A stretch of DNA of 44,355 bases, taken from the NCBI GenBank assembly GCA_945902115.1, contig CAMDLY010000017.1:1-44355 (forward strand). The letters run 5' to 3'. The DNA comes from Lishizhenia tianjinensis. Lineage in GTDB: Bacteria > Bacteroidota > Bacteroidia > Flavobacteriales_D > Crocinitomicaceae. Each line of letters starts with the position of its first letter. Position 1 is the stretch's first letter. Under the pieces are notes generated by a model. The model saw nothing but the letters and a program-made list of their open reading frames with translations, was not told the DNA's origin and searched no databases. A program made the translations under genes and the position numbers. Positions 1 through 44,355 of the stretch are shown here, piece after piece.

Positions 1-3000
1 TAACTGTGTTACTTGACGTTGCAGCACTACTTGCCAAACATGTTTGAGCGGATGGAGTCATTTCAACATAGATTGCATCTGCATCAGTTGGTGTTGCCAA
101 GGTATAAGTAGCATTTGTTTCACCACTTACTGATGCACTATTCAAATACCATTGGTACGTTGGAGTTCCACCATTTGTTGGTGTAGCCGTAAATGTAATT
201 GAACCGCCACCACACGCTGATGTTGAAGAAGCTGAATTAGATACAGAAGCCGTAATTATTGGATTAACTGTTGCTATTACTGCTCTTGCAGGACCCTGAC
301 AACCTACGACATTTGTTTTTGTAACATAAAAAGTAGTAGTTTCCGAAATTGATGGTGTTGTCCAAGTTGTTGTACATGGATTTGCGTTGGTACAATTTGC
401 ATAAGATCCGTTTGTAGCTAACGTTGTAAGCGCTGGATCTGTGTACCAATTCATTGTGCCATTTTGAACCGTTTCAACACCAAGTTCTACTGTTCCTGTT
501 CCGCAACGATTTCCGGCCACACCAGTGGGTTGTGGAGGTGTAACATTTACAGTAACAGCAACCAATGCCAATTCACTTTCACAACTGTTTGCGCTAGAAG
601 ACTGAGAAACATAATAGTTTGTTGTTCCAGTTGCTGCTGTAGAAGGTGTTGGCGCACTACCTAAAGCCGTTGCACCTGTAACCGCTGGATAACTTGGTGC
701 TGCAGAATACCAGTTTAAGGTATTCGCACCAGTTGCAGTAGCTGTTAATGCAATTGATGGTGCTCCTTGACAATACGTAACCGGAGTTGTTACCGCTGGG
801 GCAGCTGGTGAAGTATTCACATTTAAAGTTACACCAGTTCTTGAAGCACTTGAACAACCCGTTGTTGTGTTTTGAGCTGCTGCATAATACGTAGCGGCTG
901 TTGCTGTTGAATACGATAATACATTATCACCAGATGCTAACACAGTACCACCAGTTGAAGCAGCAAACCAATCTGCTGTTTCACCAGCCCCCGTTGTTAC
1001 CGCTAAGGTTTGATTGCCTAAAGTGCTACAAGCAGTTACATCACCTGATGAGTTTGGAGCAGCAGGTAAAGCATTTACTGTAATACTCACCGATTGTGTT
1101 GTTGTACACTGTGTATTTGGATTAGTAGCAGCAACACTATAGGAAACTGTACCAGCTGTTGATAAATTAGGAGTTGTGTAAGTTGTTGTAGTTGCTAACA
1201 CAGTATTTGAACCAGCAGTAGTCCACTGGAAGGTGTAGTTCGCACCTGGGATGAATTTATACCCTAAATTGGAAGCTGCTGTAGTACGGTAATTCCATTC
1301 CGGCGTATTATTGTTAGGTCCAGCAACAGCGCCAATTGTCTTTGCTCCATTCTGTAATCCTATAATCTTTGCAGCATTTCCAGTTCCAGCTGGAGCTGTT
1401 GTGACATATATTTCAACAATACCCGTTGTTTCGTTTAAAACCAATTGAGCTGTAGAGAAAGTAGCAGGAGTAGCATAAGTTGGCATAGCAACAAAATCAA
1501 GAACAAATTTTCGGGTTGGAGCAATACCTTGCGTCCAATATCGAACCCTAGTATTCGTGTTATAATTAAATATATCAGCATCATGTGCAAGTAATGCTAT
1601 TACATTTCCTGGATTATTTGCATTTGGAAAAGCACCACCTACCGTATTAAATGAATATTGACCTAGATTACCGACAGCAGAAGTATAACCTGGAACTGTT
1701 CCAAACATTACCAAACCATTGGTTCCAACAGCTAAATCAGTGAAATTCTGTCCGAAAAAGTTGTAACTAAATCCAATCGGAATTCCTCCCCATCCTCCAT
1801 CATCATAGTCACCTCCAGAAAGAGTCATACCTGCTCCTGTGCTTCCATCAATGAGGTCAGTTACCCCTGAACCAGGAGGAGTTAAAGGAGAAAACGTCGC
1901 AGATAAAACACTAAAATTCGAACTTGCCAAGTTTGAAGCCAATTCTGCTGGATTACCCGCACAAACGGCAGCAGGATTAGACGTTGGTGTATATGCCACT
2001 GCATCGATCACACCTACTGTTTGTTGCGCAGATACTGACCCCGGACAACTAGCTACAGTTGCAGACATGGTATAAACAGTTGTAGCGGTTGGGCTTGCTA
2101 TTGTTGAAGCTCCTGAAGTTGCAGATAAGTTTGTGTTTGGAGACCATGTTATTGCAGAACCACCCGTTAATTGAGTACTCAAAGTTACAGAACCTCCTGC
2201 TTGACAAATAAGTCCATTTGCAGGGTTGGAAACTACCATCGGACGTACAGTAAATGAAACTGCTGTTCTATAAGGACTGGCACATGTACCATTGTTATCC
2301 TCTGCATAGTAGGTTATTGTTCCTGAGACACACTGTACTGGTGTTTGCCAGTTATCTCCTGAACCAACAGAAGAACCTCCTGAAGCAGCTGTGTACCATA
2401 AGGTATTAGCTCCTGCAGAAGATGTTAAGGTTGCAGTACCACCCACATTGATAGTTGATGAACCTGAAACGGAAGCTGTTGGAGTTGAAGGAGCTGAACC
2501 TGCTACCGTTACTGAAACTGCATCTGAGGCTGAACATCCATTTGTACCAGTTACAGTTAAAGTGTAAGTTGTTGTTGTTGTTGTTGCTGAGCAATCTGGT
2601 GTTAATATATTGGTTGCGGATAATCCCGTTGCTGGGGACCAAGAATAGGTAGGTGGAACTGTATAGTTTAATGAAACCGTATATGTAATTGTCATTGCAT
2701 CCGCCCAAGCATCATTATTTTGACCTCTTACAGCAACCACAAGACCATTTGCCGCTTGACCGTTTAAATTTGTATAAATTGTAGAAGCAGCGCAACCAGC
2801 AACCCCTTGTTGAACGCCATTCAATCTTGTAGTGACGCTATACCAACTCGGACAATTCCCACCACCTGCAGACGTAATGTTCACGGTAATTCCGTTAATT
2901 ACTGCTCCTGCAGGAAGACCAGAAAAAGTGTAAGTACCTGTTGGGTTTGTATTATCCGTTCCTGAAGCAGTAACCGTTCCAGAACTTGCCGTGCCCGAAG

Positions 3001-6000
3001 AAGAAGTTGCATTCGTACTTCCACTCAAAGCTATAGTTTGACCTGAACAAATGCTAACATCTGCACCGGCATTTACTGTAGGTGCCCCACTAATAGTAGT
3101 TGCCGTAGAACTTGTTGCCGATACTGCAGAACAACTACCAGAGGTGTAGTTTACAGATACTGTTTTACTACCTGTTGTTAAATACTTTAATGTAACGGTA
3201 TTTGAAGAACTTGTACCACCAGAAGTAATTGTGTAATCTGTATTTAATGTTCCAGGGAAGGTCCAGGCATAGTTTGACTGACCAGACTGCGTGGTATAAG
3301 TTAAATCTGTATTTAAACAACCTGTTGCTCCTGGCTGAGCGGTAAAAGTTACAGTAGGGGCAGCATTTACAGTTGCCGTAACAGCGGTTCTAGTTGTTGA
3401 TAAACAGCCAGTGCTTGCGTTTCTTGCTTCTGCGTAATAAATTGTTGTAGCAGCAATACTTGGTGTTGTAAAGTTATCTGTTGATGATGCAGGATTTGGC
3501 GAACCTGTGGTTAGAACCGACCCCCCTGATGTTGCGGCATACCAATCAATTACAGCACCTGAAGAAGAAGCTGAGATGGCTACCGTACCTGTCCCGCATC
3601 GTGAGTTGCTAGTTGCAGTTGGGGCGCTAGGCGCTGCATTAATAGTTAATGTTTTGGTAGATGTTGCGCTAGTACACGTTCCATTTCCTGTTGCTGTAAG
3701 CGTTAACGTTACACTACCTGCAGTTATATCCGCTGCATTTGGTGTGTATGTGCAGGTTGTTAGCGAAGTTGCATTTGCGAATGTACCTCCCCCACTTGAA
3801 GACCAAGTTACTCCTGCATTGTTTGTGGAACTAGAACCTGCTGTAATATTAACCGCTCCCGAATTAGAACAGGTCGAAATAGCTGTTCCTGCAACAGCTG
3901 TTGGAGCAGCATTGATTGTAACAGTAACTGGTGTTGCATAAGCTGAATAACAGGTGACGCCTCCACTAGTTGCAACAGTTCGTCTTTGGTAACTTGTCGT
4001 AGCTGTTAAGGTTGGTGCTTGATAGGTAGCCGCGTTTGCACTTCCTACAGTGACATAAGAGCCAGAAGCGTTTGTTTGCCATTCATAACTGATGGTACCA
4101 CTTCCAACTCCAGCTGCAGAGCTTGTGAAAGCGGCAGGCGTTGCACCAGAACCTGTATTACAAAGTGTTTGTGATGTGGCAATTGTTCCTGCAGTTGGCC
4201 CCATAACGGTCATTACCCCAGAAACATTGGATGATACATCCCAAGTTCCGCCACCTCCTACACTGTATCCACCATAGGTAACACAGCCAGAAGCATTGTT
4301 GGTATATTTGAACGCATAATAATAAACACCATCGGTATTTAATGAGGAGAATGTTGCACTGTATTCATCATTGTTTCCAGTAACTCCGGAATTATAAGTA
4401 GTTGCCTGCCATGTTGACCAGGTATTCGGGTTTGTATTTGATGCGTTATAGCCAGCTTGCACGGTGATGCCTCCACCTTGACCAGCACCAGGAGTAACAG
4501 CTGGTTCATAAACTTGGCCGTAAACAGTAAATGAACCTGCAGTACAAACTCCTCCAGAAGCTGGAGATTGTAAATTAGCAAAATCAACTGATTCATTGGC
4601 TGTGATTGTTCCTGTAACGGTAAAAGCACAATTGCTTGTTCCAGATGTAGTTATTGTATAGGTATAAAGCCCAGCTGCATTGACATTAGTAACTGTTCCA
4701 GTAATTGTTAAAACACCACCACTTACTGAAGCAGAAACACCTGTTGGTAAACCAGTGACATTAGCATTGTTTGCTCCATTGCCAAGCGTATAAGTAATAT
4801 TTGTAATTGCTGTTCCTTTACAAACTGTTTGTGCATTCGTACCAACAGCAGATGAAAGTGTAGCAGTTTGAGAAGCAGGAACGGTTGCCTCACCATTTGA
4901 ACCACCACTTCCATAAACACCACTATAGCCGCCATAAATCGGACAACCCGCATACGAATAACGGAAAGCATAATACCAAGTGCCTGCGGTAAGACCTGCG
5001 CCTAAATCTGCACGAAACTCATCATTATCTCCTTGCTGAGAATGGAATGTTGCGGATGTCCAATTTGTCCAAGTATTTGGATTTGTATTTGTAGAGCTCC
5101 AACCCAAATCTGCCGTTAAACCAGCACCTTGACCTGCTCCCGGTGTAGTTCCTGCTTTATACACTTGACCATAAAATGTCACTGGTGTACCACAGATACT
5201 TTGCGGCTGAGAGATAGGCCATTGGATATTCCCCCAAGAGGCTGGTGTAATCACTACATAAGACGCTGAAGCAGCACTTACGCAATTACTTATCGTTTGA
5301 GTCGCTGTTAAGCTTTCCCCTGCATTTACGGAGGAAACGGTAATTGACCAAGATGTTCCACTCCAAGTGGCAGAACCAGATTGTATCTCAACACCGCTTC
5401 GAATTACTTTAATTGTTGCACCATTTGTACCAGTTCCTGAAACGGTTGTGTTTCCAGGGCAAATTGGACCAGTAATGACTGGCGCTGCAGGAATAGCATT
5501 GACCGTAATCGTTTTACTTGCGGTTGCATTTGTACATCCAGTAGGTGCAGTTGCTGTTAAAGTAAGCGTTATTGAGCCTGATTCAGAGGCTCCTGCTGTA
5601 TAAGTAGCTGTGGAGGCATTCGTGGAATTTGTCCAAGATCCTGCACCACCACTCCATGTTGCACCTGTAGCACCACCTCCTGTACTTCCTCCCATAGCTG
5701 CAGAAGTACCACTTTGGCAAATTGCCGTCAATGAAGCACCTGCTGTTGCAGTCGGAGGTGTATTTACTGTTAAATTTGTAGCACTTGTTCCAGTTCCTCC
5801 TGGCGTTGTAACACTTATAGTTCCCGTTGTACCAGCACCAATAGTTGCAGTAATTTGCGTATCACTATTTACAGTAAATGCAGAAGCCGCTGTCCCACCT
5901 ATTGTTACACCTGTTGACCCAGTAAAAAATTTCCCTGTTATAACAACAGTTTGGCTACTTGAAGCGCAAACACTTGACGGTGTAAATGAAGTGATTTTTG

Positions 6001-6736
6001 GTTGAACGCGAAAACTCGTTACAGGGACATTTGCGCTTGACCCTTGAGCTCCACCAGTACCCCCTGTTGTCATAGTACAACCAGTGTTGGCGGGTGTTAT
6101 TGATTGTGCGAAATATGCTCTATTTGTACCAACACTAGTGCGCGAGTTAACAATGATTCCTAATGAGGTTGCTGCGTTATTCCAACAAACTGACACCAAA
6201 ATATTACTAGTCCCATTCCAAGTGAAATTATTTGTAAAAGCAAAGTTTCTCCAACCCGCTGTTGCGTTTATTGCCGTATTAGCTGCTGGATAAACAGTAG
6301 TTAAACCAGTTTCATCAAATGCTGTTAAAGTTGTAGCTGATGTGTGCTTCAATGAAATGGTGAGGCCATTATAAGTCTTAGTTGTGCCTGGGGTATTGCT
6401 GATTTGAAAACGAATTGATGTTAATATATCATTAGTAACCAATCCACCAGTAGTTAAATCACTAGCAAGAAGGATAAAATTATACCTTAAATCTGAGTAT
6501 GCTGTTGTTGCAGCACCAAACGGGTTAGAAAAAGCAGTACCCGCGGTTCCATTTGCAGGCATGGAACTACTTGTCTGTCCCCACAAACCACCAATCCCCA
6601 CCACAAGCATCGCTAGGGCGAGGGCGAAAGTTTTGAAGAACGAAGCTGAACCACTCAGCGAGTTGGATCTAGTAGAAGTTGAGCGCGTAGTTTGCGTCTC
6701 TTTCAGACTGTTGGTATTCGTGTAGATTTTTTCCAT
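1..6736 (-). CDS. Giant secreted Ig/TIG-like repeat protein, probable T9SS cargo (C-terminus outside window)
   Basis: One uninterrupted minus-strand frame runs from the ATG at 6736 to the window edge, giving 2,245 codons without a stop. Residues 1-32 are a Ser/Thr/Arg/Lys-rich n-region. A hydrophobic core at about 33-51, ending LWGQ, looks like a Sec signal peptide. An IPT/TIG-like domain follows (about residues 244-325, starting PKITSFTP), then many Ig/PKD-like modules of about 80-100 residues, each closing with a TxTVN-type strand. A module carrying GQVY, TPGAGQG and NTNPNTW occurs twice (4908-5233 and 4240-4585). Around 1690-1790 a segment with NFFGQNF and GTNGLVMFG resembles a beta-sandwich domain. 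The composition is Thr/Ser/Ala/Gly-rich with regular single Cys residues. Known relatives are T9SS-exported adhesins or SprB-like surface proteins; the sorting domain itself is not in view. An alternative in-frame ATG lies at 6919. The frame was checked at several points along its length. Confidence 0.85.
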   Translation of the reverse strand, partial: MEKIYTNTNSLKETQTTRSTSTRSNSLSGSASFFKTFALALAMLVVGIGGLWGQTSSSMPANGTAGTAFSNPFGAATTAYSDLRYNFILLASDLTTGGLVTNDILTSIRFQISNTPGTTKTYNGLTISLKHTSATTLTAFDETGLTTVYPAANTAINATAGWRNFAFTNNFTWNGTSNILVSVCWNNAATSLGIIVNSRTSVGTNRAYFAQSITPANTGCTMTTGGTGGAQGSSANVPVTSFRVQPKITSFTPSSVCASSSQTVVITGKFFTGSTGVTIGGTAASAFTVNSDTQITATIGAGTTGTISVTTPGGTGTSATNLTVNTPPTATAGASLTAICQSGTSAAMGGSTGGGATGATWSGGAGSWTNSTNASTATYTAGASESGSITLTLTATAPTGCTNATASKTITVNAIPAAPVITGPICPGNTTVSGTGTNGATIKVIRSGVEIQSGSATWSGTSWSITVSSVNAGESLTATQTISNCVSAASASYVVITPASWGNIQWPISQPQSICGTPVTFYGQVYKAGTTPGAGQGAGLTADLGWSSTNTNPNTWTNWTSATFHSQQGDNDEFRADLGAGLTAGTWYYAFRYSYAGCPIYGGYSGVYGSGGSNGEATVPASQTATLSSAVGTNAQTVCKGTAITNITYTLGNGANNANVTGLPTGVSASVSGGVLTITGTVTNVNAAGLYTYTITTSGTSNCAFTVTGTITANESVDFANLQSPASGGVCTAGSFTVYGQVYEPAVTPGAGQGGGITVQAGYNASNTNPNTWSTWQATTYNSGVTGNNDEYSATFSSLNTDGVYYYAFKYTNNASGCVTYGGYSVGGGGTWDVSSNVSGVMTVMGPTAGTIATSQTLCNTGSGATPAAFTSSAAGVGSGTISYEWQTNASGSYVTVGSANAATYQAPTLTATTSYQRRTVATSGGVTCYSAYATPVTVTINAAPTAVAGTAISTCSNSGAVNITAGSSSTNNAGVTWSSSGGGTFANATSLTTCTYTPNAADITAGSVTLTLTATGNGTCTSATSTKTLTINAAPSAPTATSNSRCGTGTVAISASSSGAVIDWYAATSGGSVLTTGSPNPASSTDNFTTPSIAATTIYYAEARNASTGCLSTTRTAVTATVNAAPTVTFTAQPGATGCLNTDLTYTTQSGQSNYAWTFPGTLNTDYTITSGGTSSSNTVTLKYLTTGSKTVSVNYTSGSCSAVSATSSTATTISGAPTVNAGADVSICSGQTIALSGSTNATSSSGTASSGTVTASGTDNTNPTGTYTFSGLPAGAVINGITVNITSAGGGNCPSWYSVTTRLNGVQQGVAGCAASTIYTNLNGQAANGLVVAVRGQNNDAWADAMTITYTVSLNYTVPPTYSWSPATGLSATNILTPDCSATTTTTTYTLTVTGTNGCSASDAVSVTVAGSAPSTPTASVSGSSTINVGGTATLTSSAGANTLWYTAASGGSSVGSGDNWQTPVQCVSGTITYYAEDNNGTCASPYRTAVSFTVRPMVVSNPANGLICQAGGSVTLSTQLTGGSAITWSPNTNLSATSGASTIASPTATTVYTMSATVASCPGSVSAQQTVGVIDAVAYTPTSNPAAVCAGNPAELASNLASSNFSVLSATFSPLTPPGSGVTDLIDGSTGAGMTLSGGDYDDGGWGGIPIGFSYNFFGQNFTDLAVGTNGLVMFGTVPGYTSAVGNLGQYSFNTVGGAFPNANNPGNVIALLAHDADIFNYNTNTRVRYWTQGIAPTRKFVLDFVAMPTYATPATFSTAQLVLNETTGIVEIYVTTAPAGTGNAAKIIGLQNGAKTIGAVAGPNNNTPEWNYRTTAASNLGYKFIPGANYTFQWTTAGSNTVLATTTTYTTPNLSTAGTVSYSVAATNPNTQCTTTQSVSITVNALPAAPNSSGDVTACSTLGNQTLAVTTGAGETADWFAASTGGTVLASGDNVLSYSTATAATYYAAAQNTTTGCSSASRTGVTLNVNTSPAAPAVTTPVTYCQGAPSIALTATATGANTLNWYSAAPSYPAVTGATALGSAPTPSTAATGTTNYYVSQSSSANSCESELALVAVTVNVTPPQPTGVAGNRCGTGTVELGVETVQNGTMNWYTDPALTTLATNGSYANCTNANPCTTTWTTPSISETTTFYVTKTNVVGCQGPARAVIATVNPIITASVSNSASSTSACGGGSITFTATPTNGGTPTYQWYLNSASVSGETNATYTLATPTDADAIYVEMTPSAQTCLASSAATSSNTV
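4240..5233 (-). repeat. Two copies of a ~110-residue module inside the giant surface protein
   Basis: Copy 1 (4908-5233) and copy 2 (4240-4585) share the order FYGQVY or VYGQVY, TPGAGQG, SNTNPNTW, a GxNDE or GDNDE motif, a WYYAF or YYYAF strand, a single Cys, then YGGYS and a Gly-rich end. They are separated by a different Ig-like domain (about 4590-4900). The divergence is at amino-acid level, so this is an old intragenic duplication, not a recent DNA repeat. Confidence 0.75.
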
Positions 6737-6951
6737 GGTTGAAAAATTATTAGTTGAAAAAAAATTGGTCGAGTTCTCGAAATGTGTTCTCGACAAAAGG
6801 ACGTCGCCTGTATGGCGTTGGTTGCTTAAATTGGTTTTTATTGAATTATTTTTTTTTGATCGAATAGTCTCTTTACGACTAAAGGTTCCAAAAAGTTTCG
6901 AATTGGATAGTGTTTTCATAAATTTAAAATAAGGTTATTAAAATTAATAAA

Positions 6952-6983
6952 CAAAATCTTTTACCTATTGGGAGATGAACAAA
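6952..6983 (-). promoter_or_regulatory. Possible promoter of the giant surface protein gene
   Basis: On the minus strand, TTTG (6983-6980) and AGATTTTG (6959-6952, one mismatch to TAnnTTTG) are separated by 20 bases, a normal Bacteroidota -33/-7 spacing. Transcription would begin near 6945. That is about 26 bases before the ATG at 6919, or about 210 bases before the ATG at 6736. Confidence 0.3.
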
Positions 6984-7155
6984 CTCAATGTTTAACATAT
7001 TAAAGCGCTAAAGTCAGCGAACATTAGATACAGTTAAGAGTTGGATTTGATTACCCCTCAATAACAAATTTACTAAAAACTTGTTTAAAATAAAAAAATT
7101 TTATTAACAACTAAATATTAACTGTCTGCCGATGCAGCACATGCGAGTTTGTGAA

Positions 7156-7254
7156 TTTGTGGCGCTTATCGGTTTGAGAATAATTGAGCGCGGTCGATTG
7201 TGTTAGGTAAATGTACGGAGGTGATTTCTAGGTTACGCAACATCACGCCACAAA
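7156..7254. repeat. Inverted repeat TTTGTGGCG / CGCCACAAA
   Basis: TTTGTGGCG at 7156-7164 is the exact reverse complement of CGCCACAAA at 7246-7254, separated by 81 bases. A smaller GTGAT/ATCAC pair (7221-7225 and 7242-7246) nests near the right arm. No known element was recognised. Confidence 0.4.
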
Positions 7255-7310
7255 ACACGAATAAATGGTTGTATTTACGCATAGATGAATACGTAGGAAA
7301 ATGAGGTGAA

Positions 7311-7330
7311 TACGCAGAAATACGCAGAAA
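7311..7330. repeat. Tandem 10-base repeat TACGCAGAAA x2
   Basis: Two exact copies lie at 7311-7320 and 7321-7330. Degenerate relatives precede them (TACGTAGGAAA near 7290 and TACGCATAGA near 7276). This resembles a short intergenic repeat family. Confidence 0.55.
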
Positions 7331-7380
7331 AGAGGCAGGGATTACAGCATTTGAAGAATTCCTATTTTTTTGCTAAGGGA

Positions 7381-7905
7381 TCAAAATTTCTCGACCTCAT
7401 TGAGCCGAATTTCTACCAAGGAAGCTCCTACCCTGCCGAAGCTCACTTGATCGTCGTGCAGTTGAAAGCCCTTTCTTCCTGATATAATGGCTCTTAACTC
7501 CTGGCGTAAAATACCGTTGCCTATACCATGCACCACGCGAAAACGTGTCTGACGCTGTGCTATCATTTGATTACAAAAGCGCTTGAATTCTTTCAATTGG
7601 ACCTGTAATATGACATCATCGTGGCGAAATACTACTCCTCTTTCCTCCAAGGCCTCACGGTGCAAATCCACTTGCGGCAGTTCTTGAGAGGATGCTTCAG
7701 TTCTTTCCTTAACTTTCCCTTTCTCCTTGTCGGTAATTTCATTTACCTCAATGGGTGTTGTTTTACATACCAGTTGTCTCATTACCTTTCGCTCAAAGCC
7801 ATGCTCATCCTTTAACAACAGCTGTACTCCAAAGTCGGAAACTACCCAGAAGTATCCCGTTTCGTTGAGAAGAGTTACGCGTTCTGAAACAGCAAATGAA
7901 TACAT
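7381..7905 (-). CDS. Smr domain protein (DUF2027-like)
   Basis: The protein has 174 residues. The C-terminal half carries Smr-domain landmarks: an LPQVDLHRE-type start motif (around residue 77), then VVHGIGNGILRQEL (around 125-138), and a closing GRVGASLVEI strand. Smr domains in MutS2 and small Smr proteins are nucleic-acid nickases or ribosome-rescue nucleases. In Bacteroidota they often sit behind an N-terminal beta-domain, which residues 1-50 here would fit. It is shorter than the roughly 330-residue DUF2027 proteins. Its ATG (7905) lies one base past the permease stop codon (7909-7907), so the two are almost certainly cotranscribed. The cellular target is unknown. Confidence 0.8.
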   Translation of the reverse strand: MYSFAVSERVTLLNETGYFWVVSDFGVQLLLKDEHGFERKVMRQLVCKTTPIEVNEITDKEKGKVKERTEASSQELPQVDLHREALEERGVVFRHDDVILQVQLKEFKRFCNQMIAQRQTRFRVVHGIGNGILRQELRAIISGRKGFQLHDDQVSFGRVGASLVEIRLNEVEKF

Positions 7906-7906
7906 A

Positions 7907-9583
7907 CTAATTGAAACGAATAGATTTTACAGGAGAAATGCGTGTAACCACCAAACTCGGAATCACCAACGCCAAAAGACACACAGCCACCGTAAGCGAA
8001 TTTATCCACAGGAGATTCAACCACGAAAAATTAATAGGCACGGCATCCAGGTAGTACACCGCAGGGTCTAAGGAAAAAACCTTTCCTTTCAGTTGCAGAA
8101 AGCATAAGCCAACGCCCACAACATTGCCTATCAGCAAGCCCTTAACGATTAAATACCCGGCTTCATACACGAAGACTTTACGAATCGACCAATTGCTTGC
8201 CCCCATAGCTTTCATAATACCCACAAAATTGGTGCGTACCACAATAATGACTAAAATCGCCGACCCCACATTGATGATTCCGATGAGTAACATCAGCGTA
8301 ATAATGATGTAGACATTTACGTCAAGAAACTCCAACCAGGCGAACAAATCGCTTTCTGCTTCTTTTACCGTAGTGACTTGAGCAATGCTCCCGTAGATAT
8401 CGGGTTTCATTTGAAGTGAGGCCCCCACTTTTCCGGCTACCAAATCCATTGAATTAAGGTCTGCTATCCCCATCTCATATCCTGAAATCATCGCCCCCTC
8501 GGCAAAAGAAGCGTTTTCTGTGTTAATCGTTAACCACGAGGATTTTCCCGTTCTTATATCAAAACAGCCATTGGAAAATTCAATGGGTAGCTCACCACCC
8601 GTCGCCAATTCGGAAATACGCTCCAAGCCCTCCCACTCAAATTTCAGGGTTAAGGTATCCGATTCTAACATTCCCTGCTCATTTTTTGTGCGGGCAATAA
8701 CTTCTACTTCTGCCGGACCTCCGATCTCCCAATTTACCTTATCAGTTGCGGGTATTCCATTCCAAAAATACTGCACCTCTTGGTTGCTTCTATTGGCTAC
8801 CGCTTCCAATTGTAAAGAGCCATTTTCTGCCAAGGTAGGATATACCTCAAGTCTAACACTGAACTGCAGACCACTCACCTCTTGTAGATAGCTCAGGGAA
8901 GTAAAGACCAGCTGTTGGTCGTAATCACCAAAGCCAGTATCGAAAATACCTGCTACGATGAAATCGCGTTTTACCGCACGGTTAGAGGTGAAAAAAGAGG
9001 CCAGCACGGTATCTCCTACGTGGTAATTTAAGTTTTTTGCAATATGCTCAGATAAAATCAAGGCATTCATTTTATCTTTTTTAGGAATCTCACCTTTCAC
9101 CAAATGCTGTTTGATAAATGACCAATTATAGGTTTCATCGACTCCTTTCATCAACACTCCTGCAATTTCTTGTCGGATAATCGTTGTGTCTTTGCCTGTA
9201 GCCAGCTTGACTTTATCATTGAATTTCTTGGACTGTAAAATGCTTGGGCGATACAACACAGGAGCTGCCGATGTAACCCCGTCATGGCTTTTCAAGGTTT
9301 CCTGCATCAAACGTGAATAGCGTATTGGCTCAGATTCAAAAATACGTATCTTCTGTTCAGGTTGGTCTGGATTGATTTTTGATACGAAAAGTGGAGCGGT
9401 GAAACCCATCGCTTTTTCTCTTACCTCGTTTTGAAAACCTGTAACGATTGCTATAGAGATTAAGTTAACAACAATTGCTAGTGAAATACTTACAATGGAG
9501 ATGCGTACGATAGGTCTAGAAACTTTTTTACCTTGCGTATTATTTTTCGTGAGACGACGTGATATGAAAAACTCAAATGACAC
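7907..9583 (-). CDS. LolC/LolE-like ABC transporter permease (FtsX family) with large periplasmic insertion
   Basis: This 558-residue inner-membrane permease opens with FFISRRL and a first membrane helix at about 22-50. The three-helix FtsX-like domain fills about 410-558, with the typical segments GIMKAMGAS, IVKGLLIGN and a closing ISPVKSIRFN. In the family, such permeases pair with an ATPase to move lipoproteins (LolCDE) or drive periplasmic work; no ATPase gene is adjacent. It is about 140 residues longer than usual, and the extra part (about residues 225-365) is beta-rich periplasmic sequence. Its start is GTG at 9583, inside the opposite namZ reading frame. No upstream alternative is needed, because MSFEFFISRRL matches family N-termini. 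Confidence 0.85.
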   Translation of the reverse strand: MSFEFFISRRLTKNNTQGKKVSRPIVRISIVSISLAIVVNLISIAIVTGFQNEVREKAMGFTAPLFVSKINPDQPEQKIRIFESEPIRYSRLMQETLKSHDGVTSAAPVLYRPSILQSKKFNDKVKLATGKDTTIIRQEIAGVLMKGVDETYNWSFIKQHLVKGEIPKKDKMNALILSEHIAKNLNYHVGDTVLASFFTSNRAVKRDFIVAGIFDTGFGDYDQQLVFTSLSYLQEVSGLQFSVRLEVYPTLAENGSLQLEAVANRSNQEVQYFWNGIPATDKVNWEIGGPAEVEVIARTKNEQGMLESDTLTLKFEWEGLERISELATGGELPIEFSNGCFDIRTGKSSWLTINTENASFAEGAMISGYEMGIADLNSMDLVAGKVGASLQMKPDIYGSIAQVTTVKEAESDLFAWLEFLDVNVYIIITLMLLIGIINVGSAILVIIVVRTNFVGIMKAMGASNWSIRKVFVYEAGYLIVKGLLIGNVVGVGLCFLQLKGKVFSLDPAVYYLDAVPINFSWLNLLWINSLTVAVCLLALVIPSLVVTRISPVKSIRFN

Positions 9584-10859
9584 TGTAATCCTTTTTACCT
9601 TTCAAAGGTACGCAAAGGTTCTTTGTCTGTATGTCTTTTTCACAATTTTGCTCGCTAGCTGCGGGAGGTATGACGTAAAAACTCCTTCTGTTGTTGGCGA
9701 TATCCAATTTGTCCGCGACTCCATAGAACAGAAAAATGCAGTACCCAAAAAACCGCAAGTAAAGCCCATTCAACCGGCAATAGAACGCTTCTCGTTGTAT
9801 CTTGACTCCCTAAGTGGGAAAAGAATCGCCGTTGTTGCCAATCAAACTTCCGTGGTAAAAAACAGCCACCTAGTAGACACGTTGCTTGCGATGAAATTTC
9901 AAGTTGTGAAGGTTTTTAGTCCCGAACATGGCTTTCGAGGAGATGCCGACGCAGGGGAGCGCGTGAACAGTACCGTGGATGAGAAAACAGGTATTCCCAT
10001 TGTTTCTTTGTATGGCAACAATAAAAAGCCCTCTGTCGCGCAACTGTCCGACGTAGATATAGTGATATTCGATATTCAAGATGTCGGGATACGTTTCTAC
10101 ACGTTTATTTCGACGCTGCACTACGTTATGGAGGCCTGTGCTGAAAATAACAAGAAACTCATTGTATTGGACCGCCCAAACCCAAATGCTCACTACGTGG
10201 ACGGCCCCGTATTGGAAACGAGATATAAGTCGTTCGTGGGCATGCACCCTGTACCTATCGTTTACGGCATGACGATTGGCGAATATGCGAAAATGATTAA
10301 CGGAGAGGGCTGGCTCGATAACAAAAAAAAATGCGATTTACTCGTAATTCCGTGTAAAAACTACACACACAAAACACGGTATTCTCTGCCCATAGCGCCT
10401 TCTCCAAATCTGAAGTCAGATGTTGCCATTGCCCTCTATCCAAGTCTATGTTTTTTTGAAGCAACAACGATAAGTGTTGGGCGAGGCACAGATCGCCCCT
10501 TCGAGTATTTCGGACATCCACGCTTTCCAAAACTCGATCATTCCTTTACTCCCGAGCCAAAAGTGGGTGCCAAAAGCCCTATGCACAAATACAAACTTTG
10601 CCAAGGATTTGACTTGTCGAAGTCTCAAGTAAAAAGAAACTATGAGTTGAACCTCAACTACCTCATTCAAGCTCGTGATTTATTGGGAGACTCTGCCGTA
10701 TTTATCGATCAAAATTTGTTTTTCAACAGATTGGCGGGAACAGCGACCTTAAAAGAACAATTGTATAAAGGGTGGAGTGCACAAGAAATAAAAGAAACGT
10801 GGAGGCCTGGGCTCAGCAGTTTTATGGAAACACGAAAAAAGTACCTGATCTATCCTTAA
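9564..10859 (+). CDS. namZ: Exo-beta-N-acetylmuramidase NamZ (DUF1343), lipoprotein
   Basis: The product has 431 residues from the ATG at 9564. A longer frame from 9495 would run far into the opposite permease gene and lacks a signal-like N-terminus. Residues 18-33 are hydrophobic and end in a lipobox, LLASC, so it is probably a lipidated periplasmic or outer-membrane protein. Family landmarks follow in order: VVANQTSVV, FSPEHGFRG, GIPIVSLYG, IFDIQDVGIRFYTF, VLDRPNPN, PIVYGMTIGEYA, PSPNLKSD and SVGRGTDRPFE. NamZ (GH171) removes MurNAc from the non-reducing end of peptidoglycan fragments, so it would feed cell-wall recycling, as anmK at 16016 does. Its first 20 bases overlap the divergent permease start. 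Its stop abuts the purE stop. Confidence 0.9.
   Translation: MKNSNDTVILFTFQRYAKVLCLYVFFTILLASCGRYDVKTPSVVGDIQFVRDSIEQKNAVPKKPQVKPIQPAIERFSLYLDSLSGKRIAVVANQTSVVKNSHLVDTLLAMKFQVVKVFSPEHGFRGDADAGERVNSTVDEKTGIPIVSLYGNNKKPSVAQLSDVDIVIFDIQDVGIRFYTFISTLHYVMEACAENNKKLIVLDRPNPNAHYVDGPVLETRYKSFVGMHPVPIVYGMTIGEYAKMINGEGWLDNKKKCDLLVIPCKNYTHKTRYSLPIAPSPNLKSDVAIALYPSLCFFEATTISVGRGTDRPFEYFGHPRFPKLDHSFTPEPKVGAKSPMHKYKLCQGFDLSKSQVKRNYELNLNYLIQARDLLGDSAVFIDQNLFFNRLAGTATLKEQLYKGWSAQEIKETWRPGLSSFMETRKKYLIYP
9603..9610 (-). promoter_or_regulatory. -7 box of the permease-Smr operon
   Basis: TACCTTTG on the minus strand matches TAnnTTTG and ends 19 bases before the GTG start of the permease. It lies inside the signal-peptide coding part of namZ. 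No convincing -33 TTG was found. Confidence 0.35.
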
Positions 10860-11339
10860 TTAAAGCGATTTTCCGCTATCTAATACGTTTTGTTTCATTT
10901 CTTCGGCATACAACGAGAGTTTTTGCTGAATATCGGGTCGGTAAGCACCCACAATTCTCGCAGCTAAAATGCCTGCATTTTTTGCGCCATTCAAGGCTAC
11001 TGTGGCAACAGGAATCCCATTGGGCATCTGCAGAATACTCAAAATAGAATCCCAGCCATCTACAGAATTTGACGACTTTACGGGCACCCCAATGACCGGA
11101 AGCGTGGTTAAGGAGGCTGTCATACCTGGTAAATGAGCGGCACCTCCAGCGCCCGCAATGATCACTTTCAATCCTCTGTCGGCAGCACTTTTTGCGTATT
11201 CTACCATTAATTCTGGCGTGCGGTGTGCAGAAACAATAGAAATCTCGTTGGAAATCCCGATTTCATCCAAAAAATCTTTCGCCGCCTGCATTACCGGCAT
11301 GTCAGACTTACTTCCCATAATGATACCTACTTCAATCAT
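10860..11339 (-). CDS. purE: N5-carboxyaminoimidazole ribonucleotide mutase
   Basis: The protein has 159 residues, the normal class I PurE length. The N-terminal MGSKSDMP motif, SAHRTPE and the [11 protein letters not shown] loop form the active site that moves the carboxyl group of N5-CAIR to make CAIR in purine synthesis. It starts with ATG inside the last codons of the upstream tat gene (8-base overlap), so translation is probably coupled. It converges with namZ, with no base between the two stops. Confidence 0.97.
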
Positions 11340-11724
11340 TTGACTTTTTTTCTTCGTTTTTATTATTTTCCTCTGCTTGTTGTGCGTTACCAGCGGTCAC
11401 AACCGCCCTCGGGGTACTTAAAACCGGGTCGTAATTTACTGCATTGTCAACATCAGTAAATACTTGATCCAAAGGACGTTGTATTTCCTCAGTAGTTTCT
11501 TTCAAAAAACTGTCCAAGTTTAAATCCCCTTTTATATCACCACCGCTATTTTTGATTTCTTGCTTAATTTCATTAGTAGCATTTCGAAATTCAAATAAAG
11601 CTTTTCCTAATGATTTTGCGATACCTGGAATGCTTTTAGAGCCAAAAAACAAGAGGATAACAAGGAAAATGACGAGAATTTCACTGCCTGCTACATCATT
11701 CAAAAAAAGCGTCGGCCATATCAT
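11332..11724 (-). CDS. Twin-arginine translocase subunit, TatA/TatB family
   Basis: The 130-residue protein has one N-terminal membrane helix (about 14-31: [15 protein letters not shown]) followed by the TatA/B hinge and an amphipathic helix ([19 protein letters not shown]). A long charged, disordered tail reaches the C-terminus, ending in Glu/Lys/Asn-rich sequence. TatA/B proteins form the pore or receptor part of the Tat pathway for folded proteins. The tail is longer than in a minimal TatA, so a TatB-like role is possible. A perfect -7 box ends four bases before the ATG. It overlaps purE by 8 bases. Confidence 0.85.
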
Positions 11725-11728
11725 TGGT

Positions 11729-11757
11729 CAAAATTACGACAATATTCACAGCCTCCA
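11729..11757 (-). promoter_or_regulatory. Promoter of the tat-purE pair
   Basis: On the minus strand, TTG (11757-11755) and TAATTTTG (11736-11729) are 18 bases apart, a full -33/-7 match. The -7 box ends four bases before the ATG at 11724, which places the transcript start at or next to the start codon. Confidence 0.5.
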
Positions 11758-11773
11758 AGGTTCTTGACATTTT

Positions 11774-12550
11774 TTACATTTTTTGAACCCTGAAAATAAT
11801 TGCTGCCTGCCATCTTTTTGGAATAAAAGGAAGTAAAAAGCGCAGTGGAAATACCAAGGGGTAATCCGAGATGAAAATCACTTTTTTTCTTTCCATGGCG
11901 CGGTACCCACGTTCTGCGGTCAATTTCGCAGACATAGCCTGATCAAAGAGCTTCCCCCCTTCCATGCCAGCCACCTTTTCAAACTCCGTTTTAACGGGAC
12001 CGGGACAAAGTGCTGTGACAGAAATACCTGAGTCTTTAAGTTCATACGCTAATGCTTCGGTGAACGACAACACAAAAGCTTTGGTAGCAAAGTATGTAGC
12101 TTGCCATGGCCCAGGAAGAAATCCAGCAGTACTCGCGGTATTAAAAATGTAACCACTCCCGCGAGATTTCATGCCAGGAATTAGTGCATGCGTCAATTCA
12201 ATTAGAACCTTGATGTTTAAATCCACCATGTTTGAGTTTCTGGCAATTTGGCTATCAGCAAAAAGTCCAAAGGCCCCAAATCCTGCATTATTCATTAATA
12301 CATCCACGTGTATGCCTTGCTCTTCGGTGAAGCGAATAAGCTTGGGGATAGCACCGCTCTCGGTTAAGTCAATGGGGAAGATGCACACGGCAATGCCATA
12401 ATCCCGAATCAAGAAATCTTTAAGCTCCTGCAACTCTCTCTCTCTGCGTGCAATCAATACTAGATTACCTCCTTTACGTGCGTGAACAATCGCTAGTTCT
12501 TTTCCGATACCACTCGAAGCTCCCGTAATTAATGCCCATTTATTTTTCAT
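11774..12550 (-). CDS. Short-chain dehydrogenase/reductase (classical SDR)
   Basis: The 258-residue protein has the Rossmann NADP-binding motif TGASSGIG near residue 9, NNAG at about 90, and the catalytic set Ser (NTAST), Tyr-x-x-x-Lys (YFATK, about 154-158) and PGPVKTEF. An Arg-Arg pair after the second strand (ARRERE) suggests NADP(H). Classical SDRs of this DltE/YqjQ-like type reduce carbonyl groups of unknown substrates, and nothing nearby fixes the substrate. The C-terminus has a hydrophobic stretch (YPLVFPLRFLLPFIP) that may touch the membrane. It is transcribed alone and has a -7 box next to its ATG. Confidence 0.9.
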   Translation of the reverse strand: MKNKWALITGASSGIGKELAIVHARKGGNLVLIARRERELQELKDFLIRDYGIAVCIFPIDLTESGAIPKLIRFTEEQGIHVDVLMNNAGFGAFGLFADSQIARNSNMVDLNIKVLIELTHALIPGMKSRGSGYIFNTASTAGFLPGPWQATYFATKAFVLSFTEALAYELKDSGISVTALCPGPVKTEFEKVAGMEGGKLFDQAMSAKLTAERGYRAMERKKVIFISDYPLVFPLRFLLPFIPKRWQAAIIFRVQKM

Positions 12551-12554
12551 TTTT

Positions 12555-12562
12555 CAAATGTA
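12555..12562 (-). promoter_or_regulatory. -7 box of the SDR gene, adjacent to ATG
   Basis: TACATTTG on the minus strand is a perfect TAnnTTTG and ends four bases before the ATG at 12550. No clear -33 element was seen. Confidence 0.4.
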
Positions 12563-12638
12563 TGAATCAAAACTCTATGTTTTTGAGTTTCTCCGAAATG
12601 ACGTATCCTTAAAATCTTTTTTTGTCGAGAGAATATTC

Positions 12639-12646
12639 TATTTTTG
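12639..12646 (+). promoter_or_regulatory. -7 box of the tandem membrane-protein operon, adjacent to ATG
   Basis: TATTTTTG is a perfect TAnnTTTG and ends six bases before the ATG at 12653. A TTTG at 12621-12624 is the nearest -33 candidate, but the spacing (14) is short. Confidence 0.4.
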
Positions 12647-12652
12647 TTACAT

Positions 12653-13252
12653 ATGCCTAAAAAAATTCTTTTCTTATTAGTAGTTTCTCTCGAAGGCGGT
12701 GCCCTATTGTCCTATGAAATTATGGCGGCAAAATTGTATACGCCACATGTTGGTTCAACATTGTATGTGTGGACATCTATTTTAACACTTACACTTGTCT
12801 CCTTGGCACTTGCCTATAAAACCAGTCAATATTGGTCGGATAAAAAAGATTGGAAAATATTGCCTATTTGCCTGCTCATCGCGGGACTTTATTTATTGTT
12901 CATTTTGTTTACAAAAGAAAGTGTTTTGCCCCTAACATATACGATGGGAATTAAGACTGCTTCTATTTTCACGGGTGTATTTATTTTGTCGATCCCGGTA
13001 TTTTGTATGGGCCTGACATCACCGCTTGTCACCGCTTTACTCTCAGAGGTGAAAAGCTCACAGGGAAATACGGGGAAAAATGCTGGTTTGGTATATGGTA
13101 TCGGAACGCTTTCTGGTATTGTCTTTACACTACTTTGCCTTTTTCTTTTATTGCCTATCGTAGGCGTTTCAGTGACAATTGCCTTGCTATCCCTGATGTT
13201 ACTTATTGCGGCCGGAATTTCCTTTTGGCTTTTAACATATCGACATGACTAA
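12653..13252 (+). CDS. Polytopic membrane protein, paralogue of the membrane half of the next gene
   Basis: The 199-residue protein has about six membrane helices. It starts at the ATG at 12653; a TTG nine bases upstream falls inside the -7 box and is unlikely. It shares with the next protein an opening LEGxxLxxE motif in helix 1, a downstream WTSILTL or WATLIML helix, a helix with SPLVTALL or TPIFISEL, and the loop plus helix LVYGIGTLSGIVFTLL versus TLYAFSTWGGILFTLL. In the MFS/spermidine-synthase-like family these helices form the membrane domain. Here they stand alone without any methyltransferase domain. It overlaps the next gene by 8 bases. The two products may form a heteromer. Function unknown. 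Confidence 0.8.
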   Translation: MPKKILFLLVVSLEGGALLSYEIMAAKLYTPHVGSTLYVWTSILTLTLVSLALAYKTSQYWSDKKDWKILPICLLIAGLYLLFILFTKESVLPLTYTMGIKTASIFTGVFILSIPVFCMGLTSPLVTALLSEVKSSQGNTGKNAGLVYGIGTLSGIVFTLLCLFLLLPIVGVSVTIALLSLMLLIAAGISFWLLTYRHD

Positions 13253-14819
13253 ATGGATAGTATTCTTCTTAGCATTTTTAGAGGGTTGCATAGTGATGAC
13301 CTTGGAGCTTTCAATCCCTCATGTATTATCTCCTGTGTTGGGAAATTCCATCAATACATGGGCGACGCTCATCATGCTTTCCGTTGGCGGACTTGCTATC
13401 GGATATTTTTTGGGAGCATACCTTTGTGCTAAAAATAAATCAACTGCACTCCTGGTGCTAACTCTCAGCATTTCTTTTCTGGGCCTGATCACCTTACTTA
13501 TAGTAGACTCTACAAACTCTGGAAGTCTACTTCAGGATGAAATTAGCTCCGCCTATATCACGGCAATTATAGGTTTATTTTTGCCGAGTATTTTTTTAGC
13601 AGCGACCACCCCCATTTTTATCTCTGAACTATCGGCCACTAGCTCAAATGCAGGTACACTTTACGCATTCTCGACTTGGGGAGGGATATTATTCACTTTG
13701 TTGACAGGCTTTGTATTTATTCCAGATTATGGGTTGATAAAAACCTTGCAAATCGCTACATTTTTATCCACTGTCATGGCAGCCATTATAGCCTATTTTC
13801 CGGGTGGACGAACGCGCTACCTCAGCTACGGCGCCTTAGGAATGGGATGTATTTCCTTCGGGATTGGGACATTTTCCTTGAAAGAAACGAATAATCTTAA
13901 ATTGCTGGAATTAAAAGAAGGCTTGAATGGTCAGGTAATGGTTGTTGAATCAGCAATCAATGATTCTACCGTGGATCGCACCTTGTTTATTAACCGCATG
14001 GGGCAAACGTGGGTGCGAATTACCAACGGCAACAGCATGGCTTCTCTGTGGTCGTATCCTGGCATCCTCAAGTCATTGGCAAGTTGTCACGGCAAGAAAC
14101 CTTCAACAGCGCTAATTCTGGGCCTTGGAGGAGGAATTGTTCCGCTTTTTTTATCCGATAAACAGAACCTAAACTATACGATTGATGCCGTTGAACTCGA
14201 TCCTGACATTATACGATTTTCCAAAGAATATTTCTCTTTACCCGACGACATACACGTGATTCAAGACGATGCACGAAGAGTACTTAACGCAAATAAGAAC
14301 GCATATGATTTGATTGTCATGGATATTTTCAATGGCGAAATCGCACCCTCACACGTGTTGAGCGTGGAGGCGTTCGAGCAGGTCAAAAAAGCACTTTCCG
14401 ACAGAGGAATAGTGATTATTAATTTTAATGGAAACATCACAGGGGAAGCAGGTATTTCTGGTAGATCCTTGTATAAAACGCTTATTCACGCAGGGTTTCA
14501 AGTACAGATGCTTCCAACTTTTGAAGAAGGTGAGCGCAACAGAAACAATTTGTTTGTTGCCACATTAAAACCTTTAGACTTAGAGAAAAAGATGACTATT
14601 CCTATCACCTACTTCAAGAATGGCGAGCTTCAGAACTACGGTATCAAACAGAATCTCTTTAATTTTAAGACAGTAGACTTAACGGATGCATGGGTAATCA
14701 CGGACGAGTTTCCAATGATGGAACAAATCAATCAACTCGCGGCACGCCAATGGAGAGAGGATTACCTAAAAAATATAACGCTGAAATACAGAGATCAGGG
14801 TATACCCCTTATCAAATAA
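13245..14819 (+). CDS. Membrane protein fused to a spermidine-synthase-like methyltransferase domain
   Basis: This 524-residue protein has about seven membrane helices (residues 1-215) followed by a soluble Rossmann methyltransferase-like domain (about 230-500). The nucleotide-binding loop ALILGLGGGIVP, acidic VELDPD, QDDARR and DLIVMDIF are those of the spermidine synthase superfamily. The polyamine-site region after DIF (NGEIAPSHVLS) differs from true spermidine synthases, so aminopropyl transfer is uncertain. Fused forms of this kind are widespread but mostly uncharacterised. It overlaps the preceding paralogous membrane gene and ends 3 bases before the convergent acyl-CoA dehydrogenase. 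Confidence 0.85.
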   Translation: MTKWIVFFLAFLEGCIVMTLELSIPHVLSPVLGNSINTWATLIMLSVGGLAIGYFLGAYLCAKNKSTALLVLTLSISFLGLITLLIVDSTNSGSLLQDEISSAYITAIIGLFLPSIFLAATTPIFISELSATSSNAGTLYAFSTWGGILFTLLTGFVFIPDYGLIKTLQIATFLSTVMAAIIAYFPGGRTRYLSYGALGMGCISFGIGTFSLKETNNLKLLELKEGLNGQVMVVESAINDSTVDRTLFINRMGQTWVRITNGNSMASLWSYPGILKSLASCHGKKPSTALILGLGGGIVPLFLSDKQNLNYTIDAVELDPDIIRFSKEYFSLPDDIHVIQDDARRVLNANKNAYDLIVMDIFNGEIAPSHVLSVEAFEQVKKALSDRGIVIINFNGNITGEAGISGRSLYKTLIHAGFQVQMLPTFEEGERNRNNLFVATLKPLDLEKKMTIPITYFKNGELQNYGIKQNLFNFKTVDLTDAWVITDEFPMMEQINQLAARQWREDYLKNITLKYRDQGIPLIK

Positions 14820-14822
14820 AGA

Positions 14823-15965
14823 TTATGCGTTCAAAATACCTCGAGAAATAACTATTTTCTGCACTTCGCTGGTGCCTTCATAGATTTGTGTGATTTTCGC
14901 ATCACGCATCAAACGCTCGACGTGATATTCTTTCACAAAACCGTATCCTCCATGAATTTGAACTGCTTCCACAGATTGCTCCATAGCTACTTTCGAAGCA
15001 TATAACTTCGCCATGGCGGAAGATTGATCGTAATTTTTTCCGGTATCTTTATCGAGGGCAGATTTATACACCAATAAACGCGCAGCTTCCACCTCAGTGG
15101 CCATATCTGCTAGTTTAAACGCGATAGCCTGGTGTTTATATATTTCTTTTCCGAAGGCCTTGCGTTGTTTTGAATATGCCGTTGATAACTCCAAGGCACC
15201 TGCGGCGATACCTAGGGCCTGTGCGGCGATACCAATTCTTCCTCCGGATAGTACTTTCATCGCGAACTTAAATCCAAAGCCGTCTTCTCCGATTCTATTT
15301 TCTTTAGGAACTTTTACGTCATTGAACAACAAGGTATGGGTGTCACTTCCGCGAATTCCCAACTTATCCTCTTTCGCTCCCACGATAAACCCTTCCATTC
15401 CGCGCTCTATTATTAACGCATTAATTCCTTTATGACCTAATTCTGCATTTGTCTGGGCAATTACTAAATAAACTGATGCCGAGGACCCGTTAGTAATCCA
15501 ATTTTTCGTTCCATTCAGTAAGTAATGATCACCTTTATCGATTGCCGTGGTGCTTTGCGAAGTAGCATCTGATCCAGCTTCCGGCTCCGACAAACAGAAA
15601 GCGCCTATTTTCTCACCTGTTGCCAGTGGAATAAGGTATTTTTGTTTTTGCTCTTCTGTTCCAAATTTTTCCAAACCCCAACATACCAATGAATTATTCA
15701 CAGACATACAGACAGATGTTGACGCATCAACCTTGGAAATTTCTTCCATCGCCAATACGTAAGACAAGGTATCCATTCCACTGCCTCCGTACTTTGGATC
15801 TACCATCATACCCATGAATCCTAGTTCCGCCAATTGTTTAATTTGCTCCTCAGGAAATTTCTGCAAATTATCTCTTTCAATAACGCCAGGTTTCAATACA
15901 TTCTGTGCAAAATCACGAGCCGCTTCCTTCACTGCAAGATGTTCCTCTGTTAATTCGAAATTCAT
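14823..15965 (-). CDS. Acyl-CoA dehydrogenase
   Basis: The 380-residue protein has the normal length for short/medium-chain acyl-CoA dehydrogenases. It shows the two family signatures: AFCLSEPEAGSDA (FAD/substrate loop, about 122-134) and QIHGGYGFVKEYHVER (about 335-350). The catalytic Glu is in IYEGTSEVQ near the C-terminus. It would oxidise an acyl-CoA to the trans-2-enoyl-CoA with FAD, passing electrons to ETF, in fatty-acid or branched-chain amino-acid breakdown. It is monocistronic, divergent from anmK, with promoter boxes that overlap those of anmK. Confidence 0.95.
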   Translation of the reverse strand: MNFELTEEHLAVKEAARDFAQNVLKPGVIERDNLQKFPEEQIKQLAELGFMGMMVDPKYGGSGMDTLSYVLAMEEISKVDASTSVCMSVNNSLVCWGLEKFGTEEQKQKYLIPLATGEKIGAFCLSEPEAGSDATSQSTTAIDKGDHYLLNGTKNWITNGSSASVYLVIAQTNAELGHKGINALIIERGMEGFIVGAKEDKLGIRGSDTHTLLFNDVKVPKENRIGEDGFGFKFAMKVLSGGRIGIAAQALGIAAGALELSTAYSKQRKAFGKEIYKHQAIAFKLADMATEVEAARLLVYKSALDKDTGKNYDQSSAMAKLYASKVAMEQSVEAVQIHGGYGFVKEYHVERLMRDAKITQIYEGTSEVQKIVISRGILNA

Positions 15966-15981
15966 GGTCTAGGTTTTTAAT

Positions 15982-15989
15982 TAATTTTG
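15982..15989 (+). promoter_or_regulatory. -7 box of anmK
   Basis: TAATTTTG is a perfect TAnnTTTG, 26 bases before the GTG start of anmK. It lies face-to-face with the opposite -7 box at 15991-15998. Confidence 0.4.
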
Positions 15990-15990
15990 A

Positions 15991-15998
15991 CAAAAATA
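15991..15998 (-). promoter_or_regulatory. -7 box of the acyl-CoA dehydrogenase gene
   Basis: TATTTTTG on the minus strand is a perfect TAnnTTTG ending 25 bases before the ATG at 15965. One base separates it from the anmK -7 box. Confidence 0.4.
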
Positions 15999-16015
15999 AT
16001 CCATTTTAGCCGTAA

Positions 16016-17101
16016 GTGAAAAAAAATAACCACGAGAAATTGCAAATAATTGGTCTGATGTCAGGAACATCGATGGATGGATTAGATATTGCCCTTTGTT
16101 CTTTCTATTTTAACGAGGACAGGGTCTCATTCTCCCTGTCTCATGCGAAAACCATTTCCTACCCAACTTCCTTGGAGTCACAACTTCGGCAGGCGACAGA
16201 ACTCAAAAGCGAGGATCTTTGCCTACTGGATAAAACTCTAGGCTTATATTATGCTGAGCAAGTGAATGCGTTTATGAAAGAATTTCATGTAGATCGTGCT
16301 GAAATCGACGCCATTGCCAGTCACGGACATACTATTTTCCATCAACCAGAAAAAGGCTTTACCCTACAAATAGGCTGCGGATCATCAATTGCAATACACA
16401 CAAAAATTCCTGTTATCAATGACTTCAGGACAAAAGATGTGCTCATGGGGGGTCAGGGTGCTCCGTTGGTTCCGATCGGTGATTTCGATCTTTTTGGAGA
16501 TCATGCAGATGGCTTTTTGAACTTGGGAGGATTTTCCAACATCAGCTTCAAAAAAAACGATGCCATTATTGCCTTCGATATTTGTCCTTGCAACTTACCC
16601 CTAAACACTTTTTCAGAAAAGTTGGGCTTTCCCTACGACAAGAATGGTGCACTTGCTGAATCGGGGCAGGTAGATGTAGATCAACTCCAACAATGGAATA
16701 GTTTGGCTTTTTACGAACAGGCAACGCCAAAATCTTTAGGAACCGAATGGCTTACCACCCAGTTTTATACACAAACGAAGCTTTCTCTTTCTCCTATAGA
16801 TTTGCTGAGCACAGGTGCCGAACACATTGCCATACAAATTGCAAAACAAATTGAATATCATCAGCTCAAGAAGGTGCTTATTACCGGTGGGGGGGCAAAA
16901 AACGCTTACCTTCTCGCTCGGCTTAGAAAGCATACAACAGCGGAACTCATTTTACCAGAAAGCAACTTGATTGAATTCAAAGAGGCCCTCATTTTTGCCT
17001 ACCTAGGAGCTTTGTTTTTACAAGGGAAACCAAATAATATTCCAAGTGTGACCGGCGCTAGAAATGCCGTTTGCGGTGGAGTGCGTCACGAAGCCTGTTA
17101 A
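16016..17101 (+). CDS. anmK: Anhydro-N-acetylmuramic acid kinase
   Basis: The 361-residue protein has the ATP-binding GLMSGTSMDGLDIA motif at residues 13-26, ASHGHTIFHQP around 104, NDFRTKDVLMGGQGAPLVP around 138-157, and LITGGGAKN near 300. AnmK opens the 1,6-anhydro ring and phosphorylates anhydroMurNAc to MurNAc-6-phosphate, a step of peptidoglycan recycling. Translation starts at GTG (16016); no in-frame ATG lies upstream of the MSGTS motif. Spacing from the divergent dehydrogenase is 50 bases. The partner etherase gene murQ is not in this window. Confidence 0.95.
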   Translation: MKKNNHEKLQIIGLMSGTSMDGLDIALCSFYFNEDRVSFSLSHAKTISYPTSLESQLRQATELKSEDLCLLDKTLGLYYAEQVNAFMKEFHVDRAEIDAIASHGHTIFHQPEKGFTLQIGCGSSIAIHTKIPVINDFRTKDVLMGGQGAPLVPIGDFDLFGDHADGFLNLGGFSNISFKKNDAIIAFDICPCNLPLNTFSEKLGFPYDKNGALAESGQVDVDQLQQWNSLAFYEQATPKSLGTEWLTTQFYTQTKLSLSPIDLLSTGAEHIAIQIAKQIEYHQLKKVLITGGGAKNAYLLARLRKHTTAELILPESNLIEFKEALIFAYLGALFLQGKPNNIPSVTGARNAVCGGVRHEAC

Positions 17102-17167
17102 AATCTTATCCACAACTCATATGTTGGTAATTCTTGTGAAAAAGAAGCGCGACATGGTTCTAATTTT

Positions 17168-17175
17168 TAATTTTG
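17168..17175 (+). promoter_or_regulatory. -7 box of the amino-acid dehydrogenase/nhaD/exbBD run
   Basis: TAATTTTG is a perfect TAnnTTTG ending 19 bases before the ATG at 17195. The short leader contains AAGGA, four bases before the start, one of the few Shine-Dalgarno-like sequences in the window. Confidence 0.4.
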
Positions 17176-17194
17176 TAAAGATTTTCAACAAGGA

Positions 17195-18427
17195 ATGAAA
17201 GACTTACTACAAAAATTTGAAGGAAAAAGACCTGAAATCGTATTCGAATGGAAGGATCAAGAAACGGAGGCCGAGGGGTGGGTAGTCATCAATTCTTTGC
17301 GCGGAGGTGCAGCAGGTGGAGGAACTAGGATGCGAAAAGGCCTGGACAAGCGCGAAGTAGAATCCTTAGCGAAAACAATGGAAGTGAAATTTACCGTTGC
17401 AGGCCCACCAATTGGTGGCGCTAAATCTGGAATTAATTTCGACCCAAAAGACCCAAGAAAAGAAGGAGTATTGAGAAGATGGTTTGCCGCGGTCTGTCCC
17501 TTGCTGAAGAATTATTACGGAACAGGAGGCGACTTAAATGTCGACGAGATACACGAGGTCATACCAATTACCGAAGATTGCGGTGTTTGGCATCCACAAG
17601 AAGGCGTTTTCAATGGCCATTTTCAACCCAAAGAATCCCAAAAAATCAACCGAATTGGCCAATTACGTCAAGGGGTATTAAAAGTTATCGAAGACCCAAT
17701 TTTTTCACCGGCTGTAGGTCGGAAATTTGTCGTTGCGGATATGATTACCGGATATGGAGTCGCTGAATCTATTCGTCACTATTATTCAATTTGGGGAGGA
17801 GACCTTAAAGGAAAAAAAGTCTTGGTTCAAGGTTGGGGAAATGTGGGGTCTGCCGCTGCTTACTATCTAGCACAAGAAGGTGCGATTATTATTGGTATAA
17901 TAGATAGAGTTGGAGGACTAATAAACGAAGATGGGTTTACCTTTGAAGAAGTTAAAACGCTCTTCCTCAACAAAAACGGAAACGAACTCTCAGCTCCCAA
18001 CTTACTGACTTATGAGGAGGTAAATAACCGCATCTGGTCCACGAAAGCCGATGTTTTTATTCCTTGTGCGGGAAGTCGGATGATAACTAAAGACCAATTG
18101 GATCAGATGATTGCAGGCGGAATAAATGTTATCTCATCTGGAGCAAATGTTCCTTTTGCAGACCCTGAAATATTTTTTGGGTCGATTGCCGAGCATGCAG
18201 ATGCGCACCTTGCCTTGATTCCAGATTTTATTGCCAATTGCGGAATGGCGAGGGTTTTTGCCTACCTAATGAGCAATGACTTGGTCAAAATTGAGGATGC
18301 CCAGATCTTTGAAGATACTTCTTTAACCATTAAAAATGCTTTGTTAAAAACACATAAAATAAACAAGCACGACCGAGGTATAGCAAAGGCGGCCTTCGAA
18401 ATTGCCTTGAATCAATTAATTTCTTAA
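17195..18427 (+). CDS. Glu/Leu/Phe/Val dehydrogenase family amino-acid dehydrogenase
   Basis: The 410-residue enzyme has the N-terminal dimerisation/substrate domain with GGGTRM (about 41-46), the substrate lysine in MEVKFTVAG (K65) and catalytic lysine in PPIGGAKSGI (K77). The catalytic Asp is probably in GTGGDLNVDE (D113). The C-terminal Rossmann domain has VQGWGNVGSAA around 206-216. The enzyme would reversibly deaminate an amino acid to the 2-oxo acid using NAD(P)H. The sequence does not show which amino acid; the divergent sequence around the loop suggests a non-glutamate substrate, without proof. nhaD starts 11 bases downstream, so the two are probably cotranscribed. Confidence 0.9.
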   Translation: MKDLLQKFEGKRPEIVFEWKDQETEAEGWVVINSLRGGAAGGGTRMRKGLDKREVESLAKTMEVKFTVAGPPIGGAKSGINFDPKDPRKEGVLRRWFAAVCPLLKNYYGTGGDLNVDEIHEVIPITEDCGVWHPQEGVFNGHFQPKESQKINRIGQLRQGVLKVIEDPIFSPAVGRKFVVADMITGYGVAESIRHYYSIWGGDLKGKKVLVQGWGNVGSAAAYYLAQEGAIIIGIIDRVGGLINEDGFTFEEVKTLFLNKNGNELSAPNLLTYEEVNNRIWSTKADVFIPCAGSRMITKDQLDQMIAGGINVISSGANVPFADPEIFFGSIAEHADAHLALIPDFIANCGMARVFAYLMSNDLVKIEDAQIFEDTSLTIKNALLKTHKINKHDRGIAKAAFEIALNQLIS

Positions 18428-18438
18428 TTCAATTTATT

Positions 18439-19902
18439 ATGCTACTTTTAATTTTTGCTGTTTTCGTTTTAGGTTATGTAGCGATAACCATGGAGCACAC
18501 GCTCAAAATAGACAAATTGATTCCTGCCCTGCTCATGATGGTGGCATGTTGGACGCTACTCATCTTGGGCGTTGACAACCTCGAAGTATGGTTAGATCCC
18601 GCCAAAGGCGTTATCCTTGGGAGCGACGGTGAATATACGGTACCAAAACTCATTGGTGACCATGAACACCGTGTAGATATGGTCAACGAAGCTTTACTAC
18701 ACCATTTTGGAAAAACTGCTGAGATTTTAATCTTCTTGATGGGTGCCATGGCAATTGTGGAAATGATTGACTATTTCGACGGTTTTGCCTCAATTAAAGG
18801 CATGATAAAAACAAGAAGTAAAGCAAAATTATTGTGGATCGTTTCCTTTTTAGCTTTTTTCCTTTCTTCCATTATCGACAACTTAACTGCAACCATAGTT
18901 TTGATTACAATTTTGCGAAAAATAGTGAGCAACCAAGAAGATCGCATGTGGTATGCTGGTTTTATTATTATCGCGGCAAATGCAGGAGGCGCTTGGACAC
19001 CAATCGGAGACGTTACCACAACTATGTTATGGATGGCTGACAAAGTATCTACGGGTGAACTTATTGGGCAACTTGGGCTACCTTCTCTGGTTTGTGTGTT
19101 GCTTCCGCTGATTGTCGGAAACTTTCTTCCGGCATTTAAAGGAGAAGTAGAAGTAGTGGAGGGAGAACAAACTAATCCAAATTCTAAGTTGATGCTCTAT
19201 TTAGGGCTATTTCTCATAATATGTGTTCCCGTATTCAAAACCGTCACGCATTTACCTCCATATCTAGGAATGATGTTGTCTCTCGCAGTATTTGCCATTG
19301 TAGCTGAATTCTTAAGCAACAAAGCTATCAACCTAACAGATTCAACAGATAGCCATGGTCACAGTGGACCAACGATGAAAGCATTAAGTAAAATTGAAAT
19401 GCCTTCAGTACTATTCTTTTTGGGAATTTTAATGACCGTTGCCGCGATGGAATCCGCTGGATTAATTTTTAATTTTGGTCAAGACGTGAAAAATGCAGGA
19501 ATTCCCGAAGGCGTTTTCGTAACCATGTTAGGTCTTGCCTCAGCAGTTATTGACAATGTGCCCCTCGTGGCTGCATCTATTGGTATGTTCCAAGAATCCA
19601 TGGATGCAGAAGTGTGGCATTTCATTGCATTCGCGGCAGGAACAGGAGGTTCCATACTCATTATCGGTTCGGCTGCAGGTGTTGTGGCCATGGGAATGGA
19701 GAAGATTTCATTCTTCTGGTACATGAAACGAATATCATTATTAGCAGCGTTGGGATATTTTGGTGGAATCGGAGTTTTCTTATTAATGCCTAAAAAAGAC
19801 CCAAGTAAATTAGAGAAAAAAGAAGATAAAAAACAAGTAGAAACAACTCACCATTCAAAATCCTTGGATATTAAATCAACCTATTTCGTTTCAAAAATTT
19901 AG
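18439..19902 (+). CDS. nhaD: Na+/H+ antiporter NhaD
   Basis: This polytopic inner-membrane protein of 487 residues has about 11-12 helices and belongs to the ArsB/NhaD ion-transporter superfamily. The SSIIDNLTATIV segment (about 148-159) is the conserved half-helix with the ion-binding Asp-Asn. A second inverted half has AVIDNVPLVAAS (about 366-377), as expected for the pseudo-symmetric fold. GGAWTPIGDVTTT follows the first half. It exports Na+ in exchange for H+. The C-terminal tail is hydrophilic and Lys-rich. It lies between the amino-acid dehydrogenase and exbB, 31 bases upstream of the latter. Confidence 0.92.
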   Translation: MLLLIFAVFVLGYVAITMEHTLKIDKLIPALLMMVACWTLLILGVDNLEVWLDPAKGVILGSDGEYTVPKLIGDHEHRVDMVNEALLHHFGKTAEILIFLMGAMAIVEMIDYFDGFASIKGMIKTRSKAKLLWIVSFLAFFLSSIIDNLTATIVLITILRKIVSNQEDRMWYAGFIIIAANAGGAWTPIGDVTTTMLWMADKVSTGELIGQLGLPSLVCVLLPLIVGNFLPAFKGEVEVVEGEQTNPNSKLMLYLGLFLIICVPVFKTVTHLPPYLGMMLSLAVFAIVAEFLSNKAINLTDSTDSHGHSGPTMKALSKIEMPSVLFFLGILMTVAAMESAGLIFNFGQDVKNAGIPEGVFVTMLGLASAVIDNVPLVAASIGMFQESMDAEVWHFIAFAAGTGGSILIIGSAAGVVAMGMEKISFFWYMKRISLLAALGYFGGIGVFLLMPKKDPSKLEKKEDKKQVETTHHSKSLDIKSTYFVSKI

Positions 19903-19933
19903 TAACCAAATTGTATAATTAACTTTTCAGCAT

Positions 19934-20653
19934 ATGAACTTTTTATTTTTATTACAGGCCACGCCAGAGGCAAGTGCAGCTAAAACAACCACGACTTATA
20001 AAAGTGTGTGGGATATCATCGACCAGTCGAATGAAGGACTCGGTCTAACGATTAACCTGATTATTTTAGTCATGGCCGCATGGACGATCTTTGTATTCAT
20101 TGAGCGTTTTCTTGCCATACGAAAGGCTTTAGAGTCTGAAAAAAACCTGCTAAAAAATGTGAAAGCAGATCTAGAAAGTAATAACATTCAAGGTGCTTTA
20201 GCGAAGTGTGCCAACTCAGATTCACCTGTTGGAAAAATGTTGGAAAAGGGAATTCAAAAAATTGATCGTTCCTCGGCAGAACTTAGCTCCACGATTGAAA
20301 ATACCGGTAAATTCGAAGTATTGCGCTTGGAACAACGCCTGAATTCGTTAGCTACCATGGCAGGTGCTGCTCCGATGGTTGGATTCTTGGGAACCGTAAT
20401 CGGTATGGTAAGTGTATTCTATGAATTAAGTGAGTCGCAATCCTTGGAGATTAAAACCATTGCGCCAGGTATCATGACGGCTATGATCACCACAGTGGGT
20501 GGACTTATCGTAGGTATTATCGCATTTATGGGATATAACTTCTTAGTAGGACAAATCGGAAAAGTAATCTACCGCATGGAAAATGCTGCTTTGGAGTTGG
20601 TTGAATACGCAGCTCTCAGAAAGGAAAGTAAGGTAAAAAGCATGGACGTTTAA
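19934..20653 (+). CDS. exbB: MotA/TolQ/ExbB proton-channel protein
   Basis: The 239-residue protein has three membrane helices (about 36-58, 137-160 and 178-203). The conserved second-helix region reads MAGAAPMVGFLGTVIGMV and the third follows MTAMITTVGGLIVGI. ExbB forms the pentameric proton channel that powers TonB. A short Ala/Thr-rich N-terminal segment precedes helix 1. It is followed directly by exbD and a tonB-like gene (10-base gap, then 8-base overlap), forming a complete TonB energy unit. Confidence 0.92.
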   Translation: MNFLFLLQATPEASAAKTTTTYKSVWDIIDQSNEGLGLTINLIILVMAAWTIFVFIERFLAIRKALESEKNLLKNVKADLESNNIQGALAKCANSDSPVGKMLEKGIQKIDRSSAELSSTIENTGKFEVLRLEQRLNSLATMAGAAPMVGFLGTVIGMVSVFYELSESQSLEIKTIAPGIMTAMITTVGGLIVGIIAFMGYNFLVGQIGKVIYRMENAALELVEYAALRKESKVKSMDV

Positions 20654-20663
20654 TACCCGTATT

Positions 20664-21089
20664 ATGAATTTCAATTCACGAAATAAAGTAAAAATAGAAG
20701 GCGGAATGGCCTCCATGACTGACTTGGTCTTTTTGTTATTAATCTTCTTCATCATCATGAGTTTGATGGCAAATAATCAAACACCCATCGATCTACCAAA
20801 GACAAGTGAAAACCCACCCAAAGATCAAAATCCGGTAGAAGCAACGGTTATTATCAACGCCGATAACACCTACATAGTAAATACAGGAGATGGTGGCACG
20901 GAAAATGCACCAACCTATCAAAATATTGAAGAAATAAAAGATCTCGTTTACCAAGCAGTAGAAAAATCAGGTAAAAAGAAATTGCGAATTGCTTCACACC
21001 GGGATGCTAAATTTGAAGCAGTTTTTAAGGTCTTGGCACTTTGTCAAGTAAACGAATGGTCACCCGTAATTGCCTACGAAAATGAATAA
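20664..21089 (+). CDS. exbD: ExbD/TolR biopolymer transport protein
   Basis: The 141-residue protein has one N-terminal membrane helix (about 18-36) that contains the conserved Asp (SMTDLVFLLLIFF) used for proton conduction. A periplasmic domain ends with LRIASHRDAKFEAVFKVL, typical of ExbD. Only one exbD copy is present here, whereas many Bacteroidota carry two. The stop codon overlaps the ATG of the tonB-like gene. Confidence 0.92.
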   Translation: MNFNSRNKVKIEGGMASMTDLVFLLLIFFIIMSLMANNQTPIDLPKTSENPPKDQNPVEATVIINADNTYIVNTGDGGTENAPTYQNIEEIKDLVYQAVEKSGKKKLRIASHRDAKFEAVFKVLALCQVNEWSPVIAYENE

Positions 21090-21792
21090 AGAAACAAGGG
21101 ATAGAGAAAAGTATAGCGATGTTGCCGACGAAAAAAAATCTGGAGCAGCGACTGCGGTGATTATCATTTCTACCCTGTTACTTTTATATTTCTGGCCAGA
21201 AATAGAAACAACCAAGGAAACTCCTCAAAAACAAGTGGAAATAGCCCCACCATTAGATTTTAAAGAACTGGATTTGAAAGACCTTAAAGTGGAGCAAAAA
21301 GAAGGCGGTCAAAGCACGGCAAATAACAACCCGAATAATAAAACTAATTCCCGAAATAAGCTTACCTCCAACCAAAAAGGAGGCGACGAAACACCTTCGG
21401 GATCTGAGCGACAATCTGATAACCCTTTTGGAGATGGTGGGACTGGTGATGATGGCGATAGGTTCGGTAAAAATGGTAATGGAAACAACGGAGAGGGACC
21501 AGATGACCGTGGAAATGGCACCACGGGAGGAACGGCAGATCGTAAATTATTGAATCCTCCAACTATTCCTCAATATGAAATAAACTACGATTGTAAAATC
21601 TCCTTAAAAGTGACCTTGAACAACGATGGAAGTTGCCGCAGTGTAACGGTTATCAAAAGAGAATCTAATTGTAACGACATAAATATCATTAATGATGTTG
21701 TAGCGAGAGTGAAAAGAACAATACGCTACAGCTTGAAAACAACAGGGACAAAGGATCACGCATTTTTCATTGTAAGAATTGATTCAAGATAG
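21082..21792 (+). CDS. TonB-like energy transducer with Gly/Asn-rich linker
   Basis: The 236-residue protein starts at the ATG at 21082, in the end of exbD; a TTG 12 bases upstream is less likely. A single membrane helix (about 20-40) contains LYFWPEI. A long linker (about 55-160) is rich in Gly, Asn and Asp, not the usual Pro/Lys. The C-terminal domain (about 165-236) has an alternating beta pattern like TonB C-terminal domains (ISLKVTLNNDGSCRSV) and two Cys that could pair. It should transmit ExbBD energy to outer-membrane receptors. The TonB-box-binding role is inferred mainly from gene order. Confidence 0.75.
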   Translation: MNKETRDREKYSDVADEKKSGAATAVIIISTLLLLYFWPEIETTKETPQKQVEIAPPLDFKELDLKDLKVEQKEGGQSTANNNPNNKTNSRNKLTSNQKGGDETPSGSERQSDNPFGDGGTGDDGDRFGKNGNGNNGEGPDDRGNGTTGGTADRKLLNPPTIPQYEINYDCKISLKVTLNNDGSCRSVTVIKRESNCNDINIINDVVARVKRTIRYSLKTTGTKDHAFFIVRIDSR

Positions 21793-23020
21793 TTATCAAA
21801 ATGCCATAGATTGGCTTTTTGCCCAATTTCCTTCTTATCAGCAACTTGGTGCTCCAGCCTACAAACCTGGCTTGGAAAATACGCTAACTCTTCTCGAACT
21901 TTTGGGTAATCCACAAGACATGTTGCGTGTCATCCATGTGGCAGGTACCAACGGCAAAGGTTCTACCTGTAGTTATCTCGCCTCTTTTCTTACCAACGAA
22001 AATGAAAAAGTAGGGCTATTCACCTCTCCTCATATTTTTGACTTCCGCGAGCGCATACGCGTCAACGGCGCTATGATTTCTGAACAGGAGGTTCTTGATT
22101 TTTGCAATGAAGTACAATCCTTAAAACTTGCCATTCAACCTTCTTTCTTCGAAATTACCCTTGCCATGGCCTTGGAACATTTCGCACGACAACAATGCAC
22201 ATGGGTTGTTCTAGAAACAGGTATGGGAGGGAGATTAGATGCCACGAATGTTGTCCTCCCCAAGATAAGTGTAATCACCAATATCGGTCTCGATCACATG
22301 CAGTTTTTGGGGAACACCTTGGAAGCCATAGCCAAAGAAAAAGCAGGGATTATCAAACCTTTTGTTCCGGTGGTAATTGGAAAACGTCAGCCAAAAACTT
22401 TGGCTATTTTTCAAAAGATATCGTCGGAAATAGATGCTCCTTTATTTATTGCGGAGGAACAAACTAAGCTACAACAACTCCTTGAAACAGTCGATATACC
22501 TCAATATCAAAAGGAAAATGCACTGAGCGCACTGAGCACCATGCAGGTATTAGGAATGGAAGTCAGTCAACAAAAAGTACTGGACATGCTGACATTTGTT
22601 GTGGAACATACCGGAATTTTTGGCCGTTTGACAAAAGTAAATGAAAATCCTACGGTTTATCTTGACGTTTCGCACAATGCAGAAGGTATCACAAGCACCC
22701 TTGAAAATCTTTTGCCTGAAGGAAATCTTCATGTCATTTATGGATGTTCCCAAGACAAAGATGCGAACTATATTTTATCACTTTTTCCTGAAAACTGTTT
22801 ACTTTATCTATCTTCCTTTTCCAATAATAGGAGCAGAACTGACAGGGAACTAGCCCAGATTGAACAAAAAGACCAACGTATTAGAGGACTTTTCAGCGAT
22901 GTAAATGAAGCCATAATCGCTGTTATGGAAACTATTTCAGAGAAAGACATCTTATTAGTGACAGGAAGTTTTTTCTTAATTGCTGATATTAAAGAGGATG
23001 TTTGTAATTTTTCCGTCTAG
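21779..23020 (+). CDS. folC: Folylpolyglutamate synthase / dihydrofolate synthase
   Basis: The 413-residue protein is of the Mur-ligase fold. The ATP P-loop is GTNGKGS (56-62). SPHIFDFRERIRVNG follows, then the ETGMGGRLDATN segment and VITNIGLDHMQFLG. FolC adds glutamate to dihydropteroate and then to folates. The only reasonable start is TTG at 21779: an in-frame stop lies two codons upstream and no ATG occurs near the N-terminus. The TTG is within the last codons of the tonB-like gene (14-base overlap), suggesting coupled translation. Confidence 0.95.
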   Translation: MIQDSYQNAIDWLFAQFPSYQQLGAPAYKPGLENTLTLLELLGNPQDMLRVIHVAGTNGKGSTCSYLASFLTNENEKVGLFTSPHIFDFRERIRVNGAMISEQEVLDFCNEVQSLKLAIQPSFFEITLAMALEHFARQQCTWVVLETGMGGRLDATNVVLPKISVITNIGLDHMQFLGNTLEAIAKEKAGIIKPFVPVVIGKRQPKTLAIFQKISSEIDAPLFIAEEQTKLQQLLETVDIPQYQKENALSALSTMQVLGMEVSQQKVLDMLTFVVEHTGIFGRLTKVNENPTVYLDVSHNAEGITSTLENLLPEGNLHVIYGCSQDKDANYILSLFPENCLLYLSSFSNNRSRTDRELAQIEQKDQRIRGLFSDVNEAIIAVMETISEKDILLVTGSFFLIADIKEDVCNFSV

Positions 23021-23045
23021 TACCTTAAGTATTTGGCAAAAGAAT

Positions 23046-23053
23046 TATCTTTG
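23046..23053 (+). promoter_or_regulatory. -7 box of pyrR-pyrB, adjacent to ATG
   Basis: TATCTTTG is a perfect TAnnTTTG and ends five bases before the ATG at 23059. No room exists for an attenuator leader between it and pyrR. Confidence 0.45.
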
Positions 23054-23058
23054 CTGAA

Positions 23059-23598
23059 ATGGAAAGACAAGTCATTCTCAATGAAAAGCATCTCGAACTG
23101 ACATTGAAAAGACTTTCCCATGAATTAATTGAATCCCACAACGACTTTTCACAAACAGTTTTGGTTGGTCTCCAACCTCGAGGAATACATGTTGTTAGCC
23201 GTCTTAAAGAAACGCTAGAAACTATATTGAAAAACCCAGTGTTGTGCGGAAACCTCGATGTTACCTTCTTCCGTGACGATTTCCGAAGAAGAGAACGACC
23301 ACTTATACCAAGCATCACAAACTTGGATTTCAGCATAGAAAATAAAAAAGTGGTGTTGGTAGATGATGTCTTGTACACGGGCCGTACGATTCGGTCTGGA
23401 CTGGATGCCTTGTTAACATTCGGTAGGCCAAATAAGGTAGAACTATTAGTTCTAGTAGATAGAAGATTTCAAAGAGATTTACCGATACAAGCAGATTATG
23501 TAGGAAAAGCAGTAGACACCCTCATTTCGGAAAGAGTCTCTGTGGAATGGAAAGAAACCGAAGGAGCGGATAAAGTAGTATTATTTACAAAGGAATAA
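23059..23598 (+). CDS. pyrR: PyrR-type uracil phosphoribosyltransferase / regulator
   Basis: The 179-residue protein has the PRPP-binding motif VVLVDDVLYTGRTIRSG around residues 96-112, LVGLQPRGI near 34, and the closing LVDRRFQRDLPI-type region of PyrR. In Firmicutes PyrR controls pyr mRNA by attenuation and has weak UPRT activity. Here the gene sits immediately upstream of pyrB, with no leader that could fold into an attenuator. It may therefore act mainly as an enzyme or by another route. Confidence 0.93.
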   Translation: MERQVILNEKHLELTLKRLSHELIESHNDFSQTVLVGLQPRGIHVVSRLKETLETILKNPVLCGNLDVTFFRDDFRRRERPLIPSITNLDFSIENKKVVLVDDVLYTGRTIRSGLDALLTFGRPNKVELLVLVDRRFQRDLPIQADYVGKAVDTLISERVSVEWKETEGADKVVLFTKE

Positions 23599-23599
23599 C

Positions 23600-24529
23600 A
23601 TGACGAATTTAAGTGTTGATCACCTTACTGGCATTAAAGACTTGACACTACAGGATATTGAATTAATTTTCAAAACGGCAGATAGCTTCAAAGAAGTAAT
23701 TAACCGACCGATTAAAAAGGTTCCTTCGCTACGTGACATCACCATTGCCAACATATTTTTCGAAGATTCAACTAGAACCCGCCTCTCCTTTGAGCTCGCT
23801 GAAAAAAGATTATCTGCAGATGTGGTGAATTTCTCTGCATCTGGAAGTTCTGTAAAAAAAGGAGAAACCCTTGTTGACACAGTGAATAACATTCTCTCCA
23901 TGAAAGTAGACATGGTAGTTATGCGACACCCAAACCCTGGAGCGGCACATTTTTTATCGAAAAAAGTAAATGCACGTATCGTAAACGCTGGAGACGGCAC
24001 ACACGAGCACCCAACACAAGCCTTGCTTGACGCTTACTCTATTCGAGAGAAACTTGGAGAAGTAGCAGGTAAAAAAATAGTTATTGTCGGAGATATCTTG
24101 CACTCCCGTGTTGCGTTGTCTAACATCTATTGCCTGCAGAAACTTGGGGCAGAAGTTATGGTTTGTGGTCCGACCACCTTAATTCCAAAATATATTCACC
24201 AACTGGGTGTAAAAGTATCCCACAACCTCATAGAGGCATTGGAATGGTGCGATGTGGCTAACATGTTACGTATTCAGTTAGAACGACAGGAAATCAAGTA
24301 TTTTCCTTCGCTCAGAGAATATTCTATGCTCTTCGGGTTGAATAAAGAAATTTTGAATAGCTTGTCAAAAGAAATTGTGGTGATGCACCCTGGGCCAATC
24401 AATAGAGGCGTTGAAATGACTAGCGATGTGGCTGATTCAAAGCAGTCCATTATACTTCAACAAGTAGAAAATGGTGTGGCGATACGCATGGCTGTGATAT
24501 ATTTACTGGCAGCGAAGATTGAGCGATGA
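23600..24529 (+). CDS. pyrB: Aspartate carbamoyltransferase catalytic chain
   Basis: The 309-residue protein has the carbamoyl-phosphate motif FEDSTRTR (54-61), SVKKGETL near 83-90, the GDGTHEHPTQALLD loop (about 131-144) and HPGPINRG near 265-272. PyrB joins carbamoyl phosphate and aspartate in the first committed step of pyrimidine synthesis. It starts one base after the pyrR stop. No pyrI regulatory chain is adjacent. Confidence 0.97.
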   Translation: MTNLSVDHLTGIKDLTLQDIELIFKTADSFKEVINRPIKKVPSLRDITIANIFFEDSTRTRLSFELAEKRLSADVVNFSASGSSVKKGETLVDTVNNILSMKVDMVVMRHPNPGAAHFLSKKVNARIVNAGDGTHEHPTQALLDAYSIREKLGEVAGKKIVIVGDILHSRVALSNIYCLQKLGAEVMVCGPTTLIPKYIHQLGVKVSHNLIEALEWCDVANMLRIQLERQEIKYFPSLREYSMLFGLNKEILNSLSKEIVVMHPGPINRGVEMTSDVADSKQSIILQQVENGVAIRMAVIYLLAAKIER

Positions 24530-24546
24530 TTTTTTAATTATCTTTG
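24519..24546 (+). promoter_or_regulatory. Promoter of the STAS-rnz pair
   Basis: TTG (24519-24521) and TATCTTTG (24539-24546) are 17 bases apart. The -7 box ends 12 bases before the ATG at 24559. The -33 lies inside the last codons of pyrB. Confidence 0.45.
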
Positions 24547-24558
24547 GAAAAACAGGCC

Positions 24559-24900
24559 ATGAACTTTTCAATATCTACCCACGGAAATGCCATCGTAGTT
24601 CACTCGCATGTTGCGAAACTCGATTCAAGCAATGCACCGGATTTAAAAAGTTTATTTTTATTGCATAATAAAAACGGGATCAATCAGATAGTTTTTGAAA
24701 TGGTAGAAACAATGTACTGCGATTCATCCGGGCTTTCCGCCATATTGGTTGCCAATCGCATTTGCAAAGACACCAACGGAACGTTTATACTTTGTGGCTT
24801 ACAATCAGCCGTGCGTAAAATGGTTGAAATCGCTCAATTAGATAGGGTTTTGAGTATCGAAGTGAACGTTGAGGACGCCCTCAGTCACATGAATCATTGA
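24559..24900 (+). CDS. STAS-domain protein (anti-anti-sigma factor type)
   Basis: The 113-residue protein is one STAS domain, like SpoIIAA or RsbV. The phospho-acceptor region reads MYCDSSGLSAIL, with Ser in DSSG as the likely phosphorylation site. The C-terminal helix contains VRKMVEIAQLDRVL. Such proteins bind anti-sigma kinases when dephosphorylated. No RsbW-like kinase, PP2C phosphatase or sigma-B gene is nearby; the ECF sigma gene at 29569 is not of the type usually controlled this way. The start is ATG at 24559; a TTG at 24544 lies in the -7 box. The stop overlaps the rnz start. Confidence 0.85.
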   Translation: MNFSISTHGNAIVVHSHVAKLDSSNAPDLKSLFLLHNKNGINQIVFEMVETMYCDSSGLSAILVANRICKDTNGTFILCGLQSAVRKMVEIAQLDRVLSIEVNVEDALSHMNH

Positions 24901-25817
24901 ATTTTTTTGTCCGAATATTAGGCAGTGGGGCCGCCTTGCCTACAACGAGAAGGGCACCAAGCGCACAATACGTCTGTTGCAGTAACCGCCACATACTCAT
25001 TGATTGTGGTGAGGGTACACAAATGCAGATGCGTAAATTTGGTGTTCATATGCAACGAATTTCTCACATTCTCATTTCCCATCTTCACGGGGATCATTTT
25101 TTTGGTCTAGCAGGTCTTTTAAGCACCATGAATCTTTTAGGCCGTGATAAAGGTGTTACCTTGTACGGACCTCCAGAACTTGAGGATATCCTTCATAAAA
25201 TATTTTCTGTGGGCGGAAATAAAATGTCATTCAATGTGGAATTTAAAGCCCTTTCCTTTGAAGAAAAAACACTTCTGTTTGAAGATGAGAAAATAGAACT
25301 GTGGAGTTTCCCGCTAAAACATAGAATTCCAACCTGTGGTTTTCAAGTTAAAGAGAAGCCAAAGCCTTACCGAATTGATAGCAAAAAATGTAAAGAGGCC
25401 GGCGTTGAATTACACCAGATGGCTAGTTTAGTCTCTGGACGAAATATTGAATTAAATGGTGAAGAAGTAGATTTTCGCAGGTTCACCCTAACTCCTAAAC
25501 ATTCCTACTCCTATAGTTACTGTTCAGACACAGCATTCGATGAGAGGATTATTCCATTTATTGAAAATTCTGATGTGCTCTACCACGAGGCAACTTTTTC
25601 CTCAAAACATGCGGACAGAGCAAAAAAAACATACCATTCAACGGCCGGACAGGCAGCACTAATCGCAGAGAAAGCGAAAGTGAAAAAACTTATTTTAGGA
25701 CATTTCTCCTCGAGATATTCAGAGGTAGAAGATTTACAAAAGGAAGCACAAGAAATTTTCCCTCTTACTCTTTGTGCCGAAGACGGGCTGCTGATTACTC
25801 TGGATTCAAGCCAATAG
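24897..25817 (+). CDS. rnz: Ribonuclease Z
   Basis: The 306-residue protein is a metallo-beta-lactamase-fold tRNA 3'-processing endonuclease. Metal ligands are visible in SHLHGDHFFGL (H62, H64, D66, H67), SDTAFDER near 218, and LGHFSSRY near 270. GEGTQMQ and LPTTRRAPSAQ are family-typical. The start is TTG at 24897: the STAS stop TGA overlaps it, and the resulting N-terminus MNFFVRILGSGAALPT matches RNase Z starts. No in-frame ATG is available upstream. Confidence 0.95.
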   Translation: MNFFVRILGSGAALPTTRRAPSAQYVCCSNRHILIDCGEGTQMQMRKFGVHMQRISHILISHLHGDHFFGLAGLLSTMNLLGRDKGVTLYGPPELEDILHKIFSVGGNKMSFNVEFKALSFEEKTLLFEDEKIELWSFPLKHRIPTCGFQVKEKPKPYRIDSKKCKEAGVELHQMASLVSGRNIELNGEEVDFRRFTLTPKHSYSYSYCSDTAFDERIIPFIENSDVLYHEATFSSKHADRAKKTYHSTAGQAALIAEKAKVKKLILGHFSSRYSEVEDLQKEAQEIFPLTLCAEDGLLITLDSSQ

Positions 25818-26021
25818 AATCATTCGTATAGAGAATGTTACTCCTAGAAATAAGCCAAGTAAAGTAAAGAATAAGTAAAAATCACTTTGACGAGCATACG
25901 CATTCGTTACACGTTGTTCTTTCTCGAGTAAATTAAACTGATCAAATTTATTAATCTGTTTTACAAATAAAGGTAATATCGCTTTATTTAGTTTTAATCC
26001 AATTGTGGCTACTCTTTTCAT
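25806..26021 (-). CDS. Small single-pass membrane protein of unknown function
   Basis: The 71-residue ORF starts at ATG 26021; an in-frame TTG 6 bases upstream is less likely. The N-terminal half is basic and amphipathic. The C-terminal part (about 50-68) is a hydrophobic helix, LFFTLLGLFLGVTFSIRMILL, so it would be tail-anchored in the membrane. The last four codons overlap the 3' end of rnz on the opposite strand. No family was recognised. It is accepted because the frame has protein-like amphipathicity and fills an otherwise empty gap, but no promoter box supports it. Confidence 0.5.
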   Translation of the reverse strand: MKRVATIGLKLNKAILPLFVKQINKFDQFNLLEKEQRVTNAYARQSDFYLFFTLLGLFLGVTFSIRMILLA

Positions 26022-26160
26022 GTGCAATAATATTTCCTCAAAATTGCTGATATAAGCATAAATGAATCCTATTTATACCACTGAGTAGTCAGAAATTGCG
26101 TTGTTGCACGGGTGGAAATCTAGGTGTTTGTGTTAAAGATACTACGTATAACTACCAACC

Positions 26161-27234
26161 CTATTTTTGAGACCTAGCATAAAGTAGAATGGCAAAACAT
26201 AAAAAAAGCATATTCGGGACCCAAACAGCTAGTAATACCGGGACTCCCAAGTTTACCGAAGCGACCGTCATCATTTTCATTGAAAAAATATAGATAAAAA
26301 CGAAAAGAAGGCCAATGGCGATATTTACCCCTATTCCACCTCTCCTTTTCTCTGATGATACGGCAACACCGATAATCGTTAATACATATGCTGCAAATGG
26401 ATAGGAAGTGCGCTGATGCAGTTCTATTTCATAAAAAGGAACGAGGTCAGAACCCTTTTTATCCTCGCGTTCAATCATACTTGTCAACTCGGAATAGGTC
26501 ATTGTTTCTGCAATATTCTGCCGCTGCGCCATTTCTTCCATATGAAAAGTAAACGTGGTATCCTTGCGAAAGCCGTAATTGATTTTACCGAGGGGGAATT
26601 CAAAGGTCTTCTCGTAGTAATCCTCTAAAACCCAATTATTCGTTCCGGGAGTATTTTTAGCATATCGCGCCTTCAAAAAATACTTTATTCGTTGTTGGTC
26701 ATCGAACTGTTGAATCATAAAATTATGCACTCGGTGGTCGTATTCCACATAATTCGAAAAATACACATACATATTCGATGGGTATTCAGCGTAGTAATCT
26801 TCTACTACTAGCGCATTTCTATAGTATTCATTTTCAAAATCCAAGCGATTTTTATTTGCCGCAGGAACAATAAAATGATTCAACGCCAAGGATAATAACA
26901 TAAGTACTGTTGCAGAGATTAGATAGGGTTTGTATAATCGAAATACGGGCTTGCCACTAAATAAAATAGGCACAATTTCAGTGTCTTTCGCCATTTTAGC
27001 CGTAAACCAAATGACAGAAAGAAAAATTATCATCGAAGAAAATAGGTTCCCATAGTACAATATAAAGTTGACGTAATAGTCGAAGATAATCCCTGTAATA
27101 GGGGCTTTATTTCTAATAAATTCGCTGAGTTTTTCTGAAATATCAAAAACCATCGCAAACATCATAATGATTCCGAGCATAAAGAAATAAGTGCCCAAAA
27201 ACTTTTTTATGATATAACGATCAATAATTGACAT
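26161..27234 (-). CDS. LptF/LptG-family lipopolysaccharide export permease
   Basis: The product has 357 residues from the ATG at 27234. MSIIDRYIIKKFLGTYFF is the family's typical N-terminus, whereas the longer frame would run into tgt. There are three N-terminal helices (about 11-35, 48-70 and 95-120), a periplasmic jellyroll-like domain rich in Tyr/Phe (about 125-255), and three C-terminal helices (about 265-355). LptFG with the LptB ATPase extract LPS from the inner membrane. Which of LptF or LptG it is cannot be decided. The start overlaps the tgt stop by one base (TAATG), so it is translationally coupled to tgt. Confidence 0.88.
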   Translation of the reverse strand: MSIIDRYIIKKFLGTYFFMLGIIMMFAMVFDISEKLSEFIRNKAPITGIIFDYYVNFILYYGNLFSSMIIFLSVIWFTAKMAKDTEIVPILFSGKPVFRLYKPYLISATVLMLLSLALNHFIVPAANKNRLDFENEYYRNALVVEDYYAEYPSNMYVYFSNYVEYDHRVHNFMIQQFDDQQRIKYFLKARYAKNTPGTNNWVLEDYYEKTFEFPLGKINYGFRKDTTFTFHMEEMAQRQNIAETMTYSELTSMIEREDKKGSDLVPFYEIELHQRTSYPFAAYVLTIIGVAVSSEKRRGGIGVNIAIGLLFVFIYIFSMKMMTVASVNLGVPVLLAVWVPNMLFLCFAILLYARSQK

Positions 27235-28364
27235 TAACGTCTTTGTTTTAATATTGGAATCAACGCATTTTTCCAAGCTGTAAAAGTCCCTGCCTGAATT
27301 TGGTTTCTTGCCTCTTGCATTAGTTCAAGGTAAAAATTCAAGTTATGTAACGTTGCCACTTGTGCCCCCAGGTATTCACTAGCCTTGATAAGATGTCTGA
27401 GGTATGCCTTGGTATAAAGTCTGTCTGAAAATAAGGAGCTATTCTCTTCAATAGGACTGAAATCATTTGCCCATTTTTCATTTTTTATATTAAGTGTGCC
27501 ACTCCAAGTGAATAATAATCCATGTCGCGCATTTCTACTCGGCATCACACAGTCGAACATATCTACCCCGAGGGCTATGCATTCCAACAAATTTGCCGGA
27601 GTACCCACTCCCATCAGATAACGAGGCTTATCTGCAGGTAAAATATTACACACTAGATCGGTCATTTCATATAATTCGTCTTCAGGCTCCCCAACGGACA
27701 ATCCTCCGATAGCATTACCGATTGCACCGCAACTCGCTACTTTCTCTGCGGATTTCATACGTAAGTCTTTATAAACGCTTCCTTGAACTATCGGGAATAA
27801 CGCTTGATCAAATCCGTATTTTGGCTGGCTGTTGCTCATTTCAAGAATACACCGATCCAACCATTGATGGGTAATATCTAGGGACTTTTTTGCGTAGTTG
27901 TAGTCACACGGATAAGGGGTGCATTCATCAAAAGCCATGATTATGTCTGCCCCAATACTGCGTTGAATCTGAATCGCTCTCTCAGGAGTGAAAAAATGAT
28001 AACTACCGTCTAGATGAGATTGAAACTTCACTCCCTCGTCCGTAATTTTTCTTGATGATGCTAAGGAATAAACTTGATAACCACCACTATCTGTTAACAT
28101 GGGTTTATCCCAACCAATAAATTGGTGAAGACCGCCTGCAGCCTCCATCGTTTCCATTCCTGGACGTAAAAATAAGTGATATGTATTGCCTAAAATGATC
28201 TGCGCCTTAACATCATTGGCGAGCTCGTGCTGATGAACACCCTTCACTGTACCAGCCGTCCCAACAGGCATAAAAATAGGAGTCTCTATAATCCCTCGAT
28301 CAGTATGTAATTTCCCATTCCTTGCTTTTGAGTGTTGGTCCTTGTGTAAAAGTTCAAAGTGCAT
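27234..28364 (-). CDS. tgt: tRNA-guanine transglycosylase (queuine/preQ1)
   Basis: The protein has 376 residues from the ATG at 28364; an upstream in-frame TTG lies in the -7 box. Active-site Asp is in TDSGGYQVYSL (D92). The second catalytic Asp region reads MPSRNARHG preceded by VDMFDCV. Substrate residues lie in MAFDECTPYPCDY and IGGLSVGEP. Tgt swaps guanine-34 in GUN-anticodon tRNAs for preQ1. The C-terminal zinc motif CxCxxC of most bacterial enzymes is absent: the matching stretch is FSPIEENSSLFSDRLYTKAY. The His in LHNLNFY remains. Confidence 0.95.
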   Translation of the reverse strand: MHFELLHKDQHSKARNGKLHTDRGIIETPIFMPVGTAGTVKGVHQHELANDVKAQIILGNTYHLFLRPGMETMEAAGGLHQFIGWDKPMLTDSGGYQVYSLASSRKITDEGVKFQSHLDGSYHFFTPERAIQIQRSIGADIIMAFDECTPYPCDYNYAKKSLDITHQWLDRCILEMSNSQPKYGFDQALFPIVQGSVYKDLRMKSAEKVASCGAIGNAIGGLSVGEPEDELYEMTDLVCNILPADKPRYLMGVGTPANLLECIALGVDMFDCVMPSRNARHGLLFTWSGTLNIKNEKWANDFSPIEENSSLFSDRLYTKAYLRHLIKASEYLGAQVATLHNLNFYLELMQEARNQIQAGTFTAWKNALIPILKQRR

Positions 28365-28388
28365 AAATCTGTTGAAAAATAGATGAAA

Positions 28389-28396
28389 CAAAGATA
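28389..28396 (-). promoter_or_regulatory. -7 box of tgt-lptF/G
   Basis: TATCTTTG on the minus strand is a perfect TAnnTTTG ending 24 bases before the tgt ATG at 28364. Confidence 0.4.
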
Positions 28397-28441
28397 CGGG
28401 GATTTAATTAAGGACATCATATTTGTATCTAGATTAAGAAA

Positions 28442-29575
28442 ATGACTATTATTCCATCTTTCGAAGTGAATTTCCACCTATTTGCCTTCCTCACGTTTGG
28501 TTTATTTGTGCTTGTTCAACTCTTTTATATTATCGGAATTCATTTTCGAATGGCATACTTTACTCCACAAAAAAAATCAAACCCTACATTCACACCTGTC
28601 AGTATTATTATTGCTGCCAGAAATGAATCCGATAATTTATATGAAAATCTCCCTCAAATCCTAGGTCAAGATTACCCTGAATTCGAAGTTATTGTGGTGA
28701 ATAATCAATCCATCGACGATAGCGGTTGGCTACTCACGGCATTTAGCAGACAATTCCCAAACCTTAGGGTCGTAGAATTAGGAAGACATCGCCATCTGAG
28801 ACCTGGAAAAAAACTTCCCATAACGCTTGCCATTAAAGCTGCTAAATACGAACATTTTCTTCTTACGGATGCCGATTGTAGACCTGCCTCCAATCAGTGG
28901 ATTAAGGAAATGGCCGCTCATTTTTCTTCATCAGTGGATATTGTCATCGGTTATGGTCCATACGCTAAAAGCAAGGGTTTTTTGAACCGATTAATCCGTT
29001 TTGACACGGCTTGGATTGGAGTTAGTTACTTTTCCATGGCACTGGCCAAACTACCATACATGGGTGTTGGCAGAAATTTAGCCTACACCAAATCTGTTTT
29101 CAATTCAGTAAATGGTTTTAAATCTCATTACGGACTTCCTTCGGGTGATGACGACTTATTTATCCAAGAGGCGGCAAAAAAATCCAATTATACGGTAAAT
29201 TTAGATGCTGCCTCCTACTGCTACTCTGCGGCGGCTCCAACCTGGAATCGTTGGATTAGACAAAAATCTCGTCACTATTCAACGTCTAGTCGTTATAAGC
29301 TTATTAAGAAATGGTTGTTAGGAATATATCCGCTCTCCTTAATTTTGATGTGGGCATCTTTCGTTACTTTGATGTTTAGTGGAGAGTATCGTTTGTTGGC
29401 GGGCAGTATATTCTTTTTAATATTGGCATTAAAATGGTGGATTCAAGGGCGTTGTTTATCAAAACTCAAAGAAAAGAGCTTCATCCCTTATTTTCTAGTT
29501 TGGGACTTGTTTTACGCCCTAATTATGCCAATTATCTACTACGTTACAGAACGACAAAAAATTTATAGATGGTAG
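28442..29575 (+). CDS. Family 2 glycosyltransferase, membrane-anchored
   Basis: The 377-residue protein has an N-terminal membrane helix (about 12-35), a GT-A domain opening with VSIIIAARNESDN (about 52-64), the nucleotide-sugar DxD-type motif TDADCRP near 144, and GDDDLF near 238 with a following QKSRH motif in place of QxxRW. Two to three C-terminal helices follow (about 295-370). Such enzymes transfer sugars to lipid or surface polysaccharides; the substrate is unknown. A weak -7-like box (CATATTTG, 28418-28425) lies 16 bases before the ATG. The stop overlaps the sigma factor start by 7 bases. Confidence 0.85.
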   Translation: MTIIPSFEVNFHLFAFLTFGLFVLVQLFYIIGIHFRMAYFTPQKKSNPTFTPVSIIIAARNESDNLYENLPQILGQDYPEFEVIVVNNQSIDDSGWLLTAFSRQFPNLRVVELGRHRHLRPGKKLPITLAIKAAKYEHFLLTDADCRPASNQWIKEMAAHFSSSVDIVIGYGPYAKSKGFLNRLIRFDTAWIGVSYFSMALAKLPYMGVGRNLAYTKSVFNSVNGFKSHYGLPSGDDDLFIQEAAKKSNYTVNLDAASYCYSAAAPTWNRWIRQKSRHYSTSSRYKLIKKWLLGIYPLSLILMWASFVTLMFSGEYRLLAGSIFFLILALKWWIQGRCLSKLKEKSFIPYFLVWDLFYALIMPIIYYVTERQKIYRW

Positions 29576-30174
29576 AAAATGAACATTTATCCGATAAAGC
29601 AAAGCAGGATTTAACGCTCGTGGAAGACGCCTTGAATGGAAATCAATTGGCCTATGCTACTTTAATGGAGAGGTATCGAGATTCTATCTATTTTATGATG
29701 GTAAAAATGGTGAAAAATCCGGATGATGCGGATGATCTAACTATTGAAGCATTCGGGAAAGCCTTCAGCAGACTGGATCAGTATTCGCCAAGTTTTGCAT
29801 TCAGTACCTGGCTTTTTAAAATTGCCTCTAATAATTGTATCGATTTCATACGTAAAAAGCGCATTCAACTGACCTCTATGGACGCCGGTATCACGATGAA
29901 TGATGGAGAAAAAATGCGAATCGATGCCCGATCTGTGTCTCCCAACCCGGAAGAAACTATTATACAAGGTCAACGAGTTGTTCATATGCGCTTACTCGTC
30001 AGTAAACTGAAGCCAAAATACCGCGAGCTAGTCGAAAAAAGATATTTTGAAGAGTTAAGCTATGAGGAGATTTCCGATCAAATGAATTTGCCTTTGGGTA
30101 CAGTTAAGGCTCAACTTTTCAGAGCGCGTGACTTTTTAGCAACGATGATGGAAAAAACAAAAGATACTATTTAG
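29569..30174 (+). CDS. ECF-type RNA polymerase sigma-70 factor
   Basis: The 201-residue protein has sigma region 2 (about 25-95), with the DADDLTIEAFGKAF core-binding helix and FSTWLFKIASNNCIDFIRKK. Region 4 (about 140-195) has the helix-turn-helix LSYEEISDQMNLPLGTVKAQLFRAR. No anti-sigma gene is adjacent: it lies between a glycosyltransferase and rsmG, overlapping both. This type of orphan ECF factor in Bacteroidota is common, and its regulon cannot be read from the window. Confidence 0.93.
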   Translation: MVENEHLSDKAKQDLTLVEDALNGNQLAYATLMERYRDSIYFMMVKMVKNPDDADDLTIEAFGKAFSRLDQYSPSFAFSTWLFKIASNNCIDFIRKKRIQLTSMDAGITMNDGEKMRIDARSVSPNPEETIIQGQRVVHMRLLVSKLKPKYRELVEKRYFEELSYEEISDQMNLPLGTVKAQLFRARDFLATMMEKTKDTI

Positions 30175-30797
30175 TGGACATCGTCGCTCATTATTTTCCT
30201 GAATTAAATAAAACACAAGTAGCACAATTCTCTCAACTGAAATCACTCTACGAGTTTTGGAATAACCAAATTAATGTGATTTCTAGAAAAGACACCGAAC
30301 ACTTTTACGAAAGGCATGTGCTGCATTCTTTGGGTATAGCCAAAATAATGAGATTTAATGCCGGGTCGAATGTCTTAGATGTAGGAACTGGGGGAGGATT
30401 TCCTGGGATCCCCTTAGCGATTCTATTCCCTGAAACATCTTTCACGTTAGTAGATTCAATCGGTAAGAAAATCAAGGTGGTAAACGAAGTGACAAAGGCA
30501 CTTGAACTGCACAATATAATAAGTATTCATGACCGTGCGGAAAACGTCAAAGGAAAATTTGATTTCATCGTTAGTAGGGCAGTAACACAAATGCCAGAAT
30601 TTTTAATTTGGGTTAAGGGCAAAGTACATCACGAACAGCGAAATGCACTAAAAAATGGAATTTTATACCTCAAAGGAGGGGATTTAACGGAAGAAATGCA
30701 CCCTGTTAAGCAAAAGTTCTCGATTAATAACTTATCAACTGTTTTTAAAGAATCTTATTTTGACACAAAGCATGTGGTGCATGTGGAAATGCGCTGA
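30174..30797 (+). CDS. rsmG: 16S rRNA (guanine-527-N7) methyltransferase
   Basis: The 207-residue protein has the SAM-binding motif VLDVGTGGGFPGIPLA (about 64-79), the N-terminal helix NVISRKD, the HVLHSL motif and DFIVSRAV for the acceptor region. RsmG methylates G527 of 16S rRNA. Translation starts at GTG, whose first base is the last base of the sigma stop (TAGTG), pointing to coupled translation. Confidence 0.95.
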   Translation: MDIVAHYFPELNKTQVAQFSQLKSLYEFWNNQINVISRKDTEHFYERHVLHSLGIAKIMRFNAGSNVLDVGTGGGFPGIPLAILFPETSFTLVDSIGKKIKVVNEVTKALELHNIISIHDRAENVKGKFDFIVSRAVTQMPEFLIWVKGKVHHEQRNALKNGILYLKGGDLTEEMHPVKQKFSINNLSTVFKESYFDTKHVVHVEMR

Positions 30798-30802
30798 GCT
30801 TT

Positions 30803-31189
30803 TCAATTGAGCATGGGAGGAAATACCAAGGTAAAGGAAGGAATCGGAACCGTAAAAGTTATTCCCGACGACAATTCTTTAAATCTATAATAGCCAACCA
30901 TTCTTCCCATAGAAGAATATAATTCACAGCCACTTGTGTAACTGTAGGAATGCTTAGGTTCTATTACAGGTTGCTCTCCAACAACTCCATCTCCCTTTAC
31001 CACATTCGAACCAACACTTAAATGATCAACTCTCCAATACCTACTTAATAATTGTACCTCGACATGTCCAGCATTATGAATAGTAACCTCATAATTGAAG
31101 AAAAAAGACCCATCATCCAAACTAGAAAGGTCCTGGCGAAACCAAGTTTTCACAGAAATTTGTATCTTATGTAAGGTTTCAGCTGCCAT
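30803..31189 (-). CDS. apaG: ApaG protein
   Basis: The 128-residue protein is a single ApaG/FnIII-like beta-sandwich. It carries RYWRVDH, GVVGEQPVIEPKHSYSYTSGC, MGRMVGYYRF and a C-terminal IPSFTL strand, all typical. ApaG is linked to Mg2+/Co2+ efflux phenotypes, with no known enzymatic activity. It follows bioF after 31 bases on the same strand and converges with rsmG. A degenerate -7 box (TAATTTCG, one mismatch) ends four bases before its ATG. Confidence 0.93.
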   Translation of the reverse strand: MAAETLHKIQISVKTWFRQDLSSLDDGSFFFNYEVTIHNAGHVEVQLLSRYWRVDHLSVGSNVVKGDGVVGEQPVIEPKHSYSYTSGCELYSSMGRMVGYYRFKELSSGITFTVPIPSFTLVFPPMLN

Positions 31190-31220
31190 AAATCGAAATT
31201 AATAAAATATCTTGGGAAAA

Positions 31221-32291
31221 TCAAGTAAATAGAATATTCTTCAGAAGGCTTATTTCCTGCGCCGTATTGAAAGAATGGAAACAAAATCTCAAGCATTCCT
31301 TGCCTTTAGGTACTGTCGGAGAAAAAATTAGTTTGGTAAAAATATCTTTTTCAATACAACGCTTGGCAATTATTTGGAGACTTTCTAAATCAACTCCTCT
31401 GAGCACTTGAATTGGGGAATTTGGCTCAGAAATAAGCATTTCGGACTCCTGCTCTCTAAAAAAAGTGAGATTATCGTGTAAGGCCTTTTGTCTTGAGTAT
31501 ATATCTTTTCGAAACACCACAGCTTGAATACGATGATAAAAGTCTTCAGAAGGAGCTGTAGTATAGATGAATGGGCGTGAAAAATTTACCAAGTATTGTT
31601 TTATTTTTTCGTCAGACAACACAGCTGCACCGTGAAAGCCATAGGCCTTTCCAAAAGTAACTATTCGGATAAAAATTCTGTCCTGAATGGCTCTAGCATG
31701 CACAATACCTTTTCCATTTTCTCCAAAAACACCAACAGCATGGGCTTCATCGACGATTAGTTTTGCATCGTATTTATCAGCCAAATTTAACATACCACGC
31801 AATGGCGCCATATCTCCCTCCATTGAATATAAAGACTCTACTGCGATGTAGCAATTACCTTTTGATTTTTTCAATGTCTTTTCTAAATCTGTTAAATCGT
31901 TATGCTTAAAACTTAAAGACTCCGCAAAAGATAAACGAATACCGTCGCGAATACTGGCATGCACATATTCGTCATAGATAATCGTATCGCCTCGACTAGG
32001 AATACATGAATACACGCCGAGATTAGCCGAATATCCGGAGTTAAAAATAAGCGCAGCTTCGCAATCGAAAAATTTAGCTAGTTTAAACTCCGTTACCAAC
32101 GAAATTGAGCTAGTTCCTGAAAGCAATCTAGAGCCTGTGGAACCTTTATGCGAAATCGATTTTGGCTTTACTGAAGAAAGACCCAAATAGTCGTTAGAGA
32201 AAAAATCAATAGGAGAAGAAAAGTGATTTAACGAACGAAGTTGTCCGTTGGAAATTCTTTCATTCAACTTGTTATCAAATATATGCTCCAC
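31221..32291 (-). CDS. bioF: 8-amino-7-oxononanoate synthase (BioF-like, PLP-dependent)
   Basis: The 356-residue PLP enzyme is of the alpha-oxoamine synthase family. It has NDYLGL near 33, GSTGSRLLSGTS near 50-61, VDEAHAVGVFG near 169, and the PLP-binding lysine in VTFGKAYGFHG near 203. It would condense a pimeloyl thioester with alanine to make KAPA in biotin synthesis. KBL-type activity is the alternative, but its place directly after bioB favours BioF. It starts with GTG that shares one base with the bioB stop (TAGTG). It is slightly shorter than the usual 380-390 residues, mainly at the N-terminus. Confidence 0.88.
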   Translation of the reverse strand: MEHIFDNKLNERISNGQLRSLNHFSSPIDFFSNDYLGLSSVKPKSISHKGSTGSRLLSGTSSISLVTEFKLAKFFDCEAALIFNSGYSANLGVYSCIPSRGDTIIYDEYVHASIRDGIRLSFAESLSFKHNDLTDLEKTLKKSKGNCYIAVESLYSMEGDMAPLRGMLNLADKYDAKLIVDEAHAVGVFGENGKGIVHARAIQDRIFIRIVTFGKAYGFHGAAVLSDEKIKQYLVNFSRPFIYTTAPSEDFYHRIQAVVFRKDIYSRQKALHDNLTFFREQESEMLISEPNSPIQVLRGVDLESLQIIAKRCIEKDIFTKLIFSPTVPKGKECLRFCFHSFNTAQEISLLKNILFT

Positions 32292-33394
32292 TAACTGACC
32301 TTAGTAACTCTCCTAGGTTCAAAGCCGCTTTTTACTGCCTCTTCCCTTGCCTCTTTCAGTGCTTGCTCATGCAAACGCGATGCCTCCCTCTTTCTCTCAA
32401 TAATTTCGTCAGGTTGAGAAATTGGCTGCGGAGCATCTTGAAATGCTGACTTTGGAATCAAACCTAAAATATCGAACATTTCTTTATCCTCATTAAACTC
32501 AGGATTTGGAGTGGTCAATAACTTGTCTCCAGCAAAAATAGAACCGGCACCGGCAAGGAAACACAGAGCCTGTCCTTCCATACTCATTTGAGTTCTTCCC
32601 GCTGATAAGCGAACTACAGATTCCGGAAACACAACCCTGGTGGTTGCAACCATCCGTATCATTTCCCATTGTTCAATAGGTTTTTGATCTTCAAGTGGCG
32701 TACCTTCGACAGCAACAAGCGCATTAATGGGAATGCTTTCTGGAGGAGTTTCCATTCTCATGTAACTCATGAGTAATCCAATCCTATCCTCTACCGCTTC
32801 TCCCATGCCTATGATTCCTCCCGAGCAAACTGTTATGCCCGCTTTTCTTGCGTTTTCAATAGTATTGAGACGGTCCTCGTATTCTCTTGTTGAAATAATA
32901 TCTCCGTAAAATTCCGGTGATGAATCTAAGTTGTGGTTGTAAGCAAATAATCCTGCCTTTTTCAACCTTTGTGCTTGGTCTTCATTAAGCATCCCTAGTG
33001 TGCAGCATACCTCCAATCCGAGGTTGTTGACTTCTTGAACCATTTCCACGACGTTATCGAAATCTTTATTATCTCGTACCTCTCTCCAAGCAGCACCCAT
33101 ACAAAGACGAGAAGAACCGTTAGACTTAGCATTCTTTGCTTGTTCAATGACAGATTCGACACTCATAAGTTTGTGTGCATTCACATCGGTATGATAACGA
33201 GCAGCTTGCGGACAGTAGCCACAATCCTCAGGGCATCCTCCCGTTTTGATACTCAACAAGGACGACATTTGTACTTCACGAGGATTGTGAAATTGTCTAT
33301 GAACTGATGCCGCTTCAAAAACCAACTCTAATAAAGGCTTATTATATAAAGCCAATAGGGCTTCTTTTGTTTGATAGTCCGGATTTACTTTCAT
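32291..33394 (-). CDS. bioB: Biotin synthase
   Basis: The 367-residue protein is a radical-SAM enzyme. The iron-sulfur motif is CPEDCGYCPQ near residue 54. MGAAWRE, NHNLDSSPEFY and CSGGIIGMGE are family-typical, and RLSAGR near 260 covers the [2Fe-2S] cluster Arg. BioB inserts sulfur into dethiobiotin. It begins 66 bases after ispF and has a perfect -7 box directly before its ATG. It is coupled to bioF downstream. Confidence 0.97.
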   Translation of the reverse strand: MKVNPDYQTKEALLALYNKPLLELVFEAASVHRQFHNPREVQMSSLLSIKTGGCPEDCGYCPQAARYHTDVNAHKLMSVESVIEQAKNAKSNGSSRLCMGAAWREVRDNKDFDNVVEMVQEVNNLGLEVCCTLGMLNEDQAQRLKKAGLFAYNHNLDSSPEFYGDIISTREYEDRLNTIENARKAGITVCSGGIIGMGEAVEDRIGLLMSYMRMETPPESIPINALVAVEGTPLEDQKPIEQWEMIRMVATTRVVFPESVVRLSAGRTQMSMEGQALCFLAGAGSIFAGDKLLTTPNPEFNEDKEMFDILGLIPKSAFQDAPQPISQPDEIIERKREASRLHEQALKEAREEAVKSGFEPRRVTKVS

Positions 33395-33398
33395 AAGA

Positions 33399-33406
33399 CA
33401 AATATA
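33399..33406 (-). promoter_or_regulatory. -7 box of bioB-bioF, adjacent to ATG
   Basis: TATATTTG on the minus strand is a perfect TAnnTTTG ending four bases before the ATG at 33394. No BirA-like operator was recognised around it. Confidence 0.45.
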
Positions 33407-33460
33407 ATAGGATAATGTGGATTGTAATAAATTGAGGCTGCTAGACGGTAGAAATTATTT

Positions 33461-33940
33461 CTATATTCCAATGAGCAGACAAGCCGCATACGCTTTAATG
33501 GCTCTTTTTTCTCCAAAAGAATCTACCTTTTCGTGGGTTGTGGCTTTTATGGAAACAGCGTCAGTATCAAGGTCTAGAATCTCTGCAATGATTGATTGCA
33601 TCTCAGGAATATGTGGGTTTAGTTTTGGTGTCTCCAATACCACGGTAGAATCAATATTTACTGTCCTATATCCTTTTGATTTCACCAAAGACACTACCTC
33701 TGATAAAAGTAATTTAGAGTCTATTCCTTTATATTTTGGGTCAGTATCTGAGAAATGATAACCAATATCGCGGAGATTTGCAGCCCCTAACAAGGCATCA
33801 CAGATAGCATGGAGCAAAACGTCTGCGTCAGAATGACCAATTGCCCCTAACTCTGAGGGTATTTTTACACCGCCTATAATCAGCTCAGAAGATTCTCCGA
33901 GGCGATGAACGTCCACTCCGTAGCCAATTCTTAGGTTCAT
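33461..33940 (-). CDS. ispF: 2-C-methyl-D-erythritol 2,4-cyclodiphosphate synthase
   Basis: The 159-residue protein has the metal ligands of IspF: GYGVDVHRL (D9 and H11) and GHSDADVLLHAICDALLGA (about 35-53), plus FSDTDPKYKG near 61-70. It makes the cyclic diphosphate in the non-mevalonate isoprenoid pathway. Its ATG shares one base with the porV stop (TAATG), so it is read as the last gene of the porU-porV-ispF operon. Confidence 0.97.
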   Translation of the reverse strand: MNLRIGYGVDVHRLGESSELIIGGVKIPSELGAIGHSDADVLLHAICDALLGAANLRDIGYHFSDTDPKYKGIDSKLLLSEVVSLVKSKGYRTVNIDSTVVLETPKLNPHIPEMQSIIAEILDLDTDAVSIKATTHEKVDSFGEKRAIKAYAACLLIGI

Positions 33941-35217
33941 TACTCTTGACCTTCAGCAGGCTGGGTGTTAAAATTCTCTCCTAAATTAAACCTTAAGGTA
34001 AATCGCAAAGTATTTGCTAAAGGGCTATTCCTTCCACTAATGGATGCTAAATAAGAAAAGTCAATAGCAAAGGCATTGTACTTCAAACTTGCCCCTAAAT
34101 TGATAAACTGACGATTTCCTTTATTTCTGGACTCATAGAATAAGCCTCCACGAATAGCAAATACGTTATTGTACCACCACTCTACACCTGTTGCAATGTT
34201 TATTTCCGTTAGTTCTTCTCTGAGCTTGGACCATTTAGCAACCTCATATTTTCCTTCCGTATTTTGAATATATTCTCCATTATCGTCTAAAACAGGTGAG
34301 CCAGGAGCGTCATAAAATGATTGAATCATCCCTGAAATAACACCAACATCGTCTGTTCTACCGGAAATCATGGTGACATTACCGTCAATAACATCATAGA
34401 AAGCTGGCGTTGGGACAAGCAACCTCTGTAAATCTAGTGAAAAAGTCACCTTATTATATTGATCAAAATTCGCTTCAAAAGCATTGCCAATTTTCATATT
34501 CATAGGAATGAAGTCACGCTTCGATAACTCAGAGTACGCAACTTTATTCCCGATATTATTGAGCGTTAGTGCTAACCGATAGGTCCCCTTAACTTTGCCA
34601 AATTTGACCTCGTCGTTGTTATAACAAAAAGATAAGTCAGCGGCTCCGACTATACCCGCTTTGGTATTTATACCTCCTACCGTCAATCCCCCTGTGAGGT
34701 TAGAGTAGGCAAATTTTCCGTTTAAACCAATACTGAATTTATCTGCCAAACGAAAGGCATAAGCTCCAGTAAGTTCATACTCGCTTGGTTTATCATCACG
34801 AATGACATTTCCTTGTGCATCAGTAAAAGTTATCTCACCCAAACTAAAAAACCGCAATGATCCTCCTACAGTATGAGTTTTATTGATTTTATAATACCCA
34901 GATAAGTAACTTAAATGAATATCATTGGTCAATTGACGAAGCCACGGTGTATAGGATAGACTGAATTCCGATTTTTGATCAGCAAAACTTAAACCAGCCG
35001 TATTCCAATATACGGAGGTAGAACTCGGGCTCAATGCAGTTCCTGCATCTCCCATACCTCCTGCTCTAGAATCAGGGGTAATTGCCATAAAAGGTAGTGC
35101 AGTAGTTATGGTATTGAGCTGTAAATCGTTGTCAGAAACACCGCTACCCCCCGTTGGTTGTGCAAGAACTATCGTCATGGGTAACAACAAAAACAACAAA
35201 AAAGTTAAATTCTTCAT
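33940..35217 (-). CDS. porV: T9SS outer-membrane shuttle protein PorV (LptO)
   Basis: The 425-residue protein has a signal peptide (1-19, ending VLAQ) and a beta-barrel of the FadL/PorV type. Key landmarks are LPFMAITPDSRAGGMGDAGTALSP near 40-63, SSTSVYWNTAGLSF, LSYLSGYY and the C-terminal FRFNL strand. PorV carries T9SS cargo from the translocon to the PorU sortase. It lies 55 bases downstream of porU on the same strand. Confidence 0.93.
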   Translation of the reverse strand: MKNLTFLLFLLLPMTIVLAQPTGGSGVSDNDLQLNTITTALPFMAITPDSRAGGMGDAGTALSPSSTSVYWNTAGLSFADQKSEFSLSYTPWLRQLTNDIHLSYLSGYYKINKTHTVGGSLRFFSLGEITFTDAQGNVIRDDKPSEYELTGAYAFRLADKFSIGLNGKFAYSNLTGGLTVGGINTKAGIVGAADLSFCYNNDEVKFGKVKGTYRLALTLNNIGNKVAYSELSKRDFIPMNMKIGNAFEANFDQYNKVTFSLDLQRLLVPTPAFYDVIDGNVTMISGRTDDVGVISGMIQSFYDAPGSPVLDDNGEYIQNTEGKYEVAKWSKLREELTEINIATGVEWWYNNVFAIRGGLFYESRNKGNRQFINLGASLKYNAFAIDFSYLASISGRNSPLANTLRFTLRFNLGENFNTQPAEGQE

Positions 35218-35272
35218 TTAAAATCGAATTGAGTTGGTAAATATACGAAAACGACGTCTTTTTATTGTGTAA

Positions 35273-38200
35273 TCAGCGTAAAATAGCCAGCTTTTGAATT
35301 TTTTCAGCTGTAATACCATCAGGTGTGCGGATCTTAAGCAGATAAATATACACCCCTTTAGCTAATTGATCCCCGTAATCATCCTTTCCATCCCATTGAA
35401 TGCCTTCTACACGAAAACCTTGTGTAGGTAAAGTCTGATTTATAGTTTTTACCAATTTTCCCGAAACCGTCATTATTTGTACCTGAACCTCTAAATTACT
35501 GCAAGATTGATTGTGCTCGAACATAAACGACGTAGACGAGGTAAAAGGATTTGGATAATTAAGCACACGAGTGAGTATAGGCTCTTCTTTATCTTGCACC
35601 ACGAAACGAATATCTGAGGTTGTCGAATTATTATTTACATCCCACACCTTAACTTGAATCGCGTGCTCACCTGGGCTTAAATTAGTGAACTGATAGCGTG
35701 CTTCACCTGACTGGTAATTATCTAAATCAGCAGAGTAATAGTCATTAAGCACAATCGGCTTGGCGGTATTCCCATCTAAAACAGCGGTTAAATCATGACC
35801 TATTCCATTGCCTACCGTATTCATTCCGTTATCGTCACTCGCCTTAATGATAAGGACGGGATTACTATCTGTTGTAGAACCGTCTAAAAAAGAAATGTCA
35901 TTCATGAAAAGCCCTAGCTCTGGACCTACATTGTCATTAATACCATTCGGATTAATGCCACCAATTCTAAAATTAGTATCAAAACCTTGTGCATCGACCA
36001 CGCTATTTTCCGCGTAGTAGCTGATCTTTCCCCGGCCGTATGATAAGGCAATATCTTTTGGAACTACAAACGAGAATTCAAATTGCCCGTTCGTTACTGA
36101 AGCTTTTCCTTTATATACAATATTTCTTTGCAGAGTGTATGAAATTTCTGGAGAATCGGGATCCTGAGCTAAGGTTTTTTGTGCCTTAGATTTATCGTAA
36201 ATTGATGGCATTATTCGTCCATTGAAACCACTCATTATAATACCATTTTCATCTTCTAAATGCCCCTTGACAGTTACTTTGCTAAGAGCTTTCATAGTAT
36301 CAATCAGCACTGATGGATTTTTTCCGTTAATACTATCTGTCACAATTGTATAACGCGGTAATCCAATTATCAGAGATGGGTCTCCAATTAGGGTAAAACT
36401 TCTTTTATTGGTTGAGGCCCCGGAATCGTTTTTAGTCCTCCTCATAATTTCTCCAAAAGACAATGGTGCTCCGTTGGACTCTCTATCAAAAACGTGTTTA
36501 TAAAATGCTTGACCTGTTGAACTATTTACGCCAAAGTATACTGACCGGGTTGTTGTCATCAAAGCAATAGCACCCCCCGCGGGATTGAGCGCTAACCACT
36601 CCCCTGCTGAAACACGAGAAGGGTCATCATATTTGGTAAATTCACACGTGGCAGAAACAAAAAGATGCAGTGCATTAATATTACTCCATGCATTAATTTG
36701 GGGGATAGTTACCACCCGTTCCTCAGCGAGTCCTACCTCACCCCCGTGTCCGACATAGTTGACAACTAATGCTCCTCTTTGGACTCTGTCAGTTATTGCA
36801 TTGAAAACGTCAGTGTATCTTTGTCCACCTGCAGTTACCTCTTGCGGAAAAGCATCCAAATATAACTTATCACAATTCATTTCGAAATGATTCTGTCTGA
36901 CGTACTCAGATTGTGGTTCAGTATCTATGTTTACGAAATACCCGTTCTCTTCGTCATCTGCAATTTGAACGAACTTTGTGCGCCAATCACCTAAGGTATT
37001 ATCATTGCTTGAACCTAAACAACACGAAGCATTTGCAGAATTAAATAAAGAAGATCCGTTTTTTAAATAATGTTCTATTTTATCAACTTGTTGCTTCGCC
37101 TGTAGTAAATCGGATACAAGTATTCTTCCGACTCCGATATCCAATAAATCATTCGGGCTGATAGATTCATTGTCATCTAACATTCCGAAATAGTCATCGG
37201 TTACTAGGGCTTCGATATGGTTCTCACTATTCTCCATTTGGTAGGTAAGGACCATATTATTATTGTTGGAAACTCGATTCTTTGGATCGAATGTTCCATC
37301 GCCAAACAGCAAAAGAGAATTGAATTTTAAATTGCCTGAGGCAATTCCTCTTTCGTAAAACATTTTAGCCATCATTTTAATTGCTGTTGGGTCAGGAGCT
37401 CCTGAGCTAAATTCATTGTATACCTCTTCATTGGAAACGACGTGAACAATTAATCCACGTTCTCTGTGCAAATTTGCTAAACGTTCCGCCTCGGCTATAA
37501 ATAATGAATTTGAGACTATCAACAAATTGGGTTCCTCTAAACCATGTAAATTTTGATTTGCAACCTCCCCTATTTTTGTAGGACTATAAAAACTTGTGCC
37601 GTTAGAGGCTAAGTACTCCTTGTAGATATTTTCGGTTTTGAAAACAAAAGTCGAGGATTGAATGTCTCCTGAAATCTTTTTTGGATTATTTACATCCGAG
37701 ACATCCCAAACAAAGCCCGTATTTGGAAACGATGATATGGTATAGTTTGCAATAGCACCAGGTTGTTGTTGCGTTAGATTTCTGAAACCAAGCTGAGTGC
37801 CGTAAAAAACTAGCTTTCGTCTCGTGTTCAATAGAATCCTATCAAGGTAGGTAAATGTATTTGGTGTACTGCGGGTGATTGTGATTTTTAAAGGAATAAT
37901 TGCAGAAGGAGAATTCAGTTGAAAAATTTTTCCTGACCTTGCGAAATCTGCCCCTACAGCAGGTAAGTTTGCTTCCAAAAGCGTTTGTCCATTCACTGAA
38001 TATTTCTGCGAAGTACCTGACGATGCCGGCGAATTTGTTGCTATGGAAGTTTTGAATCTCACTGCCGACGTATCGATATTAGGTATGGAAAAATTAAAGA
38101 CCCGTTCCAGCTCTGAGTCAAACAATTCCCCATACCATCGCTGTCCACCCGAGACCAAATTCACAAGATCATTTTCATAAATATCTCGGTAATCGTAGGA

Positions 38201-39091
38201 GGCAACCTGTGTACTAGGACTATCTGAAATTATAGCTTCAGACTGTATTCTTAACGGAGCAATCGAATTATTTACATGAATAAAATAGTAGGATTCATCA
38301 CTATAGAGGTGACGTTTTTGATCGAATTCCGCTGTTCCATTTGCGTTCCACTTGTGAGGCCCTACCCCGTAGAAAAGAATATAATCATTTAAATCTATAC
38401 TTCCATCTTGTTCCCCCACAAATTGAATCGCATTATTGACTAAGTCATCTTTTCTTGGCACACTATTTAATTCCGGTAATTGACCATCACCATTGCCAAA
38501 AATATGAATTGAATTCGGACTTAGCCCTGTTAAATTTATACCACAACCTTCCAAAAAGGCACGATCAATTTTATAAATTCCATCTTTGGATACACCTATC
38601 TTATACCAAGTACCATTCCCTTGTTTCAGAATAGATTCGCTTGCAAAATCTTTTGTTGAAGTAAACGATTGCTCTGTGAAAGAAAATGTTAACTCCTGAA
38701 CCCTAAATAACTGACCATTTTTCTTCACAAAAGGAAATAAGGAAATAACAAAAAAAGAATGTCCACTTTCACTCCTAACACCATGAAAAATCTCCAATTC
38801 CTCAGGTATGGATATGTGAAGTTTTTCAAAATAATCGATATCACTTTTCGAGGCCAATGATGTCGTGTAGTTTGAAAGCTTTGTTGAGGCTAGAGAAAAG
38901 GTTGTTTTCTCCTTGTGAAAGAAAAGTGGCCTCGCATTATCGTTGTGTTTATTGGTAAAATCAGGCTGTAGTAAAGTTGTTTCAGAGAAAACCGTTTCTT
39001 TTGAAGATTTCCATTCAATTGATACTTTTTTTTCTTGTGCTAGACAGTAACCGTGAACAAAAATTAAAAAAAAATACACGAAAATCTTCAT
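35273..39091 (-). CDS. porU: T9SS C-terminal signal peptidase / sortase PorU
   Basis: The 1,272-residue protein has a signal peptide (1-18), an N-terminal beta domain, and a gingipain-like C25 caspase-fold protease domain (about 500-900). The catalytic His is in VNYVGHGGEVGL (H782) and the catalytic Cys in VSATCEFTKYDDP (C816). Ig-like domains follow. The C-terminal about 90 residues (NYPNPF, QWDGKD, KGVYIYLL) are a T9SS type A-like sorting domain. PorU cleaves the C-terminal signal and attaches cargo to the surface glycolipid. A perfect -7 box ends five bases before the ATG. The gene diverges from the PorP/SprF-like gene. Confidence 0.95.
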   Translation of the reverse strand: MKIFVYFFLIFVHGYCLAQEKKVSIEWKSSKETVFSETTLLQPDFTNKHNDNARPLFFHKEKTTFSLASTKLSNYTTSLASKSDIDYFEKLHISIPEELEIFHGVRSESGHSFFVISLFPFVKKNGQLFRVQELTFSFTEQSFTSTKDFASESILKQGNGTWYKIGVSKDGIYKIDRAFLEGCGINLTGLSPNSIHIFGNGDGQLPELNSVPRKDDLVNNAIQFVGEQDGSIDLNDYILFYGVGPHKWNANGTAEFDQKRHLYSDESYYFIHVNNSIAPLRIQSEAIISDSPSTQVASYDYRDIYENDLVNLVSGGQRWYGELFDSELERVFNFSIPNIDTSAVRFKTSIATNSPASSGTSQKYSVNGQTLLEANLPAVGADFARSGKIFQLNSPSAIIPLKITITRSTPNTFTYLDRILLNTRRKLVFYGTQLGFRNLTQQQPGAIANYTISSFPNTGFVWDVSDVNNPKKISGDIQSSTFVFKTENIYKEYLASNGTSFYSPTKIGEVANQNLHGLEEPNLLIVSNSLFIAEAERLANLHRERGLIVHVVSNEEVYNEFSSGAPDPTAIKMMAKMFYERGIASGNLKFNSLLLFGDGTFDPKNRVSNNNNMVLTYQMENSENHIEALVTDDYFGMLDDNESISPNDLLDIGVGRILVSDLLQAKQQVDKIEHYLKNGSSLFNSANASCCLGSSNDNTLGDWRTKFVQIADDEENGYFVNIDTEPQSEYVRQNHFEMNCDKLYLDAFPQEVTAGGQRYTDVFNAITDRVQRGALVVNYVGHGGEVGLAEERVVTIPQINAWSNINALHLFVSATCEFTKYDDPSRVSAGEWLALNPAGGAIALMTTTRSVYFGVNSSTGQAFYKHVFDRESNGAPLSFGEIMRRTKNDSGASTNKRSFTLIGDPSLIIGLPRYTIVTDSINGKNPSVLIDTMKALSKVTVKGHLEDENGIIMSGFNGRIMPSIYDKSKAQKTLAQDPDSPEISYTLQRNIVYKGKASVTNGQFEFSFVVPKDIALSYGRGKISYYAENSVVDAQGFDTNFRIGGINPNGINDNVGPELGLFMNDISFLDGSTTDSNPVLIIKASDDNGMNTVGNGIGHDLTAVLDGNTAKPIVLNDYYSADLDNYQSGEARYQFTNLSPGEHAIQVKVWDVNNNSTTSDIRFVVQDKEEPILTRVLNYPNPFTSSTSFMFEHNQSCSNLEVQVQIMTVSGKLVKTINQTLPTQGFRVEGIQWDGKDDYGDQLAKGVYIYLLKIRTPDGITAEKIQKLAILR

Positions 39092-39096
39092 TATTT

Positions 39097-39104
39097 CAAA
39101 ATTA
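39097..39104 (-). promoter_or_regulatory. -7 box of porU-porV-ispF, adjacent to ATG
   Basis: TAATTTTG on the minus strand is a perfect TAnnTTTG ending five bases before the porU ATG at 39091. Confidence 0.45.
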
Positions 39105-39200
39105 GAGATGTTTGAGATAAAAACGTGATTATATTTTATTTATTTGAAGAAATATGTGATATTTGTAACCTACATAACTAAAATAACGTAGATATTGTTC

Positions 39201-40196
39201 GTGCTTAAAACTAAGTTTGTGAAGTCAACTACTCAAATAACCTTATTTCTAATAGGTTTCAGTGCTTTTTTCAACACTGTTTCCTGGTCTCAAGATCCTA
39301 CATTCACCCAGTTTTATTCTAATCCAGTTTATTTGAATCCGGCACTAGCTGGGTCAACTGGCTGCCCGAGAATTGGAATTAATTACCGAAATGAATGGCC
39401 GCAATTGACAGGTAATTACATTACTACAAGTGCTGCATTCGATACCTATGCAAAAAGTATTTCGGGCGGAATCGGTATTGTCGCTATGCACGACATGCAA
39501 GGACAGGGTACCATTCAAACGACTATGCTCGGTGGTGTGTATTCTTACAACCTGAAAGTGAATAGAAAATTTTCACTCATGTTCGGTGCAAGAGCTGCAT
39601 ACTTCCAAAAATTTCTAGATTGGGATAAGCTGACCTTTGGAGATATGATTGACCCTAGAAGAGGTTTTATATACCAAACAGGTGATGTGCCAAGAGGAAA
39701 TGGCAGAAGAGGATTTTTTGACGCTTCGTTTGGTATTGTTGGATTCGGTAAAAACTACTTTTTTGGTGGGGCTGTGCACCACTTAAATCGTCCTGATGAA
39801 TCAATGATTTTAGGGAATTCACGTCTTCCCATGCGTTTTACAGGTCATGCGGGAGCAGAGATTAAACTCGGACAACGCGGGAGATACACCAATACTACGA
39901 GTATAATGCCAAATATCATTTACCAATATCAAAATGGTTTTCAAGAATTGAATATTGGAACATATATCAAATATGGTACATTTACTGTGGGTGCATGGTA
40001 CAGAAATCGCGATGCATTTATATTGAGTTTTGGGGTAACTACTGAGAAGTTTAGAGTAGGTTATAGCTATGACTTAACAGTCTCCAAACTTGGAAACGGA
40101 ATTTCAGGAGGGTCTCATGAAGTTTCACTTGGAATGAATTTAAAATGTAAGAAAAAGGCAAAGAATTTTAGAAAAATTTCTTGTCCATCTTTTTAA
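39201..40196 (+). CDS. PorP/SprF-family outer-membrane protein
   Basis: The 331-residue protein opens with a signal peptide (hydrophobic core about 12-26, ending WSQ) and then the PorP/SprF signature QDPTFTQFYSNPVYLNPALAGS. It continues as a predicted outer-membrane barrel with GGIGI, YSYNLKVNRKFSLMFG and GVTTEKFRVGYSYDLTVSKL. In gliding Bacteroidota, SprF-type proteins sit next to and help secrete large adhesins, often of type B. No ATG is available: GTG at 39201 or TTG at 39195 starts translation. It lies immediately upstream of gldJ, an uncommon position. Confidence 0.88.
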   Translation: MLKTKFVKSTTQITLFLIGFSAFFNTVSWSQDPTFTQFYSNPVYLNPALAGSTGCPRIGINYRNEWPQLTGNYITTSAAFDTYAKSISGGIGIVAMHDMQGQGTIQTTMLGGVYSYNLKVNRKFSLMFGARAAYFQKFLDWDKLTFGDMIDPRRGFIYQTGDVPRGNGRRGFFDASFGIVGFGKNYFFGGAVHHLNRPDESMILGNSRLPMRFTGHAGAEIKLGQRGRYTNTTSIMPNIIYQYQNGFQELNIGTYIKYGTFTVGAWYRNRDAFILSFGVTTEKFRVGYSYDLTVSKLGNGISGGSHEVSLGMNLKCKKKAKNFRKISCPSF

Positions 40197-40248
40197 AATG
40201 TAACAAAAAGTAAAAAATTAAGTTAAATACCAAATCAATATTGTCGAA

Positions 40249-42678
40249 ATGAAAATAAAACAAATGAAAATTTTCGGTTTTGCACTAACAGGAATGCTTC
40301 TTTTAGGTTCATGTGCGAAAGACAGATCATCGTCAACTGGTTGGGAATACAACAACTACAAGAACGGTGGTTTCGAAAAAGTTGATGCCAAAGAACAAGA
40401 AACGGGACCAGGTTTGGTTTTTGTACAAGGTGGAACTTTCACCATGGGCAGAACTGAACAAGATGTTATGTTCGATTGGAATGCCCGGGCTGCACGATTT
40501 ACTGTTGGTTCATTTTATATGGATAGAACTGAAGTAACCAATCTTCATTGGCAAGAATACATGAATTGGATGAAAAGAGTATACTACAAAACTTATCCTC
40601 ATGTTTACAAAAAATGTTTGCCAGATACTTTGGCATGGAGAAAATCACTGGGATACAGAGAAAAATTTGTTAATTATTACCTGCGTCACCCGTCCTACAG
40701 AGACTATCCTGTGGTTGGTGTGTCATGGTTACAAGCAAATGACTTTTGTAAATGGAGAACAGACCGTGTGAATGAAGCTATTCTTGTAAGAGAGGGAATT
40801 CTAAAATGGCATTTTGCAGATATTGCAAATTCACAAGATGGAGATATTGGTGCAGCTAATGATAAAGAATACGATAAAAAGTTTCAGTCTAAGCCTGAAA
40901 ATATGTTCAGTACGGAAACATATTTAAACGGAAGTTACATGATTGAAAGTGGTGAAATAGACCCAAAGTCAGGAGAATTAGTGAAAGGTGGTTATACTGT
41001 CTCTAAAAGTACTAAGACACCTGTTGATGCAAGAACAAAAAAGCAGATACCTAGAGATCCCTATCAATTACAAAATTTTGACCCTGTATTCGCTGAGGTC
41101 GATGATAAAAATCAGGCTGCTGGTCGTTTAGGCTCAAGACCTGTTCGAGTGGAGGATGGTATTTTATTACCATCTTACAGACTTCCAACTGAAGCTGAAT
41201 GGGAATTTGCAGCTTTAGGTCTGATAGGTAATTTAGATCCGAATTCAGAAAATATTAATGACCGAAGAATTTATCCATGGGATGGTCATTATGTTCGTGA
41301 TGAACGCGCTCAATTTGCTGGTGCGATTCAAGCAAATTTCTCAAGAGGGAAAGGCGATATGATGGGTGTTGCTGGACAATTGAATGACGGGGCAGACGTA
41401 ACATGTAAGGTCGATGACTTTTGGCCGAATGACTATGGATTATACCACATGGCTGGAAACGTCTCAGAATGGGTTATGGATGTTTATCGTCCAATGTCGA
41501 GTGAAATTGTAGAAGAATTTATGCCGTTCAGAGGCAATGTTTACACTACTCAATTACTTGTTCCGGATGGACTATATGACAAACCTGTAAAAGCAAATGA
41601 AAATATATACGATGTTCACGGTATGAAAGAGTTCGTTAATGAATTTGCCCGCATTAAATACATGAATTATGCTACGGTTAAATACCAACAAGACACCAAT
41701 ACCACGTATGCTTCAAATATCAATAAGCAACAACCAAATGGTAAAGTGACGAAGACAAATAGTATAGTGAACAACAAACAAATGAATTCGGTAATCAATT
41801 CACGTCAAGACACGTTGAAATATCGCTTCAATACTCCTTCTAACAGCTTTGTGTCAAATAATAGACAATTTACAAACCAAGAAAAGCTACAATTCGAATT
41901 CTTGGATACTTTAAATATCCTTTTGGATACAGCCATAACATTAGCCAATCAAGGAAGAAGCATTGCTGCCTCAGCCTACATAGAAAGGGTATTATTTAAC
42001 ATGACATTGCCAGACATTTTTAAAGACGGAGGTCAGAGCGTAGATTTAAAAGTGGATATCATTCGTCCGTCATTTAACCTACAATACGATCCTAGTTATA
42101 TTGGTGTTTCCATTGATGGAGGAAACAGTGCTGTGTCTATGTTCAGTAAAGAATATTTAGAGTTTAAATTTAAATCTTATTTCATGGACCCAACAATTAC
42201 TACTTGGATCATGACTTTAAGAAACGGTCTTACTGAGTTTGTTACTGAAACGAAAGGGAAACAACGATGGAGAAATGTTACCGTTGAAGAAAATGCTGGA
42301 AGGTTAAACTACAGAAAAGACGACTATCGTGATTACATGGACGGTGACCTAGAATCGTCTATCTATTATAACAATCAGCAACGTAAAAACGAAATCAACG
42401 AAGGAAAACGGGATGTGAAACAGGTAATGTATCAAAGTCAACATGAAAATAAAGACTTTGAATACAAAGATATCAATGCCGGAGTTGCTGGATGGCCTAC
42501 GACTTTAGTTTCAGATAAGTCACGGGTTTATAAAGGTGGTTCATGGGCTGATAAGACTTATTGGATGTCCTCAGGAAATAGAAGATTTTTAGACGAAGAT
42601 AAAAGTTCTGATATGATTGGCTTTAGATGTGCGATGGACCGAATTGGTAGTACTAGACCGAATAAAAAGAAAAGATAA
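40249..42678 (+). CDS. gldJ: Gliding motility lipoprotein GldJ (FGE-sulfatase fold), extended
   Basis: The 809-residue protein has a lipoprotein signal with LLLGSC (C22). A later ATG at 40264 would also leave a functional signal. The formylglycine-generating-enzyme-like domain begins GLVFVQGGTFTMGRTE (about 54-69) and has EVTNLHWQEYM, YPVVGVSWLQANDFCKWR, LPTEAEWEFAALG and AGNVSEWVMDVYRP (about 402-415). The final RVYKGGSWADKTYW to GFRCAMDRIG sits near 758-798. Unlike usual FGE folds, about 350 residues separate these two parts, with an Asn/Gln-rich segment near 480-550. GldJ is needed for gliding and T9SS. A terminator and murF follow. Confidence 0.92.
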   Translation: MKIKQMKIFGFALTGMLLLGSCAKDRSSSTGWEYNNYKNGGFEKVDAKEQETGPGLVFVQGGTFTMGRTEQDVMFDWNARAARFTVGSFYMDRTEVTNLHWQEYMNWMKRVYYKTYPHVYKKCLPDTLAWRKSLGYREKFVNYYLRHPSYRDYPVVGVSWLQANDFCKWRTDRVNEAILVREGILKWHFADIANSQDGDIGAANDKEYDKKFQSKPENMFSTETYLNGSYMIESGEIDPKSGELVKGGYTVSKSTKTPVDARTKKQIPRDPYQLQNFDPVFAEVDDKNQAAGRLGSRPVRVEDGILLPSYRLPTEAEWEFAALGLIGNLDPNSENINDRRIYPWDGHYVRDERAQFAGAIQANFSRGKGDMMGVAGQLNDGADVTCKVDDFWPNDYGLYHMAGNVSEWVMDVYRPMSSEIVEEFMPFRGNVYTTQLLVPDGLYDKPVKANENIYDVHGMKEFVNEFARIKYMNYATVKYQQDTNTTYASNINKQQPNGKVTKTNSIVNNKQMNSVINSRQDTLKYRFNTPSNSFVSNNRQFTNQEKLQFEFLDTLNILLDTAITLANQGRSIAASAYIERVLFNMTLPDIFKDGGQSVDLKVDIIRPSFNLQYDPSYIGVSIDGGNSAVSMFSKEYLEFKFKSYFMDPTITTWIMTLRNGLTEFVTETKGKQRWRNVTVEENAGRLNYRKDDYRDYMDGDLESSIYYNNQQRKNEINEGKRDVKQVMYQSQHENKDFEYKDINAGVAGWPTTLVSDKSRVYKGGSWADKTYWMSSGNRRFLDEDKSSDMIGFRCAMDRIGSTRPNKKKR

Positions 42679-42698
42679 AGCGAAAAATAAAATTATTT

Positions 42699-42725
42699 AA
42701 GCCCGGAATTCCGGGCTTTTTTTTT
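42699..42725 (+). terminator. Intrinsic terminator after gldJ
   Basis: AAGCCCGG (42699-42706) and CCGGGCTT (42711-42718) form an 8-bp stem with an AATT loop, followed by an unbroken T-run to 42725. It ends the gldJ transcript and leaves murF to its own promoter. This is the clearest rho-independent terminator in the window. Confidence 0.9.
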
Positions 42726-42726
42726 G

Positions 42727-42734
42727 CATCTTTG
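42727..42734 (+). promoter_or_regulatory. Possible -7 box of murF, adjacent to ATG
   Basis: CATCTTTG has one mismatch to TAnnTTTG and ends four bases before the ATG at 42739, directly after the gldJ terminator. Confidence 0.3.
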
Positions 42735-42738
42735 TCTC

Positions 42739-44007
42739 ATGGAGAATTTATTTAATTTATTCTACGAATCTTCAGGAATATGCACAGATACCCGTAATAT
42801 TCTCACTAACTCTTTATTTGTAGCCTTAAAAGGAAATAATTTCAACGCAAATATTTTTGCTAAAGAGGCAATTCATAAAGGAGCGAAATATGCTATAGTT
42901 GACCAAGCTGAATTTTCAGACGATTCAAAAATTTTCTTTGTGCCGGACGGCTTGAAGTTCCTTCAAGACCTCTCACACTTTCACCGTTCCAAATTTGATA
43001 TACCCGTCATCGGAATTACCGGAAGCAACGGGAAAACAAGTACTAAAGAATTGATTAATGTCGTTCTTAGTCAGCGTTATCAAGTACTTTGTACAAAAGG
43101 TAATCTTAATAACCACATAGGTGTTCCAATCACTCTTTTACAACTTACCGAATCTCATGAACTAGCCATTATTGAAATGGGGGCGAATAAACCACATGAC
43201 ATAAAAGAACTTTGTGATATTGCCCAACCAACACATGGAATAATCACCAATATCGGAAAAGCTCACTTGGAAGGATTCATAAATTTCGAAGGGGTTTTCA
43301 ACACAAAAACAGAATTATATCATTCCGTAATTTCTCAAAACGGGAAACTTATTGTTAACGCTGACGATTCCATTTTAGTAAATGCGATAGATAAAGATTT
43401 CACCTACCTAACTTATGGAGAAACAGGGGATTTAAAAGGTGAACTCGAAGAATTGAATCCATTTTTAAAACTCAATTGGAAATACAAAGAATATGTAAGC
43501 AGAAGTATTCAAACGCGTATGTTAGGGAAATATAATTTTTATAATTTCCTTGCTGCCATTTCATTTGGTATTGAATTTCGTATTGAACCTGAAATAATTA
43601 ATTCAGCAATAGCTAATTATGAACCTAAAAATAATCGTTCTGAAATACAGGAAACGAGTTTTAATACACTTATTGTTGACTGCTACAATGCAAACCCCTC
43701 TAGTATGAAGTCTGCACTCGAAAGCTTTTCTTTAATTCAACATCCCAATAAAGTTGCAATACTTGGTGACATGAAAGAACTAGGGAAGGAAAGTGAATCA
43801 GAGCATGAACAGGTTATTAATCTCTGCGAAGATTTACGTATTGAATATTTCACTATCGGAGAGCAATTTCTTACCGTTACAAAAAACGGATTTAATACAG
43901 TGGAGGACTTTAAGAGTTATCTATCTAACCAGCATTTTTCCGGTAAACTTATTTTACTAAAAGGTTCAAGGAGCTTAAAATTAGAAGAATTAATACAGCA
44001 CCTTTGA
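42739..44007 (+). CDS. murF: UDP-N-acetylmuramoyl-tripeptide--D-alanyl-D-alanine ligase
   Basis: The 422-residue protein has an N-terminal Mur domain (SGICTDTRN, SLFVALKG), a central ATP-binding domain with the P-loop GITGSNGKTSTKE (about 92-104), NNHIGVPITLL and EMGANKPHDI, and the C-terminal DCYNANPSSMKSAL and ILGDMKELG. MurF adds D-Ala-D-Ala to the UDP-MurNAc-tripeptide. The start is ATG at 42739; a TTG at 42724 lies in the terminator's T-run. The gldJ-murF order matches known Bacteroidota loci. Confidence 0.96.
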   Translation: MENLFNLFYESSGICTDTRNILTNSLFVALKGNNFNANIFAKEAIHKGAKYAIVDQAEFSDDSKIFFVPDGLKFLQDLSHFHRSKFDIPVIGITGSNGKTSTKELINVVLSQRYQVLCTKGNLNNHIGVPITLLQLTESHELAIIEMGANKPHDIKELCDIAQPTHGIITNIGKAHLEGFINFEGVFNTKTELYHSVISQNGKLIVNADDSILVNAIDKDFTYLTYGETGDLKGELEELNPFLKLNWKYKEYVSRSIQTRMLGKYNFYNFLAAISFGIEFRIEPEIINSAIANYEPKNNRSEIQETSFNTLIVDCYNANPSSMKSALESFSLIQHPNKVAILGDMKELGKESESEHEQVINLCEDLRIEYFTIGEQFLTVTKNGFNTVEDFKSYLSNQHFSGKLILLKGSRSLKLEELIQHL

Positions 44008-44009
44008 TT

Positions 44010-44355
44010 CTACCGAATCAATGTGATATGACCCGTATAAATTTGGTTATACTTGGTTTTTGTGTCTCTCAATCTAATTATGTAACTGTAAATTCCATCT
44101 TGTACCTTATTACCAAGATAAGTTCCATCCCATCCTTGCAAATAATCTTTCGTGCTGAATATTTTTTCACCCCAACGGTTATATATATCCAATTCGTAAG
44201 AATCTGAAACAAGGCCCGCAGAAATAATAGGTATCCATATATCATTTAACCCATCGTTGTCTGGAATAAACGTGTTGGGTGCGTAAATAACTATTTCATC
44301 TGAAACAGTAATCAATTGCGACGTAGAATCGATACATCCATAGGCTGAAATCGCA
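44010..44355 (-). CDS. C-terminal type B T9SS sorting domain of a large secreted protein (5' part outside window)
   Basis: The frame is open from the right window edge to the stop at 44012-44010, giving 114 residues. It is the gliding motility-associated C-terminal (CHU_C) domain: YAPNTFIPDNDGLNDIW, LDIYNRWGEKIFS, GWDGTYLG, DGIYSYIIRLRD and the closing GHITLIR. Type B domains direct export through T9SS and typically rely on a PorP/SprF-type partner, one of which lies at 39201. A Cys (GCIDS) just upstream suggests a preceding Ig-like repeat. The protein identity is unknown. Confidence 0.9.
   Translation of the reverse strand, partial: AISAYGCIDSTSQLITVSDEIVIYAPNTFIPDNDGLNDIWIPIISAGLVSDSYELDIYNRWGEKIFSTKDYLQGWDGTYLGNKVQDGIYSYIIRLRDTKTKYNQIYTGHITLIR

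Follow-up and report, generated by a model that had tools for sequence, protein, structure and literature searches.

A candidate gene-split form of the fused MFS/spermidine-synthase-like proteins in Lishizhenia tianjinensis

Two overlapping genes of Lishizhenia tianjinensis, located within a stretch of 44,355 nucleotides (contig CAMDLY010000017.1, referred to here as the window), may together encode a gene-split MFS/spermidine-synthase-like fusion, in which a single MFS bundle is made by two genes and carries a SAM-dependent transferase domain; we put the chances of this explanation being right at about even. Of the twelve helices in the bundle, gene 1 would supply the first six (1-6) and gene 2 the rest (7-12), the 8-base overlap of the genes would allow coupled translation, and the two proteins would assemble into one complex with the spermidine-synthase-fold domain of gene 2 sitting behind one extra helix. 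The domain is proposed to bind S-adenosylmethionine, not the decarboxylated form, and to pass a methyl (or aminocarboxypropyl) group on to a compound whose uptake, presentation or export falls to the MFS part. Support for this comes from the paralogy of the two membrane parts, a clade in which all ten members are paired, the fused homologues L010, L050 and L053, the MFS fold predicted for L053 and the lost signatures of dcAdoMet and polyamine binding, and also from the presence of METTL13 in all five match lists, the lack of AdoMetDC in the organism's own genome and a negative result for related fusions in the available text of PMC12803844.

Table 1. Positions of the gene pair and its parts in the window.
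Feature	Position	Strand	Description
Gene 1	12653..13252	+	199 aa; ATG at 12653, stop ends at 13252; membrane protein
Gene 2	13245..14819	+	524 aa; ATG at 13245, stop ends at 14819; membrane part and spermidine-synthase-like domain
Overlap ATGACTAA	13245..13252	+	8 bases; holds the gene 2 start and the gene 1 stop
Gene 2, residues 1-183	13245..13793	+	six helices in the structure model; read as MFS half 2
Gene 2, residues 190-206	13812..13862	+	extra helix (seventh of gene 2, thirteenth of the pair); short, weakly hydrophobic
Gene 2, residues 218-524	13896..14819	+	spermidine-synthase-fold domain (Pfam match, model, fold search)
Gene 2 cofactor loop LGLGGGI, residues 292-298	14118..14138	+	site of GGGDGG in spermidine synthases; acid missing
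Gene 2 MDIFNGEIAPSH, residues 359-370	14319..14354	+	replaces DSTDPVG; aspartate D360 retained

The coordinates of the two genes and their 8-base overlap (13245-13252) had been given correctly in the initial annotation. Because the flanking genes, assigned by reading their sequences as TatA-like and SDR-like upstream and acyl-CoA-dehydrogenase-like downstream, sit on the opposite strand, genes 1 and 2 look like a two-gene unit. The sequence TATTTTTG at 12639-12646, which ends 6 bases ahead of the gene 1 ATG, matches TAnnTTTG, which we take to be the Bacteroidota -7 box; with a -7 box this close to the start codon the gene 1 mRNA could be nearly leaderless. A NamZ-type gene (9495-10859) is located some 1.8 kb upstream of gene 1 and a homologue of it (L051:2452-3822) adjoins a lone form of the membrane-plus-enzyme protein, possibly reflecting an old common neighbourhood, and a TatA-like gene is close to the pair both in the window (11332-11724) and in L044 (3084-3416). 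Across window positions 8501-19000 and the 21 homologous loci described below, no protein was common to more than two loci, with the exception of one nine-member group; in the absence of a conserved partner, the attempt to deduce a function from gene neighbours was abandoned.

The proposal that gene 2 is a paralogue sharing the membrane part of gene 1 was borne out by BLASTP comparison of the two membrane parts (28% identity over 190 columns, E 2e-11) and by a profile-profile alignment of 11 gene-1-type with 18 gene-2-type proteins (probability 100%, E 6.3e-49, 192 columns). The accompanying idea of a duplication with one copy lacking the enzyme held in part: the two are duplication-derived paralogues, but gene 1 corresponds to the N-terminal half of the MFS protein in the fused forms (L010, L050, L053) and does not resemble a copy deprived of its enzyme. 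Both proteins scored above the curated cut-off of 40 bits for the NCBIfam model NF037959, 'fused MFS/spermidine synthase' (gene 1, 55.4 bits; gene 2, 137.8 bits). The C-terminal part of gene 2 matches Spermine_synth (PF01564; 33.5 bits, cut-off 22.9) and is the only PF01564 match in its own genome at E <= 0.001; gene 1 gave no Pfam match over cut-off. The gene 2 chain has a membrane half and a spermidine-synthase domain together, as do NF037959 members, and the placing of the other membrane half on gene 1 is a variation inside this family. Among 395 genomes of the phylum, the NF037959 model had matches in at least 125, at least 62 of them over the cut-off, and gene 1 was matched in three: in its own, and in two others as part of longer frames (515 and 851 aa). 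Nine membrane NF037959 members from the phylum matches were read whole, with helices judged by simple hydropathy: the six long ones (847-1,029 aa) combine the enzyme domain with roughly two six-helix halves and a single additional helix, and the other three (503-510 aa) combine it with seven helices.

Within the window's GTDB family the occurrence of gene 2 is patchy, with matches in 15 of 150 genomes, including one of the 18 other genomes listed for the same genus. A gene-1-type gene adjoins the gene-2-type gene in 8 of these 15 (the organism's own genome, G000, and G014, G034, G049, G136, G140, G143 and G147). G014 also has a fused form of 740 aa (L010) and G068 one of 865 aa (L014); three genomes (G020, G042 and G135) have a lone membrane-plus-enzyme protein and no second match at E <= 1e-5, G047 and G070 matched in the enzyme domain alone, and in G130 the locus is cut by the end of the contig. 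In G136, which belongs to the same genus, the order of the pair is reversed, the membrane-plus-enzyme gene coming first (L009:1423-3714), and both members sit in branches of the tree other than those of the window. G034 carries two pairs back to back in tandem (L018:825-3618 and L026:893-3012) and, elsewhere on the same contig, two more pairs, L012 and the convergent L028.

A scan of named genomes, which shares seven contigs with the family set and so is not independent of it, gave 21 loci: nine overlapping pairs, eight lone forms, two fused forms (L050, 766 aa; L053, 761 aa), one truncated locus (L058) and one distant one (L060, 822 aa). The overlaps of the pairs L040-L048 are 10, 4, 11, 14, 14, 11, 14, 14 and 8 bases, a range of 4-14 bases across these nine clade relatives of the window pair, and in L041 gene 2 extends past the contig end. 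Counting the window, gene 1 was located directly upstream of gene 2 and overlapping it in all 10 members of gene 2's clade, and the heteromeric membrane protein suggested in the initial annotation is likely. That suggestion had been tied to conservation of the pair and its order among relatives, which was found inside the clade; outside it, at 8 of the 21 loci, all in other branches, the first gene is absent beside gene 2 homologues. Since these loci encode lone forms, gene 2 might act alone, which counts against our explanation. Two of the lone relatives share a 549-aa upstream protein (L049:2331-3980 and L055:2337-3986), which touches or runs into their start; it had no Pfam match at 0.01 and is perhaps a dedicated partner in that branch.

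An unrooted tree was built from 48 membrane halves, with fused L014 omitted, and has several long branches. For the 10 rows of the window clade, the gene-1-type halves grouped together (100/97), as did the gene-2-type halves (100/100), and the branching within the two groups was similar, not identical. Of the fused protein L010, repeat 1 grouped with the gene-1-type (88/87) and repeat 2 with the gene-2-type halves (96/93) of other pairs, and repeat 1 of L050 and L053 grouped with the gene-1-type member of L009 (96/93). This grouping of fused repeats with paired halves indicates that the duplication predates the window's clade and that switches between the paired and fused states probably happened more than once. 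The gene 2 half has diverged strongly in the window clade (stem 1.81); a lysine in TM1 is absent from it in 10 of 10 clade members and is kept in 8 of 8 lone forms and in 11 of 11 gene-1-type proteins, with L042, outside the latter set, having arginine.

The structure predicted for gene 2 (pLDDT 86.2, pTM 0.83) has seven helices followed by a mixed domain. In a fold search with gene 2 alone, spermidine synthases filled the list and there were no MFS rows among the matches listed. For the fused homologue L053 (pLDDT 83.1, pTM 0.83), residues 15-433 matched whole MFS transporters, the best being VMAT1 (8tgg_A; Z 32.0, rmsd 3.6, 353 aligned), and the best 50 rows had Z scores of 27.5-32.0. The 12-helix MFS fold of two six-helix halves is thus present in the predicted structure of a natural fused homologue. 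The model of L053 rests on an alignment of gene-2-type rows and two fused rows, as MAFFT did not place gene-1-type rows on repeat 1, and the first repeat is covered by just two sequences. Assigning a transport substrate from the MFS match was given up, as the VMATs, 6zgs (with 3-phenylpropanoic acid bound) and OxlT fall within about 1-2 Z units of one another. The complete MFS fold in L053 is the central, if indirect, evidence for regarding genes 1 and 2 as halves of one MFS bundle: on this model, the first MFS half most likely comes from gene 1 and the second, together with the enzyme, from gene 2, making a transporter split over two genes. Gene 1, with helices 1-6, is read as MFS half 1 with both its N- and C-termini predicted inside, the loop charges being part of the evidence.

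Spermidine synthases are the closest whole-domain folds to the domain of gene 2, with 1uir_B matched over the domain length (Z 22.6, rmsd 3.6, 266 aligned) and 3gjy close to it (Z 21.8, rmsd 3.5, 251 aligned); METTL13 (5wcj), a methyltransferase structure solved with SAH, gave Z 16.3, rmsd 2.3 and 176 aligned. The ranking of these folds ahead of methyltransferases counts against reading the domain as a SAM-dependent transferase. In sequence matches of gene 2, 3gjy came first and METTL13 second. METTL13 was among the matches of all five proteins tried, lower in the other four lists and never first, and the latter point, like the presence of AdoMetDC in 10 of the 15 genomes, also counts against that reading.

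Active-site residues were compared in 25 gene-2-type and lone proteins, a set that omits L003-L008 and L013 (from the same contigs as loci among the 21), with residues matched through a profile alignment to the Plasmodium spermidine synthase. Q254, D342 and D360 were kept in 25 of 25, and position 317 was E or D in every one. The acid of GGG(D/E)G(G/A), which binds dcAdoMet according to the available text of PMC11107197, is G or A throughout, gene 2 reading LGLGGGI; YHE was found at the aligned place in none of the 25, and DSTDPVG is replaced in all by D-x-x-x-(G/N/S)-E. The earlier suggestion of an altered polyamine-binding region was therefore upheld, since both the dcAdoMet-binding acid and the polyamine-pocket signatures are absent from every aligned protein. 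Of 20 stand-alone homologues fetched from the phylum, three were examined, and these three keep YHEML, GGGDGG and DSTDPVG. D360, E365 and a C-terminal D487/P490/E493 pattern are strongly conserved, and the METTL13-type GxGxG loop (LGLGGG in gene 2) and the acid after the second strand (E or D at 317) are present. From these residues, the domain of gene 2 is probably a SAM-dependent transferase.

In the organism's own genome, which is 99.94% complete, no AdoMetDC (PF02675) was found; an unrelated source of dcAdoMet is possible. This genome also had no PF01916 protein (the deoxyhypusine/homospermidine-synthase family) and its best nspC match was far under cut-off (28.5 versus 409 bits); two PF02784 decarboxylase-family proteins were over cut-off. 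AdoMetDC occurs in 10 of the 15 gene-2-matching genomes, including 5 of the 8 pair-bearing ones, and is also missing from the pair-bearing G136 and G147, so that the pair neither requires nor excludes it. According to the available text of PMC12803844, a fungal membrane-protein/APT-like fusion has homologues in bacteria that were reported, from experiments, to play no part in making spermidine or spermine, and the isolated fungal APT-like domain produced neither compound. Spermidine synthesis was dropped as the main reading in view of the missing AdoMetDC, the lost motifs and this negative for related fusions.

The loops of the membrane part bear on the side of the membrane at which the enzyme domain lies. 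K and R were more frequent in presumed-inside than in outside loops in 25 of 25 gene-2-type proteins (means 2.81 versus 0.32). Around the extra helix, net charge was higher before than after it in 22 of 25, equal in 2 and lower in 1; for K+R alone the 25 aligned proteins gave 16 higher before, 6 equal and 3 lower. This helix is 17 residues long in gene 2 and 15 in L053, and its hydrophobicity in gene 2 (1.42) is the second lowest of the 25. In a wider sample of 57, K+R before the last helix was higher in 29, equal in 7 and lower in 21, counts that we give no weight either way since the last helix was misplaced in rows with just 5, 6 or 12 segments. Cysteine content was tried and discarded as a guide to siting (0.57% in 57 membrane-linked domains versus 0.68% in 20 stand-alone ones). 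In the MFS topology helix 12 ends inside; with one more hydrophobic helix and the loop and net charges, this leads to the reading that the domain sits at the outer surface of the inner membrane. If the loop charges are taken literally, the domain would be on the external side, a location in which no SAM would be expected, and this counts against our explanation. The fuller version of the outer-face reading, a self-supplying extracytoplasmic SAM-dependent transferase to which the split MFS delivers SAM or the acceptor, or from which it exports the product, we hold to be unlikely.

Were there no joint bundle, gene 2 would pair with itself in a homodimer, in the manner of the lone forms, leaving gene 1 as a separate small transporter or modulator. 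That a half with its enzyme can suffice is suggested by the lone relatives without a second match (G020, G042, G135), and in G034 one gene-1-type gene and the gene next to it run towards each other (L028). Against this, pairing holds throughout the clade with similar branching of the halves, the fused forms join exactly gene-1-type to gene-2-type halves, and the gene 2 half has diverged and lost its TM1 lysine in all ten members, as if no longer pairing with itself; we consider separate action of the two proteins quite improbable.

The identity of the enzyme domain also allows other readings. A domain that acts as a genuine aminopropyltransferase, using dcAdoMet to make spermidine or to aminopropylate some other acceptor, would account for the spermidine-synthase fold and first sequence matches, for the catalytic-type aspartate D360 kept in all 25 proteins, and for AdoMetDC in two-thirds of the matching genomes (10 of 15), but this identity appears very improbable given the lack of AdoMetDC in the almost complete own genome and in G136 and G147, the loss of the dcAdoMet-binding acid from every aligned protein and the published negative for related bacterial fusions (available text of PMC12803844). 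The retention of nucleoside-side residues (E or D at 317, D342) with an altered acceptor side, in a domain tied to a transporter fold, would also suit a non-catalytic sensor of SAM, MTA or a polyamine that gates the MFS transporter; the conservation of D360, E365 and D487/P490/E493 exceeds the needs of a domain that only binds, and we regard such a sensor as unlikely.

If the explanation of a two-gene MFS bundle with a SAM-dependent transferase domain is true, the pair would be a natural case of an MFS transporter divided over two genes, one half of which bears an enzyme. With the lone and fused versions found in the same lineage, it would provide a ready-made series for how two-half transporters arise. 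The name 'spermidine synthase' should then not be taken to mark a polyamine gene in genomes of this kind, and the membrane side of the enzyme domain becomes a clean, testable question across the whole family.

A duplicated membrane unit that occurs alone, as a pair or fused is also known from small multidrug transporters with paired genes, such as MdtJI, and from the DUF606 family; unlike the window pair, these have other folds and no attached enzyme domain. A split MFS-spermidine-synthase pair was not found in the literature among the matches listed, and is not addressed in the available text of PMC10407285 and PMC7857480. AAN56744.1, the 7TM-spermidine-synthase-like protein of PspA operons (available text of PMC11237479), and the bacterial membrane-protein/APT-like fusions (Li et al. 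2019, cited in PMC12803844) resemble gene 2, as far as the accessible portions of these sources go, in having a transporter-like membrane part followed by a spermidine-synthase-like domain, but they are described there in operons with PspA, DUF350 or AdoMetDC, whereas the window pair has no conserved partner and its genome no AdoMetDC. Corynebacterium glutamicum spermidine synthase 3gjy (a structural-genomics name) and METTL13 (5wcj) are like gene 2 in lacking the GGGDGG acid in the alignments listed; neither chain matched the gene 2 membrane part, and METTL13 is a eukaryotic methyltransferase. The closest likeness is to the NF037959 fused MFS/spermidine synthases, as both proteins are over the cut-off of that model and the six long members read have two halves, a further helix and the enzyme. 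Such fusions are already known; the gene-split form, with its two MFS halves on two overlapping genes, is new as far as the literature listed goes.
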